A stretch of 64,000 nucleotides of DNA, from the NCBI GenBank assembly GCA_013289685.1, contig JABCZL010000012.1:1-64000 (forward strand). The letters run 5' to 3'. Below, in pieces: positions 1 to 64,000 of the stretch (the first letter of the stretch is position 1; each line of letters begins with the position of its first letter). Under the pieces are notes generated by a model. That model did not search any database. It saw nothing but the letters and a program-made list of their open reading frames with translations, and was not told where the DNA came from. The position numbers and the translations under genes were made by a program. Source of the DNA: Acidobacteriota bacterium. GTDB lineage: Bacteria; Acidobacteriota; Terriglobia; Terriglobales; Acidobacteriaceae.

Positions 1-2
1 GC

Positions 3-158
3 CCAGGTTGGAACGCGCAAACCACCTACGAGAGCGAAATGGCGCTCTTCAACGAGTGCATGCAGTGGTGTGCTCCAAAAGTGCTTGACACCGCCGACAT
101 TGTTAGAGATGGGGATTTATCGCCAGTCCGGAACCCAAGAAGTCAAAAGCGACCTTAA
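3..158 (+). CDS. C-terminal end of an unknown protein (partial)
   Basis: An open frame enters from the left edge and ends at TAA 156-158, giving about 51 residues, including the pieces YESEMALFNECMQWC and VLDTADIVRDG. The peptide reads like a normal soluble C-terminus but I do not recognise the family. Its stop overlaps the stop of the convergent minus-strand gene by a few bases, a typical convergent arrangement that supports both frames. The start lies outside the window, so no function is offered. Confidence 0.4.
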   Translation, partial: PGWNAQTTYESEMALFNECMQWCAPKVLDTADIVRDGDLSPVRNPRSQKRP

Positions 159-886
159 GGCGTGCAAGGTTCGTTGTTCTGAATGTGTCGCAGCACTCGT
201 CTGGCATCGAATCTGACCGGATAAAACTTGTCCCCATCGCCGCCATCATCTGCTGGGCCGTCCGCCGGAAGTATGAAGGGGTCCGTTTTGGCGATTTCCC
301 GCAACAAGGGAACGAAGTCTTGCCGATCCTTGCGGCAATCGACGATCTGTCGAACCACATGCGTTCGGACATGCGGCAAAGGGTCATTGAGCGATGAACG
401 AATTAGATCTCTTATGCGAATCTGTGAAGCAGCGTCGTTCCGGGCTTCCAGAAGAGCGACAGCCATGTCTAGTGCCGACATGCGCCGGATGAAGCCAGCC
501 ACGGTCGCAATAAGCCTGTGCATGTAGACCGTTGATGGGTCTTCGGCGTCTTCTTCTTCGTCGCCCTCACAATTATCTGTACCATTTCCGCAGCTGGCCG
601 CAGCCGCGAGCTTGGCCATTTCCATATCGGAGATGTTGTTTCTAGAGTTCTCCGCAGTCAACGATTGGATCACGCCCAGTCGCAGGCGCTCGACATCGCG
701 CGGAGCCGTCTTCTCGGAGGCCAAGAGCTTCGACGCTTCATCAAACGCCTTTTCTCGTTCATCCATCTTTGAGCTGCTCATCCTTTGCAGGATGGCCGAA
801 ACCGTCGGCGGCTCGGCAGGAGCTTGCTGAGCAGCTACTTGAACGACAACAAGCAAAATCGGAACTGTTAAGAATCTGGCACGCAT
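155..886 (-). CDS. Secreted hypothetical protein, possibly helical-repeat
   Basis: About 243 residues from the ATG at 886. The frame stays open further upstream, but only this start puts a signal peptide (MRARFLTVPILLVVVQVAAQQ) at the N-terminus. The mature part is helical, with an acidic stretch (EGDEEEDAEDP) near the middle and a C-terminal section (DPLPHVRTHVVRQIVD) that resembles a HEAT-like repeat, the pattern seen in acidobacterial proteins that count or scaffold in the periplasm. A pair of cysteines flanks the acidic loop. No catalytic motif is visible. Export is supported; any role is unknown. Confidence 0.6.
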   Translation of the reverse strand: MRARFLTVPILLVVVQVAAQQAPAEPPTVSAILQRMSSSKMDEREKAFDEASKLLASEKTAPRDVERLRLGVIQSLTAENSRNNISDMEMAKLAAAASCGNGTDNCEGDEEEDAEDPSTVYMHRLIATVAGFIRRMSALDMAVALLEARNDAASQIRIRDLIRSSLNDPLPHVRTHVVRQIVDCRKDRQDFVPLLREIAKTDPFILPADGPADDGGDGDKFYPVRFDARRVLRHIQNNEPCTP

Positions 887-951
887 TTTTCGCTGTCTTT
901 GGGAGTCAATTATGAGGCTAGGTCGAAGCGCGTGCGAGTAACTTCTGTAAT

Positions 952-1060
952 CAGATGGGATGAGAAGGCCGGTCTCCGGACGGGATGCGGTGTACGCTCC
1001 CAAGTTATCGACGTGCTCGAAGCACAGATAAAAAGGAGACCGGCCTGCTCATCCCATCTG
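952..1060. repeat. Near-perfect 26-bp inverted repeat with 57-nt spacer
   Basis: Arms at 952-977 and 1035-1060 are reverse complements with one mismatch (core GGAGACCGGCC). They lie in the 210-bp gap between the 3' end of the orphan permease gene (ends at 1097, minus strand) and the start of the next minus-strand gene at 886. There is no T-tract, so a simple terminator is unlikely. It could be a small non-autonomous element, a REP-type unit or a regulatory stem. Confidence 0.7.
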
Positions 1061-1096
1061 GTTTCGTCAGCTGAGAATTCGGTCCGGGAGGCGCGA

Positions 1097-3529
1097 CTAC
1101 TCGCAACGTAGGGCAACTAGCGGATCGACTTTAGAGGCGCGACGCGCCGGTATCGCGCAGGCCAAAGCAGACACCAAGCCCAGGATAATCGCTCCGGCCA
1201 GGAGAATGACCGGATCGCGGGCATTCCCTCGTGCCCACTTCGCGATGATTTGACTCAGGGCGAGCGAAAGGGCGACGCCTGCGAAGATTCCAGCACCCAT
1301 GCTTCCCAAGGCCGACCTGAACACGATTCGCAGCAAGTCTCCGCGTTGCGCTCCCAGCGCGAGACGGATCCCAAACTCATTGGTCCGCTGTGCCACCGTG
1401 TAGGACGCCACGCTGTGCAGTCCGATGGCGGCGAGGGCGAGGGCGAGCCACGCAAAGGCGCCGAAGATCCACGCTGCGATATGCTCCTGCTGCCACTCGG
1501 GTTCATAGGTGAGGCGAGTTTCGAGATCACCGGCGAAGGTGGACTGATCCGGATTAATTTCCCGCAACTGCTCGCGCACGGTATTTAGGAGCGTCAGGGG
1601 TGGGACCTCGGAGCGAACCAGAATCTCCGTGCTCTCCCCCATGCTGAACGTATAGGGCACGAAGACGGCGGGTCTGGCGCCGGTCCGCAGACCGTCATTG
1701 CGCGCGTCGTCGACGATGCCGACAATCTGTAACCAGGAACTGCCAATATGCGGCGGTGACAACACTGTGGCCGGGTTGCCTTCGAGACCCGGCATTTTCA
1801 CCGAGTGCCCGATGGCATCGCCATTGGGAAAGTAGCGCTGCGCGAGGGTGCGGTTGATGACGGCTACGTGGGCGCCCCTGGAATTCTCGGCGTCGCTCCA
1901 GATACGCCCTTGCAGCAGAGGAATGCGCAGGACGGAAAAGTAGTCGGGACTAGTTAGGTTGATCGATCCCATTGGAGCGTTCGCCACCGGTTTGCCCAGA
2001 ATCTCAAATCCCATGATCCATCCATTGCGTGGCGGCGTCGCATCCGTGGAAATCGCCGCTGCGGTCACACCGGACGTTTCGGCGACTTTCCCGCGCAACT
2101 GCTCAAAATAGGCGACACGCGCGGGCCAGGTGCGATAGGACTCCTCGCGTAAAGGAATGCCGATCGCCATCACATTGTGCGGATCGAAACCGAGGGGCTG
2201 ATGAATCAACTGGGCGAACCCCTTCATGGAAGAGCCCGCAGCTGCCAGCAACAACAATGTCAGCGCCACTTGCGCGGCGATCAGGATGCTGTGGGTTCTG
2301 CGTCCGCGGACGCTGCCGGCTACGCGACGTGTGCCGGACTGCATGATTTGGCCTATCTGCGTCCGCGAGAGTTGCAGCGCCGGCCAAAGCCCGAACAGCA
2401 CGCCGGTTCCCAGTGCTACCGTGACGCTGAAAACGAGCACAGGCAGGTTGATGCCAATCGATACCTCGGAAGCAAACGAAGATCGCGGCAGCAGACTTTG
2501 AATCACGGCCAGAGCGCCGTAAGACGTCAGAACGCCGATTGCCGCTCCAATGGCGGCGAGAAGCAGCGATTCGGTGAGCAACTGACGAATGATGCGAAGG
2601 CGGCCCGCGCCGATTGCGGTCCTTACCGCCAATTCGTGCTGCCGGGCCGTGCCCCTCGCCAGCAACAGAATTGAGACGTTCCCGCATCCGATCGCGAGCA
2701 GCAACATCACCGCGCCAAAGAGCAAGTACAGCGTTCCACCCAAGGAGCTGACGACCCAGTCGTTCAGTCCTTGCACATGAACCTTGAAGACGTCGGGAAA
2801 ATCGTTCGGCATGTAGCTGGCGAACTGTTCGACGAGCGGCTGAAGCGCGGCGTCGGCCGCGGCCGGGCTGACGCCGGTCCGCAGGAGCAAATTGATGACC
2901 GAAGTGCGCCCCGGATCGCGCATCAGCTTCAGCGGGAGATATACGTCTCCGTCACCCCAGGCGAATCGCGGGGCGGCGACGCCCACGATCTTAAAATTCT
3001 TGTGATCCAGTTGCAGCGCGTGACCCAATACGTCTGGGTTGGATAAGTAGTGTTTGCGCCAGAATTTGTAAGAGAGCACTACGATAGGTTGCGGCTCCTG
3101 GCCATCAACTGCGTCAGATGGCCAGATTCCGCGCCCCAGCAGCGGGGGAACGCCGAGATCCTGAAAAGCATTCGAGATCAGGCTTACGGCGTTGACGCTC
3201 TCCGGAAGATCTTGCCCGGTCAGCATCAGCGCGTTGTAGTCCATGGTCAGAACGCTCTCGACCACGGGGGATTGACGCAAAGTCTGAATCTCGGCACCGT
3301 TTAGGACGACGGGATCCCCGGAACCTGCTTTGCTGTCCACCGTGAGCCGCACAATTCGATCCGCCGCAGGGTAGGGATAAGGATTTACGAGCGCCGCATA
3401 AATCACGCTGAACACAGCGGTCGCTGCTCCAATGCCGAGCGCCAGGGAGAGGACTGCGGTCAGCGTGAATCCTGCACTCTTGATGAGCTGACGCGCAGAG
3501 TAGCGGAGATCCTGAAGCAAAGTGTGCAT
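1097..3529 (-). CDS. Acidobacterial duplicated orphan permease (MacB/FtsX-like)
   Basis: 810 residues. The N-terminus (LLQDLRYSARQLIKSAGFTL followed by a hydrophobic helix, LALGIGAATAVFSV) is diagnostic for the ADOP family, in which a MacB periplasmic core plus FtsX permease unit is present twice in one chain. FtsX-type helices lie around residues 265-425 and again near 690-800 (FGIRLALGAQ, then the ARRASKVDPLVALR tail). The family is known to lack a neighbouring ATPase, and none is seen here. ATG 3529 has CAGGAG eight bases upstream. The substrate is unknown; roles in lipoprotein, peptide or antibiotic export are inferred from MacB. A second member lies at 50913-53354. Confidence 0.9.
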   Translation of the reverse strand: MHTLLQDLRYSARQLIKSAGFTLTAVLSLALGIGAATAVFSVIYAALVNPYPYPAADRIVRLTVDSKAGSGDPVVLNGAEIQTLRQSPVVESVLTMDYNALMLTGQDLPESVNAVSLISNAFQDLGVPPLLGRGIWPSDAVDGQEPQPIVVLSYKFWRKHYLSNPDVLGHALQLDHKNFKIVGVAAPRFAWGDGDVYLPLKLMRDPGRTSVINLLLRTGVSPAAADAALQPLVEQFASYMPNDFPDVFKVHVQGLNDWVVSSLGGTLYLLFGAVMLLLAIGCGNVSILLLARGTARQHELAVRTAIGAGRLRIIRQLLTESLLLAAIGAAIGVLTSYGALAVIQSLLPRSSFASEVSIGINLPVLVFSVTVALGTGVLFGLWPALQLSRTQIGQIMQSGTRRVAGSVRGRRTHSILIAAQVALTLLLLAAAGSSMKGFAQLIHQPLGFDPHNVMAIGIPLREESYRTWPARVAYFEQLRGKVAETSGVTAAAISTDATPPRNGWIMGFEILGKPVANAPMGSINLTSPDYFSVLRIPLLQGRIWSDAENSRGAHVAVINRTLAQRYFPNGDAIGHSVKMPGLEGNPATVLSPPHIGSSWLQIVGIVDDARNDGLRTGARPAVFVPYTFSMGESTEILVRSEVPPLTLLNTVREQLREINPDQSTFAGDLETRLTYEPEWQQEHIAAWIFGAFAWLALALAAIGLHSVASYTVAQRTNEFGIRLALGAQRGDLLRIVFRSALGSMGAGIFAGVALSLALSQIIAKWARGNARDPVILLAGAIILGLVSALACAIPARRASKVDPLVALRCE

Positions 3530-4049
3530 GACTCAACTCCTGGCAGTAAGAGAGATGCGGTGATGGTCTCATGGGTATCGCGATTCGGGGAAGTTAACTG
3601 TTGAAGTATCCCCATTACACTCAATGACCAGCGGTCAAAACGTAGAAATGACCCTTGCGGGGTTTCGCGCGTACGCTGATTACGGCCAGTAGACCAGCTC
3701 AAGTGAGAGTTTTCATCGCAGAATCGTCACCGCCCCACCGACACAAACCTCGCGTCAATTCCGTCCTCATCGCCTCAAGGACAGCACCCTGGTCGCACCC
3801 TGATCTTCTGACATGCAATTCCCTTACCTAGCGGAAAATAGAGTCGGAATCTGTCCCGCGTAGCCCAGGCCTCTGCCGGGTGGCGGCAACGTTCAAGGAA
3901 AGTCAGTCCATCGAGGTAGTGATTCCTTCGACTTTTCGTCTTCTGGAGAATGGTCCCATCCGAGAACAGTTCCAGCAGTACTCATTGGATTAGGTTCGTC
4001 TTCGGCAAAATACCCGTCGGCAAAACAACGTCGACCAATTTGTCCTGTG
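3530..4049. other. Non-coding stretch upstream of decayed genes
   Basis: About 520 bases between the start of the orphan permease gene and the first recognisable remnant of a metallo-hydrolase. It should hold the permease promoter. I see no reading frame with family resemblance, no tRNA-like fold and no strong hairpin. Confidence 0.4.
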
Positions 4050-4440
4050 CCGGCGCGCCGCCTCGCCATGGCCCTGCCTTATGAAGAATTTCGGGTCCAG
4101 CAAGTAGACATGTCGCCGCTTGCGCCTGGAGTGTGGCTCGCGCGCGCTCGCGCGCGGTGGAACCCACAACTCTTTCGTCATCGAGATGGCCGATCACCTT
4201 GTCATCTTCGAGCCGGCTCTCTTCGAGGGGCGCTCGGAGGCAGTCATCGCCGCGGCCAAGAAGTCAGCCCCAGGCAAGCCCATTCGACACTCGTACTCAG
4301 CCATTTTCACGATGATCATATGAGCGGAGTGCGAACTTATGCCGCCGAGGGGGCGACCGTCGTCCATTCAAGGCGATTACATTCGCGCGGTGCTCGGTCA
4401 GCGGCGAACGCTTGAACCGGTCATTATCAGGCAGCAGCAA
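4050..4440 (+). pseudogene. Frameshifted remnant of an MBL-fold metallo-hydrolase
   Basis: Pieces of one protein appear in successive frames: QQVDMSPLAPGVWLA, then THNSFVIEMADHLVIFEPAL and VIAAAKKSAPGKPIRH, then LVLSHFHDDHMSGVRTYAAE with the HxHxDH zinc motif, then GDYIRAVLGQRRTLEPVI. Read together these are the N-terminal half of a metallo-beta-lactamase-fold protein, but at least three frame changes separate them and no frame spans more than about 120 codons. One break lies in an alternating CG run near 4138-4157. The C-terminal half is missing. Decay looks fairly recent because the residues are still recognisable. Confidence 0.7.
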
Positions 4441-4501
4441 CCCGACGACTCAACGTCAACATCCCGCTCAGCGACCAACATTTCACGACCAACATTTCAC
4501 G

Positions 4502-4600
4502 CGATTTGCGCCCGGTCAGGTAGGCGGCATGATGTGGAACGGCCCAGCGTTCGATCCCGAACTCAATCTGCTATATACGCCGACGGTAGAGAGGCCCGAG
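4502..4600 (+). pseudogene. Short remnant of a PQQ-dependent dehydrogenase
   Basis: The stretch reading FAPGQVGGMMWNGPAFDPE followed by LNLLYTPTV matches the conserved blade of quinoprotein alcohol/glucose dehydrogenases (pattern GGxxWNGPAYDPxLNxLY). Only about 33 codons remain, with no start, no signal peptide and no following propeller blades. It directly follows the decayed metallo-hydrolase, so the segment appears to be a graveyard of gene fragments produced by deletion. Confidence 0.55.
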
Positions 4601-4634
4601 GACCATCGTCGTAGTCAGCGGTTGGGTTAGGTGA

Positions 4635-5213
4635 CTATTGAGAGGCGCCAAAAAGCACCGGACTTACCATGATTTCAATCTTGGCTGCCATCTCCTCGGC
4701 AGGAATACGGTTGGGGGTCTGAAACCAGCGGCGCGCGGCTCCAAAAACGGCCCAGGCCGCTGTGGTTGCCATCAGCGCCGCATCTACACCGGGTGCAGTC
4801 CCATGAAGGGCAAGGCCTTCCTTGAACATATCCTCGACGACCGGGATGATGGAGATTTGCGGAGGCATCCGAGCCAACTGAGTGGGACAGCCAGTGCTTT
4901 CAGCCAGATAGTCGCAGACACCGAGCGCAATGGAGCGGAGTGCTCCATGGCAGTCGGTAAAGGTGATGGCGCGGCGCTCTATTAGATCGCGGAAGCGGAC
5001 GCCGGTCATGGCCTGCAGCAGCGCATTCTTGTCCGGATAGTGCAGATAAAAGGTGGCCCGGTTCAACGTGGCCTCGTCGGCGATCTCCTGCACGGAAATA
5101 TCTTCGAACTCCTTTTTGATCAATAAGATGGCAAGTGCGTCCATCAGCATGCGGCGGCTGCGCAGAATGCGGGGATCCGTCGTTCCGGTCTCGGGTTGGA
5201 GAAGCTGGGCCAT
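4635..5213 (-). CDS. TetR/AcrR-family transcriptional repressor
   Basis: 192 residues. An N-terminal helix-turn-helix (about 25-65: LAILLIKKEFEDISVQEIAD, then NRATFYLHYPDKNALL) is typical of TetR. The C-terminal ligand domain is not conserved enough to name an inducer. The gene is transcribed away from the azoreductase/DoxX pair, the classical position for a local repressor; the shared 100-bp gap holds repeated CGACA..TG half-sites. The likely role is repression of the flanking oxidoreductase genes until a quinone- or electrophile-type compound is bound; this is inference from arrangement. Confidence 0.88.
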   Translation of the reverse strand: MAQLLQPETGTTDPRILRSRRMLMDALAILLIKKEFEDISVQEIADEATLNRATFYLHYPDKNALLQAMTGVRFRDLIERRAITFTDCHGALRSIALGVCDYLAESTGCPTQLARMPPQISIIPVVEDMFKEGLALHGTAPGVDAALMATTAAWAVFGAARRWFQTPNRIPAEEMAAKIEIMVSPVLFGASQ

Positions 5214-5245
5214 TCCTACTGTAAAGATACTCCTCGCCGAGTAAA

Positions 5246-5298
5246 CGACACTTGTTTATTTTATGAATCGACAGATGTTTATTACTAATCATATGTCG
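5246..5298. promoter_or_regulatory. Candidate TetR operator: repeated CGACA half-sites
   Basis: Between the divergent regulator and azoreductase genes lie two direct 15-mers, CGACACTTGTTTATT (5246-5260) and CGACAGATGTTTATT (5269-5283). The second also forms an imperfect palindrome with CATATGTCG (5290-5298). The sites end just before the azoreductase ribosome-binding site AGGAGG (about 5302). The geometry fits a dimeric repressor controlling both directions. Confidence 0.5.
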
Positions 5299-5315
5299 TG
5301 CAGGAGGAATTCTCA

Positions 5316-5942
5316 ATGTCAACACTGCTACATATCGATTCCAGCCCACTCTACGGTCGGTCAGTCTCCCGCGAGCTGACCGCGGCATTCGTCACCCAGT
5401 GGAAGGCTTCGCATCCGGATGGATGGGTCATCGACCGCGACCTCAACGCAACCGCGATCCCACCGGTCAATGCGGAATGGGTCGGTGCCGCCTACACTCC
5501 GGAACAGGCCCGCACTCCGCAGCAGAACGAATTGCTTTCGCTCTCCGACTCGCTGCTCGCCGAATTGGAGCAGGCCGATGAGTATGTCGTCGGAGTGCCG
5601 ATGCATAATTTTGGCGTGCCTTCCGTGCTTAAGCTATGGATCGACCAGATTGCGCGGGTCGGCAGGACTTTCTCCTACGGGGAGGGAGGTCCAAAGGGTA
5701 TGATCATCGGCAAGAAGGCGACCTTCATCATCGCAACCGGCGGCATCTACGAAGCGCAGACGCAAATGGCCTCGTTCAATTTCGTGGAACCGTATCTGCG
5801 GTCCGTATTTGGTTTTCTTGGCGTGACGGACGCGACCTTCCTTACTGCAGGGGGGACCAGCGTGCTGAACCAGGGGCAGGACCGGACCGCGTTTCTTGCA
5901 CCGCATCTTCAATCTGTGCAGACGCACGCACAGAACTTCTAG
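5316..5942 (+). CDS. azoR: FMN-dependent NADH-azoreductase / quinone reductase
   Basis: 208 residues of flavodoxin-like fold. Visible AzoR/AcpD landmarks are the FMN phosphate loop near the N-terminus (IDSSPLYGRSVSRELT), the VVGVPMHNFGVPSVLKLWID segment and ARVGRTFSY. The enzyme transfers two electrons from NAD(P)H to quinones or azo compounds in the cytoplasm. ATG 5316 is chosen because a strong AGGAGG lies just upstream, inside a longer possible GTG frame from 5298. A DoxX-like membrane protein follows after 15 bases, and a TetR gene is divergent, suggesting an inducible detoxification unit. Confidence 0.92.
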   Translation: MSTLLHIDSSPLYGRSVSRELTAAFVTQWKASHPDGWVIDRDLNATAIPPVNAEWVGAAYTPEQARTPQQNELLSLSDSLLAELEQADEYVVGVPMHNFGVPSVLKLWIDQIARVGRTFSYGEGGPKGMIIGKKATFIIATGGIYEAQTQMASFNFVEPYLRSVFGFLGVTDATFLTAGGTSVLNQGQDRTAFLAPHLQSVQTHAQNF

Positions 5943-5957
5943 AAAGGACACACACAC

Positions 5958-6350
5958 ATGAAAATTGCTTCAATTGTTGCTCGCTATCTACTGGGCCTTA
6001 CGTTTACGGTCTTTGGGTTGAACGGTTTTCTCAACTTCATCCACCAGCCACCACCGACGAATCCGATCGCGCTACAGTTTCTGGTCTCCGTCAGCGAGTC
6101 GCATTTCGCCGCATTCTTCTTCGCGATGCAATTGCTCGGTGGACTGCTGTTGCTTTCGGGCTACTTCGTGCCACTCGCGCTGACAATCCTGGCGGCGGAG
6201 CTCTACAACATCCTTGCGTTTCACCTGACGCTTGCGCCGGCGAGCATTCCTCCGGCTCTGGTGGCCGCTGTACTGTGGGTACTGGTCTTCCTTCAGTACC
6301 GCGAAAGCTTCAAGGGAATCTTCAGCGCGAAGCCTGCGACGCAGCCATGA
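5958..6350 (+). CDS. DoxX-like four-helix membrane protein
   Basis: 130 residues with four hydrophobic helices. The start IVARYLLGLTFTVFGLNGF and the central AMQLLGGLLLLSGYFVPLAL are characteristic of the DoxX/DoxD-like family found in the inner membrane. The start is ATG 5958 with AGAAAGGA upstream. It is almost certainly co-transcribed with the azoreductase. The biochemical role of this DoxX subgroup is unsettled; co-occurrence with quinone reductases suggests a link to membrane quinone or thiol redox balance. Confidence 0.85.
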   Translation: MKIASIVARYLLGLTFTVFGLNGFLNFIHQPPPTNPIALQFLVSVSESHFAAFFFAMQLLGGLLLLSGYFVPLALTILAAELYNILAFHLTLAPASIPPALVAAVLWVLVFLQYRESFKGIFSAKPATQP

Positions 6351-6529
6351 GTTGCGTCGCAGTACTCGCAGCGATTCGGACCGATCGAGCTTGAGTTGCA
6401 ATCGGAGCATTTCTAATTGAGCGGCTGGAGACGATGAGTGGATGAAAGCCTCAATAAACCCTATCGGCCCCAGATCCCTCACTCCCCATCGTGTCCGGAC
6501 AGTCCCCAATCCGGATTCAGGAGAAACTG

Positions 6530-6577
6530 ATGCCTAAGATTATGGTCCAAATTATGATCCAAATTATGGGCCAATAA
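6530..6577 (+). CDS. Possible 15-residue microprotein made of IMxQ repeats
   Basis: ATG 6530 is preceded by CAGGAG with six-base spacing and runs to TAA 6575-6577, coding for MPKIMVQIMIQIMGQ. The coding part is a 12-bp unit (ATTATGGTCCAA, ATTATGATCCAA, ATTATGGGCCAA) repeated three times in phase. It sits in the otherwise empty 366-bp gap 6351-6716. The good ribosome-binding site is the main argument for translation; it may equally be a chance frame in a tandem repeat. Confidence 0.25.
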   Translation: MPKIMVQIMIQIMGQ

Positions 6578-6716
6578 TCGTTTCCGACTGCTGTTAGGAC
6601 GCTTCAAGGAGCGATCCGCGTCGCGCTGCTCAATTCCCGAGGCAGCCTTCGACCCACTGGCTCATTTCACTTTGGTAATTTGAAGAAACCTGCCGCCAAG
6701 ATGATGATTGGCGAGT

Positions 6717-6995
6717 ATGTCGAATTCTGACAGTACCCGCCGGTGGCCTCGCCTTCCTGTAGACATGCCCGTGCGCGTGGTGACCTCCAAGGGCTTCTCG
6801 ACGACCGTCGTCGAGGGCCGGGGCACGGAATTGAGCGAGGGCGGCATGGTGTTGTATGCGGGCATCCTTTTGAACCCGGGGGATTTACTGGAGATTGAGT
6901 TCGATACGCCCGCGCCTTCCCGGCTGCCTGCCATTGTGCGCTCGCGCAACGGTTTCTGTTTCGGCCTGGAATTCATCACCCCGCTGCCCGCGTAA
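6717..6995 (+). CDS. PilZ-domain protein (putative c-di-GMP receptor)
   Basis: 92 residues, a stand-alone PilZ domain. The N-terminal RRWPRLPVDMPVRV carries the arginine motif and ELSEGGM matches the D/NxSxxG motif that together bind cyclic di-GMP; the first position of the latter is Glu instead of Asp/Asn. The RRxxR motif is also imperfect (RRWPR fits). ATG 6717 was chosen; a TTG nine bases earlier is possible. It is likely cytosolic and alters a partner protein in response to c-di-GMP. No c-di-GMP enzyme is encoded nearby. Confidence 0.8.
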   Translation: MSNSDSTRRWPRLPVDMPVRVVTSKGFSTTVVEGRGTELSEGGMVLYAGILLNPGDLLEIEFDTPAPSRLPAIVRSRNGFCFGLEFITPLPA

Positions 6996-7078
6996 TTCTC
7001 TCGCCCTGACTATCTCTCACGTGGCGTAGCCCGCAGATTTGTTCTAGCATCGCTAGGCAACCTGGAGGAGCCCTCATT

Positions 7079-8485
7079 ATGTACTTCGAACAGTTCTATC
7101 TGGGATGCCTGGCACACGCTTCCTACCTTCTGGCTTCGGAAGGCGAGGCCGTGGTGGTCGATCCGCAAAGGGACGTGGAGCTGTATCTGAAAGCGGCGGA
7201 GCAGCACGGCGCCACGATCCGGCATATTTTTGAAAGTCACCTGCACGCCGATTTCGTTTCCGGACACAAGGAATTGGCGGCGCGCACCGGCGCGAAGATC
7301 TACATGGGAGCGCAAGCCGGAGCGACGTTTCCTCACGTGGCCGTGCACGACGGCTTTGAGCTGACGTTTGGAAAGGCGTCTATCCGCGTGCTCGAAACTC
7401 CAGGGCACACGCCGGAGAGCATCTGCCTGGTGGTCACGGATGGCGAGGTCGCAGACCATGAGAAGTCCGCCGCGCCCTGGGCCGTCCTGACCGGGGACAC
7501 GCTGTTCATCGGCGATGTGGGCCGTCCCGACCTGTCGCCCCGGCACACTCCGGCGGAACTCGCCGGCCTGCTCTACGACAGTCTGCACCACAAGTTGCTC
7601 ACGCTAGCGGACAGCGTTCTTGTTTATCCCGCACACGGCGCTGGTTCCCTCTGCGGCAAGAATATGCGCGCGGAGCGCTCATCCACGATTGGCACCGAGC
7701 GCCTTACCAACTACGCGCTGCAGATCAAGAGCAGGGAAGAATTCGTTCAGCAGTTGACCAGCAATCTTCCGGCGCGGCCGGAATATTTCCTCAAAGATGC
7801 GGAGATCAACCGCACGGGCGCCACGGCCTTGGCGGACTTGGCGCCGCTGCGGGCCATTGCTCCCGTTGAGTTGAAGTCGATGCTGAATGCGGGCGAGATC
7901 GCACTCGACGTGCGGCCCGGCGAGGAATTTGCCGCCGAGCATGTGCCAGGATCGGTGAACATCGCGCTGTCGGGACAGTTTGCCTCCTGGGCGGGCACGG
8001 TGTTGGGACTGTCGGCCCATCCCGTGTTGATTGCAGCGTCGGACGCGCAGTTGGAGGAGGCGCGGCTCCGGCTGGCGCGGGTCGGCATCGAAGTTCTGGG
8101 TGGATATCTTGCAGGAGGCGTTGCCGCCTGGAAGCAGGCTGGATTCCAGCTGGGGAGCATCTCGCAGATCACCGCGGACGAGCTCCAGGCGCGGTTGCAG
8201 TCAGACCGAGTGCAAGTGCTCGACGTCCGCCGCGAGCCCGAGTGGGACGCCGGACACATTGAGAACGCGGCGTGGTGGCCGCTCGATAACTTCAGAGTCT
8301 CTCCGCCTGAGATTGGCCATGATGCGCCCATCGCGGTTCACTGCAAGGGCGGCTATCGCAGCATGATCGCTAGCAGCCTGCTGCAACGCGCCGGCTTCAA
8401 GCATGTGATCAACCTAATCGGTGGATTTGATGCCTGGCAGCAGGCGAAGCTGCCCAGCGTGAGCGCCAAGCCGGTTGGGGTCTGA
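7079..8485 (+). CDS. MBL-fold persulfide-dioxygenase-like enzyme with two rhodanese domains
   Basis: 468 residues. Residues 1-235 form an ETHE1/CstB-type metallo-beta-lactamase domain with metal ligands in HLHADFVSGH (54-63), ETPGHTPES and GDTLFIGDVGRPDL. Two rhodanese domains follow. The first (about 258-355) has VLIAASDAQ where the catalytic loop should be and lacks Cys; the second (about 362-460) keeps the loop HCKGGYRS with Cys422. The likely role is oxidation of glutathione or protein persulfides and sulfur transfer in the cytoplasm. A good upstream site (CTGGAGGAG) precedes ATG 7079. No sulfide:quinone reductase is adjacent. Confidence 0.88.
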   Translation: MYFEQFYLGCLAHASYLLASEGEAVVVDPQRDVELYLKAAEQHGATIRHIFESHLHADFVSGHKELAARTGAKIYMGAQAGATFPHVAVHDGFELTFGKASIRVLETPGHTPESICLVVTDGEVADHEKSAAPWAVLTGDTLFIGDVGRPDLSPRHTPAELAGLLYDSLHHKLLTLADSVLVYPAHGAGSLCGKNMRAERSSTIGTERLTNYALQIKSREEFVQQLTSNLPARPEYFLKDAEINRTGATALADLAPLRAIAPVELKSMLNAGEIALDVRPGEEFAAEHVPGSVNIALSGQFASWAGTVLGLSAHPVLIAASDAQLEEARLRLARVGIEVLGGYLAGGVAAWKQAGFQLGSISQITADELQARLQSDRVQVLDVRREPEWDAGHIENAAWWPLDNFRVSPPEIGHDAPIAVHCKGGYRSMIASSLLQRAGFKHVINLIGGFDAWQQAKLPSVSAKPVGV

Positions 8486-8499
8486 ATTCTGCCTGTGGA

Positions 8500-8525
8500 A
8501 AAAGTGTTCCTGCAGGAACACTTTT
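8500..8525. terminator. Perfect 26-bp palindrome, bidirectional terminator
   Basis: The sequence from 8500 to 8525 equals its own reverse complement (arms AAAAGTGTTCCTG / CAGGAACACTTTT). It lies 15 bases after the stop of the MBL-rhodanese gene and before the convergent small membrane-protein gene. The flanking A and T runs provide U-tracts in both directions. Confidence 0.8.
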
Positions 8526-8625
8526 CTTACAAATATGTACGTACAATACGTCGTAAGTGCAATGACGAGAATGAGTTAGGGTCGGTCTTCTGAATGGGCG
8601 TTTCGGCCCTGAATTCCACTCGCGC

Positions 8626-8841
8626 CTACTTTTTCCGCATTCCCAGAACCAGGGCGACGACCCCGCCGGCGAGAAGCACAATTCCGGCCGCGGGGGGCAG
8701 TTTCTCGCTGTTTTCAGTCTCGACGCTGAATTTTGCGTCCCCAATCTTGACACCGTGATTCTCGCGGTGAGGAATCGGCACGACAAAAGACAGCACTCCC
8801 AACACCAGCAGCAAGACTCCTACGAGGGGAAGAGCTTTCAT
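8626..8841 (-). CDS. Small two-helix membrane protein (DUF3185-like)
   Basis: 71 residues with two transmembrane helices, LPLVGVLLLVLGVLSFVVP at the N-terminus and AAGIVLLAGGVVALVLGMRKK at the C-terminus, joined by a short polar loop. This layout resembles the DUF3185 family of small inner-membrane proteins, whose function is unknown. ATG 8841 is chosen over the GTG at 8862 because GGAG lies seven bases upstream of it. It ends toward the convergent MBL-rhodanese gene, with a shared terminator between them. Confidence 0.7.
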   Translation of the reverse strand: MKALPLVGVLLLVLGVLSFVVPIPHRENHGVKIGDAKFSVETENSEKLPPAAGIVLLAGGVVALVLGMRKK

Positions 8842-9109
8842 AAGGGAACTCCGATCAACCAATCAGACCGTGGACTTGATTCGCGCGTCCCCGGCGACTG
8901 CGGCACGCCTGTGATCCTATCATCAACCAGTATGGCAAGTTCAAATCCGGGGTCTCGGCGAAGAGCCTTCCGCAGAGATGCAAGCGGTTGCCCTGGAATT
9001 TTGGACGCTCCCGAGGGGTCATTTGTGAGATAACTTCTGTGGTTGTCGTCGTTGACGTTCGGATGCTGTGCTCATTCGATCTGATACTCAAGTTCAGGAG
9101 CGATCCAAT

Positions 9110-9988
9110 ATGAAAGCCAACAAGGTGGCCAGGACTTTCTGTGTGGAGAGTGGCAAGCATTTTCGATTGAAAGATTGTGATCCCGCCGCTACGGGACATT
9201 GGCGCTCTAAAGACCACGCTGCGGAGGCTTTGCAGCAGGGGATTGCCCGCACCGCGGAGCTGCAAGACAAGCTCTACGCCCAAAACAACTGGGCCCTGCT
9301 CCTGATATTTCAGGCGATGGACGCGGCTGGAAAAGACGGCATCATCAAGCACGTCATGTCGGGCGTGAATCCGCAGGGCTGCCAGGTGTTTTCCTTCAAA
9401 GCGCCCTCGGAACTCGAACTGCAGCACGATTTTCTGTGGCGGACGACGCGCTGTCTGCCTGAGCGAGGGCATATCGGAATCTTTAACCGGTCTTATTATG
9501 AGGAGGTGCTGGTGGTGCGAGTGCACCCGGAAATTCTCAAAAGCCAGCGCACGCCGCCTTCTCTGGTCGGGAAAAATGTCTGGGAGGAACGGTACGAGGA
9601 TATCCGCAGCTTTGAACGCCACATGGCGCGGAGCGGAACCGTGATCCGCAAATTCTTCCTCCACGTTTCGAAGAAGGAGCAGAAGCGGCGCTTCCTGGCA
9701 CGCCTCGAGGAGCCGGAGAAGAACTGGAAGTTCTCGGCAGCAGACATTCGCGAACGCGCACACTGGGACGACTATCAGACGGCGTACGAAGAGATGATTT
9801 CCAATACCGCGACCGAATATGCTCCGTGGTACGTCGTGCCCGCGGATAACAAGTGGTTCACACGGCTCGTGGTGTCGACGGTCGTAGTCGAAACGCTGGA
9901 GTCTCTCGATCTCGCATATCCCAAGGTGGATGACGCCAAACGCAAAGAACTGGAAGCGGCGAAAAAAATCCTCATATCCAAGAAATAA
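9110..9988 (+). CDS. ppk2: Polyphosphate kinase 2 family protein
   Basis: 292 residues. The Walker A-like motif AMDAAGKDG (about 69-77) with GIIKHVMSGVNPQGC and the lid/Walker B region HIGIFNRSYYEEVLVVRVHP identify a one-domain PPK2. These enzymes use polyphosphate to phosphorylate AMP or ADP (nucleotide regeneration) and lack sequence relation to PPK1. Length and motifs suit class II/III; I cannot decide between them. ATG 9110 follows CAGGAG; the frame could start 42 bases earlier without a site. Cytoplasmic, likely monocistronic. Confidence 0.9.
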   Translation: MKANKVARTFCVESGKHFRLKDCDPAATGHWRSKDHAAEALQQGIARTAELQDKLYAQNNWALLLIFQAMDAAGKDGIIKHVMSGVNPQGCQVFSFKAPSELELQHDFLWRTTRCLPERGHIGIFNRSYYEEVLVVRVHPEILKSQRTPPSLVGKNVWEERYEDIRSFERHMARSGTVIRKFFLHVSKKEQKRRFLARLEEPEKNWKFSAADIRERAHWDDYQTAYEEMISNTATEYAPWYVVPADNKWFTRLVVSTVVVETLESLDLAYPKVDDAKRKELEAAKKILISKK

Positions 9989-10132
9989 TCGCGCCGGTGA
10001 GGTGTGTGTGCCAGCTTGCCGTGACTCAAAGTCAGTTTCGCCGCGCCGGAACATTCGCCGCCCTTTGCAGCGAGCCTCCGCAACGATTACCATAGCGGAA
10101 CTGTCCACTTCTTCCCCGGAGATAACCCGAAC

Positions 10133-13100
10133 ATGGGCCCAGACAAATTTCGTGTGAACGCGCCGCTCTTCGCTCCGTTGGTTCTCGCAGTCACACTTTT
10201 CATCGCCATACCCGCAAACGCGCAGACCAAGCCCGAGCGGCCATCCAAAGCCGCGAAGCCGACGCCAACATCCCAGACTGCTCAGCCAGCCGCCCCGGCC
10301 GCGAGCGATGCTGACGCCGCCGAAGCGTCCAAGCCGGAAGAGAAGGCCTTCAAGGGAATGAAGTACCGCATGATCGGGCCCTTCCGCGGCGGGCGGTCGC
10401 TGACCGCTGCTGGAATCCCGGGCGATCCCACGACCTATTATTTCGGTGCGACCGGCGGTGGAGTGTGGAAGTCGACCGACGGTGCCATGACCTGGTCGTC
10501 CGTTTTTGACCGAGAAGGAACGGCGGCCATCGGCAGCGTCGCGGTGGCGAGTTCCAACCACAACGTGGTCTATGTTGGGACGGGCGAGGCCTGCATTCGC
10601 GGCAACATTTCGCACGGCGACGGCGTCTACCGCTCATTAGATGGCGGCAAGACCTGGAAGAACGTAGGCCTTAAAGATTCGCGCGCCATCGGCAAGGTCA
10701 TCATCAATCCCACGAACCCCGACATTGTTTTCGTCGCCGCTCTGGGGCATCCCTACGGCGCGAACGCTGAGCGCGGCGTTTTCCGTACCACCGATGGCGG
10801 CAAGACCTGGGAGAAAGTTCTCTACAAAGACGAGAACACCGGCGGCATTGACGTTGCCTTCGATCCGCACAATCCCAACATTCTTTTCGCGGCGCTGTGG
10901 CAGGCCCGGCGCACGTCCTGGAGCTTGACCAGCGGCGGCCCGGGCAGCGGCCTCTACCGTTCGAATGACGGCGGCACCACCTGGAAGCACATCGAGGAAC
11001 ACGGCTTGCCCAAAGGACCGTACGGAAAAATCGGCATCGCCGTGGCCGCGAATTCGGACCGCGTGTACGCGCTGATCGAAGCCCACAATCCGGACGGCGG
11101 CCTGTATCGCTCTGACGATGGCGGCGAGTCGTGGCAGATGGTCAATCCCGACCACAGCCTGTGGCAGCGGCCGTGGTACTACATGCACGTGATCGCCGAC
11201 CCACGCGACGAAAACGTTCTCTACATCATGAACGTCGAAGCCTACAAATCGACGGACGGTGGACATTTGTTCAACAAGGTCCGGGTGCCGCACGGCGACA
11301 ACCACGGCCTGTGGATTGATCCTCAGAATACGCGGCGCATGATCGCCTCGAACGACGGCGGAGTCACGGTGACGCTTGACGGCGGAAAGACCTGGACTCT
11401 GCAAGACAATCAGCCCACCGCGCAGTTCTACCACGTCATCACCGACACGGCGACGCCCTACCGCGTCTACGGGCCGCAGCAGGACAGCGGCACGGTCGCG
11501 ATCGTCAGCCGCAGCGACGAAGGATCGATCAGCCACAGCGATTGGTATGACGTAGGCGGCGGCGAGGCGGGCTACATCGCCCCCGATCCGCGCGACCCAA
11601 ATATCGTTTACGCGGCCGACTACCAGGGGAATATCACGCGCTACGACCGGCACATCGGGCAGGTGAAAGCGATCACCGAGCAGCCGGAACTTTCCGATGC
11701 CTACGGGGCCGCGAACCTGGAACATCGTTTCCAGTGGACCGCCCCGGTAATGCTTTCTCCGCACGATCCCAACACGCTGTATCACGCCGGGGAGCGATTG
11801 TTCAAAACCACCGACGGCGGCGTGCACTGGCAGGCCATCAGCCCGGACCTGACCCGCAATGACAAGGAGAAGCAGAAAGTTTCGGGCGGGGACATCACCA
11901 TCGACGACTCCGGCACCGAATACTACGACACGATCTTCGCGCTGGCGGAATCGCCGATCACCAAGGGATTGCTCTGGGTGGGCACCGACGACGGCCTGAT
12001 TCAGCTGACGCAGAACGAAGGCAAAACCTGGACCAACGTCACTCCGAAAGATATGCCAGAGTGGGCCCGCGTCAGCCAGATTGATGCTTCGGCATTGGAT
12101 GCCGGGACCGCCTACGTGGCCGTCGATCGTCACCAGTTCGACGATCTGCGTCCCTACATTTACAAGACCAGCGACTACGGCAAGACGTGGACGAAGCTGG
12201 GGCAGGGAATTCCAGACACAGCGTTTGTGCGCGTGGTCCGCGAAGATCCAAAGAAGCGCGGGCTGCTCTTCGCGGGAACTGAGGCGGGCATCTACGTGTC
12301 GTTCAACGACGGCGCGAGCTGGCGACCGCTGAAGCTGAATCTGCCGACCACGCCGGTGCATGATCTGGTGATCAAAAACAACGATCTGGTCGTGGCAACG
12401 CACGGGCGCGCGTTCTGGATTCTCGACGATCTGTCTCCGCTACGGCAGTACAGCGATGAGATCGCGCAGAAAGACGCTTTCCTCTACACGCCGTCGCCGG
12501 CGTATCGCATACAGGCGGGAGCCGGTGGGGAACGGCATCCTTCGAAGCGCACGGGGCAGAATCCGCCGGCGGGCGCCGTGATCTATTACTCCCTCAAGGA
12601 TGCGCCGAAGGCCGATACCGAGGCCAAAATCGAAATCCTCGACGCTTCCGGGAAAGTGATTCGGAAGTATTCGAGCGCGGAGTACAACAGTCTGGAAGAA
12701 CCGCCTGATCCCGATGACAAGAAGCCTGAGAAACAACTCAAGCCGGATGCAGGATTGAATCGTTTCGTGTGGGACTTGCGCTACGAAGAGGCGCATCACG
12801 TCCCCGGCTACTATCTGTGGGAGTATGGTGGCGGCGCGCGAGGTCCCGTGGCCGTGCCCGGTCACTACCAGGTTCGGCTCACCGTGGGCGCTCAGACCCA
12901 GACGGCATCGTTCGACTTGAAACTGGACCCGCGGGTTCAGGTCAGCCAGGCCGATCTGGAGCAGCAACTGAGCTTGCTGTTGCAGACGCGCGACGAACTG
13001 AGCCGCGTGTACGACACCGTCAATCAAATCCAGGACGTGCGGGCGCAGCTGTCCGGGCTTAAGCGGCGGTTGCCGGAGAACGCCAGCACGAAGACGATTG

Positions 13101-13447
13101 TCAACGCCGCCGACGACCTGGAAAAGAAACTCGTCGCGGTTCGCGAGGAACTCATCAACCTGACTATCAGCGCCAACGAAGACTCGCTGGCATATCCTCC
13201 GCAATTGGACGCGAAGCTGGCCTACCTGGCGATGGATGTGGGCACCGCTGACTCCGCTCCAACTGAAGCCGAGCAGAAGCAATTCGAAAAGCTGAAGCGA
13301 CAAAGCGGGGAACTGATCGGCCGGTGGGAAGACTTGCAGCGCCGCGATCTGGCGGCGTTTCAGAAACTCACCGCGGAAGGCAGCCTGTCGACGGTCGTGG
13401 TGCCACCGCCCGGACGCGCCACCGACGAAACGCTGCCGGCACACTGA
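10133..13447 (+). CDS. Large secreted sortilin/BNR-repeat beta-propeller protein
   Basis: 1104 residues. A signal peptide ends near residue 31 (IAIPANAQ), followed by a Pro/Ala/Thr-rich linker to about 70. From there to about 760 run many Asp-box motifs of the S-x-D-G-G-x-x-W type (KSTDGAMTW, RSLDGGKTW, RTTDGGKTW, RSNDGGTTW, RSDDGGESW, KTTDGGVHW, KTSDYGKTW), which build VPS10/sortilin-like ten-bladed propellers. The C-terminal part (about 880-1080) contains a helical section. These proteins are abundant in Acidobacteriota and often annotated as glycosyl hydrolases, but no catalytic proof exists. It is probably periplasmic or surface exposed. Confidence 0.88.
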   Translation: MGPDKFRVNAPLFAPLVLAVTLFIAIPANAQTKPERPSKAAKPTPTSQTAQPAAPAASDADAAEASKPEEKAFKGMKYRMIGPFRGGRSLTAAGIPGDPTTYYFGATGGGVWKSTDGAMTWSSVFDREGTAAIGSVAVASSNHNVVYVGTGEACIRGNISHGDGVYRSLDGGKTWKNVGLKDSRAIGKVIINPTNPDIVFVAALGHPYGANAERGVFRTTDGGKTWEKVLYKDENTGGIDVAFDPHNPNILFAALWQARRTSWSLTSGGPGSGLYRSNDGGTTWKHIEEHGLPKGPYGKIGIAVAANSDRVYALIEAHNPDGGLYRSDDGGESWQMVNPDHSLWQRPWYYMHVIADPRDENVLYIMNVEAYKSTDGGHLFNKVRVPHGDNHGLWIDPQNTRRMIASNDGGVTVTLDGGKTWTLQDNQPTAQFYHVITDTATPYRVYGPQQDSGTVAIVSRSDEGSISHSDWYDVGGGEAGYIAPDPRDPNIVYAADYQGNITRYDRHIGQVKAITEQPELSDAYGAANLEHRFQWTAPVMLSPHDPNTLYHAGERLFKTTDGGVHWQAISPDLTRNDKEKQKVSGGDITIDDSGTEYYDTIFALAESPITKGLLWVGTDDGLIQLTQNEGKTWTNVTPKDMPEWARVSQIDASALDAGTAYVAVDRHQFDDLRPYIYKTSDYGKTWTKLGQGIPDTAFVRVVREDPKKRGLLFAGTEAGIYVSFNDGASWRPLKLNLPTTPVHDLVIKNNDLVVATHGRAFWILDDLSPLRQYSDEIAQKDAFLYTPSPAYRIQAGAGGERHPSKRTGQNPPAGAVIYYSLKDAPKADTEAKIEILDASGKVIRKYSSAEYNSLEEPPDPDDKKPEKQLKPDAGLNRFVWDLRYEEAHHVPGYYLWEYGGGARGPVAVPGHYQVRLTVGAQTQTASFDLKLDPRVQVSQADLEQQLSLLLQTRDELSRVYDTVNQIQDVRAQLSGLKRRLPENASTKTIVNAADDLEKKLVAVREELINLTISANEDSLAYPPQLDAKLAYLAMDVGTADSAPTEAEQKQFEKLKRQSGELIGRWEDLQRRDLAAFQKLTAEGSLSTVVVPPPGRATDETLPAH

Positions 13448-13464
13448 GACTCGTTAACGAAACC

Positions 13465-13586
13465 GTAGCGCCGCCGTCCCGGCGGCTGTCCGGCGGGCGT
13501 CTCGCCCGCCGACGCCGAGGGCGAGACGCCCTCGGGACTGCCGGCAAAGCCTGCCCTGAGCGAAGTCGAAGGGTTGCCGGCGCTAC
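13465..13586. repeat. Composite REP-like palindromic element
   Basis: A 122-bp GC-rich block bounded by GTAGCGCCG and the inverse CCGGCGCTAC. Inside are nested palindromes (CCCGCCG/CGGCGGG types; GAGGGCGAGACGCCCTC) and the dispersed phrase CCTGCCCTGAGCGAAGTCG. The phrase recurs at 56.8-56.96 kb, and the outer half also occurs inside bshB1 near 45560. It lies just after the BNR-repeat gene. Confidence 0.75.
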
Positions 13587-13735
13587 TTAACGCCCCAAGT
13601 TACTCCTATTACTTCCGTGCCACTTCGATGGCACGGTTGTGCCTTGTTCGCATGAACGCCTGTTGCTATTGTGCCGATAGAGAAGTTAGTTCCTCCCCTA
13701 AGGGTCCGAAAGTAGATCCGATTGGGGGCTGGTTT

Positions 13736-13852
13736 ATGCGAAAGATGCATCTGTTCTATGCGGCGCTGGGCTTTGCGGTGGCCCGCTGGATATTCAAGCG
13801 GCAGACAGTAGTCGATCCAGTTACACGGTTCCGATCACAGGGTCTTTTGTAG
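13736..13852 (+). CDS. Possible 38-residue membrane microprotein
   Basis: ATG 13736 opens a 38-codon frame with one hydrophobic helix (LFYAALGFAVARWIF) and a basic flank, a common small-protein layout. A GGGGGC lies about seven bases upstream. No family is recognised and the gap 13448-14038 holds no other gene, so this is tentative. Confidence 0.3.
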   Translation: MRKMHLFYAALGFAVARWIFKRQTVVDPVTRFRSQGLL

Positions 13853-13870
13853 AACGTTTTTTCCGGGCCT

Positions 13871-13924
13871 GGGCGTGCGCACCCGTTGCGCCTCCATTTC
13901 GTCAGCGCACGCCCATTGCTTTCT
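13871..13924. other. Long-loop 10-bp perfect stem
   Basis: GGGCGTGCGC (13871-13880) pairs exactly with GCGCACGCCC (13915-13924) across a 34-base loop, and follows a T6 run at 13856-13861. It could end the transcript of the small frame just upstream or be the core of a small structured RNA. Confidence 0.45.
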
Positions 13925-14038
13925 CCTCCCTGAAGTAACTATTACCAAGGTTTGACCGCATCATCCCGGTTTCTTCCGCCGCTCCATACAATTAGCTCAG
14001 GCCATTTCTGCGAGGCCGTGTGATCCTCTGAGCTCTCA

Positions 14039-14986
14039 ATGTTGCGGCCGCAAAAAATGCGACTGATTCTCGCGCTGCCCCTTCTGCTGGCAGCCCTGCT
14101 GCCCATACGCCTGGCCGCGCAGGGCGATCAGAATGCCGATCCCAACGACGCTCCGCTGGGAGATGTTGCCCGCACTCTCCGCAAGAAGACCCCGCCGTCC
14201 CAGGCCGTAATCGACGACGACAATCTTTCGAAGGTGATGGAGCAGGCGGAGAGCCGCCACGAATCCGGCTCGGCGCTCATGTTTCTGATGGCAAGTGGAG
14301 GCAACGGCTTTCATATCAGTGCGCCAGACGTTACCTGCAGCCTGGCGTTCACCGCCAACGTGAAATCGTTACTCTCGAACCAATACGCCCAAATGGAGCT
14401 GCCTCCGGGCGAAGTGCTCAAGCTCGAGGGACCGGCCACGATCGAGGGGGACGCGCTGATCGTTGCCCTTTTGAACCGCACCGACTGGCACGTCAGCGAA
14501 GTCGCGGTCGCTCTGACGGTCGTAAAGAAGAATCAAAGTCGCGAAGCGTCGTTGTCGGATCCTGAAACACCCATCGGCGGGACCGCCTCGGGTGAGGCGA
14601 AATTGCTACCACTCGTTGCCGGCAATTTGCCGCAAGAAGACGAGGTTCGCCCGGAGAAGAAGTCGGACGTAACCGTGATTTACCGGATGCGCGCGGCCGC
14701 ACCGCCTTCGGCAACGACAGTTTTCAGCGCACCGCTGAACATGGAGGTTGCGCCCGACGAGGAGTGGCACTGGGCCATCGTGCAGGCGAGAGGTTATCCT
14801 CCGCAGAGTTACGCAGGCAATGCGCAGCAGACAACGGCGCAATCGACGGCGCAATCGACGGCGCAAACCAACCTGCCAGCGTCGGGCCAATCCTCTTCGA
14901 TTCAGCCTGCACCGATTCAGTCCACATCGGCTCCGGCCTCAGCGGCGTCCCAGAACTCGCCTTCGGTCTTGCCTCCGCAGAATTAA
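14039..14986 (+). CDS. Secreted hypothetical protein with Q/T/S-rich tail
   Basis: 315 residues. A signal peptide (MRLILALPLLLAALLP then LAAQG) begins at a second Met, codon 7 (14057); either ATG may be used and neither has a clear ribosome-binding site. Residues about 85-250 look like a beta-rich domain (ISAPDVTCSLAFTANVKSLL; IEGDALIVALLNRTDWHVSE) of the type that follows export. The last 60 residues are low-complexity, with a 12-bp in-phase repeat (ACGGCGCAATCG) near 14829-14868 giving TAQS units. No enzyme motif. Found in Acidobacteriota by impression only. Confidence 0.65.
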   Translation: MLRPQKMRLILALPLLLAALLPIRLAAQGDQNADPNDAPLGDVARTLRKKTPPSQAVIDDDNLSKVMEQAESRHESGSALMFLMASGGNGFHISAPDVTCSLAFTANVKSLLSNQYAQMELPPGEVLKLEGPATIEGDALIVALLNRTDWHVSEVAVALTVVKKNQSREASLSDPETPIGGTASGEAKLLPLVAGNLPQEDEVRPEKKSDVTVIYRMRAAAPPSATTVFSAPLNMEVAPDEEWHWAIVQARGYPPQSYAGNAQQTTAQSTAQSTAQTNLPASGQSSSIQPAPIQSTSAPASAASQNSPSVLPPQN

Positions 14987-15009
14987 GGCTCACCGAACCC
15001 AAAGGCCCG

Positions 15010-15912
15010 TCACTGCACATATTTTCCATTCTGCACTTCATACTCGACGCGAAACGGTTTCTGGATTCTGCGGTCCTGCCAGCCTTCCTGCGCGATCAGA
15101 TTGTTGGCCTGTGCGAGCCGCTCCGACGGCTGAGGATGCGAGCGAAAATATCCCTGAAGGCTTTGGATAGCGAGTTGCGAGAGTTCTTCCTCCGGACTCT
15201 GAGCGTGAATGACGTACTCGCTGTGCAATTTACTGAAACGCTCGAACAGCGTGACGGCGCCGTAAGGCGAGTAGCCATCCAGAACTGCCAAACGCATGCC
15301 TTCGCGGTCGGCCTCGAACTCTTCGTCTTTCTTGTAGCCGGCTTCCCATACTTGAAGCGGGATTTGCAGGAGGGCGTCTACGATGTCGAGGTTCAGATGG
15401 CGCAACCGGGCCTCGATTTGAACCCGCTCGGCGCAGTGGTAGTGATCGATGTGTTCGATCTCGTGGGCAAGGATCACCGCAAGCTCGTCTTCGCTGGTCA
15501 TCAGGTCGAGCAGTCCCTCGCCGATATAAACGGGACCACCGGGAAGAGAAAAGGCGTTCATCATGGCGCGGTCCGGCAACAGGTGAAACGAATAGGGCAA
15601 GTGCCGGTGAGCGTGCACACTGACAGAATTTCCACCCCTCCGTACGTAACCCTCGACGGCCTGTTCTTCCGGAGTCAGTTTTTCCGCAGGCACGGCGTAT
15701 TCTTCGGCTAGTTCCTTGCCGATCGCGATCTCTTCGTGGTCGGAAAGGCGTGTCAGCCGCATGGGCGCCCGGCTCAGATCGCGCTGGGTATCGGCCGCGA
15801 TATTCACGATCGCGTTTGCCGAGACCGGCGTGGGATCATTCCGGCGCTGGCTGAAATAGAGCCCGGCGAGCCCGACCAGCAGCACAATCAGAAACGCGAG
15901 AGCACGTTTCAT
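15010..15912 (-). CDS. M48-family membrane-anchored zinc metallopeptidase
   Basis: 300 residues. An N-terminal signal/anchor (ALAFLIVLLVGLAGLYF) is followed by a peptidase domain with the zinc motif HEIEH at 150-154 and the third ligand in EFEADREGM (Glu200). This is the HtpX/Ste24/BepA-like M48 layout and suggests periplasmic protein quality control. The start ATG overlaps the stop of the upstream DUF2339 gene as ATGA, so the two are translationally coupled. A C-terminal section (LAIQSLQGYFRSHPQPSERL) matches the conserved HPxxxxR ending of this family. Confidence 0.9.
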   Translation of the reverse strand: MKRALAFLIVLLVGLAGLYFSQRRNDPTPVSANAIVNIAADTQRDLSRAPMRLTRLSDHEEIAIGKELAEEYAVPAEKLTPEEQAVEGYVRRGGNSVSVHAHRHLPYSFHLLPDRAMMNAFSLPGGPVYIGEGLLDLMTSEDELAVILAHEIEHIDHYHCAERVQIEARLRHLNLDIVDALLQIPLQVWEAGYKKDEEFEADREGMRLAVLDGYSPYGAVTLFERFSKLHSEYVIHAQSPEEELSQLAIQSLQGYFRSHPQPSERLAQANNLIAQEGWQDRRIQKPFRVEYEVQNGKYVQ

Positions 15913-18900
15913 AGAAATTGCCGAAGCTTATCGCTGTACTTGGTGTAAAGAAAACCGGCCAGGAACATCGCGATACCCACCACTACGAAAGTGATGTTGC
16001 GATCGCGCCAGCTCCAGTGCCCCAGCCACATATCGAGCAGCAGAATTTTGGCGAAGCTCGCCAGTAAGAGAAGAAATCCGGTCAGTCGAAAACTGCGCTC
16101 ATTGATGATGAACGCGAAGATCAGGATCGACAAAGCTTCCATGCCCCAGGCGAGCGTGACCATGCCGGCCCGCATCTTCACCGCAAGCATCAGGGTCAGC
16201 AGAAGCACGGGCGTGAAGAACATAACTTGCTCCGGATACCGCTCCATCGCTCCGATCCAGTTGCTGGAAGGCTGCACCTTATGGCGATTGCGCCACCAGA
16301 AGGCGAACGGCAGGCAGGCCAGCAAGACCGCGATGGCAGAGCTGAGAACGATATATCTGCCGGTCCAGTCCGAGCCGGTGAAATAACTCGCGCCGAAAAG
16401 ATTGTGCATCACGCCCCGGGTGCACGTGCCCAAGGTCAGAAGGAGCGCCTGATGCAGGAAAATCGGGCGATCGAGCCAAAGCGCCAATCCAAAGAGAACG
16501 AAGACCACAACCGCCCAAGCCGTTACCAGCCATTCGTTGGCAAACTGGAAATACAAAAGAGCGACGACCGTGCCCGTGCCCAGGTAGGCCAGGAGCATGT
16601 CGAAGTGGAAGCTGCGGTCAGCGCGGGCAGTTTGATCCTCCATGCCAAGCTGCGCATAGACAAAAAACAAGATGAGCGCGATGGGCAGCACGGTATACGT
16701 TCGTGGGCCCCAGAATTCGCCCGGATTCCCGGCGGTTAGGTTGGCGAAGAAGATCCGGCCAAAGGAAGCGGCCAGAGCCACGTACGCCTGAAATCGAAAC
16801 TGCCGGGTTTTGCTCCACAGACCATATTCGAAAAGCACGAGGCCGAATACGGCCCATCCCACGGCCACACTCAGTGGTTTCAACTCATACCACACCAGCA
16901 GCGAAACCAGCGCCGATGCCGCCCAGGAATAAATGTGGTGAAACTCGCGCTCCCGCAATTCTTCCGGCATGCGGATGAGCCGCGACAGCGCATAAAAAAT
17001 GACGGCGACAATGGACAGCGAAAGCAGCCGGACGCTGACGCCATGCCAGGTTTCCAGAACATACAAGTTCACGGTGATGCTTCGCCCCATCGCAAGGGCG
17101 GCGAGCGCGTGGGCCTGCCAGCGGAGATCCTCAAGCTCGAAGCGGCGATCCACCAGCACCAGCACCAGAGCAAATACCGCCCACACAGCCGCCAGCCATC
17201 CACTGGATACTTCATGCCAAGCCAGGAAGCTAAGCAGCGCGGTCGCGGCAAACGTGTGCAGGTATGCGATTGCCCGTCTGGATTCGGAGCCGGGTGGCGA
17301 GGATTTTCGCGAGAGGAAGTACAAGCCCGCGGCCACGATCGCAATCGTGACCAGCCGCAACGAAATGCCCTGCCAAAACGGCTGTTCCATTTCAAGGTTG
17401 AAGTTGTAGGCACGCACGATCGAGAACGCAGTCACGGCATTCGCCTGCCACCCGAGTTGCCGGTAACCGATCCTGGGCATGACCAGCGCGAGAGTGACGG
17501 CGAAAACAATCCACGAGACCGCGATCCAGGGCGCGGGCACGGCTTCGTTGAGCACCCAGACCATCAAGCCGGTGCCCGCCCAGCTACATGCGAGGCGCCC
17601 GAGTCTCACGTGGTCCTGATTGGGCACGCGGATTCGCCAGGCGATCCAATAGGCTCCGGCCACCACGGGCAATGCGGCAAAGGCATGGAGCGGAATGTTT
17701 TGCCAGCGTTGGACGCTTGACGGATCGGCAGTTAGAGCAGCCAGCGCCGCCAACACTCCCAACAAATGCGCGTGCCACGCCAGCACGGGATAGCCAATCT
17801 GCCGACCAGCTTCCAGGAGCGTAACCGCGAACGCAATCGCCGCGAGAGGCTGCCAGAGTTCCGGTACTTCGAAGTAGATAAGCGAGCCGATCAGCGCCGT
17901 ACCGGCAAACGCAAACAGTCCGCGGAAAAATCGCTGATTATTGTTCTCATTCGCCGCCGCCCACTTCGCCGTCAGATAAAACGCCGCGGCGACGATGGGC
18001 AACGTGACCAGCCTCGCCGTGACGTGAGTGTGTTGTGGAACGTCGCTGTGCAGGTTAACCACGGCGACGCGATACAAAGCTAACAAGCCAAGGATTCCGT
18101 ACTGCACTTGCAGGTGGAAGGACTTCAGCTTCTGCCCGAGAACCGCCAGAGTCAGCATGACGCCGGCGAAGGCAAGAGCGGTCCAGTCTCCCGAGAACAG
18201 CGCCCAGGCTGCGGACGCTGCCGCGAACGCTCCGATATAGGAATGAGCGCTGAGCAGGGGCGCATCCGGCACATCGTCGAAAAACTGTCTCCAACGCTGG
18301 CCCACAAACAAGGCGTTCAAATAAAAGACCACGGCACAGAGTGCGAACATCACTCCAAAGGCGAGCACGACGTCGTCGCTAACGCGCCGGGCCACCATCA
18401 GTTCCTGAAAATCAATTCCAACCAGATGCAATCCAACCAGCAACCCGGCTAGCAATCCCACCCTCCGGAAAACGACTTCGCTTACTGCCACGCCGGCGGC
18501 CAGAAAAGCTTCGGCGCCGATCAACCACAGGATGGCTACGTTATTACCGGAATAGCGGAACGGCACTGCACCAATCATGAGCCCCGCGCCTAGAACGCTG
18601 AGGACAACAAAAGCTTCCCGGCGGCGCCTGATGATGGGAAGCTGTCCGATGCTGAACTCCAACGCGCCGATGATCAGCAGAGCCCAAAATGCCAGTTCCG
18701 GCTGCACCGACTGGAACTTCAGAGCGCCCAGAAGGAGCAGCGTGTTGAGCAGCGCGGCCACCGTCGAGATGTGCTCGTGCATCGGAGACCGGGTTTTACG
18801 GACGACATACGAAATGCGATAGGTGACCCAATAAAACAATAGGATCGCAGTGCTGACGTGGTAGTCCGGGAAGGCATGTCCCTCGGCGCCGCCGGGGCCG

Positions 18901-20315
18901 AGCAGGCGATACAACCAGTACAGATGATTGGCGTAGGTCGACAAAATGCCGAGCACTTCGAGTTCGAACCAACTCATTTTTATGACGATGGCGACCAGTG
19001 CGATGGCGAGGATCACGCCCGCAGTCAGGCTGTACACATCGTCATTGCTGAGCGACACGGTCCAGTAAGCCAACAGGAATGCGATCCCGGTGACCACCTG
19101 CGAGCGGTAGCGCAATGTATGTACAACCATGACCAGCGCGACCAGGAGCATGAAGACGAGATCCGTGCCGACGGAACTCACCACCCGCATCGCTGCCACG
19201 TGATTCAACGCGTAGGTGGTCCAGAAGAGGAGGGACCATCCGCCACCGATGCAAGGGTAAGAGAAGACCCGGTAGCGCTCGCGCCTCTCCAGAAAAACTC
19301 CGCCGCCGAGAAGCGCAAAAGACACCAGGTAAGAAAGCACGACTTTTCCAATGGCACCGAGTTGCGCGAACTCCTTGATGCCAAACCACGCGACCCCCAG
19401 CACGATGAGAACAATGCCGATCTTGTTGAGCCAGTTTCTTCCCAAAATCTCTTCCAGCGCGAAGACGGACTTCATGCGCCGCTGGGCTGTTGCGGCAGGA
19501 ACGGAAGAACCTGACGCAGCCGAAGCCAGCGCCGAAGAACGGAACGTTGCATGCTGAGGCGGCGCGCCAACGCGAGCAGTTGGCGGCGGCGGTGCAACCG
19601 GCGGCGGCGGAACCGGAGTTGGAGAAGCATGTGCCGGAGTCTTAGTTGGCGGCATCTGCGCCCGCGAAAGCGGTGGTGGAGTCGCCGCCGACGGAGGCCG
19701 CGTTGGTTCCGGCGTCGGAGTTGGAATAACGGATGTTGGGGTAACGGGTGCGGTTTGCTTCGACTCCGGCCTGGGCGTTGCCGCAGTGGGCTGCTCGACG
19801 ATCGGAGGCGAAACACGCTTCTCCGCCCCCTTCTCTACAATCGACGGAGCGGCTGGCGCTGACTTCTCGGGCAGTTGGTCCGGTGTGGGAGGCAGATGCG
19901 GCGCGACGACCGGAGGCGCCGTGTCCTGTTTCTGTTTTGCGGCAACAAACTCCGCTGCCTTCTCAACGGCAGCTGGAGTACTCGCCGCTGGTTCCACAGG
20001 TTTCTGCGCAGTCGGTGCAACCGAGACGACCAGAGCCGATCCCTCTTGTGCGTGTACCGTGGATTGGACAGGCGTGGATCGGACAAGTGGATGCGGTTCT
20101 GATGCCGAAGCTGGAACTCGGGCCGCAGCCTCAACCTGCCGCTTTAACTCCAGCAGGTCGCGCCGCAATCCGTCCCCCACCTCCATGCTCAGGTTCGTGA
20201 GTTTAAGGAGTTGCTGGCGAAGATTATGCTCCCGCCATAGAAGATAGACGGTGGCGAACGGTGAGGCGATGACGAACAGCCCGAACACTACGAGTACGAG
20301 CTCCACTAGTGGCAC
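15909..20315 (-). CDS. Giant DUF2339 polytopic membrane protein
   Basis: 1468 residues. One N-terminal helix (LVLVVFGLFVIASPFATVYL) and a short coiled-coil (LRRDLLELKRQVEAAAR) lead into a Pro/Ala/Thr-rich linker (about 70-280). Then ALEEILGRNWLNKIGIVLIV opens a membrane region of several dozen helices reaching the C-terminus. This is the DUF2339 family, whose role is unknown; envelope or cell-wall functions have been proposed from context. Here it is coupled to a M48 peptidase. The start at 20315 lies 192 bases from a divergent gene. Confidence 0.85.
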   Translation of the reverse strand: MPLVELVLVVFGLFVIASPFATVYLLWREHNLRQQLLKLTNLSMEVGDGLRRDLLELKRQVEAAARVPASASEPHPLVRSTPVQSTVHAQEGSALVVSVAPTAQKPVEPAASTPAAVEKAAEFVAAKQKQDTAPPVVAPHLPPTPDQLPEKSAPAAPSIVEKGAEKRVSPPIVEQPTAATPRPESKQTAPVTPTSVIPTPTPEPTRPPSAATPPPLSRAQMPPTKTPAHASPTPVPPPPVAPPPPTARVGAPPQHATFRSSALASAASGSSVPAATAQRRMKSVFALEEILGRNWLNKIGIVLIVLGVAWFGIKEFAQLGAIGKVVLSYLVSFALLGGGVFLERRERYRVFSYPCIGGGWSLLFWTTYALNHVAAMRVVSSVGTDLVFMLLVALVMVVHTLRYRSQVVTGIAFLLAYWTVSLSNDDVYSLTAGVILAIALVAIVIKMSWFELEVLGILSTYANHLYWLYRLLGPGGAEGHAFPDYHVSTAILLFYWVTYRISYVVRKTRSPMHEHISTVAALLNTLLLLGALKFQSVQPELAFWALLIIGALEFSIGQLPIIRRRREAFVVLSVLGAGLMIGAVPFRYSGNNVAILWLIGAEAFLAAGVAVSEVVFRRVGLLAGLLVGLHLVGIDFQELMVARRVSDDVVLAFGVMFALCAVVFYLNALFVGQRWRQFFDDVPDAPLLSAHSYIGAFAAASAAWALFSGDWTALAFAGVMLTLAVLGQKLKSFHLQVQYGILGLLALYRVAVVNLHSDVPQHTHVTARLVTLPIVAAAFYLTAKWAAANENNNQRFFRGLFAFAGTALIGSLIYFEVPELWQPLAAIAFAVTLLEAGRQIGYPVLAWHAHLLGVLAALAALTADPSSVQRWQNIPLHAFAALPVVAGAYWIAWRIRVPNQDHVRLGRLACSWAGTGLMVWVLNEAVPAPWIAVSWIVFAVTLALVMPRIGYRQLGWQANAVTAFSIVRAYNFNLEMEQPFWQGISLRLVTIAIVAAGLYFLSRKSSPPGSESRRAIAYLHTFAATALLSFLAWHEVSSGWLAAVWAVFALVLVLVDRRFELEDLRWQAHALAALAMGRSITVNLYVLETWHGVSVRLLSLSIVAVIFYALSRLIRMPEELREREFHHIYSWAASALVSLLVWYELKPLSVAVGWAVFGLVLFEYGLWSKTRQFRFQAYVALAASFGRIFFANLTAGNPGEFWGPRTYTVLPIALILFFVYAQLGMEDQTARADRSFHFDMLLAYLGTGTVVALLYFQFANEWLVTAWAVVVFVLFGLALWLDRPIFLHQALLLTLGTCTRGVMHNLFGASYFTGSDWTGRYIVLSSAIAVLLACLPFAFWWRNRHKVQPSSNWIGAMERYPEQVMFFTPVLLLTLMLAVKMRAGMVTLAWGMEALSILIFAFIINERSFRLTGFLLLLASFAKILLLDMWLGHWSWRDRNITFVVVGIAMFLAGFLYTKYSDKLRQFL

Positions 20316-20507
20316 TCTCCCGTATGTACGTGATTCTGTAAGCCTCCATAGTAGAACGCGCAGCGACGCTCGTCTTGCACTTTATTTCCGCGCATACCCC
20401 GCCAGTTACTAACGTTCCGGTCTTTTGCGACTAGATTACGAAACCTCTTCGTGACAAGATGTGCAGACCTCCAGGAACAAAGAACAACAGGACCCACTGA
20501 GATCCCT

Positions 20508-23500
20508 ATGAGCCTAGGCACCGCCTCGACTGTGGTTGAGACCTCTGCAACCGAGACCACCGAAAACGTAAAGAGCGTTGCCACTCCAGCGTGGCGCAAG
20601 GGATTCTGGTCGCTGGTGATCACCCAATTCCAGGGCGCGTTCAACGAGAATGGCCTGAAGAATCTGGTGATCTTCCTCATTCTTGGCATGGCGATGCAGA
20701 AGGCCGACCGTGACCGGTTGGTCTTAATCGTTGGCACGCTGTTCTCTTTGCCGTTCATTCTCTTCTCGATGACGGGCGGCTTTCTCGCCGACCGATATAG
20801 CAAGCGCACCGTCACCATCTGGACAAAGTTTTTCGAGATGGCTGTCATGGTGCTGGCCATCACGGGACTGGGCTGGCACAACCTGAACCTTGAAATGGCG
20901 GCGGTTTTTCTCGCAAGCACCCAGGGAGCCCTCTTCGGGCCGTCCAAGTACGGATTGCTCCCGGAGTTATTGCCGGAGCCGCTGCTCTCCTGGGGCAATG
21001 GCGTGCTCGAACTCGGCACGTTCCTCGCAGTGATTGCGGGAATGGTTGCCGGTGCGTTTCTGGCAGACTTTTTTCAGACGCACCAGGGATGGTCAGGGCT
21101 TATCTTTCTCGGTCTGTCATGCCTGGGCTTGATCTTCAGTCTTGGAATCACGAAAGTTCCTGCCGCTGATCCCACAAAAAAGTTTCGTGCCAACCCGATT
21201 GGCGACTTATGGGTGCAAGGGCGCTTGATCCGCAAGGATCGAGTTCTCTGGCTGGCGGTGCTCGGCAACACCTATTTCTGGTTTCTGGGCGCGCTGCTGA
21301 CCGCGAACATTGTGTTCTACGGCAGCGATGTGCTGCACATCAGCTCCACCCGTTCTGGGATTCTTCAGGCCGCAGTCGCGATTGGAATCGGCCTGGGGAG
21401 TCTGACCGCAGGGTATCTTTCGAGTGGAAAAGTCGAATATGGATTGATCCCGCTGGGTTCGGTGGGCATGACCGTATTCGGGATCATGCTTTCCGGACGG
21501 AACCTTTCCTTTGCGCATGTGCTGGCGCTGCTGGCTGCTCTGGGCTTCTCGGCCGGCTTCTTCGCCGTTCCCGTCAATGCACTTATCCAACACCGTCCGG
21601 ACGAAAAAGATAAAGGCGGTGTGATCGCTGCGGCGAACCTGCTTTCCTTCGTTGGCATCGGGGGAGCCGCTGGCATCTACTACTGCTTCCAGCACTATAC
21701 GCATCTGAGCCCGCCGGCGATCTTTCTTTCCGCCTCGCTGATGACGGTCGCTGCTACGGCCTACGTGTTGTATCTGCTGCCCGACGCGTTGCTTCGGCTG
21801 CTGCTGTGGATCGCGACTCACACTCTCTATCGGATTCATCTCCAAGGCCGTGACAATGTTCCCGCCAAAGGCGGCGCGCTGCTGGTGCCGAATCATGTTT
21901 CGATGGTGGACGCGGTTCTGCTCATCGCCTCCATCGATCGTCCGATCCGTTTCCTTATGTTCAAGGGATCGTACGATCATCCGCTGGTGAAACCGTTTGC
22001 CAGGATCATGAAGGTGATTCCGATCTCGTCGCAGTTTCGTCCGCGCGAGATGATTCAATCCCTGCGCACCGCAACTCAGGCACTGAAGGACGGCGAGGTC
22101 GTTTGCATCTTTCCCGAAGGCCAGATGACGCGCATCGGCCAGATGCTTCCATTCCGACGCGGCATGGAAAGAATCATGAAAGGCTTGGATGCGCCGATCA
22201 TCCCCGTAAATCTTGGCGGCGTCTGGGGATCGATCTTCAGCTTCGAGCGCGGAAAATTCCTATGGAAGCTGCCCCGCCGGATTCCGTATCCGGTCACCGT
22301 AACTTTCGGCAAACCGATGCCCGCGACCACCAGCGCGCAGGAAGTGAGGCAGGCGGTGCAGGAACTCGGCGCCGAGGCCTATCACTTCCGCAAACGCTAC
22401 ATGCGCACTCTGCATCGCTCCTTCGTGCAAACCGCGCGGCGGCATCCTCTGCGCTTTGCCATGGCAGACGGCCGCACTCCGAAAGTCACGTTCGGCAAGA
22501 CTTTGACCAGTACCGTCTTCCTCGCGCGTCGGCTTCGATCCGTCTGGCCGGATCAAAACATGGTTGGCATCTTGCTCCCTCCATCGGTTCCCGGAGCGCT
22601 GATCAACCTGGCTGCGCTTCTCATGGGCAAGGTTCCTGTCAATCTAAACTACACGGCGTCGAACGAAGTGCTGGCGTCTTGCGCCCGGCAATGCGAACTG
22701 AAAACCGTGATTACGTCGAAGGCCTTTCTGGAACGCGTTCACATCCAGGTGCCGGAGCAAGCCATCATGCTGGAAGATCTCGCGGCCAATCCTGGCTCGT
22801 TCGAAAAGCTGACAGCTGCTCTCATCGCATGGTTGCTGCCGGTGCGGCTCATCGAAAAATCCGTGGGAGCACGCCGCAAGACCGGCCTCGACGACATCGC
22901 CACGGTCATCTTCTCCAGCGGCAGCACGGGCGATCCCAAGGGTGTCGTGCTCACTCACTACAACATCGCGTCCAATGTGGAGCAACTGAATCAGGTCTTC
23001 ATGCTCGGACGGAACGACAAGATTCTCGGAATTCTGCCTTTCTTTCATTCTTTTGGTTTTACCGGGACGCTGTGTCTGCCAACTACCATCGGGATGGGTG
23101 TGGTGTTCCATCCCAACCCGCTCGAACCGCGGGCCATCGGAGCGCTGGTCAGCCAATATGGTGTCACGTTCCTGCTGGCGACGCCGACTTTCTTGCAGGC
23201 CTACATCCGGCGCTGCGAACCGGAAGACTTCGGCAGCCTGCAATACGTGATGGCCGGCGCCGAGAAGCTTCCGGAGCGAACCTCGGTCGCTTTTGAAGAC
23301 CGCTTCGGAGTGCGCCCGCTCGAAGGTTATGGCTGCACCGAATGTTCCCCAGCCGTTACCGTGAACACTCGCGACTTTCGAGCAGCGCAATTCCGCCAGG
23401 TAGGCGCAAAGCGCGCCAGCATCGGGCATCCGCTGCCGGGCATCAGCGTCAGGATCGTGAATCCGGAGACTTTTGATCCTCTGCCGTTAGGCGAGGCCGG

Positions 23501-23972
23501 TTTGCTATTGGTGCGCGGCCCCAACGTGATGCAGGGATATTTGAATCGACCCGAGAAAACCGCCGAAGTCTTGCGCGACGGATGGTACAACACGGGCGAC
23601 ATTGCCGCGGTGGATGAGGACGGATTCATCCGCATCACCGACCGTTTGAGCAGGTTCAGCAAAATCGCCGGAGAAATGGTGCCCCACATCAAGGTCGAGG
23701 ACAAGCTTCACGAACTAAGCGGCTCGACCGAACAAACCTTCGCAGTCACGTCGGTTCCCGATGAGAAGAAAGGTGAGCGCCTGATGGTGCTGCACACTCT
23801 GGCTGACGACAAACTGGAAGCCTGCCTCGCCCTGCTCGCCAAGTCGGACTTGCCAGCGTTGTGGAGACCGCGACCCGATCAGTTTGTCCATGTGGATTTG
23901 CTGCCATACCTGGGTACGGGAAAACTAGACCAGCGGCGACTGAAGGAAATCGCAACCGAAGCGTCGCTCTGA
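20508..23972 (+). CDS. aas: Three-domain LplT-PlsC-Aas lysophospholipid recycling protein
   Basis: 1154 residues. Residues 20-430 are a 12-helix MFS domain like the lysophospholipid flippase LplT (FWSLVITQFQGAFNENGLKN). Then a PlsC acyltransferase with NHVSMVD (462-468) and FPEG (535-538), then an AMP-forming acyl ligase with SSGSTGDPKG (803-812), GYGCTECSP (from 940) and YNTGDIAAVDEDGF. In E. coli LplT and Aas are separate adjacent genes; together they flip lysophosphatidylethanolamine inward and re-acylate it with acyl-ACP. All motifs look intact. ATG 20508 is preferred to a GTG 57 bases earlier because the MFS domain begins soon after. Confidence 0.92.
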   Translation: MSLGTASTVVETSATETTENVKSVATPAWRKGFWSLVITQFQGAFNENGLKNLVIFLILGMAMQKADRDRLVLIVGTLFSLPFILFSMTGGFLADRYSKRTVTIWTKFFEMAVMVLAITGLGWHNLNLEMAAVFLASTQGALFGPSKYGLLPELLPEPLLSWGNGVLELGTFLAVIAGMVAGAFLADFFQTHQGWSGLIFLGLSCLGLIFSLGITKVPAADPTKKFRANPIGDLWVQGRLIRKDRVLWLAVLGNTYFWFLGALLTANIVFYGSDVLHISSTRSGILQAAVAIGIGLGSLTAGYLSSGKVEYGLIPLGSVGMTVFGIMLSGRNLSFAHVLALLAALGFSAGFFAVPVNALIQHRPDEKDKGGVIAAANLLSFVGIGGAAGIYYCFQHYTHLSPPAIFLSASLMTVAATAYVLYLLPDALLRLLLWIATHTLYRIHLQGRDNVPAKGGALLVPNHVSMVDAVLLIASIDRPIRFLMFKGSYDHPLVKPFARIMKVIPISSQFRPREMIQSLRTATQALKDGEVVCIFPEGQMTRIGQMLPFRRGMERIMKGLDAPIIPVNLGGVWGSIFSFERGKFLWKLPRRIPYPVTVTFGKPMPATTSAQEVRQAVQELGAEAYHFRKRYMRTLHRSFVQTARRHPLRFAMADGRTPKVTFGKTLTSTVFLARRLRSVWPDQNMVGILLPPSVPGALINLAALLMGKVPVNLNYTASNEVLASCARQCELKTVITSKAFLERVHIQVPEQAIMLEDLAANPGSFEKLTAALIAWLLPVRLIEKSVGARRKTGLDDIATVIFSSGSTGDPKGVVLTHYNIASNVEQLNQVFMLGRNDKILGILPFFHSFGFTGTLCLPTTIGMGVVFHPNPLEPRAIGALVSQYGVTFLLATPTFLQAYIRRCEPEDFGSLQYVMAGAEKLPERTSVAFEDRFGVRPLEGYGCTECSPAVTVNTRDFRAAQFRQVGAKRASIGHPLPGISVRIVNPETFDPLPLGEAGLLLVRGPNVMQGYLNRPEKTAEVLRDGWYNTGDIAAVDEDGFIRITDRLSRFSKIAGEMVPHIKVEDKLHELSGSTEQTFAVTSVPDEKKGERLMVLHTLADDKLEACLALLAKSDLPALWRPRPDQFVHVDLLPYLGTGKLDQRRLKEIATEASL

Positions 23973-24003
23973 GTTGAGCTTGTGCAATCCACTCGAACGA
24001 CCG

Positions 24004-24012
24004 TGCTAGACT
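24004..24012 (+). promoter_or_regulatory. Candidate extended -10 promoter of purQ
   Basis: TGCTAGACT matches an extended -10 (TGn followed by TAGACT). A clear -35 is not seen. It would start transcription about 20-25 bases ahead of purQ, just upstream of or within the hairpin at 24015-24036. Confidence 0.35.
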
Positions 24013-24014
24013 AA

Positions 24015-24036
24015 CCTCAGATCCCAGCATCTGAGG
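24015..24036 (+). promoter_or_regulatory. Hairpin burying the purQ ribosome-binding site
   Basis: CCTCAGAT (24015-24022) pairs perfectly with ATCTGAGG (24029-24036) across CCCAGC. The 3' arm contains the GAGG of the presumed ribosome-binding site, only six bases from ATG 24043. Folding would limit translation initiation, suggesting control at this step. Confidence 0.5.
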
Positions 24037-24042
24037 GCACCC

Positions 24043-24738
24043 ATGAAATTCGGCGTCATCATCTTTCCCGGTTCGAATTGCGATCACGATGCCCACTGGA
24101 CGATTCAGCACGTCGCCAAGCAACCGGTTACGTTCCTGTGGCACGAGTCGCACGACCTGGAAAACTGTGACGCCGTCATCGTCCCCGGAGGTTTTGCCTT
24201 CGGCGATTACCTGCGCACAGGTGCGATTGCAAAGTTCTCGCCAGTGATGGAATCGGTCCGCAAGTTCGCCGACGGCGGCGGATTTGTGCTCGGCATCTGC
24301 AACGGTTTTCAGATCCTGTGCGAGTCGGGTCTGCTACCCGGCGCCCTAATGCGCAACCTCGGCCTTAAATACGTCTGCAAGCCGGTGCAGGTTCGAGTGG
24401 AAAATGTGGAGACTCCCTTCACCAATGCCTGCGCGAACGGAGAGGTCCTAACCATCCCCATCGGCCACATGGAAGGCAACTACTTCTGCGATCCCGCCAC
24501 GCTTGATGAGTTACACAGGGACAATCGTGTCGTGTTTCGCTATTCCTCACCCGGCGGCGAGATCACAGCCGCCGCCAATCCCAACGGCTCTTTGGACAAC
24601 ATCGCAGGCATCTGCAGCCACGGGCGCAATGTCGTCGGCATGATGCCTCACCCCGAGCGCTCCGCCGAACCGGAACTGGGCGGCACCGACGGGATGAAAG
24701 TATTCCAGTCGATGGTTGGCGCTATGGCCGCCAGATAA
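24043..24738 (+). CDS. purQ: Phosphoribosylformylglycinamidine synthase, glutaminase subunit PurQ
   Basis: 231 residues, the usual length for the stand-alone subunit. FPGSNCDHD at the N-terminus, [15 protein letters not shown], the nucleophile elbow GICNGFQIL (Cys86) and the C-terminal [15 protein letters not shown] with catalytic His and Glu are all present. PurQ releases ammonia from glutamine for PurL in step four of purine synthesis, in complex with PurS. purS and purL are not in the window, so the gene is detached from its partners here. A hairpin overlaps its ribosome-binding site. Confidence 0.97.
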
Positions 24739-24739
24739 C

Positions 24740-24765
24740 CTGATTTAACAACCCGATTTAACAAC
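24740..24765. repeat. 13-bp tandem repeat after purQ stop
   Basis: CTGATTTAACAAC and CCGATTTAACAAC follow one another two bases after the purQ stop codon. It is one of several short tandem repeats at gene boundaries in this window. Confidence 0.6.
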
Positions 24766-24898
24766 CCTGTAATCTGGGCCGCAGAATTCTCTTGGTTATC
24801 AACAGGCTCTCGGTATATGGTCGTTGCGTCTTCCCCAGTAGTACAGGTTCCTAAAACCTAGTTGTGTTGCAAAACACACGCGGGGAGGCGTGTCTCTC

Positions 24899-26218
24899 AT
24901 GACACCGAAGCAGATTCTAGATTCTTTCTCAGAAACACTAATGCGGGACGAGCGGATTCTCAGCGCGCCAGAACGCGCGCTGGTGGCCACTCTGCTGCAC
25001 CATGCCAAAGCGTCGAGCAGTGCGAACCCGGAAACGCAGGAAGCAGTCCGGGCCGTCATTGCCTCGGCTATAGGAGAAACTGTAGCGCAACGCGCGTTCG
25101 CCGTGCTTGGCGGCAGCATTGTAGAACGCATCCTTGAGGGTAGTAAATTCTCGCAGGATGACTCCGGTGTGGTGCGCGGCGGGGAGATCCACACTGGGCC
25201 GCATCCTCCATTTGAGCCGCAGCCCCCAAACGACCTGCAGGGTACGGCGGTGGAGATTCAAAACCCCAACGCACCGCTGCGGATGAAAACCGAACCCGAT
25301 CCGCCGTCGGGACAGCCGCACCCGGGACCGGGCGTGCGAGCGCCGCACAAAGAACCCCAGCCTCCGTCCAGGCCGATGAGTGAGCCAGATCCGCCGTCAG
25401 GACAGCCGCACCCACCGGGGCCGGGTGTGCGAGCGCCACACAAAGAACCCCAGCCTCCGTCCAGGCCGATGGGCGAGCCAGATCCGCCGTCGGGAAACCC
25501 ACATCCGCCGGGGCCGGGTGTTCGCGCGCCACGCACAGAACCAGATCCGCCCAGTGCCGCGCGTACGACGGTCATGTCACAAAGCAGCGCAGCTGTTGCC
25601 GAGCGGCCGCCAGTCTTGCCGGCGCAATGCGTGGTGCTGAACGAATTCCTTGCGCCCCAGGAACTTGAAGAACTCATGCGCTTCACGCTGGAGCACGAAT
25701 CCGACTTCAGCGCCAGCACAGTGGTTTCTCCGCGCGCGGAGAGTGGCGTGGTCAATTATGATCACCGGCGCTCCCGCGTTCTGATGGACCTGGCTCAACA
25801 CCAGGACGTGATGCTGGAGCGCATCAAGTCCGTGTTGCCGCAGGTTCTGGATAAGCTCGGCATGGAGGAATTCTCCATCGCCGACGTGGAAGCCCAGGTC
25901 ACCGCCAGCAACGACGGAGACTTCTTCCACTTCCACAGCGATAACGGCAGCGAGCGGGTGGCCACGCGTTATCTGACGTTTGTCTACTTCTTCCATCGCG
26001 AGCCCCGGCAGTTCGAAGGAGGTGAACTGCGGATTCACGACTCGCGCCTGCAAGATGGGGCTTACGTCAGCGAAGGCAGTTACCAGACGATCGTTCCGCA
26101 ACAAAACCAGATCGTCCTTTTCCCGTGCGAAATGCTGCACGAGATTACCCCGGTGAATTGCGCATCCCAGCTCTTCGCCGACAGCCGCTTTACCTTAAAC
26201 GGATGGCTTCGTCGTTGA
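24899..26218 (+). CDS. 2OG-Fe(II) oxygenase with unknown N-domain and proline-rich repeats
   Basis: 439 residues in three parts. Residues 1-80 are a helical domain of unknown type (ILDSFSETLMRDERILS; VRAVIASAIGETVAQRAF; VLGGSIVERIL). Residues about 95-225 are extremely Pro-rich, with three near-identical 30-31-residue units beginning EPDPPSG. Residues 240-439 are a prolyl-4-hydroxylase-like oxygenase with iron ligands His346, Asp348 (FHFHSDNG) and His414 (CEMLHEITP) and the 2-oxoglutarate Arg430. ATG 24899 has GGGGAGG ten bases upstream; the GTG at 24890 is too close to it. A second oxygenase overlaps its 3' end. Hydroxylation of its own proline segment is an attractive but unproven idea. Confidence 0.85.
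   Translation: MTPKQILDSFSETLMRDERILSAPERALVATLLHHAKASSSANPETQEAVRAVIASAIGETVAQRAFAVLGGSIVERILEGSKFSQDDSGVVRGGEIHTGPHPPFEPQPPNDLQGTAVEIQNPNAPLRMKTEPDPPSGQPHPGPGVRAPHKEPQPPSRPMSEPDPPSGQPHPPGPGVRAPHKEPQPPSRPMGEPDPPSGNPHPPGPGVRAPRTEPDPPSAARTTVMSQSSAAVAERPPVLPAQCVVLNEFLAPQELEELMRFTLEHESDFSASTVVSPRAESGVVNYDHRRSRVLMDLAQHQDVMLERIKSVLPQVLDKLGMEEFSIADVEAQVTASNDGDFFHFHSDNGSERVATRYLTFVYFFHREPRQFEGGELRIHDSRLQDGAYVSEGSYQTIVPQQNQIVLFPCEMLHEITPVNCASQLFADSRFTLNGWLRR
25292..25567 (+). repeat. Three 90-93-bp in-frame proline-rich repeats
   Basis: Units at 25292-25381, 25382-25474 and 25475-25567 each start EPDPPSG, continue with PHP(P)GPGVRAP and, in the first two, end KEPQPPSRPM. Units 1 and 2 are almost identical at the DNA level, including third codon positions, which indicates recent duplication; unit 3 has diverged at its end. 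Confidence 0.9.
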
Positions 26219-27276
26219 TCAACACGGCAAACAACCCGGCGTGGCTGGAGTGGATGACTACCCTCATGGCGGGGCCGTCCGAGGAAGGAGTGTCGCGGCA
26301 CACCTATGCCGCGACACTTCCTCCCAATCGCTTTTATTGCGTGCTGGATGAACTGCCTGTGCATTTGATCCCGCGACGCATTTTCAAATCATTGCAGCTT
26401 GAAAAACTTCGACGTCAGCTTCTGTACCTGAATCCAGAATGTATCGTGTGTCCCGACGGGGAATTGCCGGATGAACTTCTATCCGGTAGGGAATTGCTGT
26501 CGGGATTTGCGCTGCAGGGAGCTATCGCATGGGTGCGCGATCCGGTGACTCGCGCCCTGCGTCCTTTCTGGCTCGGACCGCAGTTGGAGGACGCGTTGAG
26601 CAGTCTGCGTCCGAATGACCCGGTGCCATCGTCGGTGCCGGACCGCGCACAAAACCTGTTGGCGGCCGCCGATATCCTGATTCCCGAAGACCGAATCAAC
26701 CCACGCCATCGGCAACGCGAAGAGATGATCCGGAAGGCGTCGCCGCTATTTCGTGAGAAGGGCTATGCGCCGCTCGGCGACTTGATCCATCCGTTTCACC
26801 TCGCCGCTTTGCGCCGCTATTATCGCTACCTGATTCGCACCGGCGCGATCCGCCTGGGCGATGGCCAGAGTCCCCGCCGCTATGTGGCCTACAACGAACC
26901 CGTGGCGCGCTTCTTCCACTATGACATTGCAGCCACTCTGAGCGCCGTGGCCGGGCAAGTGCTCAAGCCCTCTTACGTCTACATGGCCTCGTACCTGAGC
27001 GGAGCGGAGCTGAAGAAACACACCGACCGCGAGCAATGCGAATTCAGCGTCACTCTCTGCCTGGATTTCACACCCGAACCCGCGCTTGAAACTCCATGGC
27101 CGATTCGCCTGGACACTCCTACCGGCAAGCTCACCGCCTATCAAGCTCTGGGGGACGGCCTCGCCTACCGCGGAACTCGATTGCCTCACTACCGCGATGT
27201 GCTCCGCGAAGGCCAGACTTCAACGTCTATCTTCTTTCACTACGTCGCCGCAGACTTCTCGGGATCGTTGGACTGA
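26203..27276 (+). CDS. Second putative 2OG-Fe(II) oxygenase, coupled to the first
   Basis: 357 residues from ATG 26203, which overlaps the preceding oxygenase by 16 bases and implies translational coupling. The frame is open upstream but there it lies inside the first gene. The last 100 residues look like a jelly-roll oxygenase: VYMASYLSGAELKKHTDREQ supplies His273 and Asp275, RGTRLPHYRD supplies His329, and TSTSIFFHYV is the closing strand. The N-terminal 250 residues are not recognised; CIVCP contains a CxxC. It probably hydroxylates a peptide or protein substrate, perhaps the proline-rich segment encoded just upstream. The assignment rests on the H-x-D...H pattern. Confidence 0.7.
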   Translation: MASSLINTANNPAWLEWMTTLMAGPSEEGVSRHTYAATLPPNRFYCVLDELPVHLIPRRIFKSLQLEKLRRQLLYLNPECIVCPDGELPDELLSGRELLSGFALQGAIAWVRDPVTRALRPFWLGPQLEDALSSLRPNDPVPSSVPDRAQNLLAAADILIPEDRINPRHRQREEMIRKASPLFREKGYAPLGDLIHPFHLAALRRYYRYLIRTGAIRLGDGQSPRRYVAYNEPVARFFHYDIAATLSAVAGQVLKPSYVYMASYLSGAELKKHTDREQCEFSVTLCLDFTPEPALETPWPIRLDTPTGKLTAYQALGDGLAYRGTRLPHYRDVLREGQTSTSIFFHYVAADFSGSLD

Positions 27277-27340
27277 AAAAGATTGGATTAAAAAAGATTG
27301 GATTGAAAAAGATTGGATTGAAAAAGATTGGACTGAAGTG
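27266..27340. repeat. 15-bp tandem repeat straddling a stop codon
   Basis: Five units of the form GATTGGATTGAAAAA follow each other from 27266 to 27340, the first (CGTTGGACTGAAAAA) containing the stop codon of the second oxygenase. The later units are more alike than the outer ones. In the next reading frame they would code for DWIEK repeats. Confidence 0.85.
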
Positions 27341-27366
27341 GGAGTGAAGAGGAAGCAGTGCGCGCT

Positions 27367-29943
27367 TTAGCGTAAGCCCGAGACGAGATACAGAACCGAC
27401 AAGGCCTGATTGTAGCTGTACACGAAGCGAGTTCCATCGCGGCTGACCACCACTGGGGCCACGTTAACCACTCCCGCCGGCGCTCCTGGTTTCAGTTCCT
27501 GCAGCACAGTTTGGGTTCCCGTAGAGATCTCGACCCTGTAAATCTTGCTGGGGAGTTCGCCCAGGTGGTAGCCGTAAAGCACCGAGCCGTCGTTGGACCA
27601 TTGCACGGGCAGAAAACCGGCTTCCAGTCCTGGGATGGTTCGAGGCGCGCCGTCGCCTATGGGATAGATTGCCACGGCCGAACTCGGCCCGACGCCCACC
27701 ACGAATCGGCTGTCGGGTGCCGAGGGACCGCACACAGTCCCTTCCGGGGTTACTGCCTTTGGCTTTGCGCCAGCCAGGTCGAGCACAAAGCACCGGGTCG
27801 CATGCCCCTTCTCATTGCCATTAGCAATCAGCCTTTGACCATCCGAGAGGAAGCGAGCCCATCCGTTATGAATGTGCTCCAGTGCGCTTACGTCGACAGG
27901 ACGAGGCTGGCCGGGCCCGGTCGGCAGAAGCGTTACCTGCTCTGGGTTTCCGGTAGAGATTGAGATGGCCCATTTACCGTCTGGCGAGAGTCCGCCCGCG
28001 CTGCCATCGCCCAGACGAACCGGCAGCGTGCCGTCCAGCTTGCGCAGTGCTACGGTGTAGCCCGGTCCCGCAGCCTCGCTGGCATCCCCAAAGAGCACGA
28101 ACTGTCCATCGCGCGAAATGTCCTTGGCGACGTTCCAGTCGTGCCAGGATAGTTCCACATTTTCCTTATTGCCGAGAGTGCTAAACGCCATCGCCAGCCG
28201 CTTGGAGTTCAACGCGACCAGAACTCGGCCGTCCGCAGCAATATCCTGCAGTGTGATCGCCATGGGCAAGTCCAGCAGCATGCGGACTTTGCCGGACATG
28301 CTGACCGCCATCAGATTGAGGTTGTTGCCCTTCTCTACCGCGGTAAACCATATCTCGTTTCCGTCCGGGCGCCACGCCAGTCCCTGCTCCGACGCCCATT
28401 CTCCCGTTAACACCTTGACGTGCCCCGCCAGGTCAACCACAGAGACCGCTCCGCGATGGTCCCAGAGCTCCGGGTGATCCATGAACGCGATCTTGTCGCC
28501 TTGGGGAGAGAAACGAATGTTGCTGATCCAGCCGCTGCTTTGATAGAGCACTCTACCGATGGGGTATTCCAGACGGCTGTGGCCGTCGACATAATGCACC
28601 ACCGCCAACCCGCCCTTCGCGTCCCAGTCCGCCCAGCGCACGTCCGCCAGTATCTCCTTCGGAGATCCTCCCGCCAGCGGTGTTCGTCCCAGCATTCCGT
28701 CGATGGTTTCCAGTTGGCCGTTGTGCGTGCCGTGCAGCACGACCGCGAGTTCGTTGCCATGGGAGATTGCCAGCAGATTGGCATCGCTCAAATTCAGCGG
28801 CTGGGTCAGCAGAGAGGTTCCCACCGTGGAGAACAGCTGGACCGGCTTGCCGTCCCATGCCGCGCCGTACACGATCTGACCTTCAGGTGCGAAGCGCGCG
28901 GAATATACCGTGCCCGCTTCGAACGTTAAGCGCTCATAAGCCGGAGGCGAAGCTGGAGTTCGAAGCAGTTGCGCCAGCAACAAAAGTACAGTCGCCGCAG
29001 CCAGCACTCCCGCGACCGCCCAGGGCAGAGCCGACGTCGTTCGAGTGATCGGCCTGGGCGAGGGAAGTGCTCTGGCCGGCGACGCCGAAAGCGTCTGCAA
29101 GGTAAAAACCAGATCCTTAGCAGACTGGAAGCGGTTCTCCGGCTCCTTCTCCAGACAATGCCTGACGATGTCCTGATATCCTGCCGGAATCGCAGCCGCG
29201 TCCAGGCTGGCCGTTGCCGGTTCTTCGCGCAGGACTGCGGTTATCGTGTCCACTTCGGTCTCACCGCGAAACGCGCGGCGTCCCGCCATCATCTCGTAGA
29301 GAATCGCGCCGAAGCTGAAAATGTCGCTGCGGTGGTCCACCGGCTTGCCCCGCAGTTGCTCCGGGGACATATAGGCGACGGTGCCAACCATCCCTCCCTG
29401 CTTGGTCACCGTGGTCAGGTCTTCGATGGAGCGCATATCTTCGGGCGGAGTCTGCAGTTTGGCTACACCGAAATCCAGAATCTTTATTCGCCCGTCATTG
29501 GTCAGAAACAGATTTTCCGGTTTGAGATCGCGATGCACAATGTGCCGGTCGTGAGCCGCGGTAAGACCCTGTGCGATCTGCAGCGCGTAGTCCGCGGCAT
29601 CTCGCACGGAGATGGGGCCTTCCGACAGGCGCTGCCGCAGGTCCTTGCCCTGGAGCAGTTCCGAGACAATGTACGGCACGGTGCCTTCGAAACCGACGTC
29701 ATAGATGGCAAGAATGTTGGGATGGTTGAGCGCGGCGGCCGCCCGCGCTTCCTGTTCGAAGCGGCGTAAGTGATCGGGATTGTCGCTGGAGGCCGGCCGG
29801 ATCAGCTTCAGTGCGACCTCGCGTCCCAGCCTTTCGTCGCGCGCGCGAAAGACTTCGCCCATCCCTCCTGCGCCAATTTGTTCGAGGACCCGGTAGTGCC
29901 CCACCAGCCGGCCAGTCATAAGTGATAAGCGCGCCCTTTGCAT
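27367..29943 (-). CDS. Membrane Ser/Thr protein kinase with C-terminal beta-propeller
   Basis: 858 residues. The kinase domain covers about 15-280 with GAGGMGEVFRA, Lys46, HRDLKPEN (catalytic Asp139), DFG 157-159 and the APE-equivalent SPEQLRG. One transmembrane helix (LPWAVAGVLAAATVLLLLAQ) near 305-325 separates it from an extracytoplasmic TolB/WD40-like propeller (about 335-858; RFSPQGDKIAFMD, WRPDGNEIWF, LSPDGKWAIS). This is a typical acidobacterial sensor kinase. ATG 29943 is given; ATG 29919 (MTGRLVGHYRV) is equally possible because neither has a clear ribosome-binding site. Confidence 0.93.
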   Translation of the reverse strand: MQRARLSLMTGRLVGHYRVLEQIGAGGMGEVFRARDERLGREVALKLIRPASSDNPDHLRRFEQEARAAAALNHPNILAIYDVGFEGTVPYIVSELLQGKDLRQRLSEGPISVRDAADYALQIAQGLTAAHDRHIVHRDLKPENLFLTNDGRIKILDFGVAKLQTPPEDMRSIEDLTTVTKQGGMVGTVAYMSPEQLRGKPVDHRSDIFSFGAILYEMMAGRRAFRGETEVDTITAVLREEPATASLDAAAIPAGYQDIVRHCLEKEPENRFQSAKDLVFTLQTLSASPARALPSPRPITRTTSALPWAVAGVLAAATVLLLLAQLLRTPASPPAYERLTFEAGTVYSARFAPEGQIVYGAAWDGKPVQLFSTVGTSLLTQPLNLSDANLLAISHGNELAVVLHGTHNGQLETIDGMLGRTPLAGGSPKEILADVRWADWDAKGGLAVVHYVDGHSRLEYPIGRVLYQSSGWISNIRFSPQGDKIAFMDHPELWDHRGAVSVVDLAGHVKVLTGEWASEQGLAWRPDGNEIWFTAVEKGNNLNLMAVSMSGKVRMLLDLPMAITLQDIAADGRVLVALNSKRLAMAFSTLGNKENVELSWHDWNVAKDISRDGQFVLFGDASEAAGPGYTVALRKLDGTLPVRLGDGSAGGLSPDGKWAISISTGNPEQVTLLPTGPGQPRPVDVSALEHIHNGWARFLSDGQRLIANGNEKGHATRCFVLDLAGAKPKAVTPEGTVCGPSAPDSRFVVGVGPSSAVAIYPIGDGAPRTIPGLEAGFLPVQWSNDGSVLYGYHLGELPSKIYRVEISTGTQTVLQELKPGAPAGVVNVAPVVVSRDGTRFVYSYNQALSVLYLVSGLR

Positions 29944-29987
29944 GGCATGTTAGAAGCGATAGCTCCCATAGTCAATAGCACCTGGGG

Positions 29988-30067
29988 ATAGGAAATAGAG
30001 AAAATGACCGACACATGGATATTCATTAGATGGTAAACATCTGAAGATACCGTGGATGAGTGACGCG
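29988..30067 (+). repeat. Left imperfect terminal inverted repeat (~80 bp)
   Basis: By eye about three quarters of positions match the reverse complement of 31699-31780, with a few one-base gaps. Shared blocks include ATAGGAA, GAGAAAAT, CGACA, TTAGATG, TAAACATCTG and GTGACGCG. Confidence 0.65.
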
Positions 30068-30554
30068 CTGGAAGGTTGGATGTGGGTAAAGCGACCTTCC
30101 TTGATTACTATTCGAAGCACCTACCAAAATCGCACCCTGGAGCTTTAGGGGCGAGAAATGCCACTGTCTCGAATAGCGTTCGTGTTGCGTGGGATCAATA
30201 TCGCGGATGTTGAGCCCTTCAATCCGTTTCTTGCGGTCCCCTAACTTCGCCTGTGCTTTTGAGCCACGTGCCAGCACCGCGCGGTCGTACTCAGGGCCAA
30301 ACTCCACAAGCCCAAGTTGTTCCCAAACTTTATTTTGTCGGGGAACCGTTATGAGCTGGCAATCCCAAACTTCCAGTTTCAGAAAACTGATCACAATTGA
30401 CCATGTCGTGAGTTAAGAGTTGCAGCACCGCGGAGCGAAAGTGAGCGATTCTGCACAGCACTGCCGAAGCAAATGAGCGAGTATGAAGTTTCGGGCCAAT
30501 TCGATCTAGGTTCGATCTAGATCAAGTGCCGTGCCACACTTTCACACCTGCTCT

Positions 30555-30589
30555 GGTCTTAGTCACGAAAGACCTAAGGATCGTAGGTC
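30555..30589 (+). promoter_or_regulatory. Two mutually exclusive leader hairpins
   Basis: In the leader of the ice-binding gene, GGTCTT (30555) can pair with AAGACC (30569), or GACCTA (30571) with TAGGTC (30584). The two stems share bases and cannot form together. Upstream, TCGATCTAG is directly repeated (30501, 30512). This could be an attenuator-like switch; no known riboswitch class is recognised. Confidence 0.3.
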
Positions 30590-30650
30590 GAATAACAAGG
30601 GGGAGACGGAGTGAGAATACTAGACTAATAAGAAACTAGGAGAATTACAA

Positions 30651-31394
30651 ATGAACAGAGTATTGGTTGTGATGCTACTTGTAACTATGGTCGCCTGCGG
30701 AAGCTCACCCTCAACCTCAACCCATCCCATAAACCCGAACGGAAAAGGCCCTGCCCCGGTAAACCTTAAATCGGCGTCTTCTTTTGCTGTCCTAAGCAAG
30801 TCTGGAGTAACGGATGTGCCAGCATCGGTTATCACTGGAGATGTAGGGGCAAGCCCGATTACGGGAGCAGCCGATAGCCTGACCTGCGCGGAAGTAACCG
30901 GTAAGAGTTACTCGGTCGATGCAGCCGGTCCGCTACCGTGCCGGATAACTAACGCTACTTTACTGACGGCCGCCATCAAAGACATGATGACCGCATACAC
31001 CGATGCGGCGGGGCGTACACTTCCAACTGCCACCAACCTGGGAGCTGGTGAGATCGGCGGGCTGACGATCGCTCCGGGTCTTTACAAATGGGGTACTGGT
31101 GTGACCATATCAACGGACGTGACTCTGTCTGGCGGCCCCAATGATGTCTGGATATTTCAGATTGCGCAAACCGTAAATCAGGCTAGCGCAACACATGTAG
31201 TCTTAAGCGGCGGCGCACTGGCCAAGAATGTATTCTGGCAGACCTTCGGAGATGTAACCATTCAGGCGCAGGCTCAGTTCAATGGTGTTATTTTGTCTCA
31301 AACAGCCATCAACCTGAAAACGGGAGCCTCTGTGAACGGTCAGCTGTTAGCCCAGACCCAAGTCACTCTTGAACAAAATACGGTTACGAACTAA
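30651..31394 (+). CDS. Ice-binding-like (DUF3494) lipoprotein
   Basis: 247 residues. A lipoprotein signal (VLVVMLLVTMVAC, Cys16) precedes a DUF3494 domain: SSFAVLSKSGVTDVPASVI, TGDVGASP, LTAAIKDMMTAYTDAAGR, LTIAPGLYKWGTGVTIST, DVWIFQIAQT, KNVFWQTFGDVTI, FNGVILSQTAINLKTGAS. This right-handed beta-helix fold is that of the bacterial and algal ice-binding proteins that attach to ice crystals. AGGAG lies nine bases before ATG 30651. Being alone inside a repeat-bounded segment suggests horizontal acquisition. Actual ice binding cannot be judged from sequence; some DUF3494 proteins act as adhesins. Confidence 0.9.
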   Translation: MNRVLVVMLLVTMVACGSSPSTSTHPINPNGKGPAPVNLKSASSFAVLSKSGVTDVPASVITGDVGASPITGAADSLTCAEVTGKSYSVDAAGPLPCRITNATLLTAAIKDMMTAYTDAAGRTLPTATNLGAGEIGGLTIAPGLYKWGTGVTISTDVTLSGGPNDVWIFQIAQTVNQASATHVVLSGGALAKNVFWQTFGDVTIQAQAQFNGVILSQTAINLKTGASVNGQLLAQTQVTLEQNTVTN

Positions 31395-31408
31395 TTGGTA
31401 TACGGTAG

Positions 31409-31433
31409 GTGGGCGATTGATGAGATCGCCCAC
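31409..31433 (+). terminator. Hairpin after the ice-binding gene
   Basis: GTGGGCGAT (31409-31417) pairs with ATCGCCCAC (31425-31433) over a seven-base loop, 14 bases after the stop codon. It lacks a strong T-run, so termination may be weak. Confidence 0.55.
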
Positions 31434-31698
31434 CCGCTTGTTGGATCAATGTCGTGACGCCAACGGGCGTCTACTATACGACGCAATATTCTCTGAATCG
31501 ATTGAGTGCCCCAGTTCTTGTTTAGAGCCTTAGGGAGGTTGGCACTCGAACGCCGGTTAAGCTCACAACAATCGGGGTCAGGGCGTCGAGAGGAGCATTT
31601 TGCCGTCCGTATATCCCCTTGACACGCTTGCCCCTCGAATCTGCAGCCGTTAAACTTAACATTCGCTTGGGAGCACCGCCCCAAAATCCATATCCACG

Positions 31699-31780
31699 CG
31701 CGTCACATCATCCACCATATCTCCAGATGTTTATCATCTAATTAACAGAGGTCTGTCGTTTTATTTTCTCTCCTTCCTAT
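31699..31780 (-). repeat. Right imperfect terminal inverted repeat (~82 bp)
   Basis: Partner of 29988-30067 in inverted orientation, directly followed by the right copy of the GTCAATAGCACCTGGGG direct repeat at 31784. The gap 31395-31905 holds no other feature that I can support. Confidence 0.65.
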
Positions 31781-31905
31781 CCCGTCAATAGCACCTGGGG
31801 GATAGGGAACGTAGGGTATAAAATGCTGTTGCCGAAAAATATTCCCGTCGAGCACGCCGGGTTTTACGAGTCTTCCCCATCTGGATAACCTCTGGGACTG
31901 GTTGA

Positions 31906-33141
31906 ATGCAGGTAATCGACGTCGCGTTGCCACTGATCCTGATCTGTTCCGCCCAGGCTTTCGCCCAATCGCAGGATCCCGCCCCGAAGGTTGAGCCCGC
32001 CCGATCCAGTCACTCCAGTCAATCCACCGTGGCCAGGAATCCGATTGCAAACGCGGGCTTCGTAGGAGACGAGGCATGCCGCTCCTGCCACCAGCACAAG
32101 CTCGACACCTATTACCGAACTGCCCACCGTTTGACCTCCCAAACCGCGGACAAGAATTCCGTGGTCGGAGGGTTCGACGAAGGCGCCAATATTCTGAAGA
32201 CATCCAATCCAAATCTGTTTTTTCGGATGGATGAAAACGAGAAAGGTTTCTTCGAGACTGCGGTGTGGGGGACTCCCCCTGACACCTGGTCACGCACCGA
32301 GCGGCTCGATCTGGTCATCGGGTCTGGAGGAAAAGGGCAGAGCTACTTGTTCTGGAATGAAGATGAGCTCTTTCAACTGCCTCTGGGCTATTCGACCGTT
32401 ATGGGCCAGTGGATCAACGCACCCGGCTACCGGGACGGGATTGCGAAGTTCGATCGGCCGATTATTCCCCGCTGCCTCGAGTGTCACGCTACATACTTCA
32501 AGGCGCTCGAACCTCTTTCCTCCAGCAACCGGTACGACAGGACTAATTTCGTGTTGGGCATCTCCTGTGAAAGATGCCACGGTGCGGGCCGGGAGCACGT
32601 CGTGCGGCTCAGTTCCCACCCCCCAGCCGGTTCGGACCTGGCCATCATAAATCCAGCGAAATTGTCGCGGGACCGGCAATTCGAAGTATGCTCACAATGT
32701 CACGGTGGACAAGGAGTTCGCGAACTGGCTCCCGCCTTTTCGTACGTTCCCGGACAACCGCTTGGGAACTATATTGATTTGGGACCGGTTGACCCGAAGG
32801 CTGACGCCGATGTGCACGGCAAGCAGGTCGTTCTCTTAGAGAAGAGCCGTTGCTTTCAGGCCTCTGCGAACATGTCCTGTGCAACCTGTCATGACGTTCA
32901 CGAGCCTGAACGCAACCTGGCCGCGTTCTCACAGAAATGCTTGACCTGCCATAAGGTTGAAAAGTGTGGCATGTATCCAAAGTTGGGGTCCGAAATCGCC
33001 AGCAATTGTATTGACTGTCACATGCCCAATCAGGAGTCGAAGGTCGTCTTTGTGGATGTTAACGGAAAGAAAGTAAACCCCCAATTCCGTACTCATTGGA
33101 TCAAAATTTATCCTTCAAGCTCGCCCTCGCAGCCACAGTAA
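31906..33141 (+). CDS. Secreted seven-haem c-type cytochrome
   Basis: 411 residues. A signal peptide (IDVALPLILICSAQAFAQ) is followed by seven CxxCH haem sites: CRSCH (58-62), CLECH, CERCH, CSQCH, CATCH, CLTCH and CIDCH. Spacing resembles the cytochrome c554/NapC-NrfB-like multihaem family used for periplasmic electron transfer. A further Cys (KCGMYP) is not a haem site. Neighbouring genes encode no reductase, no menaquinol oxidase and no cytochrome maturation protein, so the electron partners are unknown. It begins about 100 bases after the right direct repeat of the ice-binding cassette. Confidence 0.92.
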   Translation: MQVIDVALPLILICSAQAFAQSQDPAPKVEPARSSHSSQSTVARNPIANAGFVGDEACRSCHQHKLDTYYRTAHRLTSQTADKNSVVGGFDEGANILKTSNPNLFFRMDENEKGFFETAVWGTPPDTWSRTERLDLVIGSGGKGQSYLFWNEDELFQLPLGYSTVMGQWINAPGYRDGIAKFDRPIIPRCLECHATYFKALEPLSSSNRYDRTNFVLGISCERCHGAGREHVVRLSSHPPAGSDLAIINPAKLSRDRQFEVCSQCHGGQGVRELAPAFSYVPGQPLGNYIDLGPVDPKADADVHGKQVVLLEKSRCFQASANMSCATCHDVHEPERNLAAFSQKCLTCHKVEKCGMYPKLGSEIASNCIDCHMPNQESKVVFVDVNGKKVNPQFRTHWIKIYPSSSPSQPQ

Positions 33142-33260
33142 CCAGGGCGGATCTTTCATTTGACGATCTTCCATCTGACGAGCGCTTCATCCGACCGACA
33201 ATGCCCGCGAGTAGTCTCAGAACTCCGCATTATCCTGCCCTTGCATAGCGTGCTAAACTT

Positions 33261-34148
33261 ATGCCCGCTGTGGGCCACACTCCTCCCATACCGCCGCCTA
33301 CTCCGCCCTCGTGTTCGGAGTGTGCCAGCAAAACGCAGCCTGCTGGAGGTGGAGCGCCAACCCAGACTGCCTCGCGCATGTGGCGTTCGAGCGACGGCAA
33401 GACGCGCATCGACATGCCCCAGACCAGCGTCATCTCCGATCCGATTTCAAAGCACACCATTGTGCTCGATCACCTGAAGAAGGAAGCGAGCATCATCCCG
33501 ATGCCTCCACCGGGGTCCCCAGCTGTGCCGCCGGGCGCGTCGCCAGCAGCTGCCGCCGCCCTCCATCCCTCGTCTCTACATGTGCAGGACCTGGGCAAGT
33601 CGATGATCGAGGGACACGAAGTCGAGGGCAAGCGCTACACCCTGCCCCACGTCCCGCCGCCTCCCAAGCCCCAGATCCCGGGGAGGGCGATACCAGGGAT
33701 GAAGATCCCCGGAATGAAAGTGCCCGGCGCGCCACCGGTGCCCGGAGTAAAGATGCCCGGTGCCCCGCCGTTGCCCGGAGCAAAGATGCCCGCTGCTCCA
33801 GCGGCGCCGGGGGCCAAACTGCCCGATGCTCCCTCAATGCCGAAGCCGCCCGGCGCCCCGGCGCCCCCACAAAAGCCAAAGCTGCCAGCGTTGCCGAGCG
33901 TAGCTGAGGTGTGGACCAGCGTGAAGTTGAAGACCCCGGTGTTGACCAAGGTCACAACCGCGGCGGGTGAGCACACGACGTATTGCAAACCCACGTTAAC
34001 CGCAGAGCATCCCCCGTCTGTCTTTCAGATTCCGCCGGGATATACGATCAAGCCACCCAAGCCGCCCACTGTGCCCAAGCCGCCCGCTATGCCCAAGCCG
34101 CCAGCTATGCCAAAGCTGCCCGCTATGCCCAAGCTGCCGAAGACGTGA
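33261..34148 (+). CDS. Proline-rich hypothetical protein with PGxKMPGAPP-type repeats
   Basis: 295 residues. Short globular pieces (RMWRSSDGKTRIDMPQTSV; ISDPISKHTIVLDHLKKEA; MIEGHEVEGKRYTLP; VAEVWTSVKLKTPVLTKVTT; GEHTTYCKPTLTAEHPPSVF) resemble a family of exported acidobacterial proteins of unknown role. They are interrupted by two Pro-rich blocks, one of degenerate pentad-decad repeats (KIPGMKVPGAPPVPGVKMPG) around residue 150-200 and one of PPAMPKP units at the end. No signal peptide is seen at ATG 33261 and a stop lies 13 bases upstream, so the export sequence may have been lost or the start is different. Confidence 0.6.
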   Translation: MPAVGHTPPIPPPTPPSCSECASKTQPAGGGAPTQTASRMWRSSDGKTRIDMPQTSVISDPISKHTIVLDHLKKEASIIPMPPPGSPAVPPGASPAAAAALHPSSLHVQDLGKSMIEGHEVEGKRYTLPHVPPPPKPQIPGRAIPGMKIPGMKVPGAPPVPGVKMPGAPPLPGAKMPAAPAAPGAKLPDAPSMPKPPGAPAPPQKPKLPALPSVAEVWTSVKLKTPVLTKVTTAAGEHTTYCKPTLTAEHPPSVFQIPPGYTIKPPKPPTVPKPPAMPKPPAMPKLPAMPKLPKT

Positions 34149-34164
34149 GCGCTGCCGCGGGTCA

Positions 34165-34173
34165 TGCTATAAT
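34165..34173 (+). promoter_or_regulatory. Extended -10 promoter of yebC
   Basis: TGCTATAAT is a perfect extended -10 box. The leader to the yebC start at 34294 would be about 115 bases. No good -35 is visible, as expected for extended -10 promoters. Confidence 0.55.
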
Positions 34174-34293
34174 CTGGGTTCGCCTGCATACGAATCGAGG
34201 TAATCTGTGATCTCCTCTGAAGGCGAATCCTGCGCCATCCAAAGCTCTTTAAAGCAGCTCTCTAAGGAAGATCTTTAGACACGAGGTCGAACC

Positions 34294-35043
34294 ATGTCCG
34301 GCCACTCAAAATGGGCCACAATCAAGCACAAGAAGGGCGCGCTCGACGCCAAGCGCGGCAAGATTTTTACCCGTCTCATCAAGGAAATCAGCATTGCCGC
34401 GAAGAACGGCGGCGGCGATCCTGATACCAATCCTCGCCTGCGCGGCGCCATCCTCGCCGCCAAGAGCGAGAACATGCCTCAGGACAACATCAAGCGGGCC
34501 ATCCAGCGGGGCACGGGCGAACTTCCCGGCGCTGTCTACGAAGAATTTACGCTGGAAGGCTACGGCCCCGGTGGCGCCGCGGTGTTGCTCGACATCAATA
34601 CCGACAATCGCAATCGTACGGTGAGCGAGATTCGCCACTGCTTCGGCAAGAACGGCGGCAACATGGCCACGGCGGGCTCGGTCGCATATTTGTTCCACAA
34701 GAAGGGCGACATTCTGATCGCCAAGACTGCGGCCAAAGAGGACGACTTGATGAACATCGTTCTCGAACACGGCGGCGAAGACTTGCATGACGACGGCGAG
34801 AACTGGGAAATCCTGACCGACACCTCCGCCTACGAGACCGTACTTGAAGCGGTGAAAAAAGCCGGCATTGAGCCCATCTCGGCCAGCGTAGCCATGATTC
34901 CGCAGACCTACGTCAAGCTGGAAGGTTCAGCCGCGAACACGATGATCCGGTTGATGGAAGCGCTCGAAGACCAGGATGACGTGCAGAATGTACACTCGAA
35001 CTTCGACATCGATCAGAAAACGTTGGAAGAAGTGGCCGGATAG
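34294..35043 (+). CDS. yebC: YebC/PmpR/TACO1 family protein
   Basis: 249 residues. The opening [20 protein letters not shown] and the following [33 protein letters not shown] and [12 protein letters not shown] are nearly invariant in the family. Members have been described as DNA-binding regulators and, more recently, as translation factors that ease ribosome stalling on proline stretches; the latter is interesting given the proline-rich genes in this window, but that link is inference. In many genomes yebC sits with ruvC; here it stands alone, with its own promoter and terminator. Confidence 0.97.
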
Positions 35044-35082
35044 TTTTGCAGCAAGGGCTTTGCATCAAGAGAAGATCGTCAA

Positions 35083-35108
35083 GCCGCCCGCGTGTCGGGC
35101 GGCTTTTC
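35083..35108 (+). terminator. Rho-independent terminator of yebC
   Basis: GCCGCCCG and CGGGCGGC form an eight-base GC stem over CGTGT, followed by TTTTCT. It lies 40 bases after the yebC stop. Confidence 0.9.
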
Positions 35109-35162
35109 TGTGCCTCGATCAGTGGTTAAACAGTTTGCTGAAAAACTCGTTTTGGGTGGCGC

Positions 35163-35217
35163 AGCGCTTTCAGGATAAAGCCCGTCTTTTCAGGAAGGGA
35201 TTTATCCCCTGAGGGCT
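35163..35217. repeat. REP-like imperfect palindrome
   Basis: AGCGCTTTCAGGATAAAGCCC and the inverse of GGGATTTATCCCCTGAGGGCT pair imperfectly around a short loop. It is preceded by CAGTTTGCTGAAAAACTCG (from 35128), the same phrase that starts units at 57.66, 63.27 and 63.36 kb, so it belongs to that dispersed family. Confidence 0.65.
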
Positions 35218-35350
35218 CAGTCTCGAATAAGTAAGGCATTCCGTCGACCGAAGTTTTCAACACCTTCGTGGAAAACACTGTGGAAAAACACCAAAGTACC
35301 GTCGTAAGTGATTCACCAAACGAGCGCTTCAGCACTTTGCACTAGAGCGA

Positions 35351-36142
35351 GTGCTGGCACTTTCGTGGTACAACTCGCGGGTAAAAATACTTTTGAAAGT
35401 CAGACTCGACAAACTTCTCGTGGACCGTGGGCTCGCCGCCTCGCGCGAACGGGCGCATGCCCTGATTCTTGCCGGCAAGGTGCTGGCCGACGATCAGAAG
35501 ATCGAGAAAGCGGGCGCGCTCGTCTCCGAGGAATGCGCGATTCGCCTGCTCGGCGAGGATCTGAAATACGTGGGCCGCGGCGGACTGAAGTTGGAGCGCG
35601 TCCTCGAACACTGGAAGATCGCAGTCACGGGAAAGGTCTGCCTCGATGTCGGTGCGTCCACCGGAGGATTCACCGATTGTCTGCTCCAGCACGGCGCCGC
35701 GCAAGTCATCGCGGTCGACACTGGCTATGGCCAGATGGATTTCAAACTACGCCAGGATGCGCGAGTCCGGCTGCTGGAAAAAACCAACGCCCGCTATCTG
35801 ACGCGCGAAGTCGTCGACATGGACGTGGATTTCATCGCCATGGACGTCTCCTTCATCTCCGCGACTCTGGTTCTTCCCGCCGTGATCGCAGCAGCGTTTC
35901 CGGAATCGCCGGCAGCACGCCGAGGACGGCAAATCGTCGTGCTGGTAAAGCCTCAGTTCGAAGCGGGCAGAGAACATGTGGGCAAGGGAGGCATCGTCCG
36001 CGACCAAGCCGCACAACTCGCAGCCGTGGAAAAAGTAAGATCCACCCTGCAAACCCTGGGCGCAGTGCAGACCGACGTGATCGAGTCGCCCATCCTCGGC
36101 GCTGAAGGCAATCGCGAGTTCCTGCTCTACTGCACGTTCTAA
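35351..36142 (+). CDS. tlyA: TlyA-family rRNA 2'-O-methyltransferase
   Basis: 263 residues from GTG 35351; a TTG at 35393 just before the S4 domain is an alternative. The S4 RNA-binding domain (about 17-80: VRLDKLLVDRGLAASRERAH) is followed by a FtsJ-like SAM methyltransferase with LDVGASTGGF (98-107), VDTGYGQ, MDVSFIS and LVKPQFE. TlyA methylates cytidines in 16S and 23S rRNA and its loss gives capreomycin resistance in mycobacteria; related proteins are annotated as haemolysins. The gene is followed closely by nadK, a common pairing. Confidence 0.93.
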   Translation: MLALSWYNSRVKILLKVRLDKLLVDRGLAASRERAHALILAGKVLADDQKIEKAGALVSEECAIRLLGEDLKYVGRGGLKLERVLEHWKIAVTGKVCLDVGASTGGFTDCLLQHGAAQVIAVDTGYGQMDFKLRQDARVRLLEKTNARYLTREVVDMDVDFIAMDVSFISATLVLPAVIAAAFPESPAARRGRQIVVLVKPQFEAGREHVGKGGIVRDQAAQLAAVEKVRSTLQTLGAVQTDVIESPILGAEGNREFLLYCTF

Positions 36143-36208
36143 TCCTCAGTGATCCTCAGCGTCCTCTGTGGTGAAGCCCTTGAATTTCTGTACAATCTGT
36201 CTTTGACT

Positions 36209-37105
36209 ATGGCCAGCCCGCAAGCATCGTCCCAGGAAATCGCCCATAAAACCGCAGCCATCATTGCGCGGCCCGACCGTACCGAAGTCGCGCAGATTCT
36301 TCCCGGGCTTCTCACCTGGCTCGCTGAGCACTCCTACAAAGTGATCATCGATCAGGAAACCTCAACGTACATAACCGACCAGGAAATCGTGCCACGGCCG
36401 CAAATGTCGACGAGGTCACTCGATCTCGTCGTGGTCCTGGGCGGCGACGGAACCCTGTTGTCTGCTGCAAGAGTCACGGCTGCGGTCGATGTCCCTCTGC
36501 TCGGCGTCAACCTGGGATCTCTCGGATTCCTGACGGAAGTGCCGCTACAATCGCTCTATTCAATGCTCGAAGCCATCGCGGAGGGCCGCGCCTCGGTCGA
36601 CCATCGAACACTCATGCAGGTCCAATTGTTGCGCGCAGAGACGGTTCGCGGCAGCTATCTGGTTTTCAATGACGCGGTAGTAAACAAAACTGCTCTCGCC
36701 CGCCTCAACACCTACGATCTGTACATCGACAAGGCATTCGTCTCCAGTTACCGCGCCGACGGCATGATCGTAGCTACTCCGACGGGTTCGACTGCGTACT
36801 CTCTATCCGCGGGCGGGCCTGTGCTCATGCCCACAGTCAACGCCTTCGTGATCACGCCAGTCGCTCCGCATTCCCTGACGCATCGCGCGCTGGTGGTGCC
36901 GGATTCGGTCGAGATCGAAATCCTGATGCGCAGCGAAGAGGAAGTCGCCTACTTGAGCCTGGACGGACAACCCGGCCTCGACCTTCGCGATGGCGACCGC
37001 GTCCGCTGCCGCCGCTCCGAGCATCAGGTGAGCCTCTTCCGGACAGGGACAGATTTCTTCCACCTGCTCCGCACCAAACTGAAGTGGGGAGAGCGGCAGG
37101 ACTGA
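36209..37105 (+). CDS. nadK: NAD kinase
   Basis: 298 residues. GGDGTLL (GGDG at 78-81) and FNDAVVNK (Asn-Asp 154-155), with YRADGMIVATPTGSTAYSLS and the C-terminal SLDGQ, are the catalytic and NAD-binding motifs of the family. It phosphorylates NAD to NADP in the cytoplasm. ATG 36209 is chosen; the frame could begin at 36149 but the extra residues are not conserved-looking. Downstream of tlyA by 66 bases, probably one transcript; it converges on lysA 25 bases later. Confidence 0.95.
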   Translation: MASPQASSQEIAHKTAAIIARPDRTEVAQILPGLLTWLAEHSYKVIIDQETSTYITDQEIVPRPQMSTRSLDLVVVLGGDGTLLSAARVTAAVDVPLLGVNLGSLGFLTEVPLQSLYSMLEAIAEGRASVDHRTLMQVQLLRAETVRGSYLVFNDAVVNKTALARLNTYDLYIDKAFVSSYRADGMIVATPTGSTAYSLSAGGPVLMPTVNAFVITPVAPHSLTHRALVVPDSVEIEILMRSEEEVAYLSLDGQPGLDLRDGDRVRCRRSEHQVSLFRTGTDFFHLLRTKLKWGERQD

Positions 37106-37130
37106 GAGACAGAGGGAGGCGCAGAAGCGA

Positions 37131-38468
37131 TCAAGATTCAGCGCGCAGCAGGTCCGACACTTTCTCCCGCCGCCGAATCACCTTGGCCGTTCCGCCGCTG
37201 ACCAACACTTCCGCCGCGCGCGGCCGTGTATTGTAGTTCGACGCCAGCACCATCCCGTAGGCGCCAGCATCCAGAATGGCCAGCAGATCTCCTTCGCCAA
37301 CGACAGGCAACTCACGGTCGCGCGCGAAAAAATCTCCGGTCTCGCACACCGGACCGACAATATCCGTGACTTCGGACTTCGCCGTCGCACCCGCGCTTTG
37401 TTGGACCGGGCTCTGTTTGACAGGGATGATCTCGTGATACGCGCCGTAGAGCGCGGGCCGGATCAGGTCGTTCATCGCGGCATCGACTACCAGAAATCGC
37501 TTGCCATCATTTTGTTTGCGATAGAGCACGGACGTCACCAGAACGCCCGCCGGACCAATGATCGAGCGTCCGGGTTCGAGCAGCAGCCTTACGTCCAGGC
37601 CGCGCAGCGGTGCGGAGAGCGACCGCGCGTACGCCTCCACATCGGCAGAGAAAGCACTAGCTTTCTCGTACGCAATGCCCAGCCCGCCGCCCGCGTCAAT
37701 GTAATCGATGCGGTGGCCGTCGCCGCGTAGTTCGCGGACCAGGTCCGCCACGCGCGCCATCGCCTCCCCGAAAGGCGCGACATCCGTGATCTGCGAGCCG
37801 ATGTGAACGCTCACCCCGCGCACCTTGAGGTATCGCGCGCCTGACGCTTTTGCGTAGAGCGCCCGTGCATCGCGGATGGGCACTCCAAACTTGTGCTTGC
37901 GCAGGCCGGTAGAAATGTAAGGATGCGTCTCAGCGGCGACATCGGGATTCACGCGCAGCGCCACCGGCGCCGTCTTGCGCAGGCGTCCCGCGCACTCTGC
38001 CAACGCCCACAATTCCGACTCGCTCTCGACGTTGAAAAGCATGATTCCCGCCTTCAACGCCGCGGTCAATTCTTCCCGCGTCTTGCCCACGCCGGAGAAC
38101 ACGACTTTCTTCGCCGCTTTGCGATCGGCGGCGAGTACGCGTTCCAGTTCGCCTCCGGAGACCACGTCGAACCCGCAGCCCTTCCTCGCTAACATTCGCA
38201 GAATAGTCAGGTTCGAATTCGCTTTGACGGAATAACAGATGGTGTGCGGCACCTCGCGAAACGCAGCGTCAAATGCGTCATAGCGCTCGCGGATCATCGC
38301 CGCCGAGTAAACATACAACGGCGTGCCATGCTGCTCGGCCAAATCCAGCATGTCCACGTCTTCGCAGTACAGGACAGACGGCCCGTCCCGCCGCAGAAGG
38401 CCGCGCTTGGTCTCGCGATAGACGAATCCAGGGGGCCGCGCTGCCGGGCTCTGACTGCGCGCTGTCAT
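37131..38468 (-). CDS. lysA: Diaminopimelate decarboxylase
   Basis: 445 residues of the alanine-racemase-like fold III PLP enzymes. CYSVKANSN carries the PLP lysine (Lys82), with HIGSQI, DAGGGLGIAY, LEPGRSIIG and CETGDFFARDR for cofactor and substrate. It makes lysine from meso-diaminopimelate. The start ATG 38468 overlaps the stop of the PP2C phosphatase gene (ATGA), with AAGAAG upstream; the longer frame upstream lies within that gene and is rejected. No other lysine gene is near. Confidence 0.95.
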   Translation of the reverse strand: MTARSQSPAARPPGFVYRETKRGLLRRDGPSVLYCEDVDMLDLAEQHGTPLYVYSAAMIRERYDAFDAAFREVPHTICYSVKANSNLTILRMLARKGCGFDVVSGGELERVLAADRKAAKKVVFSGVGKTREELTAALKAGIMLFNVESESELWALAECAGRLRKTAPVALRVNPDVAAETHPYISTGLRKHKFGVPIRDARALYAKASGARYLKVRGVSVHIGSQITDVAPFGEAMARVADLVRELRGDGHRIDYIDAGGGLGIAYEKASAFSADVEAYARSLSAPLRGLDVRLLLEPGRSIIGPAGVLVTSVLYRKQNDGKRFLVVDAAMNDLIRPALYGAYHEIIPVKQSPVQQSAGATAKSEVTDIVGPVCETGDFFARDRELPVVGEGDLLAILDAGAYGMVLASNYNTRPRAAEVLVSGGTAKVIRRREKVSDLLRAES

Positions 38469-40237
38469 TTCTTCTTGGCAGGGCTGTGCGTGCTGCCGTG
38501 CACGCGGATGGCGACCACGGTCTGGTCGTCGAACGTTTCCACGCCCGCCGAATGTTCGGCGGCGGCCTTGAAAAGCGAATCGACGACGCACTTCGCCGAC
38601 TTCGCAGAGCACTCGGAAACAATTTTCTCGACGCGTCCTCGCCCGAAGAGTTCCCCCTGGCGGTTGCGGGCGTCGAGAATGCCGTCGCTGAAGAACACGA
38701 ACATGTCTCCGGGCTTCATGCGGAACTTGAATTCATCGTAGTCGGCTTCGTCGAACAGGCCGAGGGGCAGGCCCGTCGCCTCGATCACTTCATTCTGCCC
38801 ACCGTGCACAAAAATGGGCCGGGGAAGTCCGGAGTTCGCCACCGTCAGCGTGCGATGCTCATCGTCCCACACCGCGTAAATAATCGAAACGAACTGTGCT
38901 TCGATGCGGCGCTCCGCCAGTGACAGATTCACCGCCGAGAGCATTTCCGCCGACCCCGGTTCAATCGGCGCGTGCGACCGGATAATTCCGCTGACCAGCG
39001 CTGCATAAATGGCTGCCGGCGCGCCCTTTCCGCTGACATCGCCGATCACGATGCCCAGCCGCGACATTGAATAAGGGATGAAGTCATACAAGTCGCCGCC
39101 GATGGCCCGCGCGGGAACGAACTTCGCAGCGATGTCCAGGTGAGCCAGTTTCGGATACGTCTGCGGCAGCAGACGTCCCTGTAATTCCCGCGCCAGAGCC
39201 AGATCGCGCTCCAGTCGCCGCTCCTGCCGCTCGATCTCTTCGTACAGGCGCGCGTTCTCGACGGCAATCGCAATCTGCGCCGCCAGAGTCGTCATGGTGC
39301 GTTTGTGTTCTTCGGTAAAAAATCCCCGCCGCGTGTGTTCCATGTCGAGCACGCCAATTACTTTGTCCTTGTAGATCAGCGGAACCACCAACTCGGATCG
39401 CGTCTCCGGATTCGCCTCGACGTAGCGCGCATCTTTCGTGACATCGGGCACAAGAACAGCTTGCCTGCTCTCCGCCGCATAGCCGACCAACCCACGCCCC
39501 AGCGGGATCTCATGCTTCAGATGAATGTTCTCATTGAAGCGCAGGGAAAAACGGTGCTGCAGTTTCTCCCCAGCAGGATCAAGCAAAAGAATGCTGAACA
39601 TCTGGTAGTCAATCAACCGCCGCACCAGCTCGGCGATCCGGCCCAGCAACTCGTCCAGGTTCAGAATCGAAGTCAGTTCCCGCGCGATTTCGTTGAGCAG
39701 AAGCAGAATGCGCGCCTGCTTGGTCGTCCTCGTATAGAGCTGGGCATTTTCAATGCCCGCCGCCATGCGCGACGCCACCAGCGTCAGCACGCGGACATGC
39801 TCCTCATTAAAATAGCCTGGCTCACGGGCTTCGATGTCGATGACGCCGATGACGCGGTTCTTGGTCATCAGCGGGACCGCGAGTTCCGAGCGCACATTGG
39901 GAACCGCCTCGATGTAGCGCGGGTCCTGGGTGACGTCGTCAATCAGTACCGCCTGTCGCAATTGCGCCGCCTGCCCTGTAACGCCTTCACCCACTTTGAT
40001 CCGGCTGCGCTCCGCAAACTCCGGTGGATAGCCCACCTGAAAGCGGAAACGCAGTTCCTGAGTTTTATCGTTGAGCAGCAGAATCGCAAAAATCTCGTAA
40101 TCGATGACCTTGCGCACCACTTCGGCGACCCGGCGCACCGTTGTATCCAGGTCGAGCGATGTGGCCAGCACGTCCGCCACGTCGAGCAGCAGCGACTCGA
40201 CCGGCAAGCGATCCGGTTTGGAAACGACAGAACCCAT
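38465..40237 (-). CDS. Dual-GAF PP2C (SpoIIE/RsbU-type) phosphatase
   Basis: 590 residues. Two tandem GAF domains (about 15-165 and 185-345) share the repeated phrases VRKVIDYEIFAILLL / VRRLIDYQMFSILLL and VIGVIDIEAREPGYF / VIGVLDMEHTRRGFF. A short coiled-coil (RRLERDLALARELQGRLLPQ) leads to a SpoIIE-type PP2C domain with GGDLYDF, GDVSGKGAPAA and FSDGILDARN supplying metal-binding aspartates. Such proteins dephosphorylate anti-anti-sigma factors in response to bound small molecules. ATG 40237 begins the conserved part. No sigma, anti-sigma or STAS gene lies in the window. Confidence 0.93.
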   Translation of the reverse strand: MGSVVSKPDRLPVESLLLDVADVLATSLDLDTTVRRVAEVVRKVIDYEIFAILLLNDKTQELRFRFQVGYPPEFAERSRIKVGEGVTGQAAQLRQAVLIDDVTQDPRYIEAVPNVRSELAVPLMTKNRVIGVIDIEAREPGYFNEEHVRVLTLVASRMAAGIENAQLYTRTTKQARILLLLNEIARELTSILNLDELLGRIAELVRRLIDYQMFSILLLDPAGEKLQHRFSLRFNENIHLKHEIPLGRGLVGYAAESRQAVLVPDVTKDARYVEANPETRSELVVPLIYKDKVIGVLDMEHTRRGFFTEEHKRTMTTLAAQIAIAVENARLYEEIERQERRLERDLALARELQGRLLPQTYPKLAHLDIAAKFVPARAIGGDLYDFIPYSMSRLGIVIGDVSGKGAPAAIYAALVSGIIRSHAPIEPGSAEMLSAVNLSLAERRIEAQFVSIIYAVWDDEHRTLTVANSGLPRPIFVHGGQNEVIEATGLPLGLFDEADYDEFKFRMKPGDMFVFFSDGILDARNRQGELFGRGRVEKIVSECSAKSAKCVVDSLFKAAAEHSAGVETFDDQTVVAIRVHGSTHSPAKKK

Positions 40238-40348
40238 TGCTTTTGTATGATAGCAGCCGCGTTCCCCTCCCCTTATTGGGAAGGAACTTGACTCGCAAGG
40301 CGCCAACTCATCGTCCGCGTTCTACGCGCGTCGCACTATCCCCGGCCT

Positions 40349-40900
40349 CTACACTCTGGGCACAACGCAAATGTCAGCGAGATTGCGATATTTCTCCGCA
40401 TAGTCCAGCCCGTAGCCCACCACGAACTCATCGGGAATCTTGAATCCGACATAGTCGCCTTCGAGCGGAAGCTTGCGCCGTGACGGCTTGTCGAGCAGTG
40501 CCGCGACTTTCAGCGACCGGGGTTGACGCGCCAGCAGCATCTTTTTCAAATACGTCATCGTCAGGCCCGTGTCGAGGATGTCCTCCACAAGAATAATGTT
40601 CTTGTCCTTGATGGATTGATCCACGTCCTTCAGCAGCCGCACTTCGCCGGTGGAATCCCAGCCACTCTTCAATTCACTGGCCGGGCTGGGGCGATTCCCA
40701 TAACTCGAAACTCCAATGAAGTCGAAGGTAGAGTCGAGCTGCACCTGCCGTGTCAGATCGGCCAGAAAAATTGCCGCGCCTTTGAGCACACCTACAAAAA
40801 TAACGGACTGGCCCGCGAAGTCCTTCGTGATCTGCTCGCCCAACTCGACCACGCGCTTGGCGATATCCTGCCGCGAAATCAGCACCTTGAGTTCTGCCAT
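40349..40900 (-). CDS. hpt: Hypoxanthine phosphoribosyltransferase
   Basis: 183 residues, standard length. The PRPP motif VEDILDTGLT (105-114), GVLKGAAIFLADL and VVGYGLDYAEKYRNL are all intact. It salvages hypoxanthine and guanine to IMP and GMP. The gene is transcribed in the same direction as the phosphatase and lysA, but 110 bases separate it, so a separate promoter is possible. Functionally it complements the de novo gene purQ in the window. Confidence 0.96.
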   Translation of the reverse strand: MAELKVLISRQDIAKRVVELGEQITKDFAGQSVIFVGVLKGAAIFLADLTRQVQLDSTFDFIGVSSYGNRPSPASELKSGWDSTGEVRLLKDVDQSIKDKNIILVEDILDTGLTMTYLKKMLLARQPRSLKVAALLDKPSRRKLPLEGDYVGFKIPDEFVVGYGLDYAEKYRNLADICVVPRV

Positions 40901-41006
40901 GGCGTTTCATATTAAACTAGGTTGGCCGATTATTGGAAAAGCACTCAGGAGTCGACACTCATGCTTCGAAGGGTTCGGAAACAACCCGCATGGCTGAGTG
41001 GTGAAT

Positions 41007-41034
41007 AGCTAGAAGCTAGAAGCTAGGAGCTAAA
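41007..41034. repeat. 7-bp tandem repeat creating a ribosome-binding site
   Basis: AGCTAGA, AGCTAGA, AGCTAGG, AGCTAAA follow each other. The third copy ends in AGGAG (41025-41029), the only ribosome-binding-site-like sequence ahead of ATG 41042. Confidence 0.7.
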
Positions 41035-41041
41035 GCGCAGC

Positions 41042-41746
41042 ATGAATCTGAAAGGCATTAAACTCACGTGGCTCGGTCACTCGACCTTCCGCATCGAGAC
41101 TCCGGCCGGGAAGACGATCTTCATCGATCCCTGGATCATGGGTAATCCCATGTGCCCCGAAGCCGACAAGAAAGTGAAGAAGGCCGACATCCTGCTCTGC
41201 ACCCACGGTCACGGAGATCACATCGGCGACGCTGTCGAAGTCGTCAAACATCACAACCCGCTCGTCGTTGGGATCTACGAACTTTGTCTCTGGTTGGCGA
41301 AAAAGGGCGCCAAAAAGATTTCTCCCATGAACAAAGGCGGATCGCAAACCGTCGGCGACATCAAAGTGACCATGGTGCACGCCGATCATTCCTGCGGCAT
41401 CCAGGATGGCGACGAAATCATCTACGGTGGCGAAGCATGCGGCTACGTCATCGAGTTTGAGAATGGCGTGAAAATCTATCACGCGGGCGACACGAACGTA
41501 TTCGGCGACATGGCGATCATCCGTGAGCTTTACGCCCCCGAGATCGTCATGCTGCCCATGGGCGATCTTTTCACCATGGGACCGCGCGAAGCTGCATACG
41601 CAATCAATCTGCTGAAGCCGGAGACCGTAATCCCCATGCATTTCGGGACCTTCCCGGTGCTCACGGGAACTCCTGGGGCGTTGCAGAAACTGGTCCCAGG
41701 AGTTGAAGTACGCGAGATGAAGCCGGGCGTCACCATCGGCGGCTGA
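41042..41746 (+). CDS. UPF0173-type MBL-fold metal-dependent hydrolase
   Basis: 234 residues. WLGHSTFRIETPAGKTIFID opens the fold; THGHGDHIGD is the HxHxDH metal motif; HADHS, HAGDTNVFGDM and MHFGTFP give the other ligands. This is the conserved UPF0173 (YtkL-like) family, cytoplasmic, substrate unknown. A 7-bp tandem repeat immediately upstream supplies its ribosome-binding site. The O-methyltransferase gene follows after 37 bases in the same direction. Confidence 0.92.
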   Translation: MNLKGIKLTWLGHSTFRIETPAGKTIFIDPWIMGNPMCPEADKKVKKADILLCTHGHGDHIGDAVEVVKHHNPLVVGIYELCLWLAKKGAKKISPMNKGGSQTVGDIKVTMVHADHSCGIQDGDEIIYGGEACGYVIEFENGVKIYHAGDTNVFGDMAIIRELYAPEIVMLPMGDLFTMGPREAAYAINLLKPETVIPMHFGTFPVLTGTPGALQKLVPGVEVREMKPGVTIGG

Positions 41747-41783
41747 AAGCCAGTAAGACTATTACACTCGGAAAGGGAAGCGC

Positions 41784-42521
41784 GTGACTCAAGCCAAGGT
41801 TTCTCAAGCCAACGTTCCTCAAGCCAGCCTTACTCAAGCCAGCCTTACTCAAACTAAGAAGAAAGACTCCGCCGCCAGTTGGCGGCACTACAACTTCACC
41901 ACCGCCGGTCCAGTCGACGACTACCTCTATTCCATGCTGCCCAAGCGAGACGAAGTGCTGGCCGAGATGGAAGACTACGCGACCGAGCATAAAGTCCCCA
42001 TCGTGGGGCCGGCCGTGGCGCGCGTGCTGCAGCAACTGGCGATCATGATCAACGCCCGCACCGTATTCGAGCTGGGTTCAGCCATCGGTTATTCGACCAT
42101 CTGGTGGGCCCAGGCCGTGGGCGACAAGGGACGAGTGATCTACACCGACGGTGACCGGAAGAATACGGAGCGTGCCCGCGGATATTTCGCCCGCGCCGGA
42201 GTCTCGAACCGCATCACGCTGCACACCGGCGACGCGCTGGAATTCCTGTCCGAGCAGAAGCAGGAGTTCGACATCATCTTCAACGACGTCGACAAGGAAG
42301 ACTACCCGCGCGTGCTGCGCCTGGTCGCGCCGCGCTTGCGCAAAGGCGGACTGTTCATCACCGACAATGTGCTGTGGAGCGGACGAGTCGCCGAGAAGAA
42401 TCCCGCCGACGCAAGGACCAAGGCCATTCTCGAGTTCAACCGCAAACTCTACGACGCGAAAGAGTTCTACACGACCCTATTGCCCATCCGCGACGGCCTT
42501 GCGGTCGCATTGAAAAAATAG
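41784..42521 (+). CDS. SAM-dependent O-methyltransferase (family 3) with repeat-made N-terminus
   Basis: 245 residues. After a 30-residue Gln-rich leader, the body is a catechol O-methyltransferase-like fold: ARTVFELGSAIGYSTIWWA (SAM site), VIYTDGD, FDIIFNDVDKEDYP and GGLFITDNVLWSG (metal and catalytic residues). The substrate is unknown. The start is GTG 41784 after GAAAGGGAAG. The first codons are a 15-bp unit (CTCAAGCCAGCCTTA type) repeated four times, so the leader (QAxxT units) is probably recent and dispensable; the conserved protein starts near YNFTTAGPVDDY. Confidence 0.9.
   Translation: MTQAKVSQANVPQASLTQASLTQTKKKDSAASWRHYNFTTAGPVDDYLYSMLPKRDEVLAEMEDYATEHKVPIVGPAVARVLQQLAIMINARTVFELGSAIGYSTIWWAQAVGDKGRVIYTDGDRKNTERARGYFARAGVSNRITLHTGDALEFLSEQKQEFDIIFNDVDKEDYPRVLRLVAPRLRKGGLFITDNVLWSGRVAEKNPADARTKAILEFNRKLYDAKEFYTTLLPIRDGLAVALKK
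41788..41847 (+). repeat. Four 15-bp tandem repeats at a gene's 5' end
   Basis: Units at 41788, 41803, 41818 and 41833 all begin CTCAAGCCA; the last two are identical. A partial fifth follows. The unit length keeps the reading frame of the O-methyltransferase. Confidence 0.85.
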
Positions 42522-42526
42522 CACGG

Positions 42527-44560
42527 CTAGTTGGGCAGCAGTCCGTAAATGTCGACTTCCGTCCGCGTGCTCACGTAGACCTTGCCGTTGGCAATGGTCG
42601 GCGGCACAAACTTCACCGCATTCCCCGCCTGATCGCGATTGCTGGCGGCCTGCGCGCTGTTCCAATATTCCGTTGCGAGATTGGTCGCATCGTAGGCGTG
42701 AAGCACAGCAGGCCCCGAGCATGCCGCGGGCACGGGGGACGTATAACAATAGCCAGAGTTTGGGTTGCCCGAGTTAGGGCTGGCATAGCCGTAGAGGCCA
42801 GCGTCAATGCCCCACACAATCCCGTTCGACGTTCCCTGGGACGACACCGACGGCGTAACATCCGGGAAGCCAAAAGCCTGGCTCGACTGCGAAGTGGCGG
42901 TCGTGTTGAACTGCCCACCGGCGAACGAAAACTGCTTCGGGACATCGCCGGCCCCGGCAAAATACAGGTTGTTCTCCCAGAAGGCGGGTGTTCCCCAGAA
43001 TCCTGGGTCGTTGGTTGCCTGGAAATATTGCACGACCTGGTTCGACCCAGAGTTGTAAAAGCCCATTATGTCACGGTTAATCAAATAGACGACCCCGTCT
43101 TTTCCGAGTTGGATCAGCAGGTGCTTTGGCCCGGATGTTTGATCGGGGAGAAGCACCGGAGCACCCGAACCGAGATCGACGTCGCCGGCCTCGAGGTTGG
43201 CCTCGTCGTCAGGGCTAAACCACCCGTTCACCTGCATCGAGGTGGTCCCGGCCAGTGGACTAAGACTGAGAACGCTGTCGCCGTAATCATTCCGCATGGC
43301 CATGCCGGTGCCCTGGTCAAATATGCCATTCCCAGTAGCGACGTAAACATTGTTAGCACTGTCCACCGCGGGTGCGCCGCCAGCACCCCAAATTCCGCCA
43401 TCGGCGCCGCCATTCGGGCCGCTCACTCCGTTTGGGGTGGTGTTGAAAACGTGCGGCTTTTGTTGCAGGTTGGCAGCGTTATAGCCGAACAGCCAGCCAT
43501 GATAAGGAGTAGCGTCCTCGTGCGCGGCAAACGCCACATAGACGATTCCGTCGCTCGACAGCGCCAGCCCCGACCGCTGATGATGCAGCTGCGAGTTAAA
43601 CGTCAGCAGACCGCCAACCGATCCATCGCCGACCCCCGCGACCGAAGCCGCTATCGTGACCGGCCCGTTGTGTTTCTCGTTTCCTGTCGCCAGGTCCAAA
43701 GCATGCAGCCGGTGATAAAACGTCGCCACCGAACCGGAACAGTTTCCTGAACTTGTGGGATTGCTCTCGGAAGCGCTGACCACATAAATGGTATTCGTCG
43801 CCGGATCAATCACCGGCGTACCGGTCACGCCGACTTCCGGATAAACGTCCCCAAAACAAACCCCCACGTCATTCCATGTCACCGGCGTCTCGTTCGCGGT
43901 GCCGCCGTGCAGCGCTGGGTCGAGAAGTTTGGCCTGCCAATACGTGACACACGGACTGGCATCAGCATCAAAGGCGTAAAGGCTGTCGTGCTGCGTGGCT
44001 ACGAACACGACATTATGAGTGCCGCCACCGATGCTCAATCCCGGCACCCAGAGCGGCTGAGTGTAAACCGCGCCATCAACCGCGCAGGAGAAAAGCTTCC
44101 CAAAGGTGGCCGTGCCCACCGTCGACGAGGTCAGCGCATACTCCTGCGTGTTGGCTCCATCTCTCGACAAGTCGTTGTGGTAAGTGAACACGCCCGCCAG
44201 GTCCGTGACGGCCACGCTCGCCGACGCCGAAGATGTAGGCAAAGCAACGCTGGCCGCAGTGACGGTGTGAGTGCCGCCCGTTGCCGGTGGCGTATAGAGA
44301 CCGCTGGCGCTGATCGTCCCTACCGTCGCGCTGCCGCCTGCCACGGCATCCACGCTCCAAGTGACCGTCAGGTTGCTGACATTCCCAGTCACCGTCGCCG
44401 TGAATTGTTGCGTCTGGCTGGTCGCAACAACCGCGGCGAGCTTGGGAGAAACCACGACCGTGGCATTGGGCGGGACGACACCGCCACCGCCGCCGCATCC
44501 CGTCACCAGCAGTATCCCGGCGACAATCCACAAACCACCGAACTGCGCGCTTCGTGTCAT
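42527..44560 (-). CDS. Lipoprotein with Ig-like domain and PQQ-type beta-propeller
   Basis: 677 residues. A lipoprotein signal (LWIVAGILLVTGC then poly-Gly) is followed by a BIG2-type Ig domain (VVVSPKLAAVVATSQTQQFT; ATVGTISASGLYTPPATGG), then propeller blades with phrases typical of PQQ-like repeats (VFVATQHDSLYAFDAD; GTPVIDPATNTIYVVS; VYVATGNGIFD; VVYLINRDIMG). Many acidobacterial genes share this Ig-plus-propeller plan; no enzyme activity is known. ATG 44560 has CCAGGAG seven bases upstream. It is likely anchored to a membrane and exposed outside the cytoplasm. Confidence 0.85.
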   Translation of the reverse strand: MTRSAQFGGLWIVAGILLVTGCGGGGGVVPPNATVVVSPKLAAVVATSQTQQFTATVTGNVSNLTVTWSVDAVAGGSATVGTISASGLYTPPATGGTHTVTAASVALPTSSASASVAVTDLAGVFTYHNDLSRDGANTQEYALTSSTVGTATFGKLFSCAVDGAVYTQPLWVPGLSIGGGTHNVVFVATQHDSLYAFDADASPCVTYWQAKLLDPALHGGTANETPVTWNDVGVCFGDVYPEVGVTGTPVIDPATNTIYVVSASESNPTSSGNCSGSVATFYHRLHALDLATGNEKHNGPVTIAASVAGVGDGSVGGLLTFNSQLHHQRSGLALSSDGIVYVAFAAHEDATPYHGWLFGYNAANLQQKPHVFNTTPNGVSGPNGGADGGIWGAGGAPAVDSANNVYVATGNGIFDQGTGMAMRNDYGDSVLSLSPLAGTTSMQVNGWFSPDDEANLEAGDVDLGSGAPVLLPDQTSGPKHLLIQLGKDGVVYLINRDIMGFYNSGSNQVVQYFQATNDPGFWGTPAFWENNLYFAGAGDVPKQFSFAGGQFNTTATSQSSQAFGFPDVTPSVSSQGTSNGIVWGIDAGLYGYASPNSGNPNSGYCYTSPVPAACSGPAVLHAYDATNLATEYWNSAQAASNRDQAGNAVKFVPPTIANGKVYVSTRTEVDIYGLLPN

Positions 44561-44624
44561 GTCCGACTCCTGGCCAGGAGGAAATTCAGAACAGATACCG
44601 TCCTCGTTCCCACGCAATCGCGCA

Positions 44625-45209
44625 TTACTTCGCCGCTGCCTGCACCAATTCCACGTCGATGGTGATCGTGATCTCGTCTCCGATGCCGCCGGGCATCGTA
44701 ACGATACCAAAATCCTGCCGGTTGATTTTAGTCGTCGCCGACGCTCCCATACGCTGCCCGCTGCCCATCGGATCCTTGATCGGCGCCGTGGGTCCGTCCA
44801 CGTCGAGCACCACTTCTTTGGTCACGCCATGAATCGTCAGGTCGCCCGTGATCTTCAGTTTCCCAACCCCTGCAGCTTTCGCAGCCTTGGAATGAAACGT
44901 AATCGTCGGATATTTCTGCACATCGAAAAAGCGTGGGCTGCGCAAGTCGTTGTCGCGCATTTCCACCCGTGTGTCCACTGAATTTGCGTCGATCGTCACC
45001 TCTAGAGAATCCTTCGACGGATCTGCCGGATCATACTTCGCCGTGCCGCTCACTTTCGTGAACGCCCCCCGCACCGTGGATACGCCAAGATGCCGCACGG
45101 AAAATTGTGCGGCAGTGTGATTGGGATCGATCTGCCAGGTTCCAGCTTGTGCCGCGGCGGTGGCGGCCACCGCGAGTGCGGTCACGAGAGTCAGAACAAA
45201 ACGGGACAT
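44625..45209 (-). CDS. YceI-family periplasmic lipid-binding protein
   Basis: 194 residues with a signal peptide (LTLVTALAVAATAAAQA) and the YceI lipocalin-like barrel: WQIDPNHTAAQFSVRHLG, VRGAFTKVSGTAKYDP, RSPRFFDVQKYPTITF and LTIHGVTKEVVLDV. Family members bind polyisoprenoids in the periplasm. ATG 45209 has GAGAGGAG eight bases upstream. It follows bshB1 by 37 bases on the same strand, so it may be the last gene of the fluoride-riboswitch transcript; no terminator is evident between them. Confidence 0.93.
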   Translation of the reverse strand: MSRFVLTLVTALAVAATAAAQAGTWQIDPNHTAAQFSVRHLGVSTVRGAFTKVSGTAKYDPADPSKDSLEVTIDANSVDTRVEMRDNDLRSPRFFDVQKYPTITFHSKAAKAAGVGKLKITGDLTIHGVTKEVVLDVDGPTAPIKDPMGSGQRMGASATTKINRQDFGIVTMPGGIGDEITITIDVELVQAAAK

Positions 45210-45246
45210 ATTCAAGCTCCTCTCAGAGTAATTGGGTTCAGCAATC

Positions 45247-46113
45247 CTAAATGGACTTGACCGGAATCGCCAACAAGTCGTCAACCAGCCCGACTTCCTT
45301 CTGCAGGAATGGTTCGGCGTAGGTCACGCCCCCCAGCATGCCGTAGAAGCGCGCCATGGCCTCCACGCGGGCGCGGATCTCATCATGGGCCGGAAACAGA
45401 TCTTTGCCCGCCTCCTGGTCGCTGAACTGCGATTTATACGCGAGAATCGAAGCGAACTTTCCCTCAAACTCTTCGCTGATATCAACGACAAAGGTCGGCC
45501 GCACATCGTAATAAAGCGTGGCGTAAACGATCTTGAACGGCCGATGAGGAGCAAGCAAAGTAGCGCCGGCATCCTGCCGGCTGTCCTGAGGGCGCCCCGC
45601 CCTCAGTTCGCTGGAAGAGGCGAAGCTCTCAGAAGTTTTTGAACCGAGACCCGACGCCTGCGAGCTGAGAGCTTTCTGCGGATCCAACTTCGCCAGCCCC
45701 GCGAGGAAACAAGCCTCATATCCCAGCACCGACGCCGTGTAATGATCCGGATGCCGCCCTTTCCAGTAAGGCAGAATGACCACCCTCGGCCGCGCCTCCC
45801 GAATCACGCCCGAGACCTTCAGTCGGTTCTCCCACGTGTTCTCGACACGACCATCAGGAAGGTCGAGCGCCCGCCGCCAGATCACGCCCAGAATTTTCGC
45901 CGCATCGTCGGCTTCGCGCGCACGATCTTCCGCCGTCCCGCGCGTGCCCATCTCGCCCTGCGTCAGGTCGAGAATGCCGGTACGCTGCCCGCGCTGCGCG
46001 GCTTTCAGCAGCGTACCGCCGCAGGTTTGCTCTACATCGTCGCGGTGAGCCGCGATGGCCAGAATGTCCAAAGATTGGACGTTCGAAGATTGACTAAGGG
46101 GAAGGGAAGACAT
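45247..46113 (-). CDS. bshB1: Bacillithiol-type PIG-L deacetylase BshB1 with in-frame REP insert
   Basis: 288 residues. LDILAIAAHRDDVEQTCGGT and RHPDH are the zinc motifs of LmbE/PIG-L deacetylases, and the spacing with GEMGTRGTAEDRAREAD, LPDGRVENTWENRLKV and GMLGGVTYAEPF suits BshB1, which removes the acetyl group from GlcNAc-malate during bacillithiol synthesis. A stretch near residues 155-200 (LGSKTSESFASSSELRAG then RPQDSRQDAGATLL) is foreign to the family and is encoded by a REP-like palindrome. ATG 46113 lies one base after the DUF190 stop. bshA and bshC are not in the window. Confidence 0.85.
   Translation of the reverse strand: MSSLPLSQSSNVQSLDILAIAAHRDDVEQTCGGTLLKAAQRGQRTGILDLTQGEMGTRGTAEDRAREADDAAKILGVIWRRALDLPDGRVENTWENRLKVSGVIREARPRVVILPYWKGRHPDHYTASVLGYEACFLAGLAKLDPQKALSSQASGLGSKTSESFASSSELRAGRPQDSRQDAGATLLAPHRPFKIVYATLYYDVRPTFVVDISEEFEGKFASILAYKSQFSDQEAGKDLFPAHDEIRARVEAMARFYGMLGGVTYAEPFLQKEVGLVDDLLAIPVKSI
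45560..45604. repeat. REP-like double palindrome inside bshB1
   Basis: GTAGCGCCGGC opens the block; GCCGGC-ATCCT-GCCGGC (45565-45581) and GAGGGCG-CCC-CGCCCTC (45588-45604) form two hairpins. The opening matches the intergenic elements at 13465 and 56760. It keeps the frame of the deacetylase. Confidence 0.7.
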
Positions 46114-46114
46114 G

Positions 46115-46459
46115 TCAGTCGAGACTGCCTTGCTCGAGCACCACATTCTCGCGCACGATCAGCCGGTGCGCCGCCATTTCCTTCAGCGTGGGCAGCACGC
46201 GGTTCACGTGCTCATCGGTGTCGACAAAAATGATGATCACCGGCAGCTTGCCTCCCGCCTCGACCAGATGCGATGTCTCCACCCGCTGCCGCCCCAGGAA
46301 TCCCGCCACAGCATGGATCGCAATGGCCGCGTACGCGTTCTCCTTGCGCAGATAGTTGAGAATCTCCATGTGCAGCGGCCGGTGATGCCACTGGTCCGCC
46401 TCGTTCAAGTAGATGGTGACCTGGACTGCCATGGCTGCAGGCATTTTACTCGCGAACAT
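46115..46459 (-). CDS. DUF190 PII-like protein, fluoride-operon partner
   Basis: About 114 residues. The core (VQVTIYLNEADQWHHRPLHM; LRKENAYAAIAIHAVAGFLG; LPVIIIFVDTDEHVNRVLPT) is the DUF190 fold, related to PII signalling proteins and often encoded beside crcB. Three starts are possible (46459, 46444, 46432); 46459 is listed because GAGAGG lies about 13 bases ahead. The direct repeat GTTCGCGAGTAA at this point moves the possible starts. The role in fluoride resistance is inferred from the genomic link. Confidence 0.8.
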   Translation of the reverse strand: MFASKMPAAMAVQVTIYLNEADQWHHRPLHMEILNYLRKENAYAAIAIHAVAGFLGRQRVETSHLVEAGGKLPVIIIFVDTDEHVNRVLPTLKEMAAHRLIVRENVVLEQGSLD

Positions 46460-46473
46460 CGTTACTCGCGAAC
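46446..46473. repeat. Short direct repeat between GNAT and DUF190 genes
   Basis: TTACTCGCGAAC occurs at 46446-46457 and again at 46462-46473, a 16-base period across the junction of the two genes. Confidence 0.55.
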
Positions 46474-47013
46474 CTCTCTGGAAATCTGCCACTCCTGCCG
46501 CAACAACCCATACAGCTCCGAATCCACGAACTCGTCCCACTTGCGCAGATGCTCGCGTTGGCAGCCTTCATAGTGCATCCCGAGCTTCACCAGAATGCGT
46601 CCGGAGGCCGCGTTGTGCTTGAAATGCGAGGCAAAGATGCGGTGTAGACCGAGGTCTTCGAATCCGTAGCGCAGCATTTCCCGCGCGGCCTCCGTCGCAT
46701 ATCCCTGTCCCCAGTACTGCACGCCCAGCCAGTAGCCCAGTTCGGCGTGCTGGTGTTGATCATCGACGCGCAGGCCAATGCCGCCAATCTGTCGGCCATC
46801 GCTGCGCAGAGTGATCGCCAGCCAGATCCTGCCGGGCTCCTGCGCGAGCGTCAGAAAATCTCGGGCATCCTGCTCGGTATAGGGATGCGCAATGCGCAAC
46901 GTTGTGGCCGCCACCTCGCGCGTGCCGATCAGCGGCAGCAGTTCTGCAATATCGCCCTCGGCGTAGGGACGCAACTTCAGCCGCGCCGTTTCGAGCGTCG
47001 GAAGCGCCGTCAT
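46462..47013 (-). CDS. GNAT-family N-acetyltransferase (RimJ/RimL type)
   Basis: 183 residues. LETARLKLRPYAEGDIAELL opens the fold, GIGLRVDDQHQHAELGYWLG and QYWGQGYATEAAREML form the acetyl-CoA site, and LGLHRIFASHFKHNAASGRI closes it: the RimJ/RimL-like subgroup. The substrate is unknown. ATG 47013 lies two bases after the crcB stop and the DUF190 gene follows, so this acetyltransferase is transcribed under the fluoride riboswitch, an unusual passenger. Confidence 0.9.
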   Translation of the reverse strand: MTALPTLETARLKLRPYAEGDIAELLPLIGTREVAATTLRIAHPYTEQDARDFLTLAQEPGRIWLAITLRSDGRQIGGIGLRVDDQHQHAELGYWLGVQYWGQGYATEAAREMLRYGFEDLGLHRIFASHFKHNAASGRILVKLGMHYEGCQREHLRKWDEFVDSELYGLLRQEWQISREVRE

Positions 47014-47015
47014 GC

Positions 47016-47390
47016 TCAGAGCGCCCGCGCCAGCGCCATTCCCGCGAGCGCGCCGCCCAGGCAGAGTAAGTTGTTGCCGAGGACGTTGGTCAGCATCAGT
47101 CCCCACTGTCCCTGCTCGAAGTAAGACATGGTCTCGAACGCGTAGCTGGAAAATGTGGTGAACGACCCGCAGAATCCCACCACCACCAGCAGCCTCCAGC
47201 GCGGGTCTACCAGCACGCGTTCGCTGGTCCAGATGACGAAGAAACCCACGATGAAGCTGCCCACAATATTGATGCCCAGCGTTCCGTAAGGAAAGATAGG
47301 GCCGAGCTCTCGGGCAGCCAGACGGCTCAGCAGGTATCGCAGGTTGGCGCCGACAATTGCGGCGACGGATATGGCGAGAAAATCTTTCAC
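47016..47390 (-). CDS. crcB: Fluoride exporter CrcB/Fluc
   Basis: 124 residues, four transmembrane helices, the standard single-domain Fluc size (active as antiparallel dimers). AAIVGANLRYLLSRL, PYGTLGINIVGSFIVGFF and VGFCGSFTTFSSYAFE are the conserved segments lining the fluoride pores. The start is GTG 47390 with AGGAG at 47398-47402 (complement CTCCT on the plus strand). A fluoride riboswitch precedes it, which confirms function independently. Confidence 0.96.
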   Translation of the reverse strand: MKDFLAISVAAIVGANLRYLLSRLAARELGPIFPYGTLGINIVGSFIVGFFVIWTSERVLVDPRWRLLVVVGFCGSFTTFSSYAFETMSYFEQGQWGLMLTNVLGNNLLCLGGALAGMALARAL

Positions 47391-47422
47391 GATGGAGCTC
47401 CTACGAAATTGGATTCTATTCT

Positions 47423-47478
47423 GTAGGAGTCATCAGCCTGCAGTCCATGAGCAGGCGGTTGTGGCGAACTCCATCGCC
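47423..47478 (-). promoter_or_regulatory. Fluoride (crcB) riboswitch
   Basis: Read on the minus strand the RNA starts GGCGATGGAGTTCGCC, continues ACAACCGCC, has a variable stem, and ends GGCTGATGACTCCTAC, the hallmarks of the fluoride aptamer. The final CTCCTAC is complementary to GTAGGAG, which contains the crcB ribosome-binding site about 20 bases downstream, so translation is probably gated by sequestration of that site. Confidence 0.93.
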
Positions 47479-47536
47479 GTACTTTGTTTTTTACCACAGG
47501 GGCTGGCTGCGCTGACAGGCAGCCCTTCCGCGTGAA

Positions 47537-48679
47537 TCATTTTGCATTGTCGTCCGGGTACCCGACCCAGCGGGGGCCGTCGCATCCATCGGACAAAGAC
47601 TCCGATAGTCGACAGTCAACCCCTGATTCGTCTTTCTCGTCCTTCAGAAAGATCACATCATCCACCACCAAGCGCCCGTTCTCCCGTACCAGGATTGCCG
47701 CAACGTGCCAAACCCACCACGAACTCGTGTTCGGCGTCCCATGAGTGAGCCTTACGTATATGTGAAAGGAGCCATCCGTCTCCGATTCTGTTCTCTCAAT
47801 GTGGAAGGTGCGTGGCTCGGTTTTTTCGTCGTTACCTGAGAAGAGTCCCATCTCCAGCACTGGTGGCTTCAGATCAGGGTCTGGATACTGCCGATGCCAA
47901 TCTTCTCCACATGCGATGTTTAAATCGATTCTATGCATCAGTGTCTTGCTGAGATAGGGTGCGAAGATCTTCCAGTCCGCGCCCGAAAGCATGCCGACCG
48001 GGGGACGAGCCACTACCTCCTGATAAAGGCTCCGAACAAGAGCCACTGGCTGGTCGGGCAGGCTATACCCGGCCCATTTGGGGCCATAGCATCCCGCGGA
48101 TAAATATTCCGATAGCCGCCTGTCGGCGGGCCGGTCCTCTGGCTTGTCGTAGATATTGTCATTGACGTAGATAACATCATCGATGACATAGTGGCCGTTC
48201 TCGCGCAGCACGACGGCTCCAACGCGCCAGGTCCACGGGCGCTGCGGCGGATTCTCCCAGGTGAGCTTCACATATACACGCGCGGAGCCATCCTTCACGG
48301 ATCGCGTTTTCTCAATTTGGAAAGCCCGCGGTTCGGCTTCCACGCCATCGCCGGAGAAGAGTCCGTATATAGAGGCCCGTTCTTCCTTCAAGTGGGGCTC
48401 CGGGTTTTCCCGGTCCCAATCAGCGGAGCAGTCCTTGGCCAAATCAATTCTGTGCAGCAATGCCTTGCTGAGATAGGGCGCGAAGATCTTCATGTCTGCG
48501 CCTTCTGGGATGTCGTGCGGGTGACGAGCTACCACTTCGGTATACAGGCTTCGGACGAGCGCGTCTGGCTGCGTGGGAAGGCTGCGTGACTTGCTCTGGT
48601 CGGCATTCTGGCCGAGAGCCAACGTGGCCCCGAGCTGCAGAAGGAACTGCAGAAGAATGACGCATCGCAAGCGATTCAT
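47537..48679 (-). CDS. Secreted protein with two tandem DUF3828-like domains
   Basis: 380 residues. A signal peptide (CVILLQFLLQLGATLALGQ) precedes two copies of the same ~170-residue domain. Compare ALVRSLYTEVVARHPHD with ALVRSLYQEVVARPPVG, ADMKIFAPYLSKALLHRIDL with ADWKIFAPYLSKTLMHRIDL, and ENGHYVIDDVIYVND with ENGRLVVDDVIFLKD. The pattern resembles DUF3828, whose role is unknown. The duplication is old enough for about half the residues to differ. It is upstream of the riboswitch on the same strand, with a GC-rich hairpin between. Confidence 0.78.
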   Translation of the reverse strand: MNRLRCVILLQFLLQLGATLALGQNADQSKSRSLPTQPDALVRSLYTEVVARHPHDIPEGADMKIFAPYLSKALLHRIDLAKDCSADWDRENPEPHLKEERASIYGLFSGDGVEAEPRAFQIEKTRSVKDGSARVYVKLTWENPPQRPWTWRVGAVVLRENGHYVIDDVIYVNDNIYDKPEDRPADRRLSEYLSAGCYGPKWAGYSLPDQPVALVRSLYQEVVARPPVGMLSGADWKIFAPYLSKTLMHRIDLNIACGEDWHRQYPDPDLKPPVLEMGLFSGNDEKTEPRTFHIERTESETDGSFHIYVRLTHGTPNTSSWWVWHVAAILVRENGRLVVDDVIFLKDEKDESGVDCRLSESLSDGCDGPRWVGYPDDNAK

Positions 48680-48722
48680 ATCACCACCTCGGCGCTAGCT
48701 CGGGTTGAGGTCAACGCCGCTC

Positions 48723-49604
48723 TTACTTCTTCCGCTCCACCAAAAACCGCGCCAGTTCCTTCAGCGTCTCCGCCTGTTCGCCAAAACTGTCCAACTCCGC
48801 GAACGCCTCGTTCACCAGAGCATCCGCCCTGCGCTCCGATGCTTCAATTCCAAACAGCGCCGGGTACGTCGCTTTCTCGGAAGCCGTATCTTTGCCGGCA
48901 GTTTTCCCCAGCTGTTCCGACGTCTGCGTCACGTCGAGCACATCATCCACAATCTGAAACGCCAGGCCAATCGCCAATCCGAACGCCCGCAGCTTTGCCA
49001 CCTGATTCTCTTTCGCCCCGCCGTACAACCCTCCACTCACCAGGCTCGCCGTAATCAGCGCAGCGGTTTTCGAGCGGTGAATGTACTCCAGCATCTCCGC
49101 CGTCGGCCGCATGTGTTCCGACTCGAGATCCACGACCTGCCCGCCAATCATGCCGTCGATGGTGCCAGTGCCGCGCGCGATCTCCTCGATGATGCGTACG
49201 CGCGCTTCCGCCGGACACTTCAGCCGAGCCAGAACTTCATACGCCTGGGTCTGCAACGCATCGCCTGCAAGGATCGCGATGGCCTCGCCAAACGCCTTGT
49301 GACACGTGGGCCGACCGCGGCGCAGATCGTCGTTGTCGAGCGCGGGAAGATCGTCGTGAATCAGCGAATAAGTGTGCAGCATCTCCAGCGCCGCGCCTAG
49401 CTCCTCAATGCGCGCTGGCAGAGATCCCGTCACCATCCGCCCGGCCTCAATGCACAGCACAGGCCGCAGGCGCTTGCCGCCGGCAAACACACTGTGCCGC
49501 ATGGCCTTGTGGATCGACTCGGGATACTGCGTCTCCAGTGGAATCAGCCGGTCGAGCGCGGCGTCAGTCAACTGCCGTCCTTGTTCGAGAGTCTCCTTGA
49601 GCAT
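48723..49604 (-). CDS. ispA: Trans-polyprenyl diphosphate synthase (FPP/GGPP type)
   Basis: 293 residues. The first aspartate-rich motif HDDLPALDNDD (Asp84-90, spacing DDxxxxD as in bacterial farnesyl/geranylgeranyl synthases), GGKRLRP, GDALQTQAYEVL and the second motif FQIVDDVLD are present. It condenses isopentenyl units to C15/C20 diphosphates for quinone and cell-wall lipid synthesis. xseB lies two genes upstream, recalling the common xseB-ispA pairing. ATG 49604 has TGCTTC upstream and no strong ribosome-binding site. Confidence 0.94.
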   Translation of the reverse strand: MLKETLEQGRQLTDAALDRLIPLETQYPESIHKAMRHSVFAGGKRLRPVLCIEAGRMVTGSLPARIEELGAALEMLHTYSLIHDDLPALDNDDLRRGRPTCHKAFGEAIAILAGDALQTQAYEVLARLKCPAEARVRIIEEIARGTGTIDGMIGGQVVDLESEHMRPTAEMLEYIHRSKTAALITASLVSGGLYGGAKENQVAKLRAFGLAIGLAFQIVDDVLDVTQTSEQLGKTAGKDTASEKATYPALFGIEASERRADALVNEAFAELDSFGEQAETLKELARFLVERKK

Positions 49605-49661
49605 GAAGCAGTGAGTATAACAAGGCGGCTCAATGGGAAGAGTCTGTGGTGGCGAGTAGAT

Positions 49662-49693
49662 GACAAAAATTAAGGACGCCGGTTTGGCGTCCT
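49662..49693 (-). terminator. Rho-independent terminator of the receiver-like gene
   Basis: On the minus strand AGGACGCC and GGCGTCCT form an eight-base stem over five bases, followed by TAATTTTTG. It separates the receiver-like gene from ispA. Confidence 0.8.
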
Positions 49694-49697
49694 CGAC

Positions 49698-49760
49698 GTT
49701 CAGCTGATTTACTAAAGATTGACTTACTCAGGATCGATTTACTTAGAGTTGATCTATTAC
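49698..49760. repeat. Degenerate ~15-bp AT-rich repeats
   Basis: Variants of GATTTACT / GATTGACTTACT / GATCGATTTACTTAG / TTGATCTATTACTTT follow each other between the receiver-like gene and its terminator. The copies are diverged but similar in length to other boundary repeats here. Confidence 0.45.
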
Positions 49761-49767
49761 TTTCGAT

Positions 49768-50133
49768 CTACGCCGCAGCACTCCGCGAAAGCGCCGCATT
49801 CCGGAGAACCGAAGTCAGCACGTTCCCCACATCGTCCGCGGGGCATACATCGCTGGCGCCGGCCGACAGCGCAGCCATCCACATTTCCTCATCGGGGATG
49901 CGGTGGGTGCAGACGATGGGCAGTTCAGGAAAGTCGCGGTGCAGACTCTCCACATCGGCCAGCATCCAATGTTCGAGGTTCAGAATCACCGCCTCGGGAT
50001 GGGTGCGGACTACGTCGTCCCGCAATTCTTCCGGGGAGCGAGTTACGTGCACTGAGAAGTGAGAGCGGAGTCCACCGGCCAGGGACCTTGCCACTCCAGG
50101 ATTCTTTTCCAGAACAACTACGCTTTGAGCCAT
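49768..50133 (-). CDS. Receiver-like protein lacking the phosphorylation aspartate
   Basis: 121 residues with the alternating pattern of a CheY-type domain (SVVVLEKNPGVARSLAGGLR; AVILNLEHWML; LPIVCTHRIPDEEMWMAALS; AGASDVCPADD). At the site where the phospho-acceptor Asp normally follows VILD, the sequence is ILNLEHW, so Asn replaces it, and the N-terminal acidic pair is EK instead of DD. It may be a phosphorylation-independent adaptor. It has no output domain and no kinase nearby; it lies between xseB and ispA. Confidence 0.7.
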   Translation of the reverse strand: MAQSVVVLEKNPGVARSLAGGLRSHFSVHVTRSPEELRDDVVRTHPEAVILNLEHWMLADVESLHRDFPELPIVCTHRIPDEEMWMAALSAGASDVCPADDVGNVLTSVLRNAALSRSAAA

Positions 50134-50264
50134 ATAACCCCCGATTTTTCAACCTTTGTCAACGGCGGACGTCAACATTCGACTAGGGCTGCGGGGTGGC
50201 TTGCGAAAACCACGACTCCACAGACATCTAAAGCTCTCGAATCGCGGTCAGAAATCCGCACGAC

Positions 50265-50504
50265 TTACCGTCGTGCTGAAGACTTTTCCGTCAGCGGTTC
50301 GAATGGTTCAGCCTGAAGCTTCCCGTTTTTCTTCAGCAGAATTTCTACTTTTCCCTCCGCCTGCTCCAATTCCTTCCGGCAGGCCGAAGAAAGCTGCATG
50401 CCTTCTTCGAACAGTGTCAGAGACTTCTCTAGAGGGACTTCTCCCTTTTCCAGCTCCTGAACAATCTTCTCCAGTCGCTGAAGGCACTCTTCAAATTTTG
50501 GCAA
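50265..50504 (-). CDS. xseB: Exodeoxyribonuclease VII small subunit
   Basis: 79 residues from TTG 50504, the usual XseB length. KFEECLQRLEKIVQELEKGE and VPLEKSLTLFEEGMQL are the conserved helical hairpin that coats the XseA catalytic subunit. A long open frame upstream (to 50732) is not conserved-looking and is ignored; GGAG lies about 12 bases before the TTG. xseA is not in the window. The C-terminus (PLTEKSSARR) is variable. Confidence 0.88.
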   Translation of the reverse strand: MPKFEECLQRLEKIVQELEKGEVPLEKSLTLFEEGMQLSSACRKELEQAEGKVEILLKKNGKLQAEPFEPLTEKSSARR

Positions 50505-50912
50505 CGGGGTTTTCGCTCCGTCTCTTATTGTAATGCAACTATTTCGAAGAAGTGTCCAGTCTTTTTGATGGGGTGGATCGAAAAAAATGGACCCTGCAGT
50601 CCCGTGGTGGGAACGGTTCCAGGACAGAAGGATTTGCAATATCGTTTTGCTACCGAGGTGAATCGATTCAATGGTCCGACGTCGGGTTCGTCCTCCGGAA
50701 ATGACAATTAGACCGTGACGATAGATTTCCACAGGCCCGATGTTCGCTGGCCGTAGTGCTCGCCGCTATGTTCCACGGCCCACATCCAAGCGTAGGAATT
50801 GTGGACCAGTCCCGGAGCGTGAAACTGCTCTTGAACGAACGACGGGAGCGTCGTAAAGTGGCCAAACCGCTTCCGACGGACCGGGAGTCGCGGAGGAGAA
50901 AGAGGCCTGCCA
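50505..50912. other. Intergenic region without recognised gene
   Basis: About 400 bases between xseB (minus) and the second orphan permease (plus). It must hold divergent promoters, but I find no clear boxes. A long minus-strand frame crossing here is an upstream extension of xseB without family resemblance. Confidence 0.4.
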
Positions 50913-53354
50913 GTGAGCCGAACGACGTATTTCGAAAGCGTTCAGCAGGATCTGAAGTACGCGATCAGGACCATGCTTAAGAATCCTGGCTTCTCCGTGG
51001 CGGTGGTGCTCACCATCGCGCTGGGAATCGGAGCCAACACCGCCATGTTCTCCGTGATTCGCGCGGTGCTGCTCAAGCCGCTGGAATACCGCGAGCCGGA
51101 CCGCATCGTTCTCATCGCCGATGGAGCCACGCCCGTGCGGGCTGAAGAAATCGTCGCAACCAGCCGCTCCTATACGGAGGTCGGAGCCTACGCCAACGGG
51201 TTGGAGGAAATGGCGCTTTCCGGCAACGGAGAGCCTGAGGTTCTGAAAGTGGCTCGTGTTTCGGCAAACTTTCTTCAAATTCTCGGCGTGAGTCCGCTGC
51301 AGGGCCGAGGTTTTCTGGCGGAAGACGACAAGCCTGGCGCGGCGCCGGTGACCCTGATCAGCGCCGGGCTGTGGCAGCGGCGCTTCGGAAGCGACCCGTC
51401 AATAGTTGGCCGCACGATCACTCTTGCAGGCGTGCCACACACCGTGGTCGGCGTAATGTCGGCCAGCTTTCGATTTCCAATTGCAGATGCGTGGGTGACC
51501 AAGCCCTCGGAGTGGTCGGTGATTTCGGCGCAATCGCGGCCACTGAGCCCCATTCTGGCCGTGTTTGGCCGGTTGAAACCGAACGTCAGCTTTCAGCAAG
51601 CCAACGCCGAACTAGTCGTCTTGAATCGGCAATACTCCGAGGCACACCCGACCATGCTCGATGTAAAGCCGGACGAGCCGGACGTGGTACGGCCCCTGCG
51701 GGAAGAACTGGTCTCTGACATCCGTCCGAAGTTGTGGATGCTATTTGGCGCGGTCGGATTCGTCTTGCTGATCGTCTGCGCCAACATCGCAAGTCTCTTG
51801 CTGGCTCGGGCAACCGCGAGGTCGCGCGAATTCGCGGTGCGAGCGGCGATCGGAGCCGGCAGGCTGCGGATCATTTCGCAACTGCTGGCCGAGAGCACTT
51901 TGCTCGCGATTCTCGGCGGTGGCTTGGGCATTGCCCTCGCCGCATTGGCGGTGAACGGAATCCGCTCCATGACCTTTGTTGATTTACCGCGCGCCGGAGA
52001 AATCAGGATCGATGCATTCGTTCTGGGATTTGGCGCGCTCCTCGCCCTGCTCACCGGCGTAGTGTTCGGACTCGCGCCCGCGCTCAGCGCTTCCCGGCCC
52101 GATCTTGCCCCGATTCTTCGAGGCAGCGGCGAAACCGCAGGCCCGGCGGGCTCGAAGCCGGGCTGGCGGTTCAGCTCGCGCGGTCTTTTAGTCGTTGCGC
52201 AAGTCGCGTTGTCGATCGTGTTACTGATCGGGGCTACGCTACTGATCGAAAGCCTGGCTCGGGTGTATCGCGTCGACCCAGGATTTCAAACCACCAGCCT
52301 GCTTACCGCCAAGATTTCCTTGTCCCCTGCTCGCTACGATACCGATGCGAAAAGGGCAGAGTTCTACCGGGAACTTATCGAACGGACGCAGGCCATCCCA
52401 GGAGTCCGCGGAGCTGCGGTAAGTCTCACGCTTCCCATGGAAGACACGTGGATGGGAGCTCCCGTGCAACCGGCAGGAGTGCCTCCCCTCAAACTGAATG
52501 AACGGCCTATCAGCATCTTCCAGGACATTTCCCCGGCGTATTTCCGAACCATGCGAATCGCGCTGCATCGGGGAAGAGAGTTCACTGCACAGGACAACGT
52601 GAAATCAGTACCGGTGGCAATCGTCAATGAAAATCTGGTCCGGCTTTTCTGGCCGCACTATCCGGCGGGGCCTGACCCCATCGGCCACCGCATTCTTCTT
52701 GGCGCCGACGAGAGACCTGTGGAGATTGTCGGCGTCGTGGCCAACGTGCGACACTCCGGCCGGGACGACGATCCGAGAGCGGAACTTTACCTTCCATGCG
52801 ACCAGAAGCCGCCGCAGTCGGCGATGCTGGCAGTGCGCACCACCGGGGATCCGCTGAGTTTTGCCAACTCCGTTCGCGCGCAAGTGCTGGCCATTGACCG
52901 CGATCAGCCCTTGTCGACGATCTCCACCATGGACGATATGGTTAGCGATTCCGAGGGCCAGCTCCGGTTGATGATGAAGCTGCTGGGAGCATTTGCCGGC
53001 ACGGCGGCCCTGTTGGCGGTGCTCGGACTCTACGGGGTCATTTCATATTCCGTGGTGCGGCGCACGAAAGAAATAGGAATTCGCCGCGCCCTGGGCGCGA
53101 GACCTATGGACATCCTGTCGCTCCTATTGAAACAAGCGCTCGTGCTTTCGCTGGCGGGCGCCATGATCGGCGCCGCCGCCTCGCTCGTTGTCACGAGATT
53201 GCTGCAGGATTTGTTGTTCCAGGTCAGCCCCACCGACCCAGTCACATTCGCAGGAGTGTCAATAGCATTTGTCTTAGTCGGGCTCGCAGCCAGTCTCGTG
53301 CCGGCGCGTCGCGCCGCTGCGATCGAACCGCTCGTGGCGATTCGAACCGAATAG
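50913..53354 (+). CDS. Acidobacterial duplicated orphan permease, second copy
   Basis: 813 residues, same plan as the gene at 1097-3529: QQDLKYAIRTMLKNPGFSVA and LTIALGIGANTAMFSVIRAV at the start, FtsX helices near 275-420 (SREFAVRAAIGAGRLRIISQ) and 690-810 (EIGIRRALGARPMDILSLLL, ARRAAAIEPLVAIR). The two copies are clearly diverged. The GTG start at 50913 has AGAGG seven bases upstream. No ATPase partner gene is adjacent. Substrate unknown. Confidence 0.92.
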   Translation: MSRTTYFESVQQDLKYAIRTMLKNPGFSVAVVLTIALGIGANTAMFSVIRAVLLKPLEYREPDRIVLIADGATPVRAEEIVATSRSYTEVGAYANGLEEMALSGNGEPEVLKVARVSANFLQILGVSPLQGRGFLAEDDKPGAAPVTLISAGLWQRRFGSDPSIVGRTITLAGVPHTVVGVMSASFRFPIADAWVTKPSEWSVISAQSRPLSPILAVFGRLKPNVSFQQANAELVVLNRQYSEAHPTMLDVKPDEPDVVRPLREELVSDIRPKLWMLFGAVGFVLLIVCANIASLLLARATARSREFAVRAAIGAGRLRIISQLLAESTLLAILGGGLGIALAALAVNGIRSMTFVDLPRAGEIRIDAFVLGFGALLALLTGVVFGLAPALSASRPDLAPILRGSGETAGPAGSKPGWRFSSRGLLVVAQVALSIVLLIGATLLIESLARVYRVDPGFQTTSLLTAKISLSPARYDTDAKRAEFYRELIERTQAIPGVRGAAVSLTLPMEDTWMGAPVQPAGVPPLKLNERPISIFQDISPAYFRTMRIALHRGREFTAQDNVKSVPVAIVNENLVRLFWPHYPAGPDPIGHRILLGADERPVEIVGVVANVRHSGRDDDPRAELYLPCDQKPPQSAMLAVRTTGDPLSFANSVRAQVLAIDRDQPLSTISTMDDMVSDSEGQLRLMMKLLGAFAGTAALLAVLGLYGVISYSVVRRTKEIGIRRALGARPMDILSLLLKQALVLSLAGAMIGAAASLVVTRLLQDLLFQVSPTDPVTFAGVSIAFVLVGLAASLVPARRAAAIEPLVAIRTE

Positions 53355-53368
53355 CCAGCCGCTGTGCA

Positions 53369-55231
53369 TTACGGAGCGGCTGACGTATTGGTTCCCAGCG
53401 CCTCCAACACATCCACCGCCGAGGTGTACCGCCCCTGGGGCGCGCTGATCTGCGCTCCCTGCGCCATCTGCCGGGCGGCAATCAGCATTTCTCGCGCAAT
53501 CGCGACGCCCTCAGCCCGCGCCGCCTCCGGGTTCTGCGCCCGCGCCATGCGCTCCAGAATCGCATCCGGCACCGATACCCTCAACTCATTCTTCATGAAC
53601 TCGGCGTTGCGCACGCTGACCAGCGGCCATATCCCGGCCACGACTGGAATCCGGCAATGCTCAATCCGTTTTAGAAAGTTTTCCAGCAGGCGCAGATCGA
53701 ACACCGGCTGGGTCACGACATATTCCGCTCCGGCCTGCACCTTGTACTCGAACCGGCGAATCTCTTCATCCATATCAGTGAGCCCCGGGTTGGCTCCCAC
53801 CCCAATCACAAAGCCAGTTCCGGTTCCGATCGGATTCCCGCCCAGATCAAGCCCGCGATTCAAGTTGTGCACGATGTTGACCAGCCCGATGGCATCCACA
53901 TCAAACACCGCAGTCGCGTCCGGATAGTTCCCCATCTTCGGCGGATCGCCAGTAATGCAGATGAGATTTCGAATCCCCACCGCAGCCGCTCCCAGCAAGT
54001 CGCTTTGAATGCACAGCACGTTTCGATCGCGACAGGTGTAGTGCAGAATCGCGTCAATGCCGACGTCCCGCTGAATGAGCAGCGACAGCGCCTGATTGCT
54101 CATGCGCGCCGACGCCCGCGGACTGTCTGGAATATTCACCGCATCCACTCCTACCGATTTTAGAAAGCGCGCGCCCTCGACCTCCTTACGAACGTCGATC
54201 CCTTTCGGTGGCACGATCTCCACCATCGTGACAAATTCGCCACGAGCCAGCCGGGCACCCAGCAACGACCTTTCTTCCAGCGGCACGGCCGGAGTCGCCG
54301 CCACTTTCGTCGCGCCGCCCGTCACCTGCCCCGCAACCGCCTTACCTCTGGCCTCGCCCACCCGCAGCGCCGATTTCATCACCCGGATGTGTTCTGGAGT
54401 CGTCCCGCAGCACCCACCCACCAGCCGGACCCCAGCCGCCACAAACTTGCGCGCATAACTCGCCATGTATTCCGGCGAGCACAAATAAATATTCCTGCCG
54501 TCCACCGACCGCGGAATGCCCGCGTTCGGCTGGGCCGCCAGCGGCAGCGACGTCGCCGCACGTACTCGCTCCATCGCGTCCAGCATCGCCACTGGACCTA
54601 CACTGCAGTTGCAGCCAATGACGTCCGCTCCCCATTCCTCAAGCTTGGGAACAAACTGCTGCGGGTCGGAGCCGTCGAGGCAGTTGCCGTCCTCGTCAAT
54701 GGTGACCTGGGCCACGATCGGCAGCGTGGCGCTCACATCCCGCGCCGCGAGCATCGCCTGGTGAATCTCTTCGAGATATCCGAAGGTCTCGAGAATCAGC
54801 AGATCGACGCCGCCTTCCACCAGCACCTCAATCTGCTGGCGGAATGCCTCACGAGCCTCCTGGAACGAAGTCTTGCCCAGGGGTTCGATTCTGGTACCCA
54901 GCGGGCCAACCGATCCCGCCACCCATACATCGAAGCTTTTGGCGGCTTCACGAGCCAGGCGAGCGCCGGCCCGATTGACGTCGCGAACTTTGTCCGCCAA
55001 ACTGTGCCGTCCCAGGCGGAAAGAGTTGCCACCGAAAGTATTGGTTTCAATAATTTCGGCCCCGGCCTGCAGGTATTCGTGATGAATCCCGCGAATCAAG
55101 TCGGGCTGGGAGAGATTCAGTTCATCGTAGGACCGGTTAATGAAAATGCCTTTGGCGTAGAGCAGCGTCCCCATGGCGCCGTCGCACAACACGGGGGATT
55201 GCTTGATCCGGGCAAGAAAGTCAGCCGCCAT
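53369..55231 (-). CDS. Bifunctional homocysteine S-methyltransferase / methylenetetrahydrofolate reductase
   Basis: 620 residues. Residues 1-290 are a Hcy methyltransferase barrel with zinc ligands Cys209 (GCNCSVGP) and Cys274-Cys275 (GGCCGTTPEH). Residues about 325-595 are a MetF-like reductase barrel (FVTMVEIVPPKGIDVRKEV; HYTCRDRNVLCIQSDLLGA; ITGDPPKMGNYPDATAVFDV). This is the YitJ-type fusion: the reductase makes 5-methyl-THF. The first domain resembles the N-terminal part of MetH but no cobalamin domain follows in this gene. It is convergent with the permease, 14 bases apart. Confidence 0.93.
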   Translation of the reverse strand: MAADFLARIKQSPVLCDGAMGTLLYAKGIFINRSYDELNLSQPDLIRGIHHEYLQAGAEIIETNTFGGNSFRLGRHSLADKVRDVNRAGARLAREAAKSFDVWVAGSVGPLGTRIEPLGKTSFQEAREAFRQQIEVLVEGGVDLLILETFGYLEEIHQAMLAARDVSATLPIVAQVTIDEDGNCLDGSDPQQFVPKLEEWGADVIGCNCSVGPVAMLDAMERVRAATSLPLAAQPNAGIPRSVDGRNIYLCSPEYMASYARKFVAAGVRLVGGCCGTTPEHIRVMKSALRVGEARGKAVAGQVTGGATKVAATPAVPLEERSLLGARLARGEFVTMVEIVPPKGIDVRKEVEGARFLKSVGVDAVNIPDSPRASARMSNQALSLLIQRDVGIDAILHYTCRDRNVLCIQSDLLGAAAVGIRNLICITGDPPKMGNYPDATAVFDVDAIGLVNIVHNLNRGLDLGGNPIGTGTGFVIGVGANPGLTDMDEEIRRFEYKVQAGAEYVVTQPVFDLRLLENFLKRIEHCRIPVVAGIWPLVSVRNAEFMKNELRVSVPDAILERMARAQNPEAARAEGVAIAREMLIAARQMAQGAQISAPQGRYTSAVDVLEALGTNTSAAP

Positions 55232-55360
55232 ATGTTTTCTGAGAATACAGGATGAAGACCATTTCGTGCATCTCCACGGCGCTGCGCGGGCACTGTCACG
55301 AAGAGTGGGAGTATCTCAACGCAATTTCAGCGAGCCCCGCGTGAGGCCGGGTTCTGGGTC

Positions 55361-55369
55361 TGTTATAAT
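55361..55369 (+). promoter_or_regulatory. Extended -10 promoter
   Basis: TGTTATAAT is a perfect extended -10, 32 bases ahead of ATG 55401, giving a very short leader. It matches the style of the yebC promoter (TGCTATAAT). Confidence 0.6.
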
Positions 55370-55400
55370 CCACCATTTCGCAATTAAATCTCCCTTTTTC

Positions 55401-56756
55401 ATGTCGTTAGGAGCCTGTCGTTTGAAGAGACGCATCCTCGTTCTTGTGCTTGGAGTAGGGGCCTGCCTGAGTTTCGTTTCCTGTGGTGGAAGCACCAAGA
55501 CGGCGGGTCCGCCCAGCGGCCTGACTAACCGCGTTCTGGCTTCCCAGGGGACCACATCGACCACCAACTTCGGTGGCCTGGTTATTGTCAATGGTTATAC
55601 CGATTTTCCGGCGCGGGGCGGTAGGATCAGTGCTGGAAGTTCACCGGGCCTGATGGCGGTAACGCCGTCCCTGAACATTGCGGCGGCCTTCGATGTCAGC
55701 TCTAACACTGTCTACGCAACGGACACCACCAAGGAAAGTTCAATCGGCAACATCCGCCTTCCCGGCCCCACCGCGAGCATGGTGTTGCCAGGATCCAACG
55801 GGATCGGATTTGCCGCAGTCCCCACGGCCACCGTCACCGGCTTTTCTGTCCTCGGTGCCGTCGAGCAGATGAATTTCTCCAACTCTGTGCTCACCACCAT
55901 AGCCGTCACCAACGCTCAAACCGTGATCGCCAATGACGGCGGCAGCCAGCTCCTGGTCTTCAGCAACGACTCCGACTCGGTGACCGTGCTGACCCCCGGC
56001 CTTGCCGTTCCTCCCGTGGACACGAGTTGTCTCACCAATCCTCCGAATGCGGTGTGTACGATCGTCCCCGGCTTCGACCGCCCCGTCTACGCCGTCATCA
56101 GCGGAAATACTGCCTACATTTTGAACTGCGGCGCGGAGTGTGGTGGCACCCAAGCCAGTGTGCAGACCCTGGACTTATCGACCTTCGCCGTGGGCGCGCC
56201 GGTGAACGTGAATGGCGCTACGATGGGTTTTCTGAACGGGACGCAACTTTATGTTGCCGGAAATGGCACTCCGACCGGACCCCTCTGCACCTCGATTACG
56301 GGCGCCGCCAAGACCGAAGCGACCTACTGCGGGACGCTCGATATTGTCGACGTCAGTTCCATGACCGACCCGTACTTCAACAATCCCGGCACCGAAATCG
56401 CCATCCCCGACGGCTTCCATGACCGCATGGATTTGAACGTTCTGGGCCAGCTCTTCATCGGCTCGCACGACTGCACGAACATCGGCAACGTGAATAATCC
56501 GAGCGGGGAAGTCCGCGGCTGTCTTGCCATCTACCGCACTGCCGACAACTCTGTGGTCATCCCTCCGGACAACGGCAACGTGAACGGCCTGCAGGGTTTT
56601 ACCACCCGCCCCGTCGAGTACGTGGCCGAAGGCGGCAACCTGCGTGTGTACGACACCCTCACCGATACCTTGCTGATCAACGCCGATTTCATCCCCCAGG
56701 GGACCGTCGAAATCGTCGGCTACGTAGGCGACGTCAAGGCAATCGATTTCTTCTAA
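55401..56756 (+). CDS. Beta-propeller lipoprotein of unknown function
   Basis: 451 residues. The signal (RILVLVLGVGACLSFVSC then GGS) has a lipobox Cys. The body is made of short beta-strand repeats of YVTN/NHL-like type (NIAAAFDVSSNTVYATDTT; TVIANDGGSQLLVFSNDSD; PVYAVISGNTAYILNC; GTLDIVDVSSMTDPYF; LRVYDTLTDTLLINADFI), which suggest a seven-bladed propeller. It has no catalytic motif. ATG 55401 is preferred although the frame is open from 55173, because it starts the signal peptide and lies behind a good -10. No clear ribosome-binding site. Confidence 0.8.
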   Translation: MSLGACRLKRRILVLVLGVGACLSFVSCGGSTKTAGPPSGLTNRVLASQGTTSTTNFGGLVIVNGYTDFPARGGRISAGSSPGLMAVTPSLNIAAAFDVSSNTVYATDTTKESSIGNIRLPGPTASMVLPGSNGIGFAAVPTATVTGFSVLGAVEQMNFSNSVLTTIAVTNAQTVIANDGGSQLLVFSNDSDSVTVLTPGLAVPPVDTSCLTNPPNAVCTIVPGFDRPVYAVISGNTAYILNCGAECGGTQASVQTLDLSTFAVGAPVNVNGATMGFLNGTQLYVAGNGTPTGPLCTSITGAAKTEATYCGTLDIVDVSSMTDPYFNNPGTEIAIPDGFHDRMDLNVLGQLFIGSHDCTNIGNVNNPSGEVRGCLAIYRTADNSVVIPPDNGNVNGLQGFTTRPVEYVAEGGNLRVYDTLTDTLLINADFIPQGTVEIVGYVGDVKAIDFF

Positions 56757-56962
56757 GCGTAGTGCCGGCATCCCTTCGACTTCGCTCAGGGCAGGCTCTG
56801 CCGGCCGTCGCGAGAGCCTGCCCTGAGCTTGCCGAAGGGGCGTCCCGCCCTCGCACGCGTCGATCATGGCAATCGTCAAGGCTGAATCTCAGTAGCCGGG
56901 TGCCCCATTTCTCGCGCGTTCTTTGCGCGAGAAAGCCTGCCCTGAGCGAAGCCGAAGGGTGG
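56757..56962. repeat. Dispersed GC-rich repeat units
   Basis: GTAGTGCCGGCATC starts the block at 56760. CCTTCGACTTCGCTCAGGGC (56774) and GCCTGCCCTGAGCTTGCCGA (56817) are inverse copies forming a large hairpin, and a third copy, GCCTGCCCTGAGCGAAGCCG, lies at 56937-56956. The phrase also occurs at 13549. The rest of the gap to 57058 holds a promoter. Confidence 0.75.
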
Positions 56963-57011
56963 GGATTTTCGACAGAGCTCGCCGCAGGTCCATCCCGCCC
57001 TCGCTCTCCGC

Positions 57012-57022
57012 TGCTATATAAT
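57012..57022 (+). promoter_or_regulatory. Candidate -10 box
   Basis: TGCTATATAAT contains TATAAT (57017-57022), 37 bases ahead of ATG 57059; GAGGAAAGGGG near 57039 provides the ribosome-binding site. Confidence 0.5.
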
Positions 57023-57058
57023 CCTGCCGGTTAGAGGATTAGAGGAAAGGGGTGCCAC

Positions 57059-57544
57059 ATGCCGTTCGTAAGAAAACTATCGCTGATCGTCGCCCCGTTG
57101 CTCGCCGTCTGTGCGATTCAATCGGCCAGCGCCGCCGAACCGCCTTCCGACCTCTGCTCGCTGCTGCCGGTAGCCGAAGTGAGCAAGACGTTAGGACGAA
57201 CCTACGATTCCCCACAAAAGACCGTCGCTCCCCGTCCCTTCGCCAACACCGCGACGGGAACGGATTGCAATTACCTGGCGAAGGAAAGCAAGCTCTGGTT
57301 CCGAGCCTACGTCGATCCCTCGCCTGCTGATTCCAAGGATCTTTTTGCCAGGTTGAGCAGATTCTATGGTCGGCAAACGCCCGTGACCGGCCTCGGAGAC
57401 GAGGCCTATTTTGACGAGTCCCACGCGCTCCACGTACGCAGCGGAAAAGTTCGTTTTTACCTCAACCTTGCTCCTGTCGATTCCGCTTCGGCAGTCGAGA
57501 AGCAGCTCAAGGATCTTGCCAGCCGGGTCGCCGCCCGACTCTAA
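57059..57544 (+). CDS. Secreted hypothetical protein (DUF3558-like)
   Basis: 161 residues. The signal peptide (LSLIVAPLLAVCAIQSASAA) is followed by a small domain with CSLLPVAEVSKTLGRTYDSP, DCNYLAKESKLWFRAYVD and GLGDEAYFDESHALHVRSGK. The two Cys could form a disulfide. The pattern (DLCSLLPxAEV, GxGDEAY) recalls DUF3558-type proteins of unknown role. Strong ribosome-binding site ahead of ATG 57059. Confidence 0.75.
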   Translation: MPFVRKLSLIVAPLLAVCAIQSASAAEPPSDLCSLLPVAEVSKTLGRTYDSPQKTVAPRPFANTATGTDCNYLAKESKLWFRAYVDPSPADSKDLFARLSRFYGRQTPVTGLGDEAYFDESHALHVRSGKVRFYLNLAPVDSASAVEKQLKDLASRVAARL

Positions 57545-57545
57545 G

Positions 57546-57772
57546 AAGCTGCGGAAAAAACTCACGATTCTGTCTTGCCTTGAAAGGGCGCGGCCGGTTT
57601 GAAAGCGCGCGGCTTCAACCCGCGCCGTAAGTCGAAACAAAGCAATGCCAGCTTACAGTCTGCCGAAAAACTCGGATTTGTCGGTGCTACCGTGTCGGTG
57701 CTACCGTGGAAGAGCGGCCCTTTAGGGCCGCGTAAAGCCGTTGAAAATTAATCTGGGCTTTTTAGCCCTCGG
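57546..57772. repeat. Composite REP-like array, copy 1
   Basis: Unit A (from 57546: GCTGCGGAAAAAACTCACG, AAAGGGCGCGG, CAACCCGCGCC) is followed by unit B (from about 57660: CCGAAAAACTCGGATTTGTC, a doubled 14-mer GTCGGTGCTACCGT, the palindrome GCGGCCCTTTAGGGCCGC, and TTGAAAATTAATCTGGGCTT). The same A-B order occurs at 63174-63458. It fills the gap between convergent genes. Confidence 0.8.
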
Positions 57773-57781
57773 GGTGGATGC

Positions 57782-60289
57782 CTATTTGATCGGCTCCAAC
57801 ACCAGCCTGTGCGCCCTGGCAGCGTCCACTGCCTTCGCGCTGAAGGGCAAAGGAAACGTGGTTCCGTCGTACCATGCCTTCCACTGGTCCATGTAGTACG
57901 GGCTCAGAAAGTTTCCACCTTGTCCGGTCACTGTGTTCAGCGTCGACTGATCCAGGTCCGCCAGATTCGCAGTGAAGCGCTCCGACGGCCCGTGAGACCG
58001 CGTCACTGCCTTCACCGTATATCCGCTGCCCGACTGCTCCCGCACTCCCGGTCCCGACCAGCGCCGGATCAGCGGAATCTTTCCCAGAATCGGATGCTGA
58101 ATCTCCACCGCATTGAACGCTCCCCAGTGCCACGACGCCAAATCCTTCGGCGCCTGCGGATGGTTGACCGCAGCTTCGACCGCGGCCGTCAGCAGTTCGT
58201 CATAATTCGGATATTCGTCGGGCAGCCACCGCTTGGGCCGATGGAGCAGGATGTTCTCCATCCACACCGACCTCTGCAGCCACGAGTAGGTCTTCCAGTT
58301 GACGGCGTTCTTCTCGGTTTCTTTAAAGAGTTCGGAGTCGGCATCCTTGCGAGATTGCGAGTGAGCCGCTCCCAATTTTGGTTCGAGCAGCAGGCGGCGC
58401 AGTTCGCCGATCGCATTTTCGGCGATGGTGGGTGCTGCCGAAGTAGCCAGCATGCGGCCATCCCAGCTGCGCATCAGGTCGGCGGCCTGTTTCGCGCGCG
58501 CAGTGGGTTTTGCGGCATGATCCACCGCGTAAACCAGGCGCTCCGCGGCAAACAGGGTTGCCTCCGATTGAATGTCGGTCTGCAGTGCCAGCATGTCCGC
58601 CGCAGAGAACTGCCGTCCCGATTCCAGCACGTGATAGATCCGCGCCGTGCGCCACGGAGCTTCCCACTCCATGCTGATCGAATTCGGATAACCGTCTGGC
58701 GTGATTCTTCCGTTCGCCGTGGCGATGATTCCCGACGGCGGATTGTAGACGCTGGGCAGCTTCTCAAACGGAATATACGAAGTCCACTCGTGCGCGTTGT
58801 CCGCGCCGCTCACCGGGAGGCTGCCGTCCCCCGCCGCGCGGATCGGAACTTTGCCCGTTGCCTGATATCCAATATTTCCATCGACGTCGGCATACACCAC
58901 GTTTTGCCCCGGCGCGTCCAACTGCGAAAACGCTCGCCGAAACTCTTCCCAGTTCTGTGCCGAATCCACATCGAACAATGGGATGTGCAGCCCGTCGTAG
59001 AGCGTCCAGCGCAATGCCAGCGGCCGCGTTTCGCCCGCAACGAGCTCTGTGATCACCGGCCCGTGTCGCGTGATCTTCACATCCACGCTCACATCCGGCT
59101 TGCCCTTCACGTGAATGACCTCGGTGCGATGTTCCGGCTGCACCCATCCGCTCGGCGTCTGATACGCGCCCTGCTCGTTGAAATTCTCAATGTAGACATC
59201 GGTCACGGTTGGGCCGATATTGGTGAATCCCCATGCGATGCGTTGGTTGTGCCCCACGATCACATACAGCATCCCCGGCAACGTCACGCCCGCAACGTCA
59301 AAAGTGCCGGAGTGCAGGTGCACCTCGTACCACAGGTTGGGCATCTGGTGGTTGAGGTGCATATCATTCGAGAGCAGCGGCTTGCCGGTCACCGTGTGTG
59401 CCCCGGAAACCACCCAATCATTCGACCCATTCACCGGCAAATCCTCGACCGGCGAAGCAGCCGGCGCAATCAATGGAACCTTTCTCTGCGTCACCGAGTT
59501 GTCGGGAGAATCGTCGTCATCTTCATCATCCGGTCCACCCGAGTTATCCGGCTCCGTCAGATCCTCCCGCATCACCGTCGGCGGACGGTCGTGCCAGGAA
59601 CGGTTCACATACAAGTCCGCGGTCAACTCCGGCCCCAGCTTGGCCAGAATCTTTTCGTGGCTGAGCGCGTCGAAAAAATAGTGATAGTTCAGATCCTTGA
59701 CCAGCACGTAGGCAATGACTACCGAGTCCTCCATGGACCACGGCTTCGGCGCATAGCGCAGCATGCGGAATTCAATCGGCAATCGGTCACCGCGCGTCCC
59801 GATGTAGGCGTTCACCCCGCGGGTGTAGGCTTCCAGGAAACTCCGATCGCGCGGGCTGGCCATCTCAATCGCCTTCTTCGCCGCCGCTCGCAGTCCAAGA
59901 ATCCGCTGCTCCCGGTCGACCTTCAGCGTGTCCTCGCCAAAAATCTCGGACAACTCTCCACTGCCGTAGCGGCGCATCACGTCCATCTGCCATAAACGGT
60001 CCTGGGCCGTGACGTATCCCTGCGCGAAGAAAAGATCCGTAAAGCTGGCCGCCTCGATCGCCGGTACGCCGTGACTGTCGCGCGTCACCGTGACCGGCCC
60101 TTCCAGCCCGCCGATCTGCAACCGCCCGTCGAGCTGGGGCAGAGCCGAGTGCGCGACGTAGTAGGCATACCCCACCACGCCCGCCAGCACCACTACCACG
60201 GCCAGCAACAGCCACAGCAGAATGCGGGAAATGCTGGAAGGGAACGTCCGGCGCGATTTGGGTGGGCTGATCTCTGCCAGGGTAGTCAT
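57782..60289 (-). CDS. Membrane-anchored penicillin acylase-family amidase
   Basis: 835 residues. A cytoplasmic stub and one helix (ILLWLLLAVVVVLAGVVGYA) anchor the protein; GPVTVTRDSHGVPAIEAASF and QGYVTAQDRLWQMDVMRRYG start the acylase. Before the nucleophile there is an acidic linker (GGPDDEDDDDSPDN), then VNGSNDWVVSGAHT, where Ser is expected to become the N-terminal catalytic residue after self-cleavage. Family members are N-terminal nucleophile hydrolases acting on acyl amides, for instance acyl-homoserine lactones; which substrate applies here is unknown. The C-terminus keeps the Asn/Arg elements of the beta chain. Its start is divergent from fur. Confidence 0.93.
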   Translation of the reverse strand: MTTLAEISPPKSRRTFPSSISRILLWLLLAVVVVLAGVVGYAYYVAHSALPQLDGRLQIGGLEGPVTVTRDSHGVPAIEAASFTDLFFAQGYVTAQDRLWQMDVMRRYGSGELSEIFGEDTLKVDREQRILGLRAAAKKAIEMASPRDRSFLEAYTRGVNAYIGTRGDRLPIEFRMLRYAPKPWSMEDSVVIAYVLVKDLNYHYFFDALSHEKILAKLGPELTADLYVNRSWHDRPPTVMREDLTEPDNSGGPDDEDDDDSPDNSVTQRKVPLIAPAASPVEDLPVNGSNDWVVSGAHTVTGKPLLSNDMHLNHQMPNLWYEVHLHSGTFDVAGVTLPGMLYVIVGHNQRIAWGFTNIGPTVTDVYIENFNEQGAYQTPSGWVQPEHRTEVIHVKGKPDVSVDVKITRHGPVITELVAGETRPLALRWTLYDGLHIPLFDVDSAQNWEEFRRAFSQLDAPGQNVVYADVDGNIGYQATGKVPIRAAGDGSLPVSGADNAHEWTSYIPFEKLPSVYNPPSGIIATANGRITPDGYPNSISMEWEAPWRTARIYHVLESGRQFSAADMLALQTDIQSEATLFAAERLVYAVDHAAKPTARAKQAADLMRSWDGRMLATSAAPTIAENAIGELRRLLLEPKLGAAHSQSRKDADSELFKETEKNAVNWKTYSWLQRSVWMENILLHRPKRWLPDEYPNYDELLTAAVEAAVNHPQAPKDLASWHWGAFNAVEIQHPILGKIPLIRRWSGPGVREQSGSGYTVKAVTRSHGPSERFTANLADLDQSTLNTVTGQGGNFLSPYYMDQWKAWYDGTTFPLPFSAKAVDAARAHRLVLEPIK

Positions 60290-60300
60290 GAGGAATCTTT

Positions 60301-60353
60301 GATTCTAGTTCAGGATTCTATTCCAGCGATTCTATTGTAGAGATTGTATTCCG
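60301..60353. repeat. Four degenerate ~14-bp repeats upstream of the acylase
   Basis: GATTCTAGTTCAG, GATTCTATTCCAGC, GATTCTATTGTAGA and GATTGTATTCCGC follow each other between the acylase start and the Fur box. Confidence 0.6.
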
Positions 60354-60377
60354 CGCTCCCCAAGCCGGCCCGCCGCT

Positions 60378-60396
60378 GAAAATGAATTTCATTTTC
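60378..60396. promoter_or_regulatory. Fur box (9-1-9 palindrome)
   Basis: GAAAATGAATTTCATTTTC is a perfect 9-1-9 inverted repeat matching the Fur-box layout (GATAATGAT-A-ATCATTATC type). It lies 42 bases before the fur-family gene and about 90 from the divergent acylase start, so autoregulation is likely. Confidence 0.75.
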
Positions 60397-60437
60397 AAGA
60401 TGCCGGATGATATCCTGACACTTCAGTTCCACTCCCC

Positions 60438-60938
60438 ATGCTCCAAAAACGCATCGATGATCAGCCCACCATCTCCCGCCAGATGGTCCGCGAAGCCCAG
60501 GACATCCTGCACCGCCATCTCAAAGGCGTCGGCCTGAAGCAGACCGCCCAGCGCGACACCATTCTGCGCACGTTTCTTGAAACCCGCGACCATCTCTCCA
60601 CGGATGAGCTTCATCGCCTTGTACAGAAAAAAGACGCGCGCATCGGCTACACCACCGTCTACCGCACTCTGAAGCTCCTCGCCGAGTGTGGCCTGGCCAG
60701 CGAAGTCGCCTTCCACGACGGCATCGCCCGCTACGAGCACCAGTACAACCGCCGCAGTCACCACCACATGGTCTGCACCGACTGTGGCAGTTCAGTCGAG
60801 TTCTTTTCCCAGGAGGTCGGCGAGCTCGAGCAGGAAATCGGCCGCAAATATCACTACCTCACCACCCGGCACACATTTCAGATTTATGGGGTCTGCGAAG
60901 ACTGCCGCAAAAAGAACCACACGCCGCGCCCACTCTGA
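60438..60938 (+). CDS. fur: Fur-family metalloregulator
   Basis: 166 residues. The winged helix (about 30-95: LKQTAQRDTILRTFLETRDH; IGYTTVYRTLKLLAECGLAS) precedes a metal-binding dimer domain with RYEHQYNRRSHHHMVCTDCG (CxxC, and the HHH cluster), FEFF-like VEFFSQEVGELEQE and a second CEDC, giving the structural zinc site. The 9-1-9 box upstream fits Fur rather than PerR or Zur, but metal specificity cannot be proved. It acts as a repressor in the cytoplasm. Confidence 0.92.
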   Translation: MLQKRIDDQPTISRQMVREAQDILHRHLKGVGLKQTAQRDTILRTFLETRDHLSTDELHRLVQKKDARIGYTTVYRTLKLLAECGLASEVAFHDGIARYEHQYNRRSHHHMVCTDCGSSVEFFSQEVGELEQEIGRKYHYLTTRHTFQIYGVCEDCRKKNHTPRPL

Positions 60939-60969
60939 ATTCGACAGAAAGGCGGAGAGCTACACAACG

Positions 60970-61749
60970 CTAATTATGCGGGTGATCGATCTCCGTCGCC
61001 GACAAATCAACGCCGCTCCGCAAACATTCTTCCGGAGATCCGCTGCGCGCCACTCGGATCATGTCTGATTCATTCGAGCAAAATGCCGGCGTTCCAGCCT
61101 TCTTTGAATTCTCCGGGTACGCCACCACCTGGTACTTCACAATCGGTCCGTTCGCCTTTGCGGCCGTGCAGCCTTGCAACTCAAACACATATCCGTTCTT
61201 CCTGCCACGAGCCAGGTCTCGACTGATTCCCCACGCGCCCGACAGCTCAGTGAGGGAACACGTGTAACCGGATTCCCGGTGAGCCTGCGCATAGGCGATC
61301 TCCGCCGTATTCAAAGTGCGCACCGCGGACACTGTGGAGTTTTCATTGCTCGCGATCGCTGTCTCAGCAACCGACCTGTCCCAGGACTTGCGATTCGAGA
61401 CTACGAAAACGACCAGCGCAACCATCGCCGCCACTCCCAGGTAGCCCAGGACCAGTCCTGCGATCGCGAATCCTCTTCCCGCCAGCCGGCCCCCGCTCAT
61501 GCGGATTTCCGAAAGCGACAAATGTCCGAAGATCACCGCGACAATAAAGAACGGAGGGAGCGGGAGAAAGAAAAGGATCCCGCAGATCAAGCTGAAGATC
61601 GCCTTGCCGCTGGTTTCCGGTGCCAGCCCAAATGCCACCGCCGGATCGACCGCCGTTGCCGACCCGGCCAGAGAATCTCGTCCGCAGATCCCGCAAAATC
61701 GTTCCCCCGCGGCCATACTGTTCCCGCAGCCCAGGCAGAACGAACTCAT
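60970..61749 (-). CDS. Zinc-ribbon/DUF4190 membrane protein with pilin-like C-domain (copy A)
   Basis: 259 residues. An N-terminal zinc ribbon (CLGCG ... FCGICG) is followed by two hydrophobic helices of DUF4190 type (IFSLICGILFFLPLPPFFIV; GFAIAGLVLGYLGVAAM) and then an extracytoplasmic section with AVRTLNTAEIAYAQAHRESG, which resembles the region after the first helix of type IV pilin-like proteins. The pilin helix motif itself is changed (VVSNRKSWDRSVAETA). ATG 61749 has GAGGAG eight bases upstream. A close paralog lies immediately upstream on the same strand. Confidence 0.75.
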   Translation of the reverse strand: MSSFCLGCGNSMAAGERFCGICGRDSLAGSATAVDPAVAFGLAPETSGKAIFSLICGILFFLPLPPFFIVAVIFGHLSLSEIRMSGGRLAGRGFAIAGLVLGYLGVAAMVALVVFVVSNRKSWDRSVAETAIASNENSTVSAVRTLNTAEIAYAQAHRESGYTCSLTELSGAWGISRDLARGRKNGYVFELQGCTAAKANGPIVKYQVVAYPENSKKAGTPAFCSNESDMIRVARSGSPEECLRSGVDLSATEIDHPHN

Positions 61750-61812
61750 CCGTGCCACTCCTCTCTACGAGATTGTCCGCAGCTGGGCAGAGTCATCGGC
61801 GCATAAGCTCAC

Positions 61813-62544
61813 TTACAGCACGCTGCCGTTCTCCAAGCAGCCCTGCGCCGAGCCGCTGGCGTCAACTTTGATGACGTCGGATTCGTCAGAACAAAACGCC
61901 CGCATTCCCGTTTGGTTCACGGTCATCGGATAGGCGACCACCCGGTATTTCGCAATGGCCGCTCCCTCTGCTCCCGCCGCGCAATCCTTCAACTCGAAAA
62001 CGTATCCATACTTCCGCCCGCCCGCCAAGGTGCTGTCGATAAGCCGATTTAGATCAGCCAAGGAGCAAGTGTACCCAGCCTGAGGATGGTCTTGTGCATA
62101 GGCCTCCTCCGCCGTGTTTAACGTCCGCACCGCCGCTACGGCGGACGACTCGTTGGCCGCCATCCGTGCCCGCAGCAGGTTCGGGATGGCGATCGCCGCC
62201 ACGATCAGAATGATTGGAATTCCTGCAATCCAAATGTACCCAAGTACGAGTCCCGCCATGGCGATGCCCTCGCCTTTCAGCCGTCCGGCACTCTTGCGAA
62301 TCTCCGAGAGAGCCATGTGGCCAAAAACAATCGCTCCGATAAAGAGCAAGGGGATAAAGAAAAGCAGCCCGCAGATCAAGCTGGCAATCGCTTTTCCGCT
62401 CGTCTCCGCGTTTGCAACCGGAACCGGCGGCGCACTAGCTCCGGGCATTGCCGCAGAACCGTCGGAAACCACTCTCCCGCAGGCCCGGCAGAATTTATCG
62501 TCTGTCGACACGCTGTTCCCGCACCCTTCGCAGAATGACGCCAT
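61813..62544 (-). CDS. Zinc-ribbon/DUF4190 membrane protein with pilin-like C-domain (copy B)
   Basis: 243 residues. The same plan as copy A: zinc ribbon (FCEGCG ... FCRACG), DUF4190 helices (ASLICGLLFFIPLLFIGAIV; GIAMAGLVLGYIWIAGIPII), then an intact pilin-like helix AAIAIPNLLRARMAANESSA and AVRTLNTAEEAYAQDHPQAG with C-terminal Cys pairs (CSLADL, FCSDES, QGCLEN). Acidobacterial type IV pilins share AIPNLLRAR. It has a GGGAGG ribosome-binding site. The protein may link a cytosolic zinc ribbon to a surface-exposed pseudopilin domain; the role is unknown. Confidence 0.8.
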   Translation of the reverse strand: MASFCEGCGNSVSTDDKFCRACGRVVSDGSAAMPGASAPPVPVANAETSGKAIASLICGLLFFIPLLFIGAIVFGHMALSEIRKSAGRLKGEGIAMAGLVLGYIWIAGIPIILIVAAIAIPNLLRARMAANESSAVAAVRTLNTAEEAYAQDHPQAGYTCSLADLNRLIDSTLAGGRKYGYVFELKDCAAGAEGAAIAKYRVVAYPMTVNQTGMRAFCSDESDVIKVDASGSAQGCLENGSVL

Positions 62545-62693
62545 TCAGCCTCCCGGTGTGTGCCGCATCTTTTCGGCGGCACAGAAAATTGCACGAAACA
62601 TACTATCCGTGCGGCTCGGCGTCAATGTGCAAGTGAAGCGCAACTGCAGCCCCCATTTGCCGCCCACCCGGCGTTTTGATATCGTGCCCCACA

Positions 62694-63173
62694 GTGGATC
62701 CGTCCAACGTCACGCTGATCTCGTGCCCGCATTGTGCTGCCCAAATGCCCGACACGGCCGCCTTCTGCCCCAGTTGCGGACGATCCATGCACACCGAAAC
62801 CCGCGCCCAGGGCAAGGTCGGTCCTTTTCCCGAGAACATCGCGGGTGCCCTCGCCTATTGCACATTCATCCCTGCGATCCTGTTCCTCGTTCTCGCGCCG
62901 TATAACAAAAATCGGTTTGTGCGCTTCCACTCCATCCAATGTCTCCTGCTCCTCGGCGCGGGAATTCTGTTCGCCATCGCGCTCAAGCTCGCCAGTGTTG
63001 TGCTGTTCATCATCCCAGTCCTTGGACCGCTGCTGGTCTTGCTGGTCTCCATGGTGGTTGCGCTCGCTATCGTCGTCATCTGGCTGGTTCTGGTGGTCAA
63101 GGCTTTTCAGGGAGAGATGTTCAAACTCCCGCTGCTCGGCGATTTTGCCGCCCAGCAGGTCGGCGAACCCTAG
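62694..63173 (+). CDS. Zinc-ribbon DUF4870 membrane protein
   Basis: 159 residues from GTG 62694; no ATG is available before the first CxxC. A zinc ribbon (CPHC ... FCPSCG) precedes a DUF4870 membrane domain with ENIAGALAYCTFIPAILFLV, NKNRFVRFHSIQCLLLL and two further helices. DUF4870 proteins are small integral membrane proteins of unknown role. A homolog starts at 63692, beyond a repeat array. Confidence 0.82.
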   Translation: MDPSNVTLISCPHCAAQMPDTAAFCPSCGRSMHTETRAQGKVGPFPENIAGALAYCTFIPAILFLVLAPYNKNRFVRFHSIQCLLLLGAGILFAIALKLASVVLFIIPVLGPLLVLLVSMVVALAIVVIWLVLVVKAFQGEMFKLPLLGDFAAQQVGEP

Positions 63174-63458
63174 CAGGCTGCAGAAAAACGCACGATTCTG
63201 TCTGGTCGTGAAAGGGCGCGGCTTTAAGCCGCGCCTTAAGTCCAGAAAAATCAACCGCGGCTTTACAGTTTGCTGAAAAACTCGGGCTTGTCGCTGTTAC
63301 AGTGGAGGAGCGGCCCTTTAGGGCCGCGTAAGCCGTTGAAAATTAATCGGGGCTTCACAGTTTGCTGAAAAACTCGGATTTGTCGGTGCTACCGTGGAAG
63401 AGCGGCCCTTTAGGGCCGCGTAACCCGTTGAAAATTAATCTGGGGCTTCAGCCCTCGT
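63174..63458. repeat. Composite REP-like array, copy 2 with duplicated unit B
   Basis: Unit A (63176: GCTGCAGAAAAACGCACGAT, GGGCGCGGCTTTAAGCCGCG) is followed by two copies of unit B (from about 63266 and 63358), each with TTTGCTGAAAAACTCGG, the palindrome GCGGCCCTTTAGGGCCGC and TTGAAAATTAATC(T)GGGGCTT. It is homologous to 57546-57772 and separates the two DUF4870 genes. The remaining bases to 63691 include a last ACTGAGTTTTTCAGCA fragment in inverse orientation. Confidence 0.85.
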
Positions 63459-63691
63459 CGTCGTTTTTCTTCGACCAACTGAGTTTTTCAGCATACTGTT
63501 TAGCCGCTGAGGGACGCTCAGCCGTACAAGAAAACTTTTCGGCAAACCGCCAGGCTCCTTCTGCGCCGAGAAATTGTCGATTGCTTTCCCTGAGCCTTTT
63601 TGGTACCTTGCCGCAGCGTCGCTTGGCAGCGGTCTCGCGCGGCCTGTAGAGCCGCACGCTTCCCACCAAACGACTCGAGGAGGACACCCCT

Positions 63692-64000
63692 ATGGCCTTT
63701 TGCAATATGTGCGGTGCACAGATCGCGGACGGCACCACCACGTGTGCAGCGTGTGCAGGCCGAGCCGCCACCGCCCCCCCTATTCCGCAGGCGAGCACCG
63801 GAGGCATGACGGACAATGTGGCCGGAATGTTGGCATACATCACTATTATTCCAGCAATCATCTTTCTGGTGATGGAGCCTTACAACAAGAACCGGTTTGT
63901 CCGGTTCCATGCGTTCCAGAATCTTTTCCTGCACGTGGCGGGGTTCGCGATCTGGATTGCCTTGGTTATCCTCTCTGCCGTTTTGGCGTTCATCCCGATT
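63692..64000 (+). CDS. Zinc-ribbon DUF4870 membrane protein, second copy (partial)
   Basis: ATG 63692 follows GAGGAGG with good spacing; 103 codons are in the window and the frame runs off the right edge. FCNMCG ... CAACAG form a zinc ribbon in which the second pair has CxxC; TDNVAGMLAYITIIPAIIFL and NKNRFVRFHAFQNLFLH match the DUF4870 protein just upstream. The pair is therefore a tandem duplication separated by a repeat array. Confidence 0.85.
   Translation, partial: MAFCNMCGAQIADGTTTCAACAGRAATAPPIPQASTGGMTDNVAGMLAYITIIPAIIFLVMEPYNKNRFVRFHAFQNLFLHVAGFAIWIALVILSAVLAFIPI

Follow-up and report, generated by a model that had tools for sequence, protein, structure and literature searches.

A conserved acidobacterial gene pair joins a prolyl-hydroxylase-like protein carrying a proline-rich repeat array to an overlapping second oxygenase-fold gene

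Two overlapping genes lie in a 64,000-nt stretch of DNA from an Acidobacteriota bacterium (the window, analysed at its full length). The first encodes P1, in which a helical N-terminal domain (N-domain) and a proline-rich array precede a prolyl-hydroxylase-like domain, and the second encodes P2, another protein of oxygenase fold. P1-P2 is a conserved acidobacterial pair. Our tentative reading, to which we give a little under an even chance, is that P1 is a peptidyl-prolyl hydroxylase bearing its own substrate array, with P2 as partner and the N-domain for assembly or docking. The catalytic domain of P1, acting in cis or between subunits, would hydroxylate prolines of [G/A/D/E]-P-x-P-P units in the array; P2, whose overlapping start puts it on the same message, would modify the array further or complete the active complex; and the N-domain would be an assembly or docking part rather than a RiPP leader. 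Proline hydroxylation, the array as substrate and the role of P2 are what we infer from the comparisons below. The parts are known separately, namely, bacterial prolyl hydroxylation and, as general background, fused core-enzyme proteins. In the literature searched, mostly outside subscription papers, we found no description of a prolyl hydroxylase that has a hypervariable proline array fused to it and a second oxygenase gene overlapping its own. If an enzyme carries its fast-evolving substrate and thereby names it, prolyl hydroxylation of bacterial proteins could be tested directly in one recombinant protein.

P1 (24899-26218, forward strand, as are all features below unless stated; 439 residues, with GGGGAGG 5' of its ATG) has the order four-helix N-domain, disordered proline-rich array, prolyl-hydroxylase-like domain. 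The N-domain (residues 1-84, 24899-25150) belongs to no known family; its four predicted helices span residues 3-16, 23-38, 44-70, and 73-84 of the AlphaFold2 model. The array covers about residues 95-226 (25181-25576). The model has a mean pLDDT of 66.6, with values below 50 across most of residues 84-233. Tandem Repeats Finder places 2.7 copies of a 93-nt period at 25291-25542, corresponding to units of 30-31 residues with 86% matches between copies. The 2OG-Fe(II) domain (residues 240-439, 25616-26215) matches PF13640 at residues 333-438 (E 8.7e-17, 62.3 bits against a cut-off of 27), and in the model its double-stranded beta-helix starts at about residue 240. H346 (25934-25936), D348 (25940-25942), H414 (26138-26140), and R430 (26186-26188) are invariant in a P1 alignment of 25 rows. 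The preliminary description of this DNA had read the same domain order, repeat length and intact active-site residues from the sequence, and the repeat finder, the model, the PF13640 match and the alignment bear it out. The double-stranded beta-helix, H-x-D...H and 2OG-binding Arg of the modelled protein are those of a 2OG-Fe(II) prolyl hydroxylase fold as predicted.

Among the 50 Foldseek matches of P1 listed, all are prolyl hydroxylases, many of them PHD2 entries, and the top match is P. putida P4H (E 7.5e-11). In VIA-align, PKHD oxygenases (3dkq, PiuC) and the uncharacterised 6n1f differ from the prolyl hydroxylases by no more than 1 Z. A sequence profile built on the domain matches Dictyostelium PHD (5.7e-12), P. 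putida P4H (8.7e-6), and a PKHD hydroxylase (3.3e-5), and it also matches TPA1 and OGFOD1. The matches in the fold searches hardly covered the N-domain of P1 or the N-terminal region of P2. No Pfam or NCBIfam family matched the N-domain above cut-off, and homologies suggested by a PDB profile (best match E 0.26) and by weak Pfam rows, Mor among them (2 of 9 members, best E 0.0049), were not accepted.

P2 (26203-27276, 357 residues) is modelled with a pLDDT of 87.8 and a pTM of 0.87, and a double-stranded beta-helix begins at about residue 170. Its metal triad, H273-x-D275 (27019-27021 and 27025-27027) and H329 (27187-27189), is invariant in 31 rows, and together with the modelled fold it marks P2 as a putative oxygenase. 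The usual 2OG-binding Arg is absent: there is no Arg or Lys near residues 339-341, where the equivalent of PHD2 R383 is expected (a position inferred from the aligned ends), and the nearly invariant S340 and T341 occupy the site. The invariant R276 and R331 (27193-27195) could be substitutes for it. The second gene had earlier been called a 2OG-Fe(II) oxygenase with its own H-x-D...H pattern and a 16-bp overlap; pattern and overlap stand, with the missing Arg as the one correction. Fold matches of P2 include 6n1f (Z 15.0, rmsd 2.4, 171 aligned), HalB (Z 14.9, rmsd 2.9, 190 aligned), SnoN (14.9, 2.8, 179), PHD2 (Z 14.5, rmsd 3.6, 190 aligned), and P. putida P4H (14.1, 2.7, 170). Because these fall within 1 Z unit of one another, the fold alone does not identify P2 as a prolyl hydroxylase. 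It matched no curated Pfam or NCBIfam family, its four weak NCBIfam rows include no oxygenase, and its profile found no PDB sequence up to E 10. The conserved N-terminal region (26308-26712), considered as a candidate site of a RiPP recognition element, has no Pfam match in the window and one chance-level row among nine members. One internal stop codon interrupts P2 in G076 and also in G710. Lacking the usual 2OG-binding Arg and a curated family, P2 deserves study in its own right.

The overlap of P1 and P2 (26203-26218) places the start codon of P2 within the codons of P1's final Gly-Trp. It is 16 nt long in 34 of the 38 distinct P1 genes and in both class B loci (see below), 22 nt in three (L055, L069, L070), and unreadable in one. 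Since the overlap length recurs across P1 genes, the two are probably coupled in translation. A convergent protein kinase (27367-29943, reverse strand) adjoins P2 in all 25 pair loci checked, and its homologue in L032 combines a Pkinase domain with a C-terminal half of the propeller type; a signalling link to this kinase is a guess from position. Upstream, a purQ-like glutamine amidotransferase gene (24043-24738) is found in 22 of the 25 loci, and one of the remaining three stops at a contig edge. purQ is syntenic and is not thought part of the module. In the window, a gene for an MFS-acyltransferase-AMP-binding fusion lies upstream of purQ. yebC is often among the neighbors of the pair, and no maturation peptidase or peptide exporter was noticed beside it in ORF lists and synteny, the neighbors having been family-searched in part. 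With purQ, the kinase, and often yebC as neighbors, an earlier suggestion that the repeats form a hydroxylated surface linker finds no support.

Within the family (398 genomes), the N-domain occurs in 43 genomes, P2 in 50, and both in 40, so the co-occurrence that the preliminary description proposed to look for was found. The N-domain occurs in 2 of 396 genomes phylum-wide, and P2 in 7 of 240 class-wide. The nearest P2 relatives are in MAGs named Candidatus Sulfotelmatobacter or Acidobacteriaceae, the best at 79% identity. Three genomes have the N-domain without P2. In G037 the contig ends; in G637 the N-domain is frame-split, and P2 and the kinase were not found at the locus; G014 looks like a deletion or an assembly join because the neighboring kinase is also cut there. 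G014, with N-domain and array but no enzymes, was considered as a free precursor and rejected, the adjoining kinase being reduced to about 112 residues. P2 occurs without the N-domain in G024, G036, G040, G057, G064, G214, G503, G508, G686, and G713. Among these, the matches in G024, G503, and G508 are remote and incomplete, that in G686 is a fragment of 20 residues, and those in G036, G057, and G713 sit where a contig stops. P2 was found at 30 loci, 25 of them with the N-domain (L047-L062, L064, L065, L067-L071, L073, L074). In a P2 tree with midpoint rooting only and some weak forks, the N-domain group excludes G214 and the rows of classes B and C, and L072 branches next to it.

The array is kept in all 38 complete distinct P1 proteins, with 64-214 residues and 22-36% Pro. 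These 38 remained of 64 complete ORFs once identical oxygenase sequences were removed; partial or frame-split ORFs (such as L035/L066, L045, L046, L054/L099/L141, L097, L086/L145, L098/L142, and L140) were left out. Over 121 pairs, which share sequences and are not independent, pooled pN/pS reaches 0.54 in the array but 0.20 in the N-domain and 0.21 in the enzyme. The array thus changes fast, as tethers do as well, and this counts against its being a substrate. In 33 of the 38 arrays the longest exact internal repeat exceeds in length that of all 200 shuffles of the same array, and the unit varies by genome (GPQPPS, APQPPG, GPRPPQP, GPGPK, FAPRPPSPGPPSPG, and others). In spite of this variation, [GADE]P.P is present in 38/38 arrays. 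[GADE]P.PP was observed 146 times against 19.9 expected by shuffles (7.3-fold); six arrays, each from a different genus, gave 24 against 4.0. Once tandem copies are collapsed, the figures become 50 against 19.9 (2.5-fold, reached by 0 of 500 shuffles) and, for the six arrays, 9 against 3.9 (reached by 7 of 500). Since the once-per-word count cuts 7.3-fold to 2.5-fold, much of the excess reflects tandem copying. PQPP is 24-fold over shuffles, tandem copies included. PPP is rarer than expected, 8 against 78.6 (0.1-fold), being present in four of the 38 arrays, and 4 against 30.8 with each word counted once. In 14 ortholog pairs, Pro is retained at 318 of the 375 aligned array positions with Pro in either member and other residues at 61%, the pairs being hand-chosen and the alignment favoring Pro-to-Pro matching; different codons are used at 167 of the 318. 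From the motif excess, the retention of Pro, and the codon differences, it appears that the array retains its prolines in a fixed context as its other residues change. This pattern fits a substrate better than a spacer, although a stiff spacer could keep prolines too.

Such a spacer is the strongest alternative, somewhat unlikely in our judgment: the array would be a mere stiff disordered tether between N-domain and enzyme, and the real substrate another protein of the cell. Its predicted disorder, variable length, and fast change all agree with a tether, unrelated genes in these genomes also have proline-rich segments, and P.PP by itself shows no excess with words counted once (63 against 65.4). 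However, the combination of [GADE]P.PP with avoidance of PPP was not seen in 16 other proline-rich segments, where [GADE]P.PP occurs 4 times against 4.1 expected (4 against 4.3 with words counted once) and PPP 15 times against 20.2. These 16 were chosen by a rule that drops only P1-type segments, and they include mutual homologs, the L072/L038 peptide, and an L136 segment that may be a class B repeat. A 20-segment control gave 17 [GADE]P.PP against 5.4, but four of its segments are P1-type arrays. Nine hand-picked segments gave 3 against 2.6, after 11 were dropped (four P1-type segments, the L072/L038 peptide, an antisense ORF, a poly-TP run, and four doubtful ORFs).

Loci in which the parts are separated also bear on the tether. 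In G214, the oxygenase has no N-domain to hold, yet a separate proline-rich ORF stands upstream, the order being proline-rich ORF, oxygenase, P2, and a kinase that aligns full-length with the window kinase at 46%. This ORF (L173:1660-1866) encodes 68 residues, 29% of them Pro, has AAGGAG at its start, and stops 15 nt short of the oxygenase ATG. A split fusion is possible, because the two ORFs share frame across a single TAG; either way, the G214 array tethers no N-domain. G057 is represented by L072, a 3.3-kb contig with P2, beside it a weak match to a PF23452 (HPAT) transferase (27.2 bits, the cut-off being 23.9), another PF13640 enzyme, and a kinase end whose last 57 residues match the window kinase at 37%. 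There a free-standing 151-residue ORF (L072:2443-2898) with four near-identical proline-rich repeats lies next to the hydroxylase-like gene, which again does not suit a tether; among 100 genomes its leader was found only in G057. Such separate ORFs in relatives suggest that the array is what the enzymes modify.

At other loci the pair is present although its oxygenase ORF holds no array. In class B (L039, L136), the pair lies downstream of two genes for very large proteins; of these four proteins in the two loci, the three that were searched gave no Pfam match, and one in L136 carries VPVKPI repeats. In class C (L075, L076), the oxygenase is fused to a different N-terminal domain, and P2 is fused to a sulfotransferase in L075, with a homologous long ORF in L076. 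Homologs of the first gene lacking a proline-rich region had been named beforehand as a finding that would speak against a substrate-plus-enzyme design, and this case is partly realized, because distant oxygenase homologs in L039, L136, L137, L075, and L076 stand next to P2 without such a region in the ORF. All 38 P1 proteins keep the array. Of the proposed design, the union of substrate and enzyme is upheld by this retention, by the recurrent 16-nt overlap, and by the separate ORF of G214, but the leader role of the N-domain is not. P2 as receptor of the N-domain was likewise considered and rejected: P1-P2 loci without the N-domain keep the N-terminal region of P2, which is therefore no leader-specific receptor.

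That classes B and C keep the pair without the array would also suit a second alternative, in which P1-P2 is a two-subunit hydroxylase acting on the translation machinery, with EF-Tu or a ribosomal protein as target, and the array tunes localisation or regulation. We consider it quite improbable: occurrence in 50 of 398 family genomes is sparse and odd for a modifier of a translation factor, and the array motif is left unexplained. P. putida PPHD, HIF PHD2, and Dictyostelium PHD share with P1 the catalytic fold, the H-x-D...H...R residues, and the profile match, but they are not known to carry a fused array of prolines or to have a second oxygenase gene overlapping their own. In the ribosomal prolyl hydroxylases Tpa1/OGFOD1, two double-stranded beta-helix domains work together. 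These share the fold of the P1 catalytic domain (Z 15.2, rmsd 2.7-2.8, 170-172 aligned), but in the present pair a gene of its own encodes the second domain, which retains the metal triad and comes with a different N-terminal region. That the closest folds include Tpa1/OGFOD1 and P. putida P4H, which hydroxylates EF-Tu, does favor a translation target (PMC4543633, in the part available to us). According to the same part of that source, PPHD, PHD2, and Dictyostelium PHD act on separate proteins, EF-Tu, HIF, and Skp1, respectively (PMC4543633).

The weakest alternative, a peptide natural product whose leader is the N-domain and whose multi-copy core is the array, cleaved and exported after modification, would account for a conserved N-domain joined to hypervariable repeats and for the L072 ORF, where a leader-like region precedes repeats, but we judge it very improbable, since the core is fused to its own enzyme, other arrangements have a different leader or none, and the conserved neighbors are purQ and the kinase, with no gene for a maturation protease or peptide exporter noticed adjoining. 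Cleavage after a leader peptide, as raised in the preliminary description, finds no support in these neighbors. In the window the array is fused rather than encoded by a separate precursor gene of the RiPP kind, a separate ORF being found in relatives only. In borosins the core is fused to the modifying enzyme, which so carries its own substrate. They differ from P1 in that the modification is methylation instead of hydroxylation, the core is C-terminal, and the product is cleaved. The prolyl 4-hydroxylase of B. anthracis is encoded separately from the collagen-like proteins and is not known to have a P2. It modifies proline repeats, as reported with synthetic collagen-like peptides, and these are Gly-X-Y collagen repeats, unlike the array here (PMC8968730, in the part available). 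As far as the available parts of the two sources go, bacterial prolyl hydroxylases with reported substrates act on separate proteins or peptides (PMC4543633; PMC8968730).

A wider system can be imagined. Acidobacteriota might have a home-grown hydroxyproline-rich peptide system, with fast-evolving P-x-P-P or proline-rich repeats, a dedicated prolyl hydroxylase pair fused or adjacent to them, in some lineages a neighboring HPAT, and usually a nearby kinase of the propeller type, to which the modified array may signal oxygen or metabolic state; as a whole this is unlikely. Plants have hydroxyproline-rich proteins with P4H and HPAT. In the Skp1 pathway of Dictyostelium, hydroxylation is followed by glycosylation (PMC4543633, in the part available). 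Proline-rich repeats and a prolyl hydroxylase are shared with these systems, and an HPAT-family transferase is present in one locus here; unlike them, the present genes are bacterial and adjoining, and the window's genome has no HPAT match. Were it real, the acidobacterial system would parallel, in bacteria, both the hydroxyproline-rich glycoproteins of plants and the hydroxylation-glycosylation of Skp1. Glycosylation would be possible in HPAT lineages only. PF23452 was found in 4 of 250 family genomes, G057 not being among the four; it was not found in the window's own genome (G000) or in any of the 13 listed genomes of its genus. In L159 and L160, from two of the four, no proline-rich peptide or kinase was seen beside HPAT. 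In L161/L162, an HPAT-family glycosyltransferase adjoins proline-rich peptides. No PF13640 gene lies beside the related proline-rich peptides of G033 and G574, which are 147 and 88 residues long and stand next to a clear HPAT match and a kinase.

The oxygenase pair to which P1 and P2 belong is found in a second arrangement (L136:8328-18000 and L039:7700-17697), where a glycosyltransferase and two proteins of more than 1000 amino acids are encoded upstream of it; one genome, G600, has both this arrangement and the fused form. At two further loci (L075:1526-6810 and L076:1496-6735), hosted by one acidobacterium and one deltaproteobacterial MAG, the oxygenase is joined to another N-terminal domain and P2 is joined to a sulfotransferase, the latter part having a Pfam match in L075. 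These fusions lie close to DUF1826 and polysaccharide pyruvyl transferase genes.

On a 3.3-kb contig (L072:807-3253), P2 sits in one row of neighbouring genes with a glycosyltransferase weakly matching the hydroxyproline-arabinosyltransferase (HPAT) family, a second prolyl-hydroxylase-like ORF and a stand-alone proline-rich ORF comprising a leader and repeats. Elsewhere (L161:4839-6176 and L162:6929-8555), short proline-rich repeat peptides of 88 and 147 amino acids adjoin a kinase gene and a gene clearly matching the HPAT family (PF23452); no PF13640 oxygenase adjoins the peptides at these two loci.

Within the window, a 15-bp repeat (4.7 copies, 27268-27337) runs from the last P2 codons into the convergent gap between P2 and the kinase. 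Another proline-rich repeat ORF (33261-34148), which has no Pfam family and is resembled by an ORF at L048:9772-10476, served as control for the P1 array motif. At 20451-23972 the window also encodes a protein that joins three domains, an MFS transporter, an acyltransferase and an AMP-binding enzyme, and farther on it has a 92-bp tandem repeat (63247-63450; 2.2 copies, 89% matches).
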